From assembly GCA_029891345.1 (NCBI GenBank), contig CM056993.1, positions 278,148,016 through 278,212,015 of the forward strand: a stretch of 64,000 bases of DNA, written 5' to 3'. This document shows positions 1-64,000 of the stretch, one piece after another. The translations under genes were made by a program, and so were the position numbers. This stretch comes from Dryococelus australis. Taxonomy: Eukaryota; Arthropoda; Insecta; Phasmatodea; Phasmatidae. The notes under the pieces are model-generated. The model ran no database searches. It was not told the origin of the DNA and saw only the letters and a program-made list of their open reading frames with translations. Each line of letters starts with the position of its first letter. Positions within the stretch are counted from its first letter, which is position 1.

Positions 1-725
1 CAGAGGCTCGTCTTGGCAAACTCGCGGAGGAATAAAAATTAGTTAAAATTTGCAAAGAGCGTGCTGTAAAGAAACCACAAGGTAGCGAAAACTGTAAATC
101 ATTTTTGTTATTCTGAGTGGAAATATTGTTCATGTTGAAAATACTAGTATTATAAAGTTGTTTTATTAATAAGTGCTTCACACGGAGATGGAAAGTATGG
201 TTTACCTCAGGGTCATTATAAAGAATGATTATTATCAGGGTTTGACAGTCATACACCCCTCTCTCTGTGTGCCTTGATTGAGATAGGAGGATCGATCCGT
301 GCTAGGCTAGAAATTGTAATGTTTAATGTAGTGTTTTATGTTGTCAAATATGAAAATGTTAGATAGTACATGGAGTTGAGTCCTGTCATGTAAACTTCAT
401 CTTATAGTTTGCAACACTTAATAATATATAAGTTAAGGGTTGTAAATAACTTTGTATAAGGGATATATAAGTTAAAGGTTGTAAATAACTTTGTATAAGG
501 GTATTTGGTGTTAGGATTAAACAGCCTCTAGGGGTCAATAAGGTTGGAACTTGTGTATAATATGGTAAAATGTTAGCCATTGGATGTCTTTTATCACATT
601 GCATTGGATTCAAATGAGAGCTTTACTAGTGTGCAAAGATTATACAAAGATTAATGTTGAAACATTTGTTCATGTAGTGTTCATATCATGTGTAGTAGGT
701 AGGAAAAAAGGCACTAACTATATAT
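1..725 (+). repeat. Copy X1 of a diverged duplicated segment
   Basis: This stretch matches 8,819-9,470 in the same orientation, for example the shared blocks around 'cttgtcttggcaaact', 'ctcagggtcatt' and 'gctaggctagaaattgt'. The match is interrupted by small indels. It starts at the window edge, so its true left end is unknown. No gene is visible. Together with the downstream repeat Y it appears twice in the same order (see 8,819 and 10,480), so it may be part of a segmental duplication or of a large non-autonomous element. Confidence 0.6.
424..511 (+). repeat. Short tandem duplication, about 42-bp unit
   Basis: A unit containing 'atataagttaa.ggttgtaaataactttgtataaggg' occurs twice back to back with one or two differences. 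On the minus strand it gives a repeated peptide, but this is a repeat and not a gene. Confidence 0.75.
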
Positions 726-729
726 ATAT

Positions 730-750
730 ACACACACACACACAAAAAAA

Positions 751-821
<71 letters not shown>

Positions 822-1110
822 GAGAGAGAGAGAGAGAGAGAGGAGAGAGAGGGGGGTGAGGAGGTGGAGAGGGGGAGAGAGGGGGGGGGAGAGGGGGGAG
901 AGAGGGGGGATGAGAGGGGAGGGGAGAGGGGGGATGAGGGGGAGAGGGGAGATGAGGGGGGAGAGGGGGAGAGTAGGGATGAGAGGGGGAGAGGGGGAAG
1001 GGGGGGGGAGAGGGGGGAGAGAGTGGGGAGGGGGGGGGGGGGGGGAAAGGGGGGGAGAGAGAGAGGGAGAGAGAGAGAGAGCGTGTGTGTGTGTGTGTTT
1101 TTTTTTTTAC
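730..1110. repeat. GA/G-rich microsatellite tract
   Basis: A run of CA, then A, then a long (GA)n grading into G-rich GGGGA purine sequence, ending in (GT)n and T. All ORFs here are low-complexity translations (Arg/Glu/Gly) and are rejected as genes. Purine strand asymmetry is nearly complete for about 330 bp. Confidence 0.95.
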
Positions 1111-2485
1111 TGTTGCATCAAGTTATGAAAGTAATATGGTTGGACACATGGTAAAATAGGCATACAGCTTTTTCAATGTAGTTAGAAGATTGCAAATGCT
1201 CTCACATAGAAATGGTTGGCATACATAGGCTTTGATGATGTGTGAAAAATATGCCAGTGATCTATCTCAAACATGTAAATAACCAAACTGCTAAACAAAG
1301 CTGTGTCCATTAGAGTTTACTTGTGTTAAATACTAATTCAATAAGAATTACTAATAATAGTTATATTTCAAAATTACAAAATTTCATATCAGAATGAATG
1401 CTATGTCAATATTCATGCCACACAAATCAAAAAGGTAAACACTGAATATTTTGTTATATATATATATATATATTTTGTTATATAATAGCCTGTTTCCATA
1501 CCGAGCACTGTACACCAAGATGTGAATTAAAGACCAAACTTCAAGTATCATCATTACATCTGGGTTAGGTCAACTGCTTTGATCACAATAGAAATCAGAG
1601 CTATGTGGAAGTTTCTCTAATTCACTGAATCACTTTGGGTGTACTTTCACCGTTCCAAAGGTGAGCGCAACTCAGCATTGAAATCTGAAAATGTTTTGTA
1701 AGACTAAATGGAGCCAAGAACTGAACAATGTAAGCTGATTCCAGTTTACCTGCAAATGTGCTGTTTATCAAGGAAGTAGTCTTTGCTAGAGATGATATTC
1801 TTATGCCGGTCTAGTAATGCATCACAGCATGCAGGTTTGGGAATTGGGAATCGAGACAGGATAGATCTGTGGACATAAGGAGACATGCACTATTTATATA
1901 ACTTTAATTAGGGATAGCCCTGACTTTACAAAATGAGATACTCTGCCGAGAAGCAGAAGTATATATTACCACATAAATAGCCTTTTCACAAAGATTATAT
2001 ATCATTAAATGGTAGATACGTCAAAAGAAATATCATGATTCACTAGCTCTAGGAATATTATCTTTTGAGCTGTGTACTTACATCCATTTCTCCAAAAAAA
2101 AAAAAAAAAAAACAGTATCCCCTAACTATCTCTATCCATATACATTTTCTTCCCATCACTGAGAAGTTTGTAAATAAAATAACTGAAATGATGACAACGA
2201 CGATGACGTCTGAATGTACAGCAGTAGATTATTATGACCTAGGTCTGGCTATGAAGCAGTCAGGGGTACAAATTGCTCCTCCTGAGAGCTAACTATATAC
2301 AGAGATATGATGCTTAGGGATACTGAGATACTAGCTTTACTATTGAAAGTTATGCTGAATGGTTGGCTGTCAAGTGAGCAGATGCAGCATCTGAGCTCCC
2401 AATCCATTCTGCTGATTCAGTCATCTAAGTACCTATGTCATCAAGATGTGACAGGGTTGCCACCTTTTTTCAATTGGAAAATTCC
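1111..2485. other. AT-rich stretch without a recognisable gene
   Basis: I see no coding exon, RNA gene or clear transposon end here. It holds a short (TA)n run at about 1,457-1,472 and an A-run at about 2,094-2,112. Confidence 0.5.
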
Positions 2486-3590
2486 CTGACATTTCCCTGA
2501 CTTCGCCCCATCTTGAGCGGCAATCACAGATGGGCAAGTCACACCTAAATAAAAACAGTAATGGAGACAGGAAACGTGAATAAATCCAAAGTTGACAGAG
2601 ACTCAACGTAACCATTAACCACATGATCAATACTTTTACTGTTCTCCAAGATCCTCCAAGAAGACGTCACATCAACACCCCTCCTTGAAAGAGCGACCAT
2701 TACCACTCTGCTGCTCCCGCTAAGGAAGTTCGCTAGGTTTGAACTTCGCACCACTGAAGGGACGGGGCCTGTCCAGCAGAGAGTCACGACCTCCACGAGT
2801 GCATGAGGGCAAGAAGTATCATTGCCTAGCACTGAGCACTGCTCGAGATAAGAATTCAGCAACCCATGTGTGACTAAATAAGCTACACCTCCTAGAGGTA
2901 CCTTTCTAAGTGCCTATGAACTGGGGATAAAAGGGAACCAACAAGTAGGCTTCAGGAGTGACTTCTACTGCACCTTCTGGCTATGAAAGCAGTCTGTATT
3001 AACACAGAGCAGAGACCCCAACCCAAGCTGGTGACTGCAGCACTACCAGTGGCAAATGACGACGCCATCCAACTCCAGAGGAGACCACCACCTACCAGAA
3101 GGACCTCAACATTTTCAGCTGCCTCCAGCACCCTTGGAGGGTCACAGCCATCCAGAGGTCTTCCACCTCTTCGGCCTCCACCAGCAGCTACCAGCATCAT
3201 TAACGACTACCAGAGGACCTAGCAGATGTCGTCCCTACAAATTCCTCCACTTCTTCCTTCCTCACTACCACCCAGGTATTGAAGGTCACTGCTACAACGT
3301 CCCCTCTGGACGATCCTTAAGACCCTAGCCTAGCCATGTCTTCACCACTTGGGTGAAGGCCTCCCTGTTGCTAACTGCATCTTTAGGTCCCTTCTGGACA
3401 AACTCTTTAATTCAATTAGGTGAATTATTATTGGACTATTTTGATTACAGTTATTTTCTTACGTCAATCTGTTACACAAGTCACATAACTTTGTTATATC
3501 AGGTTGCATCCATCTGGCCTTAACATAATGGACTTCCACACTTTCAATATAAAATATTTACAATCTTCTATAGTAGTCAGAATAGCGTTC
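2485..3590 (+). repeat. Dispersed repeat Y, copy 1 (5'-truncated)
   Basis: It is about 1.1 kb and matches 10,480-11,650 in the same orientation and 32,290-33,340 inverted. Shared landmarks are 'cttcgccccatcttg', 'gacagagactcaacgta', 'ctcccgctaaggaag', 'cacttgggtgaagg' and 'ttccacactttcaatat'. Compared with the other two copies, this one lacks the first 70-80 bp. It may be a solo LTR or a non-autonomous element; neither terminal structure nor target duplication is clear. The small ORFs inside are not kept open between copies. Confidence 0.7.
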
Positions 3591-4700
3591 TGGAATATAT
3601 GGCCCATATTTTATGCTACATTTTTCTTTATATGGCCTGTACATTTGAGAAATTAATAGGCTCCCATGTAAGCGTGTCGATGAAGAAGCTGAAATATACA
3701 TTCGCAGAAAAGTGCAAATGTATAAACATACTTATCTAGCTGAGAGTTGCACAGCTTGTCTCTGCAAGGTGGCTAATTTTATAAAGGGTGCCTCTAAAAA
3801 TAATGTATGAACAGTGACTCTCCCGCCTTGAGTGCTTTGGTTACCCTTCCCCTTCTTTTTTCCTTTCATTCTCTATGTAATCCCCACCTTCCATGCATGT
3901 ACATGGTTGTGATACAATTCGGAGTGGACGACCTTTGCATCAGCGCTAGGCTCGCCCACTTCTACTCTGCTCTTCTGCTAGGAAACACCCTTCAGGTGTG
4001 GTGCTATTTGAGGTCCCCATGGGACTCTGTAGAGAAGTCAGCATGTTAGCTGACAGTGAAATTGTTCTTCACCGCTGTCTTAAGGTGGGTTGGCTTCTGC
4101 AAAACTATTGCACTTCGAAAGTTTTAAAGTCAGATTGTGTAGGCGCTTTAAGTAACATTCTAAATTCTTGCTTCGGTAGTGTTGATTTTTAAATTTAAAT
4201 TCAGTTTTGGCATAACTAGTTCACTGTGGAGCCCTATTACGTTTTGGGATTTTGCACTCTGATTGAACTCTTGTTACAGTGTTGTGAACACGGTAGCCTG
4301 AAAAGTTGATGGCTAGTTAAAAGGGGTGTTCATTTGTAGAGTTTTCTGCTTGTAACCCACCTTATATTCCGCCATTTAAGTTAATTGTATACTGGTGATA
4401 AATTTTAATTAATCAGTATTAACTCAGGTTTTGAGAACAGTTTTAGATGTTTGTGAAGTCGTAAATTTGGGGAGCTAGTGATTTTGGGGCAGCCCTGGTT
4501 GAGGAGGCAACATTGTATAGTAGACAGTGGGCAGCGTAAGATCTCCCTGTGGCAGGACTGGAGTCTGATGCTTTACTGGGAGTGTAACCCAGTTCTGGCT
4601 TCCCTCTTCCCTCGCCCCAATCAGCCTCCTCCAGCTCCGGGTGGAAACACCCTTTAGACCCCAAGGTCACCAGAGGAGAAACCACCAGCACTCCAAACCT
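3591..4700. other. No recognisable feature
   Basis: Mixed-composition non-coding DNA. The ORFs of 60-82 codons here show no recognisable domain and are probably chance. Confidence 0.45.
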
Positions 4701-4787
4701 CCACCTAAATCAACACCTGCCAACAATAACCGCAGTTAGGCCAGATAAACCTGACACCGTCGGGCCCTACTACAACAGCTAGACAGT

Positions 4788-5543
4788 TTGCCTTATACAC
4801 CCTCTGCCCCGGAATTTGAGCTTCCTAGGTATAGGGAGCCTGAACCTCCAATTGGCAGCATACAGGGGAATCCTTCCCCTGCTCTTGAGGAGGACAGCCC
4901 ACGACTGGCATGTCTGCCCTCGACACCTTGTCCCTTCCAGGTGGGATGCCTGATGCTCCCCGATTGTCACGCCAAAGCCCTCAGGACAGCCTGCAGAGGC
5001 TCCCATGGCAAAACCTACGGGCAACCGAATAAAGGCCGAAGGACCATACTGCCCCTGAGGCCGGTCCCGCTGCCACCGCCACCAGAGAGAGCAGAATCTC
5101 CAGAATGGTGGGAAGATGCCGCCGCCAATGTGTCGCCACCACCTTGTCTGACAGCAGGGGGCCCACCATCCAGACATGCCAGGGCTATTGCACCTCCAAG
5201 GCCCCTTTTTGCCACTGCAGTTCTAAGGCCGACCAACCTACAGCCTCCCCGACCACTGCTGACGGGGAGAGCTTTGATAGTCCACGGTGAGGTTTTCGCC
5301 AACACCTATCCCTTGATCACCACTGAGATTCGAGTCCGGGAGATAGGCGAGAGTGCCTGCAGAATGATCCCTCCCCCGGCTCAATACACCTTTGTACTCA
5401 CGAGTAATGGGAAAACCGCCAGGTCTCACCATTCTTCGAACATCGCCAGTCAGGTGGAGACCACCTCATCAAAACCAATAAAAGACGTTCAACCCAGACT
5501 GCCTCCCCCAGAGGAAGGCCCCGCCAACAGCACGCAGGCGTGA
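4788..5543 (+). CDS. Proline-rich 251-codon ORF, probably repeat-derived
   Basis: This is an uninterrupted ORF in a locally GC-rich block (about 4,540-5,760) within AT-rich surroundings. The translation is rich in Pro, Ser, Arg and Ala, with runs such as LPPPPERAESPEWWED, and no signal peptide, membrane segment or known domain. I do not recognise it. The block has the look of a retroelement gag-like or leader region, but no other element domain is nearby. A chance ORF is a real alternative, because GC-rich sequence has few stops and long ORFs also occur on the opposite strand. Confidence 0.25.
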   Translation: MPYTPSAPEFELPRYREPEPPIGSIQGNPSPALEEDSPRLACLPSTPCPFQVGCLMLPDCHAKALRTACRGSHGKTYGQPNKGRRTILPLRPVPLPPPPERAESPEWWEDAAANVSPPPCLTAGGPPSRHARAIAPPRPLFATAVLRPTNLQPPRPLLTGRALIVHGEVFANTYPLITTEIRVREIGESACRMIPPPAQYTFVLTSNGKTARSHHSSNIASQVETTSSKPIKDVQPRLPPPEEGPANSTQA

Positions 5544-8130
5544 AACTACCGTATCTCGGTGCACACAGAGTCTGCCATGATCAAACCCGGCACCTCGAGA
5601 AGAGAACTACCCTCAAGTGCCAGCCGAGTTCTCATGTTGCCGGACTTCTACCGGAAACCCCTGTGGAGGTCTACTCCTACCCACTGGTGGCCTACATTAC
5701 AAGAGCAGCCACCACACAAACGAGGCTGTCAGCTAAAATGGGGACACCATAAGACACTGCACCCGATAAAGACTATAGGGAGTGAACTTTACCATGAACT
5801 GTTCATTGCTTAAAATCACTCAGGTTGCGTAGTTGTCGCTATGCAGTAATACTAACGAACAAACTTTACCTGTTAAAACTACTAATCTCCACAGGTATAG
5901 CTGCATAATCCAAGGGGAAAAGACAGACCTTTAAAATAAGTGTACGGAAGAGAATTTTCCATGTGAGTGCGCACAAATAAACCTCCAGTGAAGAAAACAC
6001 TACTAGGCATTGTGAAAACTATGTAGTGTGAGACGTTTGCATCAACGATAGGATGTTGTACATGCTATGTCAAGGACAAGAACGTTGCAAGATAGTGAAA
6101 TTTAGGGCGTGGAAGATGTTTGCATCAGTGATAGGACACAGTACACGCTACGTCCAGAATATCACAGATGTCAATAGATCCGAGCCTAAAAACAGTTGAG
6201 TGACATTGACGCCGGCTAACAGCCAGCTGCGGAAAAGCCCATGACGGCGCTCACCAAGCACGTGACACGTGTACATGCATGCATGTGCACAAGGAGGCTC
6301 CAATTTGAACTTTCCTCTAACGGAATATTATTTGCAGTGTAAAATGTGTCTTCTTTATTTTTCAGGGTCTAAAATGTCTTAAAGTATTTTAAAATGTATG
6401 TTTGTCAATATTAGAAAATGTTTGGTTATAAATTCAAACCGTGTGCTGTGCGGAGGTTAAGAACAATTATACTCCGGCCAGAATGCAGTTGTAAAAGACA
6501 TTCAAAGAAGATGAGAAATTACAAATTAATATGTATAATGTAAATTCATATTTTAATTTCTAAAGTGCCTTTTATTTTTCAATAATAAAATATTTTACTC
6601 GGCGTGCATAGCACTTCTGCTTGTGTGAACCCCGTAGGCAGCCATGGTAGATCCGTGCAACGCTTGCCTCTGGGCAGTTTGTCTAGGAGAACTGGCGAGG
6701 TAAGACACTGTCACGTATGCACTACAACTTTTGAGCACTGATGTAGATTGCCATAGCACTTTTAGTATGCTGGTTAACCTTTGCTTTGTGTACGTTTTGC
6801 AAGACATTCTCCAACATTGTGCTTCCGCTTAAATAATAATTTGTGCCCTTGCGGCTTTTTCAAAACTTAATTGAGGAGGAGGAGAAAGATGTCAGAGAGG
6901 TCACGCGACCTGTGAAACTTGAATCAGGTGCAATCTGCTACTGCTGAAGGCATTCTATTGTAATTTCTGTTTTATTGCTGCATGCAATTTTAAGAGCTTT
7001 AATTTCATGTATGTATTTAAGGGTATTTTTCATGTTTGATCATTTTATGGCCACATTACACATGACCACGTGGTCAGATATCACCAAGCACGTATCTGCG
7101 CCATCAATGCGTTTTAAGGGCTTATTTTTGTAAAACCATGTGTGTCATAATTTTATTCAGGGTTCTATGTCAGTTTTATTCAGGGTTTCGTGTAATTTTC
7201 ACGTAAATTGATGCTTTTTGTGTATGACCATGCTGTCATGTTCATGTTTGGTTTTTCCGCCATAGGGCATGCTACAAGCCTGTAAATGCTTTAGTCGTAA
7301 AGGAAATAATTTTCCCAACAGAAATAACAATTTGTCTGAATTTAATTTGCAGTCTCTACGAAGAAATATTGCAATTTCACCTGGACTCTGTGGTCTGCTA
7401 CGAACTTTATCCAGTGGCTATTCATCTCGTGCCCCATAGTGTTCCATTGATATTTATGTAATTTTGTAATTTGTGTATGGTGATATTATTCCATCCTAGC
7501 CAGCTATGTGTATAGGCCGTCACCACACTAACCACGTGCTGGAGGGCGAGCCCGACAAGTCTGTGTTAGTGATGTCAAATAATCACACGTGTTTATGTAT
7601 CATCTGTTGATTCACCTTGTAATTCTCTGTGTCCTATCTTCAGGGAAAAATCGTCAGTCCACCCTAGCGGCTGTCGACTCCCTTCCCTTGTGAAGATTGT
7701 GTTTTCAAGCACCATGGTGAAGTCATTCATAGAAGCGTGCGCTAGAGTAACTGCGGGCTGGGGAGCACCCAAACGAGTTAGCTAGACACGACCGAGTTTC
7801 ATCATTAAATTGCTTGGCATGTTATTTGTAAAAACGGTATCAATAAAAGCAAGTATCACAGTGTTCCACTCTTTTATTCGTAATGACAGTGTTCTAGCAA
7901 CATGTGTTTTTTAAGTATTAAATGTTTAGTAAAAGTTTAGTATTGCAAAGTGTATTGTAAGTACGCTCGGGTGAGATGGACACGCAGAACCCACAGCATC
8001 CCTGAGAATCCTGAGTCTCAACAGTGCGGTGATTGGGATGCACCGCTGGAGCATCAGTAAGTAAATTGTGTCATCGTTTGTCTCGTGTCTCACCCGACAG
8101 CGTCAACGTATGTAATAAATGAGGTATAAA
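5544..8130. other. No recognisable gene; small repeats only
   Basis: Mostly AT-rich DNA. It contains an imperfect direct repeat (about 6,028 and 6,112, around 'gtttgcatca.cgataggay') and a near-perfect 22-bp palindrome at 6,269-6,290. I see no coding exon. Confidence 0.5.
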
Positions 8131-8134
8131 ATGG

Positions 8135-8540
8135 TATAGGCTGTTCACGATAAAGTGAGCACTTTTGAAATCAACCTTAGAAAAATGTCACTGCCCCTGC
8201 ATGCACATATTTTAACAGGTGCACTTAGTGACATGCGCCCAGTAAAGTTGGTAATGGCGGATGGAAAGTAGCTCCATATCTTAACGTTGAATAAAAAGTG
8301 CTAGGTAACCATTTGTGATAACTCAAATTATTTATTTCACTTTACGTTTTTTATTGTGAATCGAAGTGTAAAAAGGACCAGATTTGTAAAATATTCACTC
8401 TTCTATTAATTCTACAGTTTCACCTGACTAACGCAGGAATAAAGTGACCAGACCCATGGTAATGTTAATTTTACATAAGGCGGAAGAATATGGAATTTAG
8501 CAGAGCTTTTAAAAGTGCTCACTTTACCGTGAACAGTCTT
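8135..8540. mobile_element. MITE with 27-bp terminal inverted repeats, copy 1
   Basis: The left end reads ggctgttcacgataaagtga and the right end is its inverse (tcactttaccgtgaacagtc). The ends match another element at 22,354-22,595. No transposase ORF is present. The flanking TA/TATA suggests TA target duplication, as for Tc1/mariner-type elements; this is inferred. Confidence 0.75.
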
Positions 8541-8818
8541 TAATGTGCTATGTGTAAATTTGGGTTAATATTAGACGTAAGATATAAAAAAAGTAGACAT
8601 GTAGGTTGGGGAAATTATTATGATAATCAGAGAATGTTTTGTTGTCCATTATATATACAATTTGTTTTGACGGATAGCTATTAGTATACATAGTTAAGTT
8701 GACGAGTTAAGTAACTCAGTGTTAATTGTCATTAAGTGTATTTAATATAACGTAGATAAACTGTGTCAAATGATTCATGTGTAGTTTAAATTTAAGGCAC
8801 ATATAATTTCAATACTGG

Positions 8819-9470
8819 CTCTGCAAAGGCTTGTCTTGGCAAACTTGTAGAGGAATAAGAAACAAATTCAACTAGTGTGCTGTAAAGATGCTGTCCAGTA
8901 AAGTACATTGTAAATACTTGTTACGTCTGAGTGGAAAGGTTGTTCATGTTGTACCTTAACCTCAGGGTCATTTTAGAGAACGGTTATAAGCAAAGTTTGA
9001 AGGTCCTAAACCCCTCTCCCAGTGTGATTTAATTAGTATTTTGAGGATTGATCCATGCTAGGTTAGAAATTGTCAAAAATGTGTTTAGTTTAGAAGTAGG
9101 GTCCTTTAACTGTCACAAATATGAATAAATGCCAAAAGAAGCATGAAGTCGAGTCCTGCATTGTGAGCTTTATTTCCCTATTTAATTGTAAATCTGATCA
9201 GTATCAATAGAGTGTTGTAAATAATTTGTGTAAAATCAATCATGTGTATGGATTAAGATGCCATTAGGGTTCATTGAGACTTGAAACTTGTTTTCACTTG
9301 TGTGCAAAATGTTTGGCTTAAGAAGTTTTGAATGTATCACATTTTTTTTAAATTAGTCAGAACCATAGTGTGTAAAACAATTATGAAGTAATTTATCTTT
9401 TATCCTTTCATTAGTGTTTATAGCATGTAACTATCAAAGTAGAAAGGCACAAAATTCAATCCATTGATTT
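8819..9470 (+). repeat. Copy X2 of the diverged duplicated segment
   Basis: It matches 1-725 in the same orientation with many substitutions and indels. It precedes repeat Y copy 2 at 10,480, repeating the order seen at the left edge of the window. No gene is visible. Confidence 0.6.
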
Positions 9471-10479
9471 TGAGTAGATTTCCTAGTTACTTTATGTATG
9501 CAACTAATTGTTAAAAGAATCCAAGCGTACTTAACATTAAAATTACTCTGTACCAAGTTATTCATATATAAGTGTGTATTCATAATCAAAGAATGGATTG
9601 AATGAATTATGCAATTATTAGTCCATATATCAAGGATAAACTGAAATGTATCCATGTAGATGGAATGTAACTTGTTTATTTTTTTTGTAGACCATTACAC
9701 GCATATATTAGTCCATAAAGAATAGCAACATAAATTATTTATGTTCATACATTATTTTATCGGGAAGAATAGAGTAGGAATGCATTGCTGAAGGCCCCAC
9801 ACACACACACACACTATATATGTTTGCTGTGAACACACAGGCTCAAGAGTGCCCTTTAACTTCTCTTCTTTCTCACAGTAAATATTAGCTTTTGCTTTCC
9901 CGTCCTTTTCTACGAGACACCATAAATCCCTAGTGTTGAGTAGGGTCATTATGTTCAACTTCTTTTCCCCTTGTACAGGTTAATAATTAAATGACTGTAA
10001 AAATAAGGAATGCCTTTGCTGAGATTTTGTGAACTGGCTTGGCGAAACTAAAGGAAGGCACGCAATCCCTACCAGTTAGGAAAGTATAACCCCCACCAGA
10101 TAACAAGCTTCGCTTCATGTGCCACAACTTTGCCCTTCTTATTCTGTACACCTCACCCTGCCTGCCTCCCTACCACAAGAAAGAAAAGAGCCGAATCCAA
10201 CAGCTGACATTGAGACACCACCACTTCTACAGGTCGCTGACAACAGGGAAGCAAGGGGAAATCTAAAGAATCAACGGGCACAAAGAATGAGAAAGAGCAA
10301 CCTGACAGGTGACAGAGACATAAAACAGACTCCTCCTTCACGAGCGGAGGAAGGGGGAGTAATGGCATTCTCCACGTCATGCTCCCAACCTGCTCACGCA
10401 CTGTAGCACAGAGCAGCCACACAAGAGAAACAGCTTATACTCACATGGGTCTGGACCATTCCTACAAACCAAACATTTG
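9471..10479. other. No recognisable gene
   Basis: AT-rich DNA with a (CA)n run at about 9,797-9,815. The 95-codon and 89-codon ORFs at 10,119-10,422 overlap on opposite strands and show no domain. Confidence 0.45.
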
Positions 10480-11650
10480 ACTTTCTCCTTCCAAGATGGG
10501 TCTCTGTCAGAAGAGAAGGTGGGTAATTGACGCATGATGCAATTCGCAGCTTCTGAGAAGTGCTCTCTACATGACCGACTTCACCCTATCTTGAGCGTCA
10601 ATCACCAATGGGAGAGTCAAAACCAAATAAATCAGTTATTGAGGCGGGACACGTGAACCAATCCGAAGTTGACAGAGACTCAACGTACCCATTAACCACG
10701 TGATCCATGCTTTTACTGTTCTCCAAGATTATCTAAGAAGCAGTCACCTCCCTGAAGCAGTGGCCATTATCACTCTGCCGCTCCCGCTAAGGAAGCCCAA
10801 AAAGTTTGAACTTCGCGCCGCTGAAGGGTTGCAGCCCGTCCAGCAGTCACAGCCTCCACGAGTACATGAGGGAAGATGCGTCATTGCCTCACGCCGCTTG
10901 AGATAAGGATCCAGGAACCGATGTGTGATGAAATAAGCTCCACCCCTTGGAGGAAGGGTTAATTCCCCCGCACTCCTCTAAGTGCCAACAAACTGGAAAA
11001 TTCAATAGCAGGCCTCAAGAGTAACTTATACTGCATCTTCTGGTAGTGAAAGTCATCTGTGTTAGCATGGGGCAGTGTCCCTCACCCGCGCTGGTGACCA
11101 TGGCAGTACCAGTGGCAGACGATGACGCCAAACAGCTCCAGAGGAAACCACCACATACCAGAAGCCCCTCAACCTCTTCAGCCGCCTCTAGAACCCCTCA
11201 GAGGGTCGCAGCCATCCAGAGGGTTTCCCTCTCTTTGGACTCTGCCAGCAGCTACCAGCGTCGTCAATGGCTATCAGAGGACCCAGCAGATGTTGTCTCT
11301 ACCAATTCCTCTGCTTCTTCCTTCTTCACTAACACCCAGTTACTGAAGGTCACTGCAATTACATCCCCTCTGGACAACCCTTAAGGCCATAACCCGGCCA
11401 CGTATTCAACACTTGGGTGAAGGCGTCCGTATTCCTAACTGCATATTTAGGTCCCTTCTGGACATACTCCTTTAATTCAATAAGGTGAATTATTATTGGG
11501 CTATTTTGATGATAGTGATTTTCTTATGCCCACCTATTATACAAGTCACTCACTTTGTTATATCCAGGTTGCCTCCACCTGGCTTTAACATAATTGACTT
11601 CCACACTTTCAATATAGAATATTTACAGTATTTTATAATAGTCAGGAGAG
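10480..11650 (+). repeat. Dispersed repeat Y, copy 2 (most complete)
   Basis: It matches copy 1 (2,485-3,590) and the inverted copy 3 (32,290-33,340). It shares its first 70-80 bp only with copy 3 ('gcgcttctagaaag'-like block), so it is probably near full length. No conserved ORF supports a protein-coding role. Confidence 0.7.
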
Positions 11651-13555
11651 TGTGACTCCACATGTTGTAAATATTTTTCTTTTAAATACATCTGTAGTAA
11701 AATGTTGAAGCATGTGGGATTTATGAATCCTAACTTTTAACCCACCCGGTACAAGGGGAGATTGTTCCTTGTAACTGTAATGTTGGCGGAGCACCGTACC
11801 AGTCAGTATCTGTGACGTGAGGGATAAAACATTTTTTTCCAACGTGTGTAAAACACAGGGGATGTACACCAATAACAAGTTGTTTACCTACAGAGCCACC
11901 TGAGGGGTTGCACACAAGTTCAGACTACCAGATCAGAGGGTTCTTTCCACATGCATAGAGAGACTACGAGATGAGGTTCCTTGTGGTGAGTTAGGTGTAG
12001 GCGACTTGCAGATAATAACCCCAACAAACAACCTGAGCTTGAATGTACCCTCGTACACGGTACGTGTGCGAGAGACTTAGGTGGTCTTCAAATACTTGGA
12101 TGCAAGCATCACATAAAGCTTGCCCAGGGGAGATTATTCTCTCTTGGGCATATATTGTGGGACATGTGGGTTTACGCGTCGGGAAAAAATTATTTACACT
12201 AGGTAACACACCACGCCGATGTGTTACCTCTAGTCTTGCTGGCAGCGGAGCTCTCCCTCTGCTCCATTGGTAGTGCTGGGGCGGCCAACTCTGGTTGCTG
12301 CGGTGTGGTGCTGCTAGGTGTGGTGTAGGAGAGATGTGGAGGGATGGCAGTATATTCCGATGAGAGTACTGAAGGATCTATGCCCAGTACGGAGGTGCCA
12401 CTATGCAGTATGGTAAAATATTCAAAGGGTAATCTACCTGGAGTTATTACGTTCTTGTTTCTTTAATACACATAAACAAACTTTTTTTAAAATGAGATAA
12501 TTCAAAATTATGTGATTCAAAGTCGAAAAATTAGGTCCCAACCACTTTGAATTGATGAGGTTTTACTGTACACTGCAAAAACAAAGGGCACGCATACACA
12601 CAAAATATTTTGTGGTCCCTGCGAAATTCCTATTTAAATGATGTTAACATAACCATTTATAATTTATCGTATTTTGCGGTGATCAAAGTAAATTTGGGGT
12701 CCCGTCACCTAAGATTTCCTGCAACTATCGAATTTAAGCTTGTTGTTTATGCAAACAGCTAGTAACTGGATGTGAAATACATCACACGAAACCACTGGTG
12801 TATTGTCTTCCCAACACATCTGTCGAATCAAGACTGATTCATTTTCAGTAACTTTTTGCAAAGAAATAGGGAGGATTTTTAATTAATTAATTTCAATAGA
12901 CACTCGTTTTTGAATAAACTGATAATATGTAAGTGCTTATTTGACACCTTTCGCCATCTAATAATGGGTAGGTAAGCACCGAGCCGAGTGCAGTGTAACT
13001 CACGACAGGGAAAGTCAGAGGACGTGGCTTTGAATCATTAATTATTAATGACAGTGAAGAAATCAAGTATAATTGCCTTATTTCAGTTTCAAATTTACAA
13101 GTTTTCACTGCAGTAAAATATGATTAATTATTTTAACTTACAGATATTTGCCACACGTGCAACGTGTTACTAACAAGTAGCGGTGTGGAGAGGAGAGGTA
13201 ATCCTCCTGCCGCCACCCCCTGCCCCCAAACCAACAGCCATCACATTACCAGATCAATAACTTCTCCGTGCGCTCTTAGCTGATAGTGCAGGTGGGACAT
13301 TTAAACTATGACTTGCATTTGGTGTCATTATTTTCATTTTCAGAACATTTGAAAGTTTTAGGTCAGTTTGCATTTTGTGTTGGATTACAATAAATTATAT
13401 ACAGTAGTTTAAGACGTTATTCTCTTTATTTAAACGAGTCTAGGAATTTTTTTTTTTAAATGTATTATTTACAGTAATACTTTTTCTAAAATTTGGTGCG
13501 AAGGGCATTGATATCAGGGTGTCGGTATCAGCAAACATGATATCGGAACAACTCT
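11651..13555. other. No recognisable gene
   Basis: I see no exon or clear element end. The ORFs of 60-78 codons near 11,640-12,270 overlap on both strands and lack domains. Confidence 0.45.
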
Positions 13556-13559
13556 ACTT

Positions 13560-14062
13560 TAAATACGCAGACTGGTCAGTGTCCGAGCAGCGTGTGCTGG
13601 ATGACTGAAGACTGATGTCGCAGGCTGGTCAGAACTCAGCGGGGGAGAACTGAAGACTACTGATTTCGCAGGCTGGTCAGAACTCCATGGGGGAGAACTG
13701 ACGGTTGGCAGGGAGTCAAAAACTATTCCTCCTTTTATACTCCTTCGGGTCGTTGCCTGATGCTCATTTGCCGGCATCATGAGGTCGAGGGGTGGTTGCT
13801 GAGCCGGGGGTAGTGAATGTGCTAATGTACGACTTGCTAACGTGATGTCACCGACCGGCTGAAGGATGGGAAGCAAAGACAAACGAAAATCCTACTAGTA
13901 GTGTTATCTAGCGGCAGGTAAAAGAACTAGTTGCCTATATGCATAATTATGGTGGGCCGGTGCATAAAACAATTGACAGGTAGATAAATCTCATCTCATC
14001 ACAAATCAGGGCAAACGGTAATGCTAACCTTGAACTCACAAGCAAAACTAAGCATAGTGACA
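13560..14062 (-). repeat. LTR-like promoter unit W, copy 1
   Basis: On the minus strand a GTATAAAA TATA box (about 13,733-13,740) is followed by two tandem copies of a block containing 'cagttctccccc' and 'gttctgaccagcctgcga'. The unit is repeated at 15,150-15,540 and 50,240-50,630 (same strand) and inverted at 14,070-14,400. The TATA box plus a conserved downstream leader resembles an LTR U3/R region or another Pol II promoter carried by a mobile element. No LTR pair or primer-binding site was identified. Confidence 0.5.
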
Positions 14063-14069
14063 CATGACG

Positions 14070-14400
14070 CATAAAATTACTACGTTAAAAAGTGATATTG
14101 TACTGTCTGTCTTGCAGCTTTTATTATTCACCGGTCCACCGTATTATGCTAGGAGGACAAACGAGTTCATTTACTCCCTGCTAGATCGCACTAGTAGTAA
14201 TATTGTTTGTCTTTTGTTTTGCATACCCCTCCAGCCGGCCAGTGAAGTCACAAAGGCAAGTCATGCATTTGCATCCTCCACTCAGCGACCACCCCTCGCC
14301 CTAGTGACACCAGTCAAAGAGCAATGAGCAGCGGCCCACAATGAGTATAAAAGGCGAGATGGCCTGCGTCTCTACAGAAATTTAGTTTCTAGTACGGGTT
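14070..14400 (+). repeat. LTR-like promoter unit W, inverted copy 2
   Basis: This is the reverse-complement counterpart of the preceding unit at roughly 70 percent identity by eye. Its TATA box (gtataaaagg, about 14,344) faces right. The two units therefore form an inverted repeat whose promoters point outward. Confidence 0.5.
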
Positions 14401-15149
14401 GCTCGGATCCAATTAAATTAACAGTTATCAATCCCAGCAACCGCTGCTCGGGATCTTATCTGATCTGATACCCCGTCTTAAGCTTAGCCTAAACGCAGTT
14501 ACGCCTAGCACGCATTGCACAGCCCCACGCCAGTCGACACATCAAGTATTGTATTGTTGCCATCGTTACAGCACGCGCTGCTTGGAATAAACCTTGCCGA
14601 TGGTCAATATCAGCAAGCTTGTGGTAGGATAGGTTTACGTCAGTTAGGAGATATTCTGCTACGTACCCCACAACCCTTCACCCCCTTTGTCATCACTTGT
14701 GATCGCAGTGGTTCCTATCCTAGTCTTTGTCAAAGCTATTATCCTGTCACGTTCATGCTTAATTTTCCAAGCAAGTGTCAGCGATATTATTACATAGTTT
14801 CCTACAACATGTACACATCCAGCAATAGAAAGTCTGTTACAGTAATTCTCGATGCTCCCTTTTTGAGTCAGAAGCCTCTGCCGACCACCCTAACAATAGT
14901 TTTCGAGGTTTGAAGCCCATGTAGCTGACCCGAAGCTAAAGTGCTATCACCACGTGTTTATTTTCTTGAAAATAAAATGTGCGTGATCTTTAACTTGAGT
15001 ACCTTCTGTGTAGTCATAGTACCTTGTAGTTACTCTTGCTACGTACTTGCAGATATTCACAGGAGACTTAAGAAAACAAACTTTCCACTTATTTTGAGCA
15101 CAGTTCACACACTAGCACTAGCCTTCCCTGGCCTAAGCAACGGATTTAA
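14401..15149. other. No recognisable gene
   Basis: A 132-codon ORF at 14,515-14,913 has no domain that I recognise and a composition typical of repeat-derived sequence. Nothing else stands out. Confidence 0.4.
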
Positions 15150-15540
15150 ATGGGCAGGCTGGTCAGAACTCCACGGGGGAGAACTGAAGACTGGTTAGGA
15201 GTCGAAATCTGTTCCTCCTTTTATACTCCTTTGGGGCGATGCTCATTGGCCAGTGGCATTAGGGTGAGGGGTGGTCGTTGAGTGGGGGTAGTGAATGCAT
15301 GATTTGTTAACGTGACGTCACTGGCCAGCTGTAGGATGGGAAGGAAGCAAAGACAAACGAAAATCCTACTAGTAGTGTTATGTAGCGGCGCGTAAAATAA
15401 CTCGTTGCCTATATGCATAATTACAGTGGGTCAGCAAATAAAATAATTTAGACAGTATATAAAACATTCTCATCACAAATCAGGACAAACGGTAATGCTA
15501 ACTTTGAACTTGCAAGCAAAGCTAAGTGTAGGATGGAGCT
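15150..15540 (-). repeat. LTR-like promoter unit W, copy 3
   Basis: It matches 13,660-14,050 closely. On the minus strand it has GGCCAATGAGC (CCAAT box, about 15,240-15,250), then GGAGTATAAAAGG (about 15,220-15,230), then the 'gttctgaccagcctgc' leader. The spacing fits a Pol II core promoter. Confidence 0.55.
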
Positions 15541-16085
15541 GAAGACGTCTAATCACCATTGTTTAAAAAGCATCATACGTCAGTGTATAGAAACATTTAT
15601 ATTTATTTGTGTTCTAATAATGTTAAAATGAATTTTCTATAACTTATTCTTGCACTAAATATATTGAATGATACTGTATCAACTATAAGTTTGCATTCAC
15701 GTATGTAAAATGACACATTCCATAGGTTTAAAGCTATTTCCATGTATTTAAGGCTTGATGGAAACAAGTATAAAATATATATAAACTAAATAAATCACCC
15801 CTGGCAGAGGCTAGTGAACTCAACAGTAGGATCCAGAAGGCACTGCGAGACATTAAGTAAGGATGTTGCGAAAGGAGAGGAGTATGCTATCTCTCAGCAA
15901 TCCCTCAGAGTAAAGGTGGGATTGGCTGGAGGTTTGGATAGTTTCGTAACTAGATAGGTTGGGCTTAATGTCTCATTGACAGTGAGGTCAGTACGAGATG
16001 GAGCAAGCTGCTCTGACAAGCAGGAAATGGGAATAAATCAGACATGGCCTATAGTATGGTACCATTACAACATTTGCCTGGAGTT
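15541..16085. other. No recognisable feature
   Basis: AT-rich DNA between a repeat and a MITE. No exon is seen. Confidence 0.45.
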
Positions 16086-16472
16086 ACCGTATTTCAGCGT
16101 GTAGAGGCAGCACATTTTTACAACAAAAATTACTACAAAAAGTGGGGTGCGGTTTACATACGAGATATTGGGATAAAAAATTCCCCAAAAAATGTTTAGA
16201 AATTTATACTACATTTATATACACTACATTTTAATTCTTAAAGGCAAGAAGGAAGGAAAGAGAACGAATTAAAACAAAAAAAAAAATTATTTACACTCCT
16301 GTAAGTCGGAATTTATTATGTTTGTATGGAATTGTGACTTAACAATATTTACAGGAATACAAAAATTCAGTGCGGCCTATACTTGAAATATTAATTTTCC
16401 CTAATTTTTTATCAAAAACTTTTGGTGTGGCCTATACACGCATGTGGCCTATACATGCCAAAATACGTATTC
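16086..16472. mobile_element. MITE-like element
   Basis: The left end (ttaccgtatttcagcgtgta) is an imperfect inverse of the right end (tacatgccaaaatacgta). The motif 'gcggcctatac' is repeated near the right end. The interior is AT-rich with no ORF. It lies just downstream of the last visible IFT56 exon. Confidence 0.5.
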
Positions 16473-16629
16473 AGGGAAAACCATGGGAAACCAAAATCAG
16501 GATGACCAGACTGGGAACTGAACCTGAGTCCTACCAAAAGCATCACGCACACGAATGCGATTCTCAAGGCCTTCTACCCTCTCTTTGGCAAGCAAGTTGA
16601 CCAGAGATGAGCACCTCAGTGAGGCCCAC

Positions 16630-16838
16630 CTGTCGTTGAGCAGGATCTTCTTGTATATGTCAATAGCATCCTGGTAGTGGCTGCGCAGGTAGTGAATGGA
16701 TGCAAGGGAAAGCTGGTCCTCAGTGATGTCCTCTAGCTGCTGGTGGAACTCCATCAGCTGGGCTTCTTCACCCAGCTTGTGTGCCAAGTGGAACATCAGC
16801 CGCACCTTCAGCTGCGACGGTCCTGCCTTCTCTGCCAC
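16630..16838 (-). CDS. IFT56: IFT56 exon, following TPR units
   Basis: 209 nt from VAEKAGPSQ to ILLND plus two bases of the next codon. Acceptor TTGCAG, donor ACAG|GTGGGC. Open reading continues into the intron but loses similarity to the family, so the exon ends here. Confidence 0.9.
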
Positions 16839-18501
16839 CTGCAACCAGTAATTTTTATTTTCTTTAACCCCGCAATTGACAATAAACTAACAAACTGGGT
16901 GGATAAGTACAGACATAAACAGAAAAAAATTGCCAGAGAGAGAGACACACAAACCCCCCCTTCTAAGTAAACCCCTTGAGAACTGACCCTGTGATATATT
17001 GCTTACCATGTGCTTCTACAACACCTCTACTCTAGCGTTGCCATACACCCCAAATTCAAAAGCTAGCCATTTCAGTAAAATTCCTGTAAAACTCCCAAAT
17101 TACCCATCCTATGTGCATTATGACACAATATTAAAATTAATTAAAACCCCTGCCATAAAGTAGCTGCATTTCTGCCATTCTTACATTCAGTACAACATGA
17201 CACATGCATCTGGCATCAAATTTTATAAACTTACATGCAGTGAACAAAAATCAAAGTACAGATGAAGTACAGTCTTCTGGAAATCATGATTGGTAGATAT
17301 GTTAAAAAGAAACTTTAACTTTAGTAAATACAACTATTACAATAGCAACAACACAAATAGCTAACAGTACTATAATAAATTCATGTATTTAGTGTGAAAG
17401 ATTTTAACCATTTTCATTAGGGCCTATATTAAATTTGTTTAAATAATGCTTTTTTGTCAGTAATCCACTGTTTCGACCCACACAATTGTTCCAGTTTTAT
17501 GAAAGAGAATTTTGGCAGGCTTACTCTCATCACGCACATATCAGACTGAACATTTTCAATACAATACACTAGTCTGTGAAATACTTGAGAAACGCTAGGT
17601 GGCATCAGCTATACTTCCCACACATTGCAGAGATAAGTAAGTGGCAACAACGTACTCTGTAGGCCTCTGGGTACATGCCCAGGAAGAAGTAACAGCAGGC
17701 AAGGTTGAGAGCAACTTCTGGGGGAGGATTCTTGGCGTGGCTGAGTGCTTCATACACAGACATGGCCCGTTTGTAGTCGCCCAGGTGGAATGCACAGTAG
17801 CCAATCCACAGGTCAGTCTCTACATTTCCTTTGCTCCCTCCAAACTGAGAAAATAAAGCAAACATTCAAGTTTAGGGTGTATGTTGTGAGGTCACACCAC
17901 ACAGAAAATCTACTTATTATGATGGGGTGTTCATGACTATAACAGTAGTTCCTGATGAAACACATAACACATGGACACACTTGTAAAACTACTGATCATG
18001 AATTACACGAACTACAAATTTTTTATGATACTGTCACAAATTTCGAATTAATTTTTTTTTTGCTATTTTCAAATTTTGTATGAATGAATCATGTCCTTTA
18101 AAATTACTTCTCCTGTTTTTATGGATAATAGGCCCTTGAGCTACCTGTAAGCCAGGAGGTTGCTGATTTGAGTCTTATTCAGGCCATGGTTATTACAGTA
18201 ATTTTTATTATAATTTTAGTTTAAGTTGGCATTCAAGCCATTCTACATGGCCATCAGATACCAGCAGAGTACATTAAGAGCAAACAACAATGTGTAGCAA
18301 GTGCTTCAGTAAGCGTGCTTTTACATTTGAACAGTTCAAGCTCACTCGTTGAAAAGGTTGTACCTCCAGTATGGTCAGAGCTCCTGTATAGTCCCGGGCA
18401 GCCAGGAATTCCTCTAACTTGGGGACCTGTTTGGAGCCATGGCCTTGTTGGCCCTGGCCACCTGCATTTGGACCTGCCGCTGGCTTAGCACGAGACAGAA
18501 T
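16630..18501 (-). CDS. IFT56: Intraflagellar transport protein 56 (TTC26), N-terminal exons
   Basis: Three minus-strand exons, 18,501-18,364, 17,844-17,656 and 16,838-16,630, join in frame (phases 0, 0 and 2) to give 178 residues. The order matches the family: a start-proximal LSRAKPA, a Gly/Gln-rich linker, VPKLEEFLAARDYTGALTIL, then TPR helices with LWIGYCAFHLGDYKRA, LNLACCYFFLGMYPEA and LSLASIHYLRSHYQDAIDIY. IFT56 is a TPR subunit of the IFT-B complex that carries axonemal cargo in cilia. Exons sit behind acceptor CAGs and end at GTACAA, GTACGT and GTGGGC donors. The initiator ATG is not in the first visible exon, which starts ILSRAK directly after a splice acceptor. The remaining two-thirds of the protein would lie to the left but was not found, so it is either beyond the window or in short diverged exons. 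Confidence 0.93.
17656..17844 (-). CDS. IFT56: IFT56 exon, first TPR units
   Basis: 63 codons, phase 0, FGGSKGNVETDLW to MYPEAYR. Acceptor TTCTCAG, donor AGA|GTACGT. Confidence 0.92.
18364..18501 (-). CDS. IFT56: IFT56 first visible coding exon
   Basis: 46 codons, phase 0, from ILSRAKPA to LTILE. The upstream acceptor is TTTCAG and the donor is GAG|GTACAA. The initiator codon must lie in an upstream exon between 18,502 and 19,600. An ATG directly followed by GT at about 19,080 (minus strand) is one weak candidate. Confidence 0.9.
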
Positions 18502-19605
18502 CTGAAACAAGTGCAATGGTTGGATATTCTTTAACATTCATGCTAATTTCTGCAGCTCTTGGAAAATAACAAGGAAGGTACAACCGTAAGTGCTATTTTT
18601 ATTTCATATTTTTTAATTTATACTGTTTAATCTGGTTGTTACAAAAATGTTCCTACTTGTGTGGAAGTAACTAAGAGTCTGGTAAAAACTACAACAGCTA
18701 AGGAAATAGGTGGATGTAGTAAACAATAAAAAGGTTATGTAGGAGGCTGCAATTAAGAGTATAGTGCAGCAAGATTAAAGCATTCCTTCAAGTAACAGCA
18801 CAAGGTAATTCATTTATTGAAGTTTTTCTCTCCTCTAGGCAAGGCCTAAATCTCAAGTGAAATATAGGTCGGCTTATAAATCTATAAAATTAGAAACCGT
18901 AAAATAAATATTGCCCACTGTAGACCTATGCAATGAAATGGTTGAAAAAATATACTCCAATAAAACAAGTAAGTTAAATAAACTATAATTTCTTAACAGA
19001 GTAACTGTGACTGCACTCTTGAGGATTTTTAAATTGATGTATATGCCTGAAGAACAATACGCACGTAGTTTTTAACTACACACCATTTAAGCCTTTTATT
19101 TTTACTTCAACAGTTGAAATATTTTACTGCACACTAAATTTATAAAGATTTAAATCCGAACAAAAGTATCTGCAAATAATCATTTTTTTTTTTTTTTATT
19201 AAACTTGAAAATGTTTGCTATTTTGTTAATTCAAATGTCAAACGTAATATTTAGAAACGACGAAATCAAAACAGACTCAGACAGGGCGGTAAACATACAA
19301 CAGAAATAAAAATTGCCTAACGAAAACAGCGAAAGTAAATAAAAATAAGTATGAATCATAAAGAACATTATTTATTGTATTTCACATTTACGTATTTTTA
19401 ATAAAAATTTAATCGGTAAAGTAAAGAACATTTAAATTAAATCAAAGGTTTTATTTGTCCAATATCTTGATCTCTGGTCGTAGGAGTTCCACAGACTAAA
19501 GTTGGACCCACTGGTTTATTTACGCATTTTTTACATGTGCGTTTGCTGTGTATAAGTCGGCTCAAGTTAACCTATTCGAGCTGTCTAGTTATACGCTCGT
19601 ATAAT
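18502..19605. promoter_or_regulatory. Intergenic region between divergent IFT56 and NUBP2
   Basis: About 1.1 kb of AT-rich DNA separates the first visible IFT56 exon from the NUBP2 start. The 5' non-coding exons of both genes and their promoters must lie here or nearby. I see no convincing TATA box, CpG-dense core or RFX X-box by eye. A T-run lies at 19,183-19,198. Confidence 0.5.
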
Positions 19606-19716
19606 ATGTTGACAGGAGTTAAACACGTTATTTTAGTTCTCTCTGGTAAAGGGGGTGTTGGGAAATCAACTGTTAGCACACAGCTGGCACTGGCGCTGAG
19701 AGATTCCGGTCACAAG
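19606..19716 (+). CDS. NUBP2: NUBP2 exon 1
   Basis: 37 codons, [20 protein letters not shown] onward to GHK. It carries the P-loop. Donor AAG|GTACGG, phase 0. Confidence 0.95.
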
Positions 19717-22700
19717 GTACGGAGGATAGAGCAAAGTGGTGTATTTATGTACTCAGTGTTTGCAAGTAATAGTGTGATAATCTTACTTTCTTAATTTATT
19801 CTTGCATGTTTATTTATTTTTCCATAGGGTGTAATAAATAACCCCTCCCTCCTCTCACAGCTGTCAAGTAAGAAGGGGGCAGAAATATTCCTGAGAGACA
19901 GGTTTAAAAAATGGTCTATGGTGGAGGGTGTAGAGGGAGTTAGAAGATTAATGGAGGTTATGTTGGAGAAATTTGTGCCAATGAAAAGGTTACGGACTGG
20001 GGGAGATCCCCCATATTATGGACAGGAGATTTTGAAAATGAAGAAGTGCAGAAAATTACATGCCAAGTGGAGAAATGAAGGGATGATAAGATCTAAAGAA
20101 ATTATGAAACAAATGGGTAGGGAGCTTGAAAGGAAGATCAAACAGGCAAAGAATGTATTTCTGGGGAACATGGTGGAAGAAAGAAAAGGCAAGGAATGGG
20201 GGAAATTGTTTAGATATGTTAGGCGGTTAAGGGGAGGAGAGGAAGGGATGGTAGGCATGTGACAAATGACCAAGAAAAATCGGAGATGCTGCAAGGACAG
20301 TACTTGTCAGTGTTTGAGGCAAAGGAGGGTTGGAATAGGGGAGCAAACAGGGTTTGGAGGGTGTTTAGTGAGTTTAAGATGAGGGAGTGGGAGATAGAAA
20401 AGGTAATTAGGGGTTTGGAGAGCAGTAAGGCAGGGGATCCAGATGGGATAGGAAACGCAGCACTAAAGATTGGTGGCAGGGAGTTGGCGAAATATTTAGA
20501 AGTGCTGTTTAAAAAGTCCTTAGGAGAGGGTAAGTTACCACAAGATTGGAAGGATGCTATGGTGGTACCTATGCACAAGCAGGGAGAGGATAGGGGGAGG
20601 CCTGGCAAACAGGTGGAGGAATTGGTATCTGCGAGAGGGGTTGGTAAGTTCAGGAAGGGAGTGGAAAAGGAGTTAGTTGGGTGAAGGAGAGGTGAGAGAG
20701 CTCGCCACATTTTAATTCCCCAACCTAATTTTCTTTTTTGTAAACATTGTTGACTATTTTTATGTAACATAATTTCTTTTCCTTCTTTTTGTAAAATTTT
20801 ATCAGCATTATGTCTAGATTCTAAATCTTTATGGTCTCTATATGCAATATCGTAATATTTGCATGCTTCATCTAATTTATTTATTCCTGTTTCTCCTCTT
20901 TCTATTATTTAGTTTGATTTTGTGAATGGTCCACAATAATTATAACCTGGCAAATGCATTTTGGGTAAATTTAAATAGTTTAATGCCTAGTTTATAATGC
21001 CTTTACCATGATGTTCAGAATTCCAAAATGAGTGTGGAATTACGTTTAAAACTCTTGTAAGATAAGGAATTCCTTTTGGAATATTAATAACAAAATCAGA
21101 AAAACTTATTGTTTAATATATTCATTATACTTACTTTTTCATTGTAATAATTGTTATTTTCAGCATTTTCTTTGCAGTGAATAACTAACAATCTATCGAT
21201 TAATTTTCTAACATCGTCCATCCAAATATGTTCTTTTGGTAAACTATTCTATTTTTTTTAATACCTTCTCCAGATTTAGGAGTTCTTGGAGAAATCTTTT
21301 TTTCTGGTGTGTTTGGTGCTGATTTTGAATGTGATTCTTTTATATAGTTATGATAAATTGGTCCAATTATATTTTCGTATTTCCAACCACCACTTGAAGC
21401 TACCTTTTTATTAGGATTATATTGTTTGTTGGTTATTGGTTGTTTAAACAATTTTTGCATAATTTTCATAATCCTCATCATCAAATTTGGAAACACCTGC
21501 TTTATGTGGCAAATCTGGTAATGGAATAATACCCATTTGCTCTTCCACATTAGGAGATTTTTGTTCTTAGAATAATTCTCTTTCGAATGATGTTTCTTCT
21601 GGTGTTGGCGGCGGATAATCTAAATTTTTTACTGCTACAGGAACTAGTGTTTTTATTAAATTTTTATTTTCTTCACTTTTTCTACTTTTTTATCAGTATT
21701 TCGTAATTCATCAATGAATGGTTGCTCTTTCTTCTTATTTTTTTCATATTCTTTTTCATGATGCTTTTTATATTTTTTATATCTTTCAATAAGAATTTAA
21801 CTCTAGAAACTCCCTTCGATTCTGCCATTTATATATAAATTTTTTACTTATAAATGAGTTGTAAAAATATTGAGAGTTTTGAGAGGCAAACTTTTCCTCC
21901 AACTGATCTAACTAGAGGGAATTGAAATGTTTACAATAATAAAATCAAATTTGATATTCCTATAGGAGATGGTTTTTCTTTTCTAAATGACGTTTATGTT
22001 TATGAGCAATTTAGTTTACTAAAGAGAGATAAAGTTTGAGCTGAGGCAAACTATGGTGAATCAGATAATTTTGATGTTTGTTCAATCTTTTTTCCTTTCC
22101 AATTTTATAGAGTAGAAATTTCAAAACATGAAAATATTATTGAAGCTGTTGATAATCCAACATCAACAATGATGAATGCTTTATTAAGTTCAAAATTATT
22201 TAGAATTTACAGGTGTTGATACTCTATATCAAGATAAATTTGTTTCTAGTAATATAAGAAGAGGTTAAAACTGTTTCTAGTAATAAAACAAATGAAATAA
22301 TCTATCCTCTTAGATATCTGTTTGGTTTTATTCATGATAGCAATGAAGTTTATTATAGGCTATTCACGGTAAAGTTAGCACTTTTTAAGGCCCTTCCAAA
22401 AGGCTTTAACCGCTAATAAAAATATGTTTTTGCAGCATCAGGCATTAAATTTTGAGGGTGGGGAAATGTATATACCGTATTAATTCATCACAAAGCAATG
22501 TTTATATTAAAAAGCTGCAGGAAGATGGAAATAGGCTGAAAGGAAGACTTAAGAAGTGCCTTAAAAAGTGCTCACTTTACAGTGAACAGCCTATAGAAAG
22601 GCGGCTATAAAATTGCCTTTTTTGTAATTCATCTGGTAACAACTGTTAATTTCTTTATGAAACTTTTGATAAAGTTATGAAATATTTTCCTGATCCTGGT

Positions 22701-25700
22701 AAAATTGTTATTGAAAAATTATAAATGTTGAATATGAATCTAACACCGCTGTTGCAATTAATGAAAAAATATACAAAGATCCAAAAATACCTATTAGTTT
22801 TGATTATCAGCAATTTTTAGAATAAGAAGTTCCTAAAGGAACAACTGATTTTAACTTTGATACAAAAGATCGGTGTAATAATTTACAATTTGATATGCCC
22901 AATTTTGTAATTGTAGGCTCATATATACATACATACACTCGCAATTAGGCTACCGCCCGGTGGCGAGCTCTCTCAACTATCCTTCACCCAACCAACTCCT
23001 TTTCCACTCCCTTCCTGAATTTATCAACCCCTCTCACAGATACCAATTCCTCCCTCAACACATTCCACTCCTTCACAGACCTCACAGGCATGGACTGCCT
23101 ACCCCGCTCCGTTCTCCTCCACACCCTCTGAAGCTTCTCACTGTTGTTTCCTCTTCCTCTAAACACCCCCTTACTTAGCTTGCAGTGTAGCCCTCCCCAT
23201 CCTCCCTCTTCATGTACCAGCCTGTACATCCTGACTAACCGTTCAACTTTCCTCCTATCCTTCAATGAGCTCCACCCCATTTCTTTCATCATCACTGATG
23301 GCCTATAGTTCCCTTCTTCCTCATCATCCTGCCCTTGCCTTCTCCACCTACCCTTCACCCATCTTGCTGCCTTTCTCTGCACCTTATCCAGTTCTCGCAC
23401 CTCCACCTCCACATACGGGTCCCATACTGCTGCAGCATATTCTAACAGTGGCCGTACCATTGTGCCATACACCTTCTCTTTCACCTCACAGCTGACTCCA
23501 TTCAGCACCCTTCCCTGCATACCCAGAGCCCTTCTTCCCTATGCTACCACCCTCTCTACCTGTTTTTTCCACCTGAGGTCTCCCTGCAGTACAATCCCTA
23601 GATACTTATATTCTGCTGCTTCTCCTATCTCTTGTCCCTCCCATCTGTACATGTCTCTGCTTATCATCTTCTTCCTTGTGAACCTCAATACCTTAAGTTT
23701 TTCTTACATTTATCCTCATTTTATTTTTTCTGGTCCACAACCATATCTTATCAATGTCCGCTTGCAAATTTCTGCCCCCCTCTCCCACCTCAGCATATTC
23801 CACACAATCAGATTTTTCCTCTAATCCCCAAACCCATGTCATTAACCATTATGGTAAATAACAAAGGACCCAGCACGCTTCCCTGTGGTACCCCTGACGT
23901 AACCTCCTCTTCCTCCGATATTGCCTCCCCCATTTTCACCCTCTGCCTTCGCCCCCTGAGAAAGTCCCCTATCCATTCCACTACCCTCCAGTCTGGTATC
24001 AGCGCCTCCACTTTCCTCATCAATGTTCCATGGGGCACCTTATCGAATGCCTTCTCAAAATCTATGAAGCAGGCCCCCACCTGCTTCCCCTCATCAACTA
24101 CCTGCACCAGATCCTCTAATAACCCAGCCAGCTGAGTCTCACATGAGTAACCCCTCCTGAAACCATGCTGCGACTCCTCCAACCAATTCGTATTGTTCAT
24201 TACCCTCACCACATACTGCACCACCAGCCTCTCCATTACTTTTCCTGTACTTGATGTGAGACTCACCGGTCTGTAGCTGCCAGGCCTCCCCCTATCCTCT
24301 CCCTGCTTGTGTATAGGTACCACCATAGCATCCTTCCAATCTTGTGGTAACTTACCCTCTCCTAAGGACTTTTTAAACAGCACTTCTAAATATTTCGCCA
24401 ACTCCTTGCCACCAAACTTTAATGCTGCGTTTCCTATCCCATCTGGTCCCCCTGCCTTACTGCTCTCCAAACCCCTAATTACCTTTTCTATCCCCCACTC
24501 CCTCATCTTAAACTCACTATACACCCCCCGAACACTGTTTGTCCCCCTATCCCAACCCTCCTTTGCCTCAAACACTGACAAGTACTGTCCTTGCAGCATC
24601 TCCGATTTTTCTTGGTCATTTGTCGCATGCCTACCATCCCTTCCTGTTAGCAGAGTGATCCCTTCCTCTCCTCCCCTTAACCGCCTAACATATCTAAACA
24701 ATTTCCCCCATTCCTTGCCTTTTCTTTCTTCCACCATGTTCCCCAGAAATACATTCTTTGCCTGTTTGATCTTCCTTTCAAGCTCCCTACCCTTTTGTTT
24801 CATAATTTCTTTAGATCTTATCATCCCTTCATTTCTCCACTTGGCATGTAATTTTCTGCACTTCTTCTTCATTTTCAAAATCTCCTGTCCATAATATGGG
24901 GGATCTCCCCCAGTCCGTAACCTATTCAATGGCACAAATTTCTCCAACATAACCTCCAATAATCTTCTAACTCCCTCCACAACCCCTCTACACGCTCTTC
25001 CATATACCATTTTTTAAACCTGTCTCTCAGGAAGATTTCTGCCCCCATCTTGTCGCCTCTCCCATACTGCCACACCAACCTTTCTGCCATTTGCACTTCT
25101 CTCATCCTGCCAATCCCAATTTGTACAACCGGAATATGATGGTCGCTTATACCATCCAATACTATTGCACCAACTACAGCATTCCTAGGTCTGACCAACA
25201 CCACATCCAGCACTGACCCACCCTCCTCATTCCATCTCGTAGGTGTTGCTATTATCTGGACCAATCCTCTGTTGGCTAACTGTGCTGCCATTCTCTGCAT
25301 TATGCTACCCATTCCTTCTGCACCCTCTACCCATTTCACCCCTGGCATATTCAAATCCCCTGCTACAACAATTTTCTATTTAATAGAAAAAATGTGCTGA
25401 ATAGCATAAACATGCTGCTATGTTTGATCATTGTAGTGTAAGAAATATTTATGGTAAAAATGGTAGAAATGAATTTTTTCCTAACAAAAACTGGACTCTA
25501 GACATTGAAAATGGTGTTTATCTTAAACAATTTCTTGCTTATAATAATTTTAGAAATTCAAAAACCAAACTAGATACTGGCTATAGAAATAATGAACTTT
25601 ATTATAAACCAACGGTAATCTTAGATGGTGGTATTAATTACTATTCATTTTGGGGACGAAGACCTTTATATGTTATTGATTGTTCTTACAGAAATTCAAC

Positions 25701-28700
25701 TGTTAACGAAAAAACAAATATAAAAATTAGTGTTGATTTTAATGAAAAGGTTGAAGAAGCAGGTACCATTTGTAATGTTGTTTTAATTAGTCGAAGGAAT
25801 CTTAAGATTATTTGAAAGAAAGAATTACTGAAGATTTATAAATTTTTAATATTATTAAATGGAGGAATCAACAAATGGTTTCAATAGTTTAAAACAATAT
25901 TTTAGACTCATAGTTGGTTGGTTACATTTAAAAGTTGTACAAATTTTTAAAAATATTGATGAATTATTTGATCAAATAAAACATTATTTCAATAATTCTA
26001 AATAAGTTTTTTCTTTCTCTTAATAAATTTATTTTCTTTATAAATAAAATAAAAATGCCTGTGTTACCTTGCAGTTTGACGAACATTTTAAAAGGCGATA
26101 GTGGGGCAAAAATTCCTTCCTATAGATTAGATAATGCATCTGAAGATCTTAAAAATATGGTTCGCAAATTTCATTCAAATTTACAAAGCTTACAATTATC
26201 ACTCTTATTAGAAATCATTGACGATAAATATGAGGTTTGAGATATTGGTGAAAATAGAGCAAATAGAAGTTTTTGAAAAAGTAGTAGAGCTTTGAATTTA
26301 AATTATTAATTGTCGTTTCAAAATTTTTACTTGATTTTATCTTATTTTGCTCTTTTTTCTCTTAAATTCTCTTGATTTAGATTGCTCGCTTGCAAAATTA
26401 ATGTTTTCTATAAAACATGAAAATTAGTGGCAGAGACAGTGTGCCTGGAATACCATACCACATTGGTACCCTTGCTCAACAGTTTGGACTAACTGATCTG
26501 TGACACAATCATCCTTGAGCTAATCCGTGGCAGCCATGCCGCGAATGGGATAAAAATTTGGACTCTGGAAATAGTGCAAACAAACTTACCAATGTAAACA
26601 ATGGCTAGGATAGCAGTACAACCAACAGTGCAAATAGCAAGAACGTAAAGTGGGATAGGAGTCAACCACCGCCAATGTAGTGTCGTTATTGTGACACCTA
26701 AGTGTACCATTGGCATGGCAAGTGCCCAGAGTAACCCTACATTAAGCCAGCCACAAATAATGCAAGCAGCAACCCGGGAAACGGGAAGCAGGGGTAAGGG
26801 AGCCAGATGCCCCCGACACCCCAGTCCCGGAGGAAAAGACCAACTTGATGCTGCAACAAGCACCAGTAAATTAGGTCAGTAGTAGTCATTCACAGTTCAT
26901 CCACATTTTAGTGTTCGTTAACGGCCATCATAGCTACACATTAATAGACACAGCCGCATCTCATAATTTTTTACAAACTCATTTTGTGCATCCAGCCACT
27001 CATGTAATCTGTTTAGCTACCATTCAGCACACCAGTACCGCACTAGGTCAAGCAACAGTAACAGTTTGCGTGCGTAACCTAGAGACCATTACTACAGCAG
27101 TTATTACACCAGACATTAGGCAAGCTGCTATCCTGGGTGTACTGTGGCTGACAGACGGAAACACCATAATCGAATCCGCGGCATGTCACATCCACTTTGG
27201 CTTAAAGGAGCAATGCACAGTGTACAACCTTGAACAGCGACCAGCCAATAACATACCAGCTGTTTCACTAACGGACTTTGACAACAATGTACCACCTGAA
27301 TACAAGGCAGCTTATCAGCAGCTCCTCGACGTACGCCAGGACGTCTTTGCAACACACAACACCCTTTGTTGGACCATTGTGGCAGAACATGAAATACCGT
27401 TAGTACAAGACGGGTCTATATACACATCACCGTGTAGTTATTTACCACACCAGGCACGCATCATCAAACAAATACAGGAAACGTTGACTGACGGTGTTAT
27501 TGAACCCACCAACAGCGATTGCAATTACACTCGCACCTAAGAATGATGGCACGTGAAAGTTTTGTGTGAAATTTCTGCCAGTGAAACAGGTGACATGCAG
27601 TCCATTACTGCTGTACATCAGCGTGAAGGACCCACTCAGTTCTCACTGCGAGCTATGGTCATGTCGTCCCTTGGCCTTAAGAGCAGATATTGGCAAGTTC
27701 CCATCAAACTGGAGGACCATGGCAAGACAGCTTTCATGGTCCCTGATGGCAGACATTTCATTTTGTGCCATGCCGTTTGGGCTAAAGTGTGCACCGGTCA
27801 CCTTCCAGGCGAGGATAGTCAGGATGCTGGACGGCCTCATCGGGGAGTTCACACTCGCCTACCTGGGTGATGTGGTGATATGGTCGGCAAGCTGGGAGGA
27901 GCATCTTCACCACCTGTCACTTGTGCTTGAGAGGTTAGCCATCAACAGCCTCATGTGTAACTTCCAAGTGCCACTTGGGAAAGACCAGCATCAATTTTCT
28001 GATGCACGTCATCGATGAAGAAGTCAACAAATCAAATCCCATACGGCTGCGGCTGATCGATGAGGACCCACCATCACGTACGCGCAAACAGCTCCAGAAG
28101 TTATTCGGACTAATAAACTGGCTCTGGGAGCACATCCAAGACTTTGCTGTCATCACCACACCACCGACTGACCTGCTGTCAATGCCACGACGTTTTCAGT
28201 GGGACAGCCCTGCCGACGATACCTTCAGAGAAATTAAGGCGCGTTTCAGATCATGCCCCACCTTGGCGAGGTACAACCTTACCAAACACCTGTAACTGCA
28301 AACCGAAGCCAACCAAGAGGGATTCGGTGTAGCGCTTTACCAGTTTGGTGACAACAGTAAATGTCATGTCATCAACTTTGCCAGTTCCAAGTTCGAACCG
28401 ACCGAGTGGAGGTATGACATTGAGCTTGAGTGTTTGGCCATGGTATGGTCCATCAAAAATTACTGGGCATACTTGGAGTACCACGCGGTTCATACTCTGT
28501 ACAGACAATCGCTGCCTGGTCTGGCTCCACAACATGCGTGAGGCATTCAGCAAGCTGACCCAGTGGGCATTGCTTCGCCAGGCCTATGACTTCGTCATAG
28601 AGCATGTCCCAGGCAGTGAAAACCAGTTGACAGATGCCCTGCCCAGGTCACCAGGCACCGACGACGTGGTACATGACGACGCAGAGTGGGAGGAGATACT

Positions 28701-31700
28701 ACCACCAACCACGCGAGAACTCCTGAGTGAGGTAAGCCTGCAGCAAATCATTGTCACCAACAATGACTTCACTGCAAGCAATTTGTACTATGATGTAGTA
28801 CAAGCGCAACTGGGATGTGCACTTACTCAGGGACAAAAAGACTATTGCGTGCAGGGAGCACCATCCCAATATTAGAGGGCAATTGTTGGAGATAGCACAT
28901 CAGAGCAATGTGACAGGACACCTGGGGATGGAACAGATAATCCAAAATGTAGGGGAGCAAAACTGTACCAAGTGCAAACAATTTAAAGCCAGGTGTGCTG
29001 ACAGGGTGCAGTAGAAGCAACAACCCCGACTGCTGACGAAGCCTTTTAAGATGATGTGCCATGACCTCATGAGACCTTACTCCAGGTCCTCGGAGAGCAA
29101 GCGGTTCATTATAGTGGTCACTGACAATTTCTCAAGGTGGGTCGAGGCCTACCCAGTGAGCAGCCCGTGAGTTAAGAGTATTGCCAAAGTCTTGCAAACA
29201 GACTTTTTCCCCATGTCGGGATACCCGTAAAATTTGCTCACTGACAACGGGACACAATTTACTGGCAGAGATGGAGGGAATTGTGCACCCTTTGGGGAGT
29301 TCGGCATTTGAAAAGACAGATTTACCATCCATGTGCAAATCCCATGGAGCACCTCAACCAGGAATTAAAGATGCAGCTGCAGCTCTGTGTGGGTGATCAG
29401 CACACTATGTGGGCCGACCATCTGCCCACCACCCTCATCACCCTCTGTTGGCATGTCAGTGCAGCAACTGGCAAGTTACCTGCCAATGTACTACTGCGCA
29501 ACAACCTCACCCTGCCGGGTGAATTTGACTGCCATCGGGTAGCTGAAAGTGGGACCCAGTTAGCAGTGACCCGACGTGAGCGGCGTCGGAGAGACACCAG
29601 GAGATGCGTGAGCATCAGGGCAACTACAGTGCATGGTGGCTGCAGAGCACCACGTGGTCACTGCCACAGTTGCAAGTGGGTCGCAAGTATATGTCTGTGC
29701 TCACCCGCAGTCCGCAGATATATCTACGTGGATTTCTTGGCCAAGAGGAGCATGCTGCCCGAGATAACGAGGAGCTTAGGACATACCATTTACCTGGCCC
29801 GGCTTGTGCGGAAGACCATTAGGGTACATTGGGATGACCAACAGCTGGTGACGTTGCTGATTACGCCGCACCAGGTGCCCTATGATGGTGACCCCGCTGT
29901 CAAGCTCTCCGAAGCAGCTGCAGGGGAGGAAGGTGCATCAGAACCTCCGTCAGAGGAGGCTCTAGCAGGGACAGATGACTCAATGACGCTCGGCGCACCA
30001 GTGCCCTACAGAGACCGTGGGAGTAGAAGTCCAGGCAGCACCGACGGTGCGGCACCACCTAGTATCGCCTTCACACCACTAGCACCACTCCAGGCGCACA
30101 TACAGCAAGAAGTACCACAACCTGCATGCATCACGGCACCTGGCATGACGCCCACCGCAACAGAGGTGTCCTCCCCTCCGTTCTTCGTGCTCTCCAGGTG
30201 ACACCCCGGGACTCTTGCCGCTTCGTCGACTGCGTCAGGGTGGTTACGGGGGGTGTCCATGCATATATAAAGAGCCCATTAAGAATGGGGACAGCCAAAG
30301 ATGCCACTATGCAAATTGTGCAGTTCATTTTTATAAAGTGCACATATTTTCATCTCACCTGTTTCACCTACATTTCACACCATTTCAGTGCTCATTTTGT
30401 TTTATTATGTCAAGTTTAATCCAGTGTTTTTATGTTTGATGTAATTTCATTGCAAGTGTTCATTGTTTCTCATGTTAATAAATTGTTGGCGAGCAGAAAG
30501 TAGTGCCTGGCGAGTCGCATGCCACCTCCTCCACGCCACGTGTGCTCACCAGAACTAGTTGCAGCTCAGCATTCGAAGGAGTCGATTGCATCGTGTGTGC
30601 ACACCAGGTGGCATTCAACTGTTTGCAACATCAATCATTTGCAACATCAATCATGTAGAGTTAACTAGTCCTACATACAGTAACCTTTTGCTTTCTCGTT
30701 CCCAGTGTTCAAATTGCCTGGGGAAGCTTAACTTTTACAACTAAGTGCATTTTTGGCTTCGTGCCATTTTCACAGTGTAGCCTTTCTGGCAGGCCATAGC
30801 GCAGAATTCCGTGTAAGTGTTGAATTTTTCAAAGTAGGCGAGATCTCTGGGTTCAATAATCTAATTAAATATTATTTTTGTTCTAGTTTGAGATTGAGGA
30901 ATGAAACTTCAATATCCAGAGTCAGTCTGCAAGGGAAGTAAGCATCATAGTGGTAAGCCCTGGTGTCGCGGAGGTCGAACACAAATCCTTTTAAAATGCA
31001 CCAGCTGTGGGGTCCTCCACGTTGCGAATATGCTTACTGCTTGGGTAACTTTGGGGGTGTTCTTTCGGGCCTATGAGCTGAGGATTTCAACCCCTATGAC
31101 TAACTTCACATTTAATGTTCTGCAGTATGCAGACCTGGTTTTAGTGAAAGAGGTGGCCTTGAAATATCACGAAGCCAGTGTCGCAAGGACCATACCCAGG
31201 AGTTTAATCTCGCTTAAGCAGGATACCTGAGTAGAGAGTGGGCCGGGTAGGTTTTTGTGTGGATACAAAGTCAAGTGATACTGAGGTTACGGTTCTCCGA
31301 TGTATTACCTGCTGGCTGAGCGGCAGCGACACCCTCCTCCTCTCCGGCTGGCTTGATGAGGCGGTCGGCAGCCGGACAGCGGCCAACATTGGTTGCGTAG
31401 AAGTGACGCTAGTGCTACAGAGAAGCTCCTGGGGTATTTGTGGAGGGATTGTTGTGTATGATTCAGGTAGTAAGGTAGGATCAAGTCGTAAGACAGCATT
31501 ATCAAAATGTACCACTAACAAATGTTCTAGTTGGGAGCGTTCTGATGCTCTTGTAGGCGGTAAAAATAACGTATTCTCTCCTACTACCTCAGAGGTAGGT
31601 AAATTAGTTATGTCTCTCTCCAACTCTTTTAGAATCAATTTGAACTTTAATTTATTGCCTCCTTTATTGGAGTAAGGCATAAGGCCAAAATATATGAAAC

Positions 31701-34700
31701 ACTTAAGAAAAATCCAGTTATAGATAACGGCCCTATCGTGTACTTCTAGGAGCACTGTTTTTGCAACGTTATATCCACTTTGTTGTTCCGTGTTCTGCCA
31801 TTACTCAGCGGTGGATGGCACTATCGGCCGTCGCCAGCGGTGAAACAAAGCGTAGGATATTCACGTTGCTATACAGTGGCACATAGGTGTGGTTTCCACC
31901 AAGGATCAAGTGACAAGGATAGATCTCTCTCCTGCCTGGTTGTTCTCTGAGGGCAGAGTAGGATATTATCAGAGGCACTTGATTCTACAAGTGGAAGAGT
32001 TCCTACAGTGTTTTTGACTGCTCCCGATGATCTACCTTCGGCAGATCTTGGTTTGCTTCTTAGTGTGTGTGTATTTGCCTTTGTGGCGGTTTTCGTGGTA
32101 GCCGGCTTCACCTTAAAATGTGATCAATGCAAGCTCTGAACATGAGTACCTTAAGGGTCTATGAGGGGTTTACTAAGGTTAGGATAGAGAAGACGGAGAA
32201 TTAGAATACAAATACAATATGTTTAATGATTACGTATTTCAAAATAAACATGTGGGTGGGTTCACACTCTCTTGAAAGTTAAAATTCAAAAAGAAAATTA
32301 ATCTCCAAATATAATAATGAAAGTTAAATGTTAAAGGCCAGGTGATGGCAACCTGGCTATAATGTAAAGATGTAGTTTGGTGTACAATTGCGATTAGCAA
32401 AAATTAATTTAATCAACAAGCCAATTAACCAAATCCTAATTGAATTGAGGAGGGATGTCCGGAAGGGACCTAATCGAGTCATTAAAGGGGGTCTTCGCCC
32501 AAGTGGTGAAGACAGGTTTGGCTAAGACATTATGGAATGTCCAGAGGGGACGTTGTTGTAGTGACAGACTGTTACCTGGGTGGTGAAGAGGTTGAGAAGT
32601 GGTAAGGGACGACGTCGGCAGGACACTGTGGTAGATGTCGGCGGCTCTCAGGAGCTGCTGGCGAGACTGAGGTAGTGGAAGGCGGTAGTCTTCTGGAGCT
32701 GCTGGAGTCGTCTACGACCTCTGGTTTTCGCAGTCACCGGTGCAGTGTAGGGATCTTGGCTCTTGGCTAACACCTTTGGCTTTCACAGCCGTGAGAAGTG
32801 TCGCAGACTGCCCTGAGGCCTGCTCTGGAACTCATATTTATACTGAAAATTCTAGCTTGGTGGCTCTCAAAATGGTGGAGGGGGATTCATCTCTGCTCCT
32901 AGGGGGTTGGAAGCTCTGATGTCACACATGGGTGCCTGGATCCTTTTCTGCTCGGCCAGAGGCGATGACATATCTTAAACCTCGCCCTCGTGGAGGCCAT
33001 GATTCTCCGTTGGGATGCATGCTGTGGGATGTGGTGCAGTGTTTACATAATGCAACCATCCTGAAGGGAGCAGGCAATCTGGTAGACAGTAAAATCTTTG
33101 GGGAGGGACGTTAATGTGACGACTTCTATGCGAGTGGTGGTGAACAGTAAAAGGTGAGACCACGTGTTAAAGGTCCAAATATGCATGTGTCCCACCTCCA
33201 TTACTGTTATTTGAGGTGTGACTTGCCCATAAGGATTTATGCTTTCCAAGATGGGGCGAAGTCGTTTTGTGGAGGGCACTTTCTAGAAGCGCAGGATGCG
33301 TTATGCATCAGTGTTCACCAATGGTGATGTTTCATCTTGTGTGAGAATAATTACATGTGCATCCACAATACTGTGTCTTTTATTTCAAGCACTGCCTGCA
33401 GACATTTCGGGGTCTGGGTCCCCTACAACCCGCTTCACCTGAATATAACGTCAATCAGTCAGTAAGCAGTATTTTTTAATTAATGGTTCTTACAGTTTAA
33501 GGTTTGTGGGTCAGCCTAAATAGGCCCATGTTATAACGGACGTTAAGTACTACAAGTGAGGGGTATTCATCAATTTCACTGAGGGATTGCATACGTCTGG
33601 GCGGACGGCCTACCACACACTGAGATTCTCCAGCATCAACCATTTTGGCACCATCTGTCGACGATACCTGGCGCCTAGTCGGGTATTCCAAAATCCTCAA
33701 CCTGCTTAACAATGTGCTTACTGTCCCTCAGAACTACCTTTAACCCCAAACCACACCACCACCACGTGCCAACTTAAAAAAAAATAAGTTGCCAAGAATT
33801 TCAACAAATTATCTGTTTGTGTAGGAAAGGGGAAGAAGCTGTGAGTAGGTAATAACAGGAAGATATCGTGATTTAGTGTTCTAACATTGCCATATTTTGT
33901 CATATCATTTAACTGTCATGTCAATATGACAGTAACCCTAACATACCAATACACTATTCTCTGCTGGAATCACACCATGTTGTTTACATAAATTTTTATC
34001 ACCTTTGTTTGTACTGAAGGTAGGAATGTATTTTTCTTTTGCAGGTTGGTTTGTTGGATGTAGATTTGTGTGGCCCCAGCGTGCCATATTTGCTCAAGTT
34101 AGAAGGCAAAGACGTGCATCAATGTCCTGAAGGGTAAGTTAACTACCCAATAACTGACCACACCTTCCAATTACTGCACTGGACTGTATTCAGTACACAC
34201 TGGCAGAGTGCAGCAGGTTCCACTTGTCAGAACTCGCAGTGAGTATAGTTGTCTTTCAATGTTCCAGCTGTCAGTTGCACTTGCAAATTTTGTGGTACAT
34301 ACTGTCTCCAGAGTACGTGTGGCAGTTTATATGGCTGATAAACCAGCACTTGCTTTGGGAAATCACATGTTAATTGCACTTTTCTAGTTTTTAAGGTGCA
34401 TTGAGTGCACAGTGCATTCAAGTGAAATATGCTAAGTGTGATTAGTAATGCCAGTATATACAATTTGCTGATATTTTTCCAATTTTGTTGGGAAAAGTCA
34501 TGGTTCTTAACAATTACACCTGAAATTGGTTGGAGTAGCTCCTTTTGCAAAACAAAAAAACAAATAAGTAATTAAATTTATAGTACAGTGTGTACATGTC
34601 TTTGCATATGTCACTGCCCTTTACGGAAGGTATAAAAGTGTGTTTGATTCTGAGTCGTACAATGAAATTTGGAAAAGAAAGCTGAATATATTTGTGGAAG

Positions 34701-37700
34701 CCGTGGCTGCCAGGCATTACAGTTAACAACAGTATCATTGGTATATTTCTGGAAGAAATTTTTATCTTCAGCGGATACTTGCTGAATATTTTATTGCCTC
34801 ATTTGCATTGCAGTTAAAACATGAGCTTGTTTTATTATATTCCTCGTAACTAGTGACAAAACTTTAATGCACAACCTGGTGGAGATGATGTGAGCTTGTA
34901 AATACTATTACTATATCATAAGTAAAACTCTAGCATATGCCACATTTTTCATGAGGAGAAGCAAAGAGACTTGCAATGACAGTACTTTAAACTGTGGAAT
35001 GTAACAACCACAGAATTGGTCCAATAGCAGCCTAGATGTGAAATGTGATTAAGTCATGGGTGGCTCTTGTCAATGGGCGCAGGGGTACGTTCCCTCCCAA
35101 ATAGAATTCAACATACGACAGAAAATAAACGCTCTTTTATAGATCTTTCTTTCATAATTTAAGTGTAAAAGTAGCGTATTTGTTCAGTTAAGCCCTATCA
35201 CTAGGCTGCGATTAGTGTCTCCTTACTTTAGGCGAGGACAAAATTTCTCCTCGCAGCTTTGGGGCACATGATCTCACGCTGCTGTATATTTTTCCCTGGC
35301 GAAGGCACATGGAACATCTAAGAAATAGCCAAAGTGCGGTAGGATCGAGGCACAAGCCACCTGTGCCCACGCGTTTCAGGTAGTGCTGTAACAGCTCGAT
35401 AGATGGCAGGTGCATCTCGTCTGTGATGTGTTTTCTGATGACGTAACACATTGTAATGTACTGTTATTGTTGCAGTATTATATTCAAGACTTGAGAATTT
35501 GTGAATATTTTGAAATTAACAGTGAATGACATTATAGTTTTAAAAGTGTGTGTATTATTCAGTTTTTGATGTTTATACATAGCATTTTTGTTGCTGTGTT
35601 AAGGCCTGTCTACAATCGGCTGTACCTTTGGAAGTATATGTGTCTGAATTTCGACATCAAGTGATGTCACATTCACGCAATCTGAATATGGTCTACAAAT
35701 GTGTTGTCCGAAAGTGAGCTTTCAGAATATGTCAATAGATTACAGTAAATTTGGCACATTATGTGTTGTTATGTCATGATTTTTATAGTGCTGATTTGTT
35801 GATTATGTATTGTTTATGAGATGTGTGATTTCAATATTTATTTATCTTTATGATATAGGCCCTAACTATTTTATTTTAAGTCAGCTCGGCAACTGACTTC
35901 CAAGGATTTTCTCTGACTGACTTTACATTTTTGAAATGTTCATCCTTCATGTTAAATAGTTCAGACCTAATGCAGACTGCACTAATTAGCATTTCATCAC
36001 GTTCGTCTCGAGAAAATCCACCTTTCACATCCATTGCTTACATTTACAATGTGAAAATTCCAAGAAGGCACGCTTAAGTATCTTTAATCCTATTTTTCTA
36101 TCATCTTAGGACACAACTTGGGACAAAAGATCAGTTTTCTGAATGCTTTGACTTGGGACAGTGCCATGACGTCAGAGGATCGCGTGCACCAATTGGTGTA
36201 TCCTTCTCCTAAGACACAGGTTGGGATAGAGGAATTGTATGCAGGTTGTTACTGAACCTAATGGAATGTGCCGTATTCATTCAAAATACAATGTGAACAG
36301 AATTAAATATGAATCACGACAGGCATGAAATTATAAATATCGGCCTTCCGTTACCACAATATATTCAAACGTGAATCTACCACACCCAAAAGAGAAATTA
36401 TACATGTAATTTTGTAACAATATGCATAAAACCATTTAGTTAGCAGTACACAGTGATAAAACTGTGTACAATTGTTTGTCTGGTATTCCTTTTGGTTCTG
36501 ACGGTACTTGAGTGACTACTGGTGTTGTCGACCTAAAACATTTGGATGACAAGATAGGAAAAACATTTAGGGAGCAAACTGCATTTGCGAAATGAAATGA
36601 AAGTGGTAATGCTGGGCCAGGTAAATATATGAAATCAGTTGGATGAAGTATACAGAAGGTCGGTTAAAAACAACGAACTAGTAAAAATAATAGATACCTA
36701 CATAATTTCTACTATAAAAGAATGCTATACATTTTGTAAATTTTTTTGGTGTTTAGTCTTGGAGATCATGAAGAATTTAGTAAAAGTGAAAACCCGGTGA
36801 GTTTAGAGGTTTGTTATTTTGTTGCATATTCAATATAGTATTATATTAATTTTTAACTTTGTGCTGTCCTTCGAAATTCTTCCTGACCATATCAGCTATG
36901 TTTCTGTTGCTTTCCTATGTAGATGGGTGCCAATTTATGCAGACAAGGAGCAGAGGCTTGCTGTTATGTCCATTGGTTTCCTGTTGAAAAACAGAAATGA
37001 TGGAGTTGTTTGGCGTGGGCCAAAGAAGACAGGTAAGCACATATAAATAAGGGCCCTGAATGTATTGATTTATTGTACAGTTGATGTGTCAGTACACCCT
37101 CAGAGCATGTGATGCCATCTTCCTTTGTTCCTCCAACTCATTTGTGTAGTCTGTGCAGTGTCATATTAGTTGTTGAAAACAATGGATCACTTGCTCTTGC
37201 GCTGTGGCTGGACTGCCACTACAACTCTTTCCCCTCTCACTATTCACACCCAAGATAGCATCCCTCTTTCACTTCAGTTCTGTACAAGGCAAGAGATTGA
37301 CCCAGAACCTCTTTGTAATGAGTTGTCAATCTAAAACTTATATTTAGCTCTTGGGCAAGTAGCTCTTTCTTAAATGAGTTATCAGATATCAGCAACATTG
37401 ATCAATTTGTATGTACACCAACTCACAAGCTGAAACATTGTGTAAGCGTAGGCACCGTAATGAGTGCGTAGCTCAGCAGTACCATGAGAGCCTTCATCTC
37501 AACCAAAACACTCCTGCATTAGAGAAGCCTTTGTGAGGTACCACAGTTGGTAAAAATACTGATCAACTTTATCTTCAGTTATCTGATCTGTGAAAGAAAG
37601 GAACCAAGAGGATAATAGTGGTTCCTGTGGATTTTTAACACCTTAATTTTGGGAGTCCCACGACACCTTTACTACACTCTTGACTCAGCATCTATGTCCG

Positions 37701-40700
37701 ACACGGACTACTGGTTACTGAGTTTGTGGCTGGTGGCAAAATGTACACAGTTCTGTTGAAGGAACTCTACCAAGTCAGCACCTGCAGCACTGCACTTCTT
37801 TACCCATTCCCATTATATTTTCTGTAGAGGGTAGACATAGTAACTATGTGCCCTCAATGGGCATGAAATGCATCTAACAATTCAGTTGTGCCACTGTGGA
37901 GAATTGGTGTTCGCAAATGGAAAGTTACACTTAAAAACAATGGGCTGGAAAGAGAACCTATGCCAGATAAATACGTCATAGCCAGACAGTGGGCACACCA
38001 TTTCTTTGGGCCACTGTAGTCTTAGTAGTCGGACCACTCTCCTCCCACCAGGGTGACTCAGATATTCACATGTTTGGAAATGTGGTAGATGTTGCAGTTG
38101 GCCAACTGGTTTTCTCAGGGCACTCCCATTTACCCCACCCTAGCATTCTGCCACTGCATCATCTTCACCTCATTTCACCCTCACTAGCACTTAAGGTCTT
38201 GCTGAGCACCAACCAAACCTCTCAAATCAAAATTCCTTTGGGTGGATTCTCAGATGCTCTGTGCTGTTAGTAGTTAGGAAACAGATGATTAGTGGGAGCA
38301 GAGGGCAACAGCTCACTTCTGAGCCATCATTCTGAGACACGTCACTTCACCGTACAGGTGTGTTTCGAACACCCTGTGCTGATGCCTCTCAGCAGAATAG
38401 CCAGCCAAGGTTGCCTACAGATACAAATTTCTAGCAGTAATGCCTCAACTGCTTGCCGTGCCATCATCGAGGTCCGCCATCTTCCATAGACAGCATCTGT
38501 AGGTGTACATCTTCCTTCAGCAACTCTTTGTAGAGCCCAGGGAAGCTGTGCATCACTATATCTTCCAGGTAACACAGGAGAAAAATTAGTCTTAACAAGG
38601 ACCAGGCAGCAGTTTGCCATCTCATCAAAACTGGTTGCCTCAATATTATTATTTCTTTTCCTGTATACAGAAAATAGTATAGAGGGTATTTAATTGATCA
38701 TAATAAAAATGTGTGTTTTAAGGCATGAATGTAGATAATACTTACAATTTGCATTCAGTTAATTTTATTTCAATCATGTACTCAGTGATAATATTAGTGT
38801 GTTGTATTACCCAATACATTGATATGGTACTATCTTCTCCAGAAACACAGACCTACTACTACTATTCCAAAAATATTGCCTTTTACAATACCTAAGTTTT
38901 TTGATCCTGGAAAATTAATTACCTGCATTAACGTTTTAGTATGAATGGTTAGAAAATTTGAATACTTGCTTACGTTATGTGTTAATTACTAGTTGAATTG
39001 AGTAAAGAGATTTGGGCAGCTCTTAACAATGAGGTCTTGAGAGCCAATGGGGGTGAAATGAGGTGAGAATGAAGCTGCGCTGGAATGCAGGGGCGGGGGA
39101 AATGGGAGATCCCGAGAAAACCCACCAACCAGTAGCATTGTCTGGTACAATTCCCACTTGCAAAAATCCAGGCATGACCCGCAGAGGATTGAATCCGGTT
39201 CACCTTGGTGGCAGCAAGCAGTCTTAACTGCTCACCCACAGTGGCGCTGTTAATTACTAGTAAATGCAACTGAAGTTAAGACTGCATTTAGGGATGGGTA
39301 AATGCTGGAAATTTGTGAAACTGAAAGTTTCCATTAAAAGTTTCCTGGAAACATTCAAAGGTATTGGAAACTATATGAAACTTTGATGAATTAACTGTTA
39401 AAATACACAAAGGACAAGTAATATATCTTTATTATTGTGTTTACAACAAATGTTGTGCATATGATTCTATGGATGAATTTCTCGAGTTTAAAATGTAACA
39501 ATAAGTACTTTTTCAAAACATGATTAATAAAAGATACATTTCTTGAAATAAAAAGGATAAAAAAAACTTTATTTTCATATTTTGTAAAAAAAAGTTACTG
39601 AGATGGGTGGCAAAATAAATCTGTTACTGGTGGTGAAGAGTTTGTACATCATATTCATAGTATTTGTTTTCAGCAATGATCAAGCAGTTTTTAACCGATG
39701 TGTATTGGCAAGACATAGACTATCTCATTATTGATACACCACCTGGGACATCTGATGAACACATAACTGTCATGGAAAATGTCAAGTAAGTCTCTTTCAT
39801 TAGTGTTGTGATATTTGTAACTTTTATAACATCAACTCTTTATTTTGAAGGTAGTGTGTTTTGTACAAGTGGCTAAGAAAAATCCAGGTAGTTGTGTGAT
39901 AATATGTTGGGGAAAAAATTATTCGTTTATGCTACTATAAAATTAATTTTCCATCTCGGCAGGAAATAAATTATCACTTTCAGTTGGAAAAAATTGCATT
40001 ATTTTATGATCAGTATCAACTACATAAATATATAATGTCAATATTATAAAAATGTTCCATTTGTTATTACAGTCTGGTTTGTCACGTTAAATATGTACAT
40101 TTATTCTAGAAAAGTGAAATGCCTGTTATAGGGTTGCTATATTGTTTTTTTTCCCCATTGCCACACCTTGTTTTATACAAACTTTGTGATAAGATTTTTG
40201 ATGGAAAAATGAGTTAGAAAACATAGTACGATGCATCACCTAACGTAATTATTACATCCTTCTCGAAAATTGAAATTACATTTTGTTATTTGCAAAATGA
40301 GAGAAACTAGCTTTCATATATTCTTGAGAACTGTTTGCATAAGAATGTTACACCAAGGCAACATTTTGTATTCCTTTAAGATACACATAATTATTATATC
40401 AATACAATCAATAAAAATGTTTAATATATTTTTATAATATTTCATATAGCCATAGCATGTACTGTACATCACAGATTTTTCAGGTGTAGAATGCCATTAC
40501 CTCTAAACTTTGATATCACAACTAATAGCCTATCAGTTGTTTTTAAAATATAGTACTTTATTTGGATTTTGTACTCAAAACAAACAGTTGAAATGGTTGA
40601 ACTGTTTTCCCCCCCCCCCCCCCCCCCCCAAGTTCCTAATGTAATTCACTCAGAAATTGAAAAAATGCTACGACTCATCTCCACAATATACAAAGATGAA

Positions 40701-43700
40701 AAATAGTTGTACATATTGATGATAGCTTTAAAGATAGCTTTATGAGTAATGCAGTCAATCACTACGTGTATGTATTTAAAACTTTTGTAAATATTTTCAG
40801 GGACTTAAACTGTGATGGGGCTGTGATTATTACAACTCCACAAGAAGTAGCTATTGACGATGTGAGAAAGGAGTTGACATTCTGTCGTAAAACTGGAATT
40901 CCTATCCTGGGGATAGTAGAAAATTTGAGTGGCTTTGTGTGTCCAAATTGCACTGTAAGTATTATCATTTCTGCTTTTTAAATTTATGTTGTCAAGAATC
41001 CAATGATTCTCATGTGTGTATACATTTCTTATATACACTATCTGGTAAAAAGTATTCGGAAATCCACGTAAAACTGTCATACGAGTGTCCTTCAGAGATA
41101 CTGTTTGGTAGTGAATGTTAATACAGTGCTGTGGCCTTTACTGCAGCTCTAACCCTGTGGGAGACTGTCTACTAGATGTCGGAACACCTCTGTAGGAACA
41201 GCCTACCATTCTTCCTGTAGCAAGTGTAATGAGTGATATGGGTTGTTGGGATCTGGCACGCAGTCACCATTCCAGTTCATCTTAGAGTTATTCGATGGAA
41301 TTGAGGTTAGAGCTCGGTCTGTCCATTAAAAGCACCCCCACACTGTCACCTCTTCGCAGGATTTCAGAGTGGGCACTATATAGGCCAGCATGTTGTGCTC
41401 AACTGGTATTTTGCAACACCCAAACCCTTCCATTGGTCTGCTACATGGTATAGTATAATTCATCACTTCAAATCATGTGTCTCCAGCTGCCCTCATTCCA
41501 ATGGCGGCATTTAACATTCATGGGTGCAGTTTTTGGGCAGGTACCAGAGCCTTGAACCCCAGTTCTTGTAACTCCCAGCACACAGTTACAATGCTAGCTG
41601 CACAATTAGTAGTACAATTCACAGGTAATGGTATCACAATGTGACATGCGATGTTTGTGTACCATTCTTCAATGCTTGACTGTTCATTTCGGTCAACATA
41701 CATGGCCCTGGCTGTGGTTTTGTTGTGGTTGGGCTTTCCCGTTTCCACTTCACAAATACATCCTCAATGATCGGCTTGGGCAGCTCAAGAAGGGCAGAAA
41801 ATATCCTGACAAATTGTTTACTGATATGGCAACCTATAACTACACCACATTTGAAGTCACTGAGCTTCCTTGCTCCACCCATTCTGCCAGTATCGCGTAG
41901 CACTGACCAACATTGAGACCTCTGCTGCCTTCTGTAGCGGCAGTGGTGGTCATAGTGACATCTGGACGCGAGATTACATTTACAGAGTGGTGTCTGGATA
42001 CTTTTGATCAGATAATAAATGGAAAATACTTTTAACTCCTGTGTAGTTATGCTTGGCAGGCAGGCCGTAAGGGCAGTGCGACTTGGTGAGATTAATTACT
42101 GGAGGAATAAAACACCTGGAGGAAAAAGTGCACAAAGCAAGAAAACATATATAAATGAACAAATACATATTAACATCTATTCAGTTGATATGTAAGCTTT
42201 AATTAAAATGAAATAGTGTTGAAAACATAACTTTGTTATTGACTTACATACATTACCTTGAATATACTTAACAGTTTTTAATAACATTAAATATTTGTCA
42301 ATATTGCAGAATTCAAAACACCATTATAAAAATTTTGATAAATTCAACAGAGTGCCACATTATTTTCTTCACTATATGTAATTATTTCAGAATATACTTA
42401 GCTGAATGACCTGTGAATTGTGCTTAGGCTTACCGTATAAAGCAGCTCAATTAGAGTTGCAGCACTCTCTTCATACAACTATGGCTGCAGCAGATTTGCT
42501 AACTTTTACGATTTTACCATAAAATATATGGAAATCATACATTTTTTATGATTTTACGAAAAGCCTTGATGTTTTTCCAAATTCCGATACTGGAAACATT
42601 TTATGGAGTAAATATTTACTAGAGATGGGACATTCAGTTCTTCTATATCTCAATATCGGGCATGGCATATCGAAAGTATTGAGTATCGCAAAGTGTATAT
42701 AGATATATTTGTTCGATACATAAAATGTTATATTATTGACATGTGAATGGCTTGGTCTGCCATTTTCCCAATTGTCATGAAGCAGCACTGTTTATTTTAG
42801 TCCTGCAGTTTCCTAGTTTAGAAAAGCCGGTGAAATATTGTATTTATTTAATGATTCAGCTAATTAATTTGTATCAATGACAGAGAAACGTGTATTAAGG
42901 ATTGTAACAGAACAATGTGTATTTAGGAGTTGCAAATAGTAAATACAAACAGTAAGTAAGTGTGTATCGCAAGTAACGTATTTTGAAACTGTTATTAAAA
43001 TGTTTGAAATGTACGTGGCCTAGAAAACCATTATTTCAACTCTATTTTGCAGTGTAAAAATATAATGTTTATTGTATAGAAAACTAAATACATATTTATC
43101 ACATTTTCTTTCGGGAAGGTTAAGACTTGACAGCTTATATAATAATTTGAGGTCGTGTCCGAATTGGCAGATGTTGTTGACAAAATGATCACGTGACCCA
43201 ATTTTGTATACAAAAATGGTGACGTATTTGGTATTTTGTATCTAGCGGATATTAGCAAATATACAAAATGTCAAAATCAGTGCCATGTTTGTTTTTTGCT
43301 TTAAAAACATGTGAATGCATAAATAAAATGATTTCTACAACAAATCATTGTACATAAAATACACAGGGTATGTTTTAAAAAGCAAGTAAATGTGGTGCTT
43401 AGTTTATATATTTCGTAACTAAATTTTTTAAAAGTCGTTATTGCATAATATTCTTATTTATTAACGTATTTACCAGTGATAATTGCAGAAATATTTCGTA
43501 CATTTTAAAGGTCCATCTACAATTGCGTTGACACAAAATGCTAATAGTCACCATAAGAAAACTGGCATGTCTACAATTGACGTTAACAGGAATAAAAATA
43601 AAAAGAATGTAGGTGTATATATACCAATATTTTTGTTTGTGTTTGAAATTTAAAAAGAACATTTTGTAAGAAAAAAGAGTTTCCGCTGATTGAGTAGTTA

Positions 43701-45676
43701 CATTCAATTATTTAAAAATGCATTTTGCATTATTTGTATATTGATATTGTATTAAATATGTATATGTACGGTGATAGTGGTGCTATCTGCTGCCAATCAT
43801 CTGTAACATTTTTCACTCATTTGTGATGTCTTAAATTCTGATTGGCTGGCATAAAATGCAGAGACTTGAAAGGTGACCAACTTCTACCGCATTGCATTTT
43901 ACGTTTAGCGTCATGGCAACATTTAACCTCGGTCGTAGCCAGAGCATATACAATTCAGGGATTCTTGACTTATTGTAACACGTTTATTGTAGCGTCAACG
44001 TGATTGTAGATGGGCCTTAAGCATTAAATTTAGATAAAAATATTTTCACTGTTAATGTAAAATGCATTGCCGGGAGTGTTAAACAAGCGACTGTTGACGT
44101 CAGAATTGATACCTACCAAAATCACGAATTTACAAATTAATGAGCAAATTTTGAACTCTTTCCATTGAAACAATGTGTAATTAAAAATTATAGTCTCATA
44201 AGAAGAGGTGCAAAACAACGCTGTCTCATGAAAGACATTAAACTTAAGTGTCTCCCAACCCCATCCAATGCGCTGTCAATAAAATTAATGGAGTCCCAGA
44301 AGTATGACTTTGCCATAACAAAAACAAGGTAGGTTGGAATGGTAACCTACATTGATCACAGCATTTGTTTACACTCATTGTTTTCTTTATAGACAGAGCA
44401 GCTGTTTAACAAAGGTACATTGAAGCTGTGCTACGTTTCTAGAACTGTCAAAATTGAGTGATCTTATGTTCGTTATTCTGAATGCAAGTATATATTTCAA
44501 TTTTTTACATGCCATTTGTGTTTCCAACCATTATTTCATTTATTTTACGTGTTGTGTGTATACACTCTGTGAAAACGACTAACACAAAACAACAAACAGA
44601 ATAATGAACTTATCTTACTTCAGGTGAGTATGGAGCAGTACCGGAATGAAAGGATGGGGGAAACGGGAGATCACCGAGAAAACCCGCCGATCAACGGCAT
44701 CGTCTGGCACGATTCCCACTTGCAAAAATCCGAGTGACCTGGCCGGGGATTAAACCTGGATGGTCTTGGTGGGAGGCGAGCATGCTAACTGCTCAGTCAC
44801 CATGGCCCCTCTTAGTTGGAAAATTGACATGTGAGTAAATGAAAATTTTTGATATCCAAGTTTTAATTGTCATTTTTAAATTTTAATCATTGCAGAATAG
44901 GGATTTTATATATTACAAAGTCCATTTTTAATACTTAAAAGTAAGCATATTAATACTATAAATGTGAAAATAAATAGGGCATGAAAGTTATCTAAAATTA
45001 ATGTATGTTTTAGCCAAGGCAAGGAATCAGTAAGTCTTCTCTAGGGGAAATCATAGTTTCTGGTCTGAAACACTGAACAAATGTTAGATTATATTAAATT
45101 TTCACTGTGATGTGGGAATTTTATAACTTGAAATTGTGTGTGAATGTTAAGAAAATTAGTGTATGTGAAATTGCGACAGGCAGTTTACGCTTATTTTAAT
45201 AGTTTTTATCCAATTTTTATTGATTGAAAACTTTAAAAAGTTGGCAAGTATGCTGCAGTTTTAAATATATTTTGGCAAATTTTATTTTATATTTTATAAT
45301 TTTATTGTACTATTTAAGAGTAATGACACTACTACCCCTGGCCGCAAAGAAGTTTTAAAGTGATTTTCATGATGACTGATTCCATTTTTGCTGGTTCATA
45401 TTTCATTTTATAGAAAAACATGAGCTTTGTTCAATGTTGTTTGTCCAGGAATGCACCAACATCTTCTCCAGTGGTGGAGGCAAGTCACTGTCGGAGCTAT
45501 CAAAGGTGCCATTCCTTGGATGCATACCAATTGACTCTAGAGTAGGGTTGTGTGGGGAGAAGGGGCAGAGTTGCTTGACTGAATTCCCAGACTCTCCCAC
45601 TGCCCAAGTCTTTAGGTCCATGGTGATGCAACTGACAGCTGCAACAGGTGGGAGCCCTGCACAGAACCCTCCATAA
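19606..45676 (+). CDS. NUBP2: Cytosolic Fe-S cluster assembly factor NUBP2 (six exons)
   Basis: Exons 19,606-19,716, 34,045-34,133, 36,923-37,032, 39,674-39,785, 40,801-40,954 and 45,449-45,676 join with consistent phases and GT-AG junctions into 267 codons plus stop, close to the usual length of about 270. NUBP2 is a Mrp/NBP35-type P-loop ATPase that, with NUBP1, scaffolds [4Fe-4S] clusters for cytosolic and nuclear proteins. Visible motifs are the deviant Walker [10 protein letters not shown] (residues 14-22), DVDLCGPS (42-49), [10 protein letters not shown] (124-133) and the cluster-binding CPNC (188-191). As expected for NUBP2, it lacks the long N-terminal Cys motif of NUBP1. The start at 19,606 matches the family N-terminus; an in-frame ATG at 19,537 would add 23 unconserved residues. 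The gene looks intact although its first intron is 14.3 kb of nested transposons. Confidence 0.96.
19872..20708 (+). mobile_element. Non-LTR retrotransposon (LINE) copy 1, internally deleted
   Basis: Two ORFs (19,918-20,262 and 20,259-20,684) closely match the endonuclease-RT linker, early RT and the extreme C-terminus of LINE copy 2. About 1.2 kb corresponding to 24,272-23,062 of copy 2, including the RT catalytic core, is missing. The junction at about 20,600-20,615 carries a few unmatched bases. The 5' end is truncated and the last bases of the 3' end are also absent. It sits in NUBP2 intron 1 on the same strand as the gene. Dead element. Confidence 0.9.
20790..21828 (-). pseudogene. Viral-type phospholipase A2 (PLA2) domain protein, broken
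   Basis: The reading starts at ATG 21,828 on the minus strand with a Lys/Glu-rich region and runs through several frames and stops. One open piece is at 21,550-21,200. The domain is recognisable near the C-terminal end (about 20,967-20,792): a GYNYCGP calcium-loop-like motif, then INKLDEAC and a DIAY motif, then an RHNADK segment. PLA2 domains of this type occur in parvovirus capsids and in minor virion proteins of adintovirus-like elements, where they act on endosomal membranes during entry. Here the His of the catalytic His-Asp pair is replaced by Tyr (YDIAY) and an in-frame TAG separates the two motifs, so it is inactive. Its start is only 25 bp from the divergent capsid-like gene. Confidence 0.7.
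22354..22595. mobile_element. MITE with 27-bp terminal inverted repeats, copy 2
   Basis: The left end is taggctattcacggtaaagt and the right end actttacagtgaacagccta. The same ends occur at 8,135-8,540, but the interior is shorter. It splits the capsid-like reading at ...NEVY, which resumes directly after the element, so the insertion is later than the Polinton-like element. TA target duplication is likely. Confidence 0.85.
22984..23520 (-). pseudogene. LINE polyprotein C-terminal segment
   Basis: 178 codons with [23 protein letters not shown] and [13 protein letters not shown], typical of the region after RT in Jockey/CR1-like LINEs. It is separated from RT by frameshifts between 23,808 and 23,520. 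The end matches that of LINE copy 1 ([10 protein letters not shown]). Confidence 0.85.
23808..25010 (-). pseudogene. LINE reverse transcriptase domain, catalytic box lost
   Basis: A 400-codon open segment with typical RT blocks: [66 protein letters not shown] and [14 protein letters not shown]. Reading then shifts frame. Where the [FY]ADD catalytic box should follow, at about 23,775-23,808, the sequence goes from VEYA directly to EVGEGG, so a small deletion has removed the Asp pair. It cannot be active. Confidence 0.88.
24926..25354 (-). pseudogene. LINE AP-endonuclease, C-terminal part
   Basis: 142 codons overlap the RT reading in another frame. It contains [20 protein letters not shown] and the SDHHIPV motif, with the His of APE-type nucleases. 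The N-terminal catalytic half is absent by 5' truncation. Confidence 0.75.
25859..26005 (+). CDS. 48-codon ORF of the Polinton-like element
   Basis: Intact small ORF ([15 protein letters not shown]... ending HYFNNSK) between the capsid-like gene and gene P on the same strand. It has one hydrophobic stretch ([14 protein letters not shown]) that might be a membrane or coiled segment. I do not recognise it, and it has no counterpart that I can see in copy 2. Confidence 0.4.
   Translation: MEESTNGFNSLKQYFRLIVGWLHLKVVQIFKNIDELFDQIKHYFNNSK
26055..26309 (+). pseudogene. Conserved terminal gene P of the Polinton-like element, copy 1
   Basis: The start is preceded by CTTTATAAATAAAATAAAA. 61 codons are open to a TGA at 26,238; the frame runs on through a second TGA (26,274) to TAA at 26,309. 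A homologue lies at 61,265-61,028 inverted, equally close to the element end. Shared features are PCSL-NILKGD near the start and ASE-LKN-V---F then LQL further on, followed by KYE. In the homologue the first TGA position is CGA, so that stop is a decay product. Function unknown; probably a small alpha-helical virus-derived protein. Confidence 0.55.
26320..26425 (-). repeat. Terminal (TIR-like) sequence of Polinton-like copy 1
   Basis: The reverse complement aligns at about 85 percent with 60,880-60,975, including the unbroken block ttttgcaagcgagcaa and the AAAATCAAG iteron-like motif. It abuts a Gypsy-like element at about 26,427. Confidence 0.7.
26681..26728 (+). pseudogene. Gag zinc-knuckle remnant
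   Basis: A CRYC...HWHGKC pattern (Cys-X2-Cys-X5-His-X4-Cys, one residue longer than the canonical CCHC spacing) contains an in-frame TAA. It fits the nucleocapsid end of a Gypsy gag upstream of the protease. Confidence 0.5.
26911..27540 (+). pseudogene. Gypsy aspartic protease and start of RT
   Basis: A 209-codon open segment. [10 protein letters not shown] at residues 12-21 matches the DTGASHNF active site of retroelement proteases, with Gly replaced by Ala. AAILGVLWL matches the second conserved block. The C-terminal third ([17 protein letters not shown] to [12 protein letters not shown]) is the start of RT. The reading breaks right after, at 27,540. Confidence 0.8.
27553..28018 (+). pseudogene. 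Gypsy reverse transcriptase core
   Basis: The core is split over two frames: [20 protein letters not shown] in one, and [16 protein letters not shown] then [11 protein letters not shown] in the next. The catalytic YxDD box reads YLGD, losing the first Asp, so the enzyme is dead even apart from the frameshifts. Confidence 0.85.
27975..28560 (+). pseudogene. Gypsy RT connection and RNase H
   Basis: [25 protein letters not shown] and [16 protein letters not shown] mark the connection domain. A separate frame at 28,300-28,480 gives the RNase H-like [28 protein letters not shown] and [15 protein letters not shown]. The block is broken by a TAA at about 28,295 and by frameshifts. Confidence 0.8.
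28800..30201 (+). pseudogene. Gypsy integrase and C-terminal extension
   Basis: An H2C2-like zinc region ([30 protein letters not shown]) at 28,817-29,014 is followed by a core remnant [18 protein letters not shown] at about 29,107 and LLTDNGTQF at about 29,235. A 306-codon open segment (29,281-30,201) has [15 protein letters not shown] and an acidic, Pro-rich tail. Several stops split the core. No chromodomain was recognised. Confidence 0.8.
30199..30660 (+). repeat. Possible 3' LTR of the Gypsy-like element
   Basis: It starts TGACACCCCGGG just after the last ORF. It contains a TATA-like gcatatataaag (about 30,260) and aataaa (about 30,477). No partner LTR was found to prove it. Confidence 0.35.
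30661..31200. other. No recognisable feature
   Basis: NUBP2 intron 1 sequence between repeats. The 109-codon ORF at 30,901-31,230 has no recognisable domain. Confidence 0.4.
31204..32150 (-). mobile_element. Unclassified element Z, copy 1, with MPYS ORF
   Basis: A minus-strand ORF (31,755-31,204, 183 codons) has an internal [17 protein letters not shown] start like those at 49.4 and 56.3 kb. Ser/Thr/Pro-rich sequence follows ([20 protein letters not shown]). It may be a gag-like ORF1 of an LTR element; no pol domain is near. Confidence 0.4.
32290..33340 (-). repeat. Dispersed repeat Y, copy 3 (inverted)
   Basis: The reverse complement matches 10,480-11,650 across its length, from the 'gcgcttctagaaagtgc' start block to the 'ggttgcc..cacctggc' and 'tttaacat' end block. 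It lies in NUBP2 intron 1. Confidence 0.7.
33341..34044. other. End of NUBP2 intron 1
   Basis: Non-coding. No repeat was recognised except short A- and T-runs. It ends at the exon 2 acceptor. Confidence 0.5.
34045..34133 (+). CDS. NUBP2: NUBP2 exon 2
   Basis: [12 protein letters not shown] to HQCPEG. Acceptor TTTTGCAG, donor GG|GTAAGT, phase 2. Confidence 0.95.
34134..36922. other. NUBP2 intron 2
   Basis: No gene. At 35,601 a TTAAGGCCTGTCTACAAT block resembles the end of the MITE at 43,505-44,020, but no partner end was found. ORFs of 60-107 codons lack domains. Confidence 0.5.
36923..37032 (+). CDS. NUBP2: NUBP2 exon 3
   Basis: [16 protein letters not shown] to WRGPKKT. Acceptor ATGTAG, donor CAG|GTAAGC, one base left over. 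Confidence 0.95.
37033..38000. other. NUBP2 intron 3, left part
   Basis: Moderate-GC non-coding DNA. I see no gene or clear repeat end. Confidence 0.45.
38005..38240 (+). mobile_element. tRNA-derived SINE, copy 1
   Basis: The tRNA-like head is on the left (ccactgtagtcttagtagtc ... ctcctcccaccagggtgact), followed by body blocks shared in inverse with 38,995-39,250 ('ctcatttcaccctcac', 'ggttttctcagggc'). Diverged. Confidence 0.6.
38995..39250 (-). mobile_element. tRNA-derived SINE, copy 2
   Basis: Head at the right end. On the minus strand, A-box-like sequence (TGAGCAGTTAAGACTGC) and B-box-like GGATTCAATCC follow each other, then the body 'tttgcaagtgggaatt' and 'ggttttctcgggatctccca'. Confidence 0.75.
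39251..39673. other. End of NUBP2 intron 3
   Basis: AT-rich non-coding sequence. No feature was recognised. Confidence 0.5.
39674..39785 (+). CDS. NUBP2: NUBP2 exon 4
   Basis: [12 protein letters not shown] to HITVMENV. It carries DTPPGTSDE. Acceptor TTTTCAG, donor CAA|GTAAGT. Confidence 0.95.
39786..40800. other. NUBP2 intron 4
   Basis: AT-rich, with a C homopolymer of about 20 at 40,610-40,629. No other feature. Confidence 0.6.
40801..40954 (+). CDS. NUBP2: NUBP2 exon 5
   Basis: [20 protein letters not shown] to CPNCT. It carries the CxxC metal site. Acceptor TTTTCAG, donor ACT|GTAAGT. Confidence 0.95.
41034..42013 (-). mobile_element. Tc1-like DNA transposon, internally deleted
   Basis: The terminal inverted repeats (left tatctggtaaaaagtattcg, right gatacttttgatcagata inverted) enclose about 980 bp, less than the usual 1.6 kb. 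Minus-strand ORFs (41,903-41,634 and 41,748-41,518) give the transposase N-terminus: [16 protein letters not shown] helix-turn-helix, [16 protein letters not shown] and TKPQPGP. The DDE catalytic middle is missing and only the extreme C-terminal region remains near 41,100-41,330. TA flanks are compatible with Tc1 insertion. It lies in NUBP2 intron 5. Confidence 0.88.
42014..43504. other. NUBP2 intron 5, middle
   Basis: AT-rich non-coding. No gene or bounded repeat was recognised. Confidence 0.5.
43505..44020. mobile_element. TTAA-flanked MITE
   Basis: Left aggtccatctacaattgcgt and right acgtgattgtagatgggcc are inverted repeats of about 25 bp, each bordered by TTAA. The interior is AT-rich without transposase. 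TTAA target duplication suggests a piggyBac-type mobiliser (inference). Confidence 0.7.
44620..44815 (-). mobile_element. tRNA-derived SINE, copy 3 (best conserved)
   Basis: On the minus strand it begins GGGGCCATGGTGACTGAGCA, continues through AGCATGCTCGCCTCCCACCA with a B-box-like region near 44,750, then the body with 'tttgcaagtgggaatcgtgc' and 'gggttttctcggtgatctcc'. It lacks the distal part seen in copies 2 and 4. Confidence 0.78.
44816..45448. other. End of NUBP2 intron 5
   Basis: AT-rich non-coding up to the exon 6 acceptor. Confidence 0.5.
45449..45676 (+). CDS. NUBP2: NUBP2 exon 6 with stop
   Basis: 75 codons plus [19 protein letters not shown] to GGSPAQNPP. Acceptor TGTCCAG. It covers the conserved IPIDSRVG segment. 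A possible poly(A) signal AATAAA lies at 46,228-46,233, with nothing decisive nearer. Confidence 0.93.
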   Translation, partial: ECTNIFSSGGGKSLSELSKVPFLGCIPIDSRVGLCGEKGQSCLTEFPDSPTAQVFRSMVMQLTAATGGSPAQNPP

Positions 45677-48600
45677 AGTTTTGCAGGGTCTCAACCAGCT
45701 GACGTAATGGTATATGTTAACTTTGTATATGTAACCCTTACTACAAATATGATTTTTTGTTACATTGCTGTTTTATTCCATAGACAGTGAATGATGTATT
45801 ATAAATTATGTATTTTAATATTGACATTATACTTTTTAATTAATTTGATCTACAGTGATTTGCAGCATGCTAGCAGAAATTTATTTCTTGTGGATAGTAC
45901 CAGCATTACCTTTTCCAGTGTGTTCCAAATTCCCTAGCACCGAACGTGATGATTCTAAAAATGTTACTTTGTGTTTATGTCAGGACTTTGAAAATGCCAA
46001 ATTAGTAGTTCTACTTGATTTAGAAGTACCTTATCAGAGAATTTCTATTGGAAGTAGTTGTTTGCATGCCTGATTTTGTAACTAGGGCAGCTGGTAAGTG
46101 TGTCCCAGTTGACTGTGATACGTGCAGGAGGCCACTGCTGCATAAGCTGTTACGATAGTGTGTTACTACAGAAAATCCACAATTTTGCTACACAAGTGAC
46201 TTTACAGCAATGTACTCAGGAACCGTAAATAAAATCACAAAGATTTAAAACAAAATGAAAATTGTAGGTAATAAATGCAAGAAGTCACAATCAAAGTTTA
46301 TAAAAAAAAAAAATCACATGCTTGTTTGCACACATCAATCAAATTTAGGGGTTGTGTCACTGCCATTAATCAAAAGGTCACAATCCATTAGAAAAATTAA
46401 AAAAATGTTTGGCACAAGTTCATTAAAATTTTGTCTGGGCTATGCCTGGTAAATCAAACAGTGCCTGTGACTGAAGTCATAAAGATGAGCTTTGTCTCAA
46501 GTGCACTCGCCTCTCCCTCACTATGCAGTCTTATTAATGCTTAGCTGTGCTCAATGTTGTTTGCATAGCAACAGTGTGTGCAACCCTTCCCCCTCCCCCC
46601 AACCCAAAAAATTATGAGTATGGATTTTACAAGGTCATTCTGGTAACCTTCAAAAAATTCCAAAAATGTAAGAAAAAATATTAGCAAAAATATAAGATGT
46701 CATTATCTACATCAGTGAAACAATGTACTATCTAGCAATAAAGTAAAGCTATTGTAATGTAATTGCTTCTGATTGGTACGCCACAGTACAGAAAACTAAA
46801 CACTTCTGGAAAATTTGTTAAAATCTGCAGTTTAGTGTTCTAACAGTATGCATGGACAAAAGAGATGACACGACAACCCTCCACAGGCTCCTTCATCTCC
46901 AACTGGTTGGTCATGAAAGGAAGGGTTCCTTGATGTTATGCTTCTGTTGTTGGGCAACTGTCTCCCACTCGCCTACCACATAAGTGAAAGAAATAAGGTC
47001 ACGCTTGGCCGTTCCAAGTTCGCCCAAAGAAAGCTACATCTTATCCCTTCAAGCCAGACATTCACTTTTCACTTCATGGATGCAATGCACCAGAGACCTT
47101 GCATAAAAGACTATTGGGCAGACATCTGTCTTTTGAAGTGATTAATATTTCATTTAAAAAACTTGTGATTTTTATAAAGAGTTTAACAAATACAGTTATT
47201 AAGATGTGTTACTTTAAATACAAAACCTAATTCTCTGATTCTTTCCATAAGCTTCCACTTGATGCTTGCCTCAAGTTATATACTACTTGGCTTTGGTGCT
47301 TACACATCATGTGGTTACAAAGGTGGTTTTATAATGCCATCCCAGGATATCAGTTTATTCAAAAGTGTGTATCAAAGTAAATTAATATTTAAATAAATCC
47401 TTTGATTTTCATGCAAGAAGCCACTTCATAATCCATAAAACTTGACATGTGATGCCCCGGCTGACTGGGCGAACACTAAGTCAATCAGTAGGATCTAGAA
47501 ATTTTTGCGAACCGCGAAATAATGTAAAATACTGAGAAATTATGCTCATTCCCGAAATTCTGCAATAATTCCCGTATTTGCAAAACATCGAAGAAAGTGC
47601 TTGTTTAAGTCTATCTGAAACCAAAGTGAGAGCTTCTTTTACTGTAGAAACTCTTAAAAACAAAAGTTTTACAGTTTTTATTTGTTGTACAGCATTCTCT
47701 TATTTATTTCACATACGTGCGGATAATAAAACAATTTGCGTAGTGATCACGTTGTTTATATGACGGAACAAAAAGTTCGTTACAAAATTTTATGCCGATA
47801 AATCAGTTGGTAGCGAGGTTGGAAAATTATTGTTGTACGTACAATTTTGTGTGTGTGTGAAACCGCTATGGCGCTCATTCACAGACAGAATCACGCCTAC
47901 AAGTATTTTGTTATAAACGAACATCTCTAAACCTAAAATGTTGGTGATAACACGAAAATAAATTGTGTGAATATACAACATAAATGAATATATATTTTCT
48001 GGAATATAATAATTTAGCAGTAAACATACGTGCAGTATTTGTAAACACTGCAGATTTATTAATTTTCTGTGCTTTGTGGTTAGGTTCTTCACAACTAGCA
48101 AATACGGCATTTGCAACCACTGAGCGAGAGTGGTGATTGTAGTTGCTTATGTCACAAAACTGGTTAAGAATGCCACAAATTGCGACTGTTTTAGATGGTA
48201 TCTGAGTTTGGAAGTGAAGGTTATTTTTCTTTTACAAACTGGCCAAAGTGAGAAAACTGTGATGTAAACATTGAATAGGCGGGAAAGTACACATGCTTAA
48301 ACACTGCCATGCTGTATGTTCATGATAGAGGAGGATGTAAAAAAGTTTTTGCCACTTCATAGTAAAAACATTTTTACTATGCAAGAAGTATTTTAATTTT
48401 ATCAATAATAAAATATTTACCAGTATTTTGTAGTTGGGTTGTGGATTTGTTGATTTAATTAAAATATTACTATCTACAAATGAACAAAAGCTGTATGTGC
48501 ATGATGTAAATATCTTGTAACTTAAAACTTAAATGCTAGTGAATGCTCTTGGGGAGTTATAAATGTCTCGATAATGTACAAAATTTATAGCACAAAAATT

Positions 48601-48890
48601 ACTGTGATGTGGCAGTGTGTGTTACAAGACAAGTGTGCTCTCGTAGGATTGTTCTTTCACCCCTATCGATAATATTTTTAAATATTTCCACTTAAATATG
48701 TACAGATTGAAAGAATAAATTAAGAAATTCCATTTAGTTTGAGTGATATCATTACAAAAACAACAGATTCATGTAATAATAATAATACAAGCATATTTTT
48801 GATATAAAATTTATTTGACGAAATTAAAATATTTTTTTGATGAAATGATGAAATATTAATGACAAAATCAGCTCGTTTTACTTACCATTA
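45677..48890. other. NUBP2 3' flank without recognised gene
   Basis: It probably starts with the NUBP2 3' UTR. A diverged repeat V copy is at about 46,875-46,985 ('ggttggtcatgaaagga', 'gttgttgggcaactg'). The rest is AT-rich with no exon that I can support. Confidence 0.45.
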
Positions 48891-48894
48891 AATC

Positions 48895-50630
48895 AGTACA
48901 GGTTTTGTCGGGTGCTAGATCAGGTGCACCCTATTCTAGTGGGGTTCTCTAGTTTTGTTTAGTCTTTATGTGGCACATGTGCCCACCCAGTATACAGGGC
49001 AGGGCACAAAGTCAGTGTCGGGCAATGTAATTTTACGCTTTAGGCTACAAACGATGGAGGTATTACCTGGGCGACATGTGTCAACTATGCTACACTTGGC
49101 CTTAGGTTCAGTGGTGCGCGTGGGCGTGGCAGGTATCGGAGTGGGTTGACTACGTGCATTGGTTCTTGCTGGTGGGAGCAGAGCAACTACGTCGAGTCGG
49201 AGATATGTAATGGGGATTGTTGGTGGCTGGTCCGGCTGACTAAGATACTCTATAAGCCACAGATGGATCTCTTCACTGCGATGAGTCTCTGGAGTGACTG
49301 ATACTAGAAGGTGACATAATGATTGGAAGGCGATAAGGGATGGGGTCAGCTGTTGCAAATGCCCGGAGGCAATTAGCACTTGTTTTACCTTTCCTCTAAT
49401 ACCACTACGTCTGGAATAAGGCATCTGGATACACACAAGACGTGCTGACGCCCGTGAGGCAAAATGCAGGAAATGTGATTCCTTATGTTGTATCAAGCCA
49501 CATGGTGAGGCTGCTGACTAAATGGTCACCCTATCCCAGTGTTTCGCACCTATACGTGATGAACACCGTGAGTCGGGCCTCGTTGTCAACAGTCCCGACA
49601 CGTGTGTGTATGCTCCAGCAGTCTTCCCAATCCAGGGAACATCCTTTCCCGCACTGAAAGATGAGCACCGAAGTGACAAACTGGTCTGAAGGCAGAGTAA
49701 CTGTGAGCTGGCTGTGCAGTTCTGCCTAGAGGGGTATGCAGAAAGGCTGGCCTTTTGCGAGTGCATGTTTGTTAGTAAATAGTGTGTTGGCTCGATTGAC
49801 TATAATACCCAGGTCACCTGTGTTTCTCTAAAAGGGTGAGGTCAATTAGGATATATGCAATATCTACAGGAATGTGGTACTCGTGAATTGGGTAGAACAC
49901 AATGTTTATTCAGTGAGCTTGGAAACAAACACACTGTGTCGCACTACCTCCTACATTTAACAAGAGCTTCAGAGAAGCTATGTCTATGTAAGCCAGGTAG
50001 AGGCGACCTGGTCCTGAGCTATGCGGGATTGAGTAGACTAGCACTGTGATAACAACTTAAACTTTACTATTTCCCTATTCCATTGTTGCCCAGAGGGGGC
50101 TGCAGTGTCTTAAGTATGAAGACGATTTGGCATTTGGTCTTCGACACGAATGCGGTGAAGACTAAGCAGGGCGAAATAGGATTAGGTGTCCCTCCTGGCA
50201 CTAAAAGTGCGGTGAAAACGGAAGGTAGAGCTAGGAACGTAGATGAGCAGGCTGGTCAGTTCTCCAGTGGTTGGCGCGGTAAGTAAATGAAGACTCATTG
50301 TTTGCAGACTGGTCAGTTCCCAGGTAGTGAGTGCAATGGGGAATTGAAGACTCATCCCGAGTCGAATTCTGACTCCCTATTTATACTCCACCGGGCGGTT
50401 GCTTTAGCGATCATTGGCTGGTGTCGGGTGAGGGTGGCAGCTGGAGAGGGGGGTGGCGTAAGCATAGTTTCTCTGGTGTGATGTCACCGGCCGGCTTGGA
50501 GAATGATAGAAGTGACAAAACATACTGGCAGAACCATCTAGCGGTGGGCAGTAGTATCATTGTCTGCATAGCCTCTGTGGGTCGGTGAATAATGCAAGTT
50601 TACTGGCTGGAATGTCCATTCTTGCTGTGG
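48895..50630 (-). mobile_element. Unclassified element Z, copy 2, with W promoter and MPYS ORF
   Basis: On the minus strand the unit begins with LTR-like promoter W (CCAAT at about 50,411, GTATAAATAG at about 50,381-50,388), then a leader, then an ORF (49,496-48,966, 176 codons) with VCIQMPYSRRSGIRGKVKQVL near its start and Pro/Thr-rich sequence at its end. The whole block matches 55,780-57,180. It may be a long solo LTR or the 5' part of an LTR element; no pol gene is visible. Confidence 0.45.
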
Positions 50631-51900
50631 TAAACAATACAATCTCGTGATGTCATGTGGTGGTCAACAATGCCAGAACTCCATTGAAATCAGACGCAGT
50701 GCTATGCTGATGAGCTGAAGTCGTTTAATTAACATTGTTGCCCCCTCTCCTCTGCGACAAAAGCTCAACCTTATAAGCGAGTCGAAAAACAAATTCCTTT
50801 GAAGGAATGTAGAACTGTCACTGCAACAACAATTTGTTTTCCTCTCTGAAGAGATAGGGCTTCTCAGAAGGTTGGCCTCGGATTGAGAAAGAAATTCCTT
50901 TGAGCGAATGTAGAACTGTCCTCTCAACAGCAATTTTTTCTTCCGGGTTTGCTTCTGTCACGTCTACTGCATTAGTCATGTGGAAGCCTACAAATTGACT
51001 CACAAATACAACTCTGTGCAGCAGCAGCTTTTATCACATGCACTGTGCAACCATGCCAAGTCTTCCTCCCTTTTATGCCTTTCCCTCTACCGCAGTCAAC
51101 TGCACATGATTAGAGCCATATGCATTCTTGTTTCCTCACTTTAGCCATAATCCTCCCCCATCACCACCAATGCACACCAGTTTAATGGGTTAACTAGATG
51201 TGATGACAAATGTACTTGACCTTACTCTCTTTCATTATTCTCCACTACCGCCATTCTATGTTAGTTAAAAACTGCTAACTTAGCTGTAAATGGTACTTCA
51301 AATCGCGTTATTCTGACGTAGTTTCAATGCTTGTTAAGTGTGTGTGGATCACGCATGTTGGCTAATGATCACATTATCAGAGCTTATATGTATTACTTGG
51401 GATCTTTCTTTCTATCTACTGGGCCTCTGCGGCCCCACATGTGACCTTTCTATCCATTGAGCCACTGCGACCTCGCTTAATTAGGCTGGTATTTTAGATT
51501 TCTTAATTGCAAGACAGACAGATTATTTTTTGTGTAAAGAGATGGTAGCAGATGCCTTCTATGGTATCATTTTCTTCAGATGTCTGTCTATTAATATATA
51601 TTGAAACTTCAGTAAAATTTTCACATTATCCCTTCAAAAATGGAACTTACTCCTCTACAGACTTCCTTCACCTCAACTGGTCGACCACGAGAGGGATGGT
51701 GCATGGATGCCAAGCAACCATCTCCCACCTCATTAGCCATGCAAGGGGAGGAAGTTTGGTCACACTTTGCCATGCTGTGCATCAACCCTAAGATGGCCAA
51801 AATTTACGTCTCCAAGCTAAAGGTTTGCATGTAGAGTAAAGTTCAAATGAAAAAATGATCTTCACGCAGCTTTGGGGGAGGAAATGTAGGGGAGGTCTAC
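50631..51900. other. No recognisable gene
   Basis: It includes an inexact duplicated block at about 50,795 and 50,895 ('aattcctttga..gaatgtagaactgtc') and a repeat V copy at about 51,655-51,765. No exon was seen. Confidence 0.45.
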
Positions 51901-51904
51901 TGCT

Positions 51905-52153
51905 GGAGTGAGTGAAGAGATTTGGGTGGCTCCTAACAGCGAGGTCATGAAAACCGATGAGGATTATCCAGGATGAGTATGGAGCAGCACCGGAATCAAA
52001 GGGCGGAGTAAACAGAGGATCCCAGAGAAAACCAACAGCATTGTCCTGCATAATTCCCACTTGCAAAGATCTAGGAGTGACCTGGCAGGGGATTGAACCC
52101 GGTTCACGTTGGTGGGAGGCGAGCCGGCTGACAGCTCAGTCATCACGGCTCCC
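51905..52153 (-). mobile_element. tRNA-derived SINE, copy 4 (longest)
   Basis: Minus-strand order: tRNA-like head (GAGCCGTGATGACTGAGCTG ... GGTTCAATCCC B box), body 'ctttgcaagtgggaattatg', and the tail block 'ctcctggataatcctcatcg', ending 'ccacccaaatctcttcactc'. A full unit is about 250 bp. Confidence 0.8.
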
Positions 52154-53840
52154 CTGCTGCTGGAGAGAGGAAATCCACATAACACTCCTGGCGCTGCACA
52201 CACCAGTCTGATAGCATTGCTCTCTACTACTGCACGACTTATGATTTTTTGATAGGTAATATGTATGCACAGAGCAACCCGATGCATTTTGGTCTTCACT
52301 AAACAGTGGACTGACAAAAAATTTCCATATTACCAGTATTGCAGTAAATGAGGTATCCGACATGTAGTTCAATACAGTACAACTTCTAGTCTTGCTAGAC
52401 TACATGCTGAGTATAATGAGAGCTGTACATTATTTGTAAATAAAGTTTAACTAATAAACAAAGTAAAAATGAGAATTTTTAATAAAAAGTATTACTGTAA
52501 ATAATTAATTTAAAACATTTGCACAATTCGAGTACATCACAAAATAGCTTATATAACTGATTATAATCCAACACTGAAGGCAGGTCAAATTTTGAATGTT
52601 TGCTGCATGCACTTGATCAGCTGAGAGGTTATCGACCGGCAGTGTGTTCACGATGGGTGAGAAAAAGAGAAGGGGGAAACTTCAGCGGTGGGATGCATGA
52701 AGCAATGTATCCAATGGGCACAAGGATGTCATACTGGTTGCTAGGCAGCTAGCTCCCACCTAGCCAGCCATGTAAGGGGATGAAACTAGCTCTGCCGAAT
52801 ATCATCAAGGGCAACTGAAGCTTATGCGATCCAGGCCACATATCTTCTATCTGCAGCAATGTTGGAAAAGCAGTGCTCACATGGCAAATGTGTAGTTGGA
52901 GCAATCAATGATATTTCACTCTGGAATAAAATGAGTGATTTTGAGACAGGAATAAATGTGATTAAAATTTATTTCTTCATCATTCAAAAACTACGTCCTT
53001 TGATTGTCCAGTACACTTACGCCTATTACAAGTTACGTATTATTAAACAGCAAAAGGTATAGAATAGTTGAGTGAAAAAAATTACAGTAATATAAATTGT
53101 AATCTCCATGCATGAACTATCAACAATGAACTTTATGCGTGGTAATACAAGTTGCTCAATGTTCACACAATTTTTGTCTATGAGGGGAGGTCAAGTATGT
53201 GCTCCTGGGCATATAAATTTACTTGCAAAGATGCTGTCCTTTCAGTCAAATTAATATTTTGTTTTAAAATAATGTTGATTTTATGCCAGATACGATTAAA
53301 CACCAACTTTATGGGGAAAAAGCAACCATTAATCATGTAAGAAAACATCTTTGCAAAAAATAATTCCTCGCTAAAAGGTATTGCATAACATTCTCAGGTG
53401 AAACTATTTAGAGGTCAGACCTAGCGGAGCACTTGGCCGCTCTGTGGTGCAGTGCACATGACAGGATAACTGTGATCACATGATTAGTTTTATTTGATGC
53501 TTAGTGTATTCTACCTATTGCCCCCTCACCAAGTGTGCAAGGAGAGCAAGCAAGTGCCTGCAAGAGCGAGAGAACAGGTTTTTTCTTCATAACAGTTTCC
53601 CCTCTCAAAAGCATGTAAGGGGGAGAGGGAGGGATGGAGAGAGAGAGGTAGGTGTATATGGAAAGAGGAGCGAGAGGAAGCAAGGATGCCATGCTAGTTG
53701 CTAGGCAACTGCTTCCCTTTCATCAGGCATGAAAGGAGAGGGTGGATGCCAGACTCGTCATGTTGCTGTCGCCATCACCTAATTGAAGAGCAATGCTTTG
53801 CAGTGATGGTAATCAGCTGTGCATTATTTCACATCTAGTT
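52154..53840. other. Non-coding with two repeat V copies
   Basis: Repeat V copies are at about 52,700-52,790 and 53,670-53,760, both with the core GTTGCTAGGCAR. A (GA)-rich run is at 53,625-53,650. No gene was recognised. Confidence 0.45.
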
Positions 53841-55780
53841 ATTAAATGGTGATGCCACTTCGAGCTTCTGAAATGGCATCATCAGTTCTCCCCCTGGGAG
53901 CTAGGCAGCTGTGTGCTCCGTTAACGGGGATTTTTATTATGACTGGTCTGAAAGACGACCCCCCCCCCCCCCCCCCTTTTACTGCAGTTTCTTTGACAAG
54001 GGGGGATCTTGATGACAGTGCCGTTGACCTTGGGAGGTGCACAAGTTTGGCGTGTTGCGGCCCTTATCGGTGCGTAGCCAGCGGTTTCGGTCCTGACACC
54101 ACTGAAACTGCTGGCAGAAGGCTGGGGGTTCAGATCAAGGCAGTGAATGGCCAGTGGAACTCTGGTGCTGGTCTCTTGGGCAGGGTCACCAGCAGAGGTG
54201 ACACAGCTCGGGGTACCGAGAAACACCCAGTCTGGTAACCGGAATTACTATGGAGGGTCGCTTTGGTGGCTCGGGCCCACTGTGAGAATGGAGCTCCAGC
54301 TGGGGCCCAGGCTTGGGCGGCTTCCTCTTGCAGGTTAGAGTAGACCATAGCGGCACCTGGTTTTTGCTCGACAGTTCATTTTGCCAGACAATTGCAATCT
54401 TAGCCATCTTCTTCCTCCCAGCATGGGGATAGTGATGAGTACTGAGGCTAAAGGGGTCTGTTTGAAATCTGTAGGCTCAGGCACGTCTGGATGTATTTCA
54501 ATGTATTTAGTTGTAGCAGGGAACTCTAATCTGTATGTTCTTACCAGTGGGCTGGCAATACTGCCTGGTGCTGATGCCGTAGGAGTTCGTCCCCGTTTAC
54601 TTTCCCGTCAACAAGCAGTAAGAGGGGCAACACAATCACTTAAGTCTCACCATCAGGTTGAGGGTACTGACTCTCCTCGAAAATAACACTTTCTCCTCCA
54701 ATTCTCCAGTGATGCCCGAGGGCAGCTGACTGCTCGAGTCAGGCGCACAGCTGGAGCCTCGAAGCATTCCCTCTTCAGGCCTAGGAGGCCAGGAAAGGGT
54801 CTTTATGCCCTTGCCAAGGGAGCGTCCAGGAGAGCAACGTGACCTGCTGGCAGCCAAGTACCCAACTCTGTCAAGAACAAGGAGCTTCCTTCAGGACCTA
54901 ATATCAAGCAGGTTCACGTCACGGCAAAGTCATGCATGAGTCTATATAGGGTAGTGGTACGTAGAGGTAGCTGTGATAAGGCAGAATGCTGACTTGACAG
55001 CAAGTGTCTTCAATGGCAAAATGCTGAACAGACTCCCGACCTATGCACAGAAAAGCCTGACGGATGGGTACCAAGCCTAAGGTATGGCGTGTGACTAAGA
55101 CTAACAGTGCGGGCACGTGGCGAGCACTGGCCGACCGCAAACACACTGAACTTTGAACTGTAGCGATAGCAGGCTAGCAACGTGATACTCAGACTGGGGA
55201 CTTACTCCCAGTCAGCTGTTGAGTAAGCGGTAACTGCTGTATGTGAGGAAGATGATTGGACAAGTGTCACAGAGTTCAGGATAGGGAGCTACTCCAGTGA
55301 ACTACCTTGAAAATTACTGATCCGTGGCCTGTATACCGCTTCGAGGGCTGTGGTAAGCGAAGGGTGCAGAGCGGTTAGAGTGTCTGGCTAACACAGAGGA
55401 TGTACGTGCGGTACCAGCCGGCCCAGTGCAATCTTGGGCAGGGGGTTAGCCCACCCAATGAAGTGGCTAGCAGTGGTGGCTTGCGGGCTGGTTACTGGCA
55501 GGGGGCGGAGCACACTTCCAGCGTTGAGGCACAGAGAGATGTGGCAGACATGTTAGCAACAGTGTGTAATGGCACAGAACAGGGATAGTGACAGAGCCAC
55601 AGGCTACGAGCCAAGGACTTCACCTCGTGATGTGTCAACATTTGCATAAACAACCAGTTTATAAACTATTACTGCGGGAAATGTTAACTGACTGGACCAA
55701 AAGATATTTCAATTGATGAAATATCAGGTAAACTGACGTGTGACTCCTCGAGGCTGACAAGGTCGTCACCACATTAAGGA
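53841..55780. other. GC-richer block without recognised gene
   Basis: A C homopolymer of about 18 lies at 53,960-53,977. ORFs up to 130 codons (53,846-54,238) overlap others on both strands and show no domain. The composition suggests old repeat sequence. Confidence 0.4.
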
Positions 55781-57180
55781 GGCTGATTTTGTCCGGTGCT
55801 AGGGCAGGCGCACCCTCTGACGGGAGTTTTGAATTCTCTCAGTCTCTACAGGGTACTGGTGCATGTCCAGTGTAGAGGACTGGCCTGGTAGCACTCCGGC
55901 AGGGCACGAAGTTGGGCTTAACTAACGTGATCTTTCACTTCAAAGTGTTGACTCTCAGAAGTATATCTGGGCGATGCGTAACCTCAGACGTGGTGACGGA
56001 CGTACTTGAGCTACAGGTAGTTTAGAGGTCTTGTGGTGGCGAATTCCAAGGGCTGATTTGGCTGGCTTAAATACGTGGTGATCCAGGGGTATGTTTCCCC
56101 ATTAAAGTGTGTAGGTGCTTCAAAGAGGTCCTTGGAATTTTTGGGTGCGACTGTAATCTGTAACTGGCACAGCAATGCCCAGACTTGATTTTTTGGCGAG
56201 AGCAGATTGAGCGTGGGGATAAGGGACGAGGCAAGCTCTTGCAAACGCCCAGAGGCAGTTAAGCGCCTGTTTGACTTTCTCCCAGATACCACTCCAACGG
56301 GAGTAAGGCATCTGGATTGAAACACACACACACTCATGTCCATGAAATGATAGCAGGTGAAGTGTTTTCCTACCTGATGTTAAATACATGAAACGGCTGC
56401 CGACTCAATGATCACTCTGTGCCTGAACACGGTGAGTACTGAGAGTCAGGCCTTGTTGGCAGTCCCTATACATGGGTGGGGTCTTATGAAGGGACGGTCT
56501 CCCCAGACTCAGAGTATACTAACTATGACACCTAAATGTGATGGGAGGAGTGGACTACTGAGCAGGCAAGCCAATCTCATAAGACATAGTACCTAGCGTT
56601 GGGGTTCTACCATTCTGAACTCCGTGGAACACAGAATGGTTGGCTGTCCAAAGTGCATGTGTGGGTACTCTATTGTGTAATTTCCCCAGTCACCTGCAAT
56701 CCCTTGAGCGGTGTGAGGTACATTGGGGAATGTTTCTACATCTATGGGAAAGGATACCCTAGTGTCAGAAAAACTGCTGTTTATTCCTTTTGATGGAAAA
56801 TAAACAGGTGATGTCGTGCTACCTCCTAACGCTGGCAAGAGCTTAGGGAAGTTTAATCCTACGTTATCCACGTAGAGGCGACCTGTTTTTAGGTTAACAA
56901 TAGTGGGGTAAAGAGTGCTATGAAATAACTTAAAATGGTACTACTCCCTACGCATGTGTTGCCCAGAAGGGGCTGCAGTGTCTAAGTGTGTAGACGACGT
57001 TTGAAATGAATCTTTAGCACAAATTCGGTGGAGACTAAGCAGGTTGATAAGAATGGCTCTGGCGACGAGGTGCGTTGGAGACCAAGGAGAGGTGTTTCCC
57101 GGCACAAATGCGGTGAAAGAAGGGTAGATAGAGAGAGAAGCGAGGCGAGCTGGGTAGCTGCAGACTAATCAGTTCCTTCT
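55781..57180 (-). mobile_element. Unclassified element Z, copy 3
   Basis: It matches 48,895-50,300 in the same orientation (shared 'ttgtc.ggtgctag', 'gtgcaccct', 'ctggg.cgatg' and 'gttgcccaga.ggggctgcagtgtc' blocks). The ORF 56,343-56,011 contains VSIQMPYSRWSGIWEKVKQAL-type sequence in an overlapping frame. It is decayed by frameshifts. Confidence 0.45.
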
Positions 57181-58450
57181 ATACAAATGCGGTGAAGGAA
57201 TGAAGACTAGACCTCTGTTGTGGCTCATAGATGAGCCAATGAACACCTCTGGTGTAGCTGGCTGCCGAGACCGCTGTGGCTCTTAGAAGAGCAGACAAAC
57301 AACACACCCCCACATCAATCGCCTCTGACACGTGGGACAACGTAGAAGAGCTTGCTGACAGCAAACCTCCCGAGGTACGTGGACCTTGCAACCTGAGGAG
57401 ATGGAAGAGGTAGAGCGCAGTAGCAAGGAGACTATTTATTCTGTGTCAATGAGAATAGTGTTTCCCAAACCTAGAGCCAAGGAAACAGAACAGTCGCTGC
57501 TTTCAACACCATCTGAATTCCACTGGAAGTTCACCAACTGATCTGGGAAGTAGACGCTGACAAGCACAACTGAAGTATCTTGGCGAAGCCTGCAAGACAG
57601 AGAATCAAGACACCTCTGGCCTCGTCAGACCAACACTGTCAAGAGAACTTCAATTGCCAGCTCCATCGATGCGACAGCCCTCCAGAAACCATCACCTGGA
57701 CCCCCAGCTCCAGTAACCCCGCTCAGCGAGAAACTTGCCACACTGCATGCCGTAGCAGCAGCCGCTGCCGAGACACTGCCTCCCATGGAAGAGTCATCTG
57801 CCAGTTGACACGTGACCTCGCCCGAGACCTCCGTGCAGCTGGTATCTACTGCTGTGATCACCCCAGATCATGCAGCCGCCCTGGCAGCCCAGTCTACTCT
57901 CAACGCAAAGTCGCCGCCTTCAAGTTCCCGGCACCACCCTGTGCCGTGGCCGACTCCCAGGCCCAACGCCCCAGACAAGAGGAGGGCATCGCCGAGGCCC
58001 TCGCATCACCAAACAAACAGGCTGTTCTCATGGCCACCTTGCAGTCTATTCTTCGTTTGGATCACAGGTCACCAGCACCGCCCAGTGCTGAGGCTGTCCT
58101 GAAGGTCTACTGTCTAAGATGAGAGGGAGACAACGCAGAGACATTCATCATACCGGCTGCCCAGGCAGAGGCCGTGGCAGCTTCTCCTGGATGAGGAGAG
58201 TTCGTCACCGAGGAAACCAGTGATGCCAGCTACTCAGGCCGTCTTGCCAGCCCATCTTGAGACTGCACCTGGAGGAGCCTTGCACTGCCTCCAGACGTAC
58301 AGTCTGCACCTGGCCGCTGACAACCCAGAGCAGAAGACGAACCACAGCATATCAGCTGACGAGATGGAAGTCCTGCCTATGGTTTACATTCTGGCAACTA
58401 CATCCAAGAGGGTGGGTGTCACCTCTGATCCACCACCTCTGCCAACACTG
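57181..58450 (+). other. Repeat-derived region with 180-codon ORF
   Basis: The ORF 57,580-58,122 and overlapping frames are Ser/Pro/Ala/Arg-rich. An alternative frame has PVTPLSEKLATLHAVAAAAA-like sequence, reminiscent of gag N-termini, but I cannot assign it. No RT or integrase follows. Treat as an unassigned repeat. Confidence 0.3.
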
Positions 58451-58456
58451 CAGTTA

Positions 58457-58800
58457 GCACCTCTCGTGTGAACCAAGGGGGTAGTCAGCTTTAGCGCCGA
58501 TCAGCCCCTGATGGCCACAGAGGGCTCCATGCATCCCCAGACAGCACCTCCAGTGTGAACCGAGGGGGTAGACAGATCCAGCATCAACCTGACCCTAATG
58601 GGACCGGAGCCACCCGACACCAGGATGAATCAGGCCCCCATTGCTGACCGAAGGAGGGGGGCCGCTCAGCAAAGTCGAAGGACCAGGGGTTCATGCCTTG
58701 ATCTAAACCCTGGCTCCAGCACCTCTTTTGCAAACTGAGGGGGTAGACAGATCCAGTGTTAATCTGCCCCTGATGGCCCGGAGATCTCAACGCAGCATGA
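58457..58800 (+). repeat. Tandem array of about 88-bp units
   Basis: The core 'gcacctc..gtgtgaaccgagg' plus 'ggggtagacagatcc' recurs at about 58,457, 58,543, 58,630 (weak) and 58,719, spaced 86-90 bp, with 'cccctgatggcc' later in each unit. Diverged. Not coding. Confidence 0.65.
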
Positions 58801-60300
58801 TGGCCACCCCAGGATGGCAGAACTTCAGCATCGAGTCCAGCCACCTCGTGCCTGCCAGGCCAACTTAGCAGCGAGCCACTATTGAGAAACATCCTGAAAG
58901 CCACCTGTACACTTCTGCTGGCTGAACCCACCTTACACACCGCCTCGTAAGTGAGGACGCTCATCAAAGGTAAAGGATGCAAGAAATCAGTGAGCGATAG
59001 TGCTACGCACCCAGCAGATGTTAAAGTGTTAGCCATCATTTAGCTATTTTGGCCCAGTTTGATTGACACGTATATATATTTTTTACGTCAATAGTCAGTG
59101 TTGTTACATAATTACCTACACTGTTCTGGATGCTTTCTAAGCGCGATGCTCATCTCAAGAAAGTTGTAAATATTATGTGAACCCTTGGACATGTCAGAGC
59201 AGTGCCACGTAAATAGTGAGTGATAAGAAGACGTTGATATGTAAGAACATTGTGTAGCCAAGTTAATTCATGTTGAAGAGACTAAAGGACAGAGACAGAA
59301 AATAAAACCATTGTTGAGTATGTTGCTATTTTTCTGAGAGAGACTTCAAAGCTTCAACATACTTTAGTTTATATCGAGTCATGTCGGAGAATTGTAAATA
59401 TTTTGCATTGTGTAGAATCAAGCTTTCTTTAAATTCCTAAAGTCAAACTTAAAATCAAGTGTCTATGCAATTTTTGAAAAGAAAAAAAAAGTTATCTTGA
59501 AATTGTGTTGAGCCATTTTCCAGAAATTTCAAGTGATTATATAAATTTAGTCAACTTTTTCTTAATGACAAGTTAGATTGTATTATGTCATTACCTCAAG
59601 AACCGCAACCTAAAAATATTTTTAAACCAAGCTAGAGGTTGCGAGATATTTGAATTGTATATATTCTTTTCAAAGTGTTATTTGTTTTGAAGTGCTCTTC
59701 CAAGATCTGTGTTTCTTTTACTGTAGTTGCGTTCGCACGGCAACGCGAATACAGTAAAAGCCCAATGTAACGTGCGTGGCTGTTGCAAGTGTTTTAATGG
59801 ACTATGGCACCTCTCTGTGAAACATGGGGCAAATGTTGATATTTACCGCTGTAACTCGTAAAACATTTAGCCCCTTGCTATCGGAACTGGACTTGACAGC
59901 ACCCAAGGGAGGGAAACGGAAGAGAAACGTGCTGTGATGAAGAGGGTCACATGCACTCAAACAAGAATAACTCGCATTTTCCAGACAAAGGATGCACTTA
60001 TTCCACCAAGGGCGTGTTCGCTGCAACTTGTTTACACGCCGGATGCAGATGGGGGTTCACCCGCACCCCCTGCTGGTCCTGGTTGGAGGTGAAAATGAGA
60101 AACGAATCTCACGTGCAAATAAAACTAAACAGAGGTCGAAGCACACTTGCACTGCAGATGGGATCTATCAGTGTCTAATGTGCTTTGAAACATGTCACTT
60201 GCTCATCTGATTTGCATTTTACAAAGGAAAACTAAAACAAAAAAAAAAGGGAATTATTTGTGGCATGCAAAGACAGACCTCTTTTCTGTATTAAGCTTTA
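58801..60300. other. No recognised gene
   Basis: It contains an 18-bp-arm hairpin at 59,716-59,759. ORFs at 59,802-60,210 overlap on both strands without domains. Confidence 0.45.
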
Positions 60301-60362
60301 TCCACAATAGCTTTATCCACAATCCATTTCGGAAGATGTTCCATATAGCTGGGATATATAAA

Positions 60363-60624
60363 TTATAATCAAAGCGTATACATTATAATTATAATGATCA
60401 CGTAGCGCTATATTCCTGAGGAGATTAACTATAGGCCTGTACATGAATTAGAAACACAAATTTTGGAAATTTTTTTCCGTCAATGGGAAAACATGCAGAA
60501 TAGCCGCTACATACACATTATAATCAAAGTGTCCACATCATAATTATAATGATTATGTAGATCTATACACTAGGAGATTAATTATAGGCCTGTAAATGAC
60601 TTAGAAGCACAAATTTTGAGGCAC
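60363..60624 (+). repeat. Direct repeat, 155-bp period, two units
   Basis: Units begin at about 60,363 and 60,518 (ttataatcaaag) and share 'attataattataatgat', 'ggagatta..tataggcctgta' and 'cacaaattttg'. They sit just outside the Polinton-like copy 2. Confidence 0.75.
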
Positions 60625-60649
60625 GAGTAGATGTATAAGGCAGATTCTG

Positions 60650-60975
60650 GACTACCCCACATTTTCATAGAAAAATCAAGCAATTTGAGCCCAAAATCAA
60701 GGTTTTTTTGTTTGGTCCACAATCATGGTTTGAAATTTAAGAACTTATTCTAAAAAACAACCAAATTTACCCCAAAATAAGTAAATTTACCACTTTTTTC
60801 AATAATTGCGTGCAGGCTTTGAGCCACCTTAAAAATACTAAATTTTACGCTAAAATCAAGCAAATTTCTCGCTTTTCAGGCAAAATTTTCATGTTTTCTA
60901 GAAATAGTAATTTTGCAAGCGAGCAAACAAATTTAAGAGAAAATCAAGCAAAATAAGCAAAAATCAAATGAAAAT
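60650..60975 (+). repeat. Terminal (TIR-like) region with AAAATCAAG iterons, copy 2
   Basis: The core 60,880-60,975 matches 26,425-26,320 inverted. AAAATCAAG occurs at 60,672, 60,693 (AAAATCAAGG), 60,852 and 60,940. The exact outer edge is not determined. Confidence 0.6.
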
Positions 60976-61027
60976 ATAAAAAAAAAATAAAATTGACACA
61001 AACAAAAAATGTTATACTCGAAGCTAT

Positions 61028-61265
61028 ACTAATTTTTTAAACACTTCTTATATTTCCTCTAGATAGTCACCCATTTCTCGAAGTTCATATTTTTCGTTAA
61101 TATTTTCTAAAATGGTTAATTGTAAATTTAGTAAATTCAAATTAAATGTGTGAACTAAATTTTTAAGACCTTCAGATGCTTTATCTAATTATAAGATGGG
61201 GGACTTGTGCCATTGTCACCTTTTAAAATATTGGACAAACTGCAAGGAAAAATAGGCGAAGCCAT
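61028..61265 (-). pseudogene. Conserved terminal gene P, copy 2
   Basis: The start ATG (61,265) is preceded by CTTTATAAATAAAC, as in copy 1. N-terminal PCSLSNILKGDNG matches copy 1 closely. A one-base loss near 61,195 shifts the frame before ASEGLKNLV, which continues to KYELREMGDY and a TAA. It reads toward the element end, as in copy 1. Function unknown. Confidence 0.6.
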
Positions 61266-61334
61266 GTTTATTTATAAAGAAACAAATTTGTTAAAAAGAA
61301 TAAAATTTTTTAAATAATGCTTTAAAAAATGTGC

Positions 61335-61499
61335 TTAAGAGAATTCTAGATCATGGACAAATTTTCCATTTTTCATTTCTTTTACGCCTTTATACATTAT
61401 AAAAACCTCCTCCTCGTTTATTAGTTTCAAAGAATTTTTATCAAGTATCTTGACATGGCGTTCTGGCAATGAAATTTTAAATTTGTAGCAGCAAGCCAT
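61335..61499 (-). CDS. 54-codon ORF of the Polinton-like element
   Basis: Intact ORF beginning MACCYKFKISLPERHVKIL and ending HDLEFS, upstream of and collinear with gene P. CAAATAAATGG precedes the start. No known domain was recognised; the mixed charge and beta-rich look suggest a small soluble protein. Confidence 0.5.
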   Translation of the reverse strand: MACCYKFKISLPERHVKILDKNSLKLINEEEVFIMYKGVKEMKNGKFVHDLEFS

Positions 61500-61506
61500 T
61501 TATTTG

Positions 61507-61538
61507 TTTCTAGATCTTGTAGAAACAAGATCTAGAAA
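61507..61538. promoter_or_regulatory. Perfect 14-bp-arm inverted repeat
   Basis: TTTCTAGATCTTGT and its exact inverse flank a 4-base loop (AGAA). It lies 7 bp upstream of the minus-strand 54-codon ORF and 128 bp upstream of the plus-strand gene at 61,666, inside their divergent intergenic region. It could be an operator-like or hairpin element. Confidence 0.6.
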
Positions 61539-61665
61539 TTCATACAAATTGTTCAGCTTCTTGAGCAGAGATTCCAATTTTTGTGTTATTTACAAAGAAA
61601 CAAATTACTAAAGAAAAATATTTTTTTTTCATTCTATCAATAAATTAATTTTCTAAATAAATACA

Positions 61666-61887
61666 ATGGAAACTAATACCAAATCTAAGCAATGTAAAAA
61701 ATGTGGCGAAGTATTAAATATAGAAAGTTTTCACATATATTTATAATCAACAGCTCAAAAACCATAAAAATCTAAATCCCACAACACACCAATAGATATT
61801 CTAAATGAAATTCAAAAGGAGAATTATCCAACAAAAATATGCACAGTTTCTAATGAGAATAAATCTATCATAGAATTATCGTCTTAA
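61666..61887 (+). pseudogene. Small Cys-pair ORF, two in-frame stops
   Basis: It starts after TTCTAAATAAATACA. A CKKCGEVLNIESF segment has one CxxC pair like half a zinc ribbon. In-frame TAA at 61,744 and 61,765 break it, yet the same frame runs on to a TAA at 61,887 with plausible sequence. Probably a decayed gene of about 73 codons. Confidence 0.45.
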
Positions 61888-62005
61888 CAAGAAGTTAAAT
61901 AAGATTTCCCAATAATTTTAACATATTTTCGATGCTATTCCACTATATTTTATCTTGTATTTTTTATTTTGTAATTAAAAATGTTTTCCCTTTAAATAAA
62001 CAAAT

Positions 62006-62374
62006 ATGGAGTCTTCGAAGATAAATCATGTGTTGAACGAAAAGACAGTGAGAGAGTTAAGAATTATAGGTAGAAGATTTGAAATAAAATATCCGCACAG
62101 GGTACGGAAAGCTGATTTAATTGCAGCTATTATACCATTTATTATAAATCAGCAAAGAAAAGGGAATTTGAAAAATTTAGCCTTTTCAAATTACACTATA
62201 AAATATACAAAATCTAAAAAACAATTAGAAGAAGTTTTCCCATTTTCTACTAATGTATTTCTAGAACCTATAGATAAAAGTAAGTGGGCAATTGAATGGA
62301 GAACAAAGAATAATTTTACAAATTTACCTTTATCTGATGCTGTCAACGAATTATATAAACAAGATAAAAACTAA
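62006..62374 (+). CDS. 122-codon ORF with SAP-like N-terminus
   Basis: Intact ORF preceded by CCTTTAAATAAACAAAT. Residues 12-40 (KTVRELRIIGRRFEIKYPHR then VRKADLIAAI) resemble the SAP helix-turn-helix motif found in DNA-binding and virus proteins. The second half has KSKWAIEWRT and an acidic end. It probably belongs to the Polinton-like element; role unknown, possibly DNA binding. Confidence 0.5.
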   Translation: MESSKINHVLNEKTVRELRIIGRRFEIKYPHRVRKADLIAAIIPFIINQQRKGNLKNLAFSNYTIKYTKSKKQLEEVFPFSTNVFLEPIDKSKWAIEWRTKNNFTNLPLSDAVNELYKQDKN

Positions 62375-62383
62375 TTGAAAAAT

Positions 62384-62597
62384 TTTTTGCCCATTTTCTA
62401 CTAATGTTTTCATCAATAAAAGAAATAAGGAAACCAATGAAAATTCTTTTAATTTAGTACAACCTATTAATTTTTTGACTTCAGTAACTGAAGACACTTG
62501 GAGTGCTATACAAAAATTATTCATCACGCCTATTTCTGAAAGAAATGTTTATATTTTATATACCTCTTATGGTGCACTGATAAAGAGATTAATTTAA
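62384..62597 (+). pseudogene. Open frame repeating part of the upstream ORF
   Basis: The frame has no ATG at its start but is open from about 62,384 to a TAA at about 62,597. It begins with CPFSTNVFIN, matching FPFSTNVFLE of the preceding ORF, and the DNA shares 18 bases (cccattttctactaatgt). This suggests a partial duplication or a relative of the upstream gene. Confidence 0.4.
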
Positions 62598-62876
62598 ATT
62601 AGTTTTAAATTTTCAGGGCAGATGCTCAGATACCCTGAAACACCATAATGAATAAAACACAAAATAAATTTTAATTTCTTTTAAAATCTTGGGGTGTATA
62701 CTCATCACCCCCTGAAACATCATGGACACCAGATTTATTGATAAATTCTTACTCAATTCAACAAAGAATATTTATATAATTAATTAATTGTTGTTGAGTA
62801 TAATTATTTCCGGCAATGTTAAAATAGTTATAGAAAAATTCAATGCTTTCATTATTGTTTCCTTCATTCTTTGGTA
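62598..62876. other. Intergenic in Polinton-like copy 2
   Basis: AT-rich, with a short repeated 'ccctgaaac.ccat' motif near 62,630 and 62,720. No ORF was recognised. Confidence 0.45.
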
Positions 62877-63710
62877 TCAATTTATAGAATAAGGAATATA
62901 TTCAAATCTCAATAATTCTTCACAATTTGGGTGTATATCTCCAGTTCTAAGCAATTGTCGTTGAACATATTTTCTGTGAGCTCTTATAACATAATAATCA
63001 AATTCAAAATCATTATCAAATAATTTTAGAAGAATAAAAGTTGGATTTAAATTTTGGTTTTGTGTTCGTGGTACAACATGAGGGGCCATATCTCTAATTA
63101 CCTAATTTTGATTTATTCCTTCTACAGCTCTATGAACTGTTTCCATTAAATTTTCAATATGACCATCTTTAATTTTATTTATTTCTTTTAAATTTTCAAT
63201 GTAATCATCTTTAATTTTATTTATATCTTTTAAATGATTAATTTTAATTTCTATAATTTTATTTGTGTGCTCTAATTGTTTTAATTTTGTTTTTAATTTA
63301 ATTACTATATGTAATTTATATTTGCCATATTTACGAATTGATGGTAAAACTTATTTTGTAACTCATTTTTTAAATTGTTTAGCTTCTTGTTTTTTAGACA
63401 ACAAAATTAAAGAATATAAGCCAACTTCATTTCTATAAATTGTTGATTTTTTATTACCAAGTAACCCATCTTTCAAAGACGGGTTCAGACTTTTAAATTT
63501 ACACTTATCTTTGTCTGAAATATGCTTATAAACTTTGTGTATTTGTCGATATTCTAATATTTCAGCAATATCTTTGGCTTTAAACCAAGGATTATTATTA
63601 TCATCAAAAACAATATTTATCTTTTTATTTTTAAAAATTAAATTATTTAAATCATATAATGTAGCTAATTCTGTATTCTTCTTTAGTTGTTTTTCTAGTG
63701 ATTCGGCCAT
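62877..63710 (-). pseudogene. BRO-N domain protein with DUF3627-like C-terminus
   Basis: The frame starts at 63,710. Residues about 28-115 form a BRO-N (baculovirus repeated ORF) domain: INIVFDDNNNPWFKAKDIAEI, KVYKHISDKDKCKF and NEVGLYSLILLSKKQEAKQFKK. A coiled-coil linker follows with a tandem KEINKIKD-type repeat. The end (62,877-63,089; FILLKLFDND, YYVIRAHRKYVQRQL) resembles DUF3627, a usual partner of BRO-N/KilA-N. BRO proteins bind nucleic acid and are common in insect DNA viruses. In-frame TGA (63,363), TAA (about 63,351) and TAG (about 63,103) interrupt about 277 codons, so it is probably dead, although the N-terminal 115 residues are intact. Confidence 0.8.
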
Positions 63711-64000
63711 TTTGTATGTGGGGAAATATGTTTATATATATATATATATTCTTTTTTAATAAAAAAAATAAAAAATTGATATAGACCAGATTCATAGATA
63801 AATATAGTAAAATTTTAAACTTCTTTAATTTCCAGAACAATGTTGATATCAGAACCATCAATATCAATTAATTTACCATTTTTGTCTCTAATTTATAAAC
63901 AATTGCTCATTATTAATTTAATACAAAATTGGATATGGGGGCACATAAATTATATAATCTCTAAAACCAAACATGGTTTTTGGTGGAAAACTAGCAATTA
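63711..64000. other. BRO upstream region to window end
   Basis: A (TA)n run at 63,733-63,750 and A-runs lie upstream of the BRO start. Another minus-strand reading may begin beyond the window. Confidence 0.4.

What the first reader, a model, noticed from the sequence alone, without database searches (positions are those of the whole stretch)
26055..26425. Two Polinton-like copies share an end sequence and an adjacent small conserved gene (P)
The block 26,055-26,425 (gene P reading toward the element end, then about 90 bp of terminal sequence) has a mirror-image counterpart at 61,265-60,880. Both the DNA of the ends and the predicted peptides align, and both genes have the same CTTTATAAATAAA leader. 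A gene next to or inside the terminal repeat, kept in two separate insertions, suggests a real function of an undescribed family. I do not recognise the protein.
Basis: partly seen in the sequence, partly recalled or inferred. Interest (0 to 1): 0.75.

Follow-up and report, generated by a model that had tools for sequence, protein, structure and literature searches.

The report
Movable end gene of Maverick elements
The two matching blocks are real: they carry a small gene of unknown function from virus-like Maverick (Polinton) elements, which lies just inside the end repeat at opposite ends in two lineages, in a slot that in other copies is empty or holds a different gene.

Summary
The blocks align (73.9% over 459 bp), far above shuffles. 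They belong to Polinton/Maverick-like elements with ~380-bp TIRs and 6-bp target duplications (5/6 identical in 4 of 4). The right element ends at 60626; the left is cut at 26425. P is a gene of ~82 codons, broken in both window copies. Its frame shows purifying selection (dN/dS 0.48 between families; 1.09 and 0.76 in shifted frames). The new point is placement. In family A (window left) P lies between the capsid-like gene and the TIR; in family B (window right) at the opposite end. Empty ends run straight into the TIR, or carry another gene, G. Not all P copies are terminal: 14 of 40 matches in the B search stop before the TIR, and the 4 read have P internally. Accessory regions at Maverick ends are in print (PMC8097293); the P family and its change of ends look new. 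P's function is unknown.

The parts
26055..26240 (+). P gene, family A copy, cut short by an in-frame stop (61 aa; open frames of 81-82 codons in L006, L016, L017, of which only L017 keeps the ATG)
25981..26303 (+). P cassette (leader + P) between the 48-aa ORF and the TIR
26304..26425 (+). inner ~122 bp of the terminal inverted repeat; the rest (about 256 bp in most other copies) is missing because other DNA begins at 26426
25860..26005 (+). 48-aa ORF between the capsid-like gene and P
25405..25815 (+). C-terminal part of a capsid-like (MCP-like) gene; named by eye, no Pfam or PDB match
20709..22919 (.). inner part of the left element (PLA2-domain gene and start of the capsid-like gene), split from the rest by non-LTR retrotransposon insertions
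20780..20908 (-). phospholipase-A2-like domain piece (PF08398 E 3.3e-5)
60626..60984 (+). terminal inverted repeat of the right element; terminus 5'-AGTAGATGTATAA at 60626
61040..61265 (-). P gene, family B copy, broken by a frameshift
60985..61332 (-). P cassette of family B, between the TIR and the 54-aa ORF
61335..61499 (-). 54-aa ORF next to P in family B
61666..61746 (+). start of a zinc-ribbon-like gene (CxxC motif, by eye) with a P-like leader at 61624-61667
62006..62374 (+). Rho_N-domain gene of the right element
   Evidence: PF07498 E 3.2e-6
62880..63731 (-). BRO-type gene pieces (Bro-N at 63366-63731, DUF3627 at 62880-63101)

Best explanation
P is an accessory gene of a Polinton/Maverick-type virus-like element. 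It makes a protein of about 82 residues, mostly one long helix in the model, from its own AT-rich leader. In its commonest placements here it is read toward the near terminus and occupies a variable slot whose outer border is the inner edge of the TIR. Shown: P, a different gene G, or nothing fills this slot at the capsid-like end in different copies; P lies at that end in family A and at the zinc-ribbon end in family B; the P frame was under purifying selection while the elements were mobile. Inferred: P moved from one end to the other through the TIRs, by copying of an end sequence onto the opposite end (transient TIR expansion that includes P) followed by loss at one end, as in poxviruses. 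Also inferred, and weakest: P acts early as a small helper that binds a host or element protein, like other terminal accessory genes of linear DNA viruses.
For: Element type: 6-bp TSDs, 5 of 6 identical, in 4 of 4 elements with both termini in hand; inverted TIR at the far end; rve integrase PF00665 E 1.5e-11 and A32-type ATPase PF04665 E 2.6e-6, PLA2 domain PF08398 E 3.6e-14. P is coding: dN/dS A-B 0.48 pooled over 520 pairs (8x8 subset 0.43, 60 codon resamples 0.24-0.71), shifted frames 1.09 and 0.76; same protein and ends in A and B; no stop in the matched part in 78 of the 150 best-scoring copies (my hand count). Placement: family A has the capsid-like gene upstream of P in 18 of 19 and TIR sequence after it in 19 of 19 loci read; of 30 loci read from the B search, 26 have TIR after P and 25 of these the 54-aa region upstream. 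Unoccupied ends exist in numbers: 40 of 40 scored matches to a P-less family-A zinc-ribbon end cross the junction; of 40 scored matches to a P-less family-B capsid-like end 23 cross it, 16 over essentially the whole query, and 17 stop there. 5 of those 17 coincide with gene G, and the one read is G, not P. Pairs of ends within 25 kb and in element order: 4 A elements lack P at the zinc-ribbon end, 3 B elements lack it at the capsid-like end; no two of the 80 P blocks lie within 25 kb of each other.
Against: No element with P at both ends was found, so the proposed intermediate is not seen. P is not always terminal: 14 of 40 scored B-search matches stop before the TIR; in the 4 of these read (set C) P lies beside the zinc-ribbon gene, in the same sense, and one of the 4 A pairs (L011) has a second P inside. 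Simple end-to-end copying does not explain these. The queries were P-less, so their ranked lists favour P-less ends and give no frequencies. Only one G insert was read. Polymerase (best PF03175 E 0.0036), protease (PF00770 E 0.026) and capsid assignments are weak or by eye. dN/dS within A is 0.75, so the signal there is faint. The function of P has no direct evidence: no homologue or accepted domain match in the searches made.
Confidence: 0.62

Rival explanations
1. P was once inside a longer TIR, present at both ends of the ancestor; family A later lost the zinc-ribbon-end copy and family B the capsid-end copy. No movement is needed.
For: P abuts the inner TIR edge in both families; Maverick TIRs of 46-1,447 bp are in print (PMC8097293 section 7), so a ~730-bp TIR holding P is plausible.
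Against: No two P blocks within 25 kb of each other among the 80; losses would have to stop at the TIR edge twice.
Confidence: 0.3
2. The slot is filled by independent captures of small genes from other viruses or the host; P was captured more than once, at different places.
For: A different gene, G, sits at the same junction in other copies; P also occurs internally; BRO and Rho_N genes nearby are of kinds often exchanged among viruses (recalled).
Against: P cassettes of A and B share leader, protein and outer junction over 459 bp; no P source was found outside the elements, in libraries with few animal genomes.
Confidence: 0.15
3. P is not a functional gene; the block is conserved only as end DNA of a high-copy repeat.
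For: Copies are decaying: A-A pairs show near-equal change at the three codon positions (0.091, 0.085, 0.101) and dN/dS 0.75; both window copies are broken.
Against: Excess third-position differences between the window's right copy and the A majority (9 of 59, 10 of 58, 18 of 58 sites), dN/dS 0.48 A-B and 0.50 B-B, and the same protein recognisable end to end in A and B.
Confidence: 0.05

Closest known systems
[quoted passage not shown]
   Same: Integrase, A32-type ATPase, TIRs near 400 bp, 6-bp TSD, AGT-like termini, variable ORFs outside the core (PMC8097293, section 7 and passages read).
   Different: Here one accessory gene is followed across families and found at opposite ends, with the slot empty or holding another gene elsewhere; P itself has no match.
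Poxvirus ITR expansion / terminal transposition
   Same: A gene next to one terminal repeat is copied to the other end of a linear genome with loss at the target (mpox, PMC10230479, passages including the abstract read).
   Different: Different virus group, hairpin ends, large segments; here inferred from static copies only.
Adenovirus E1/E4 and African swine fever virus end regions (recalled, no call)
   Same: Variable small genes sit next to the inverted repeats of a linear DNA genome.
   Different: No sequence relation tested.

Membership tests
Polinton/Maverick | 6-bp target site duplication | tested here: met
   5 of 6 bases identical in 4 of 4 elements with both termini
Polinton/Maverick | terminal inverted repeats of tens to ~1,400 bp | tested here: met
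   inverted far-end repeat in 3 of 10 upstream pieces (L023, L024, L031) and in L062, one of 2 B pieces; about 380 bp
Polinton/Maverick | end motif (AGT)2//(ACT)2 or (AG)3//(CT)3 | tested here: inconclusive
   AGTAGA...TCTACT, 5 of 6 bases of the (AGT)2 type (motif from PMC8097293)
Polinton/Maverick | retrovirus-like integrase | tested here: met
   PF00665 E 1.5e-11 in L028; no rve match on 3 other integrase-like pieces; chromo-like tail PF00385 E 0.027, below cutoff
[quoted passage not shown]
   PF03175 E 0.0036, below cutoff, on one piece; other pieces tried gave no such hit
Polinton/Maverick | packaging ATPase | tested here: met
   PF04665 E 2.6e-6, above cutoff, in L028; E 7.6e-4, below cutoff, in L021
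Polinton/Maverick | adenovirus-type protease | tested here: inconclusive
   PF00770 E 0.026, below cutoff; two other pieces no hit
Polinton/Maverick | double jelly-roll major capsid protein | tested here: inconclusive
   named by eye; no Pfam match and no PDB sequence match; no structure made
Adintovirus proper | PolB with OTU-like N-terminus and Hexon recognisable by BLASTp to the reference clades (definition in PMC11071296, passages read) | not tested
   no adintovirus reference set was compared

The most novel reading that the evidence does not exclude
The inner TIR edge of these Mavericks is a loading site: a defined junction at either end into which small promoter-bearing genes are loaded, swapped and passed between the two ends through the TIRs, giving linear virus-like elements an integron-like cargo position.
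Probability: 0.25. Interest if true: 0.7.

Novelty: new variant of a known kind. Interest (0 to 1): 0.45.

Why it matters
Variable genes outside the Maverick core are known but, as far as I saw, not followed gene by gene. A genome with thousands of first-look candidates lets one watch a single accessory gene at different ends and the slot with different contents. That makes the question of how linear virus-like elements gain and relocate genes directly testable, and it defines a small protein family with a signature of selection.

Tried and rejected
Rejected: 26425 as an element end. P inside the TIR: far-end repeats in L024 and L031 match from block position 324-336 on, after P, and the P-less zinc-ribbon ends are unbroken. 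The idea that the capsid-end inserts were P: the one read is another gene. L011/L027 as proof of P at both ends: its second P lies inside a 19.6-kb stretch whose outer zinc-ribbon end lacks P; nested or rearranged, left open. Led nowhere: homologue searches for P and its neighbour; PDB and Pfam on P (best E 0.13, and 0.0028 to DUF2096_N, below cutoff); the Rho_N protein in viral contigs. The sequence libraries are mostly microbial or viral, so these negatives say little about animals. Host not identified; a cockroach was a guess from genome size and contig number, untested (one search gave nothing on it). For gene relocation between Maverick ends in print I saw nothing relevant in one aimed search listing or in the listings; that is no proof of absence.

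Full report
Observation. The two blocks are homologous: 25981-26425(+) and 60884-61332(-), 73.9% over 459 bp, E 3e-66. The score is 310 against a shuffle mean of 28 and maximum of 42 (200 shuffles), and the P part and the outer part are each significant alone. This is not AT-rich background.

The end is elsewhere. The whole genome (3.4 Gb, 646 contigs) was searched with the left block: 40 matches were scored of 4,164 first-look candidates, and 20 loci were read, the window's own among them. In 19 of 19 other copies TIR sequence continues past position 26425. A terminus ending CTACT is found in 14 of the 19, at 177-275 bp (mostly 249-275), a variant in 2 and none in 3. The right window copy has the terminus at 258 bp, that is at 60626. 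The left copy is cut at 26425; further right lie reverse-transcriptase pieces (27566-28015, PF00078 E 1.8e-7).

What the carriers are. Three of ten upstream pieces show the same repeat inverted at the far end. Four elements with both termini have 6-bp flanking duplications, each 5 of 6 identical. Pieces match a retrovirus-type integrase (E 1.5e-11) and an A32-type ATPase (E 2.6e-6) and a PLA2 domain (E 3.6e-14). Polymerase and protease matches are below cutoff. The capsid-like and zinc-ribbon-like genes are named by eye. The features fit Mavericks as described in PMC8097293 (section 7 and passages read): 6-bp TSD, TIR mean 402 bp, AGT-type ends, accessory regions beside the core.

P is a gene. 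Open frames of 81-82 codons stand in L006, L016 and L017, with the ATG kept in L017, and family B encodes a recognisable protein with the same ends. Pooled pairwise dN/dS is 0.48 between A and B, 0.50 within B and 0.75 within A; frames shifted by 1 and 2 bases give 1.09 and 0.76 for A-B. The A-B value on an 8x8 subset is 0.43, with 60 codon resamples spanning 0.24-0.71. Third positions carry the excess between the window's right copy and the A majority (18 of 58, against 9 of 59 and 10 of 58), but hardly within A (0.101 against 0.091 and 0.085). So P was selected while the elements were mobile, and the copies decay now. A protein search scored 150 copies of 4,379 candidates at 65-100% identity, 78 of them without a stop in the matched part by my hand count; the list is ranked by score, so biased to good copies. 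A second search with the C-type P scored 150 of 4,258.

P changes ends. In family A the order is capsid-like gene, 48-aa ORF, P, TIR (capsid-like gene in 18 of 19, TIR in 19 of 19 loci). In 26 of 30 loci read from the B search, P is followed by the TIR; of these 26, 25 have the 54-aa region upstream and 23 the zinc-ribbon region, in the opposite sense: this is family B. In the other 4 (set C) P and the 54-aa ORF lie ahead of the zinc-ribbon gene in the same sense, with no TIR after P. Ten further matches in that search, not read, also stop at about the same point, so 14 of 40 are not TIR-bound there. In the P tree B and C together split from A (support 0.97), and C lies among or just outside B with low resolution. 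The opposite ends lack P. In L062, the capsid-like end of a B element, the capsid-like gene runs into the TIR. With that as query, 23 of 40 scored matches cross the junction (16 over essentially the whole query) and 17 stop there. With a P-less family-A zinc-ribbon end as query, 40 of 40 cross. Both queries were P-less, so these lists show that such ends are numerous, not how frequent they are. Four A and three B pairs of ends lie within 25 kb in element order, and each lacks P at the other end; one of the A pairs (L011) has a second P inside.

The slot holds other genes. One of the 17 stopped ends was read: its ~350-bp insert is not P but another small ORF, G. 39 of 40 scored matches to it reach both junction sides, and 5 of the 17 stops coincide with G. 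At the junctions read, the outer border looks the same: the inner TIR edge (by eye).

Mechanism. The best reading is an accessory-gene slot at the inner TIR edge with exchange between ends through the repeats. The precedent is the mpox ITR expansion, in which genes beside one repeat are copied to the other end (PMC10230479, passages including the abstract read). Rivals are differential loss from a long TIR that held P, and separate captures. The internal P of set C and the lack of a P-at-both-ends copy count against the simplest version.

Function. P has no accepted match in Pfam, PHROGs, PDB, the protein collection or viral contigs. AlphaFold on the window's own 61-aa P with the two right-hand pieces (3 rows) gives a short helix at 6-12 and a long one at 22-59 (mean pLDDT 79, pTM 0.50; 94 and 96 for residues 31-40 and 41-50). 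I read it as a small helical helper protein; this is inference.

Noticed in passing
window 19870-20708 and 22960-25375: Two inverted copies of one non-LTR retrotransposon (92% alike over 774 bp, RVT_1 E 7e-24) split the left element.
   Followed up: partly
window 27566-28875: Reverse transcriptase piece (E 1.8e-7) and a weak RNase H match (E 0.0021, below cutoff) on the + strand, beyond the cut TIR; probably a retroelement, whose start was not mapped.
   Followed up: partly
window 19606-19794: Host-like exon of a NUBP-type iron-sulfur P-loop ATPase (PF10609 E 8.9e-12) beside the left element.
   Followed up: no
G000 C4:67764839 and C4:67779592: Two same-strand P copies with identical scores 14.75 kb apart: a possible head-to-tail tandem.
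   Followed up: no
L064:136-303: Gene G, which takes P's place at the capsid-like end in other copies, ends in a Cys-rich tail (CDLDCCGGWDCG); its search had 1,793 first-look candidates.
   Followed up: partly
G000 C3:291825759 and C3:291836334: A P copy and a G slot about 10 kb apart on opposite strands: possibly one element with G at the capsid-like end and P elsewhere.
   Followed up: no
window 62880-63731 and L021:1-2805: The right element has BRO-type pieces and, beyond the window, an ORF with a weak A32-type ATPase match (E 7.6e-4) and protease- and minor-capsid-like ORFs named by eye, before other DNA begins.
   Followed up: partly
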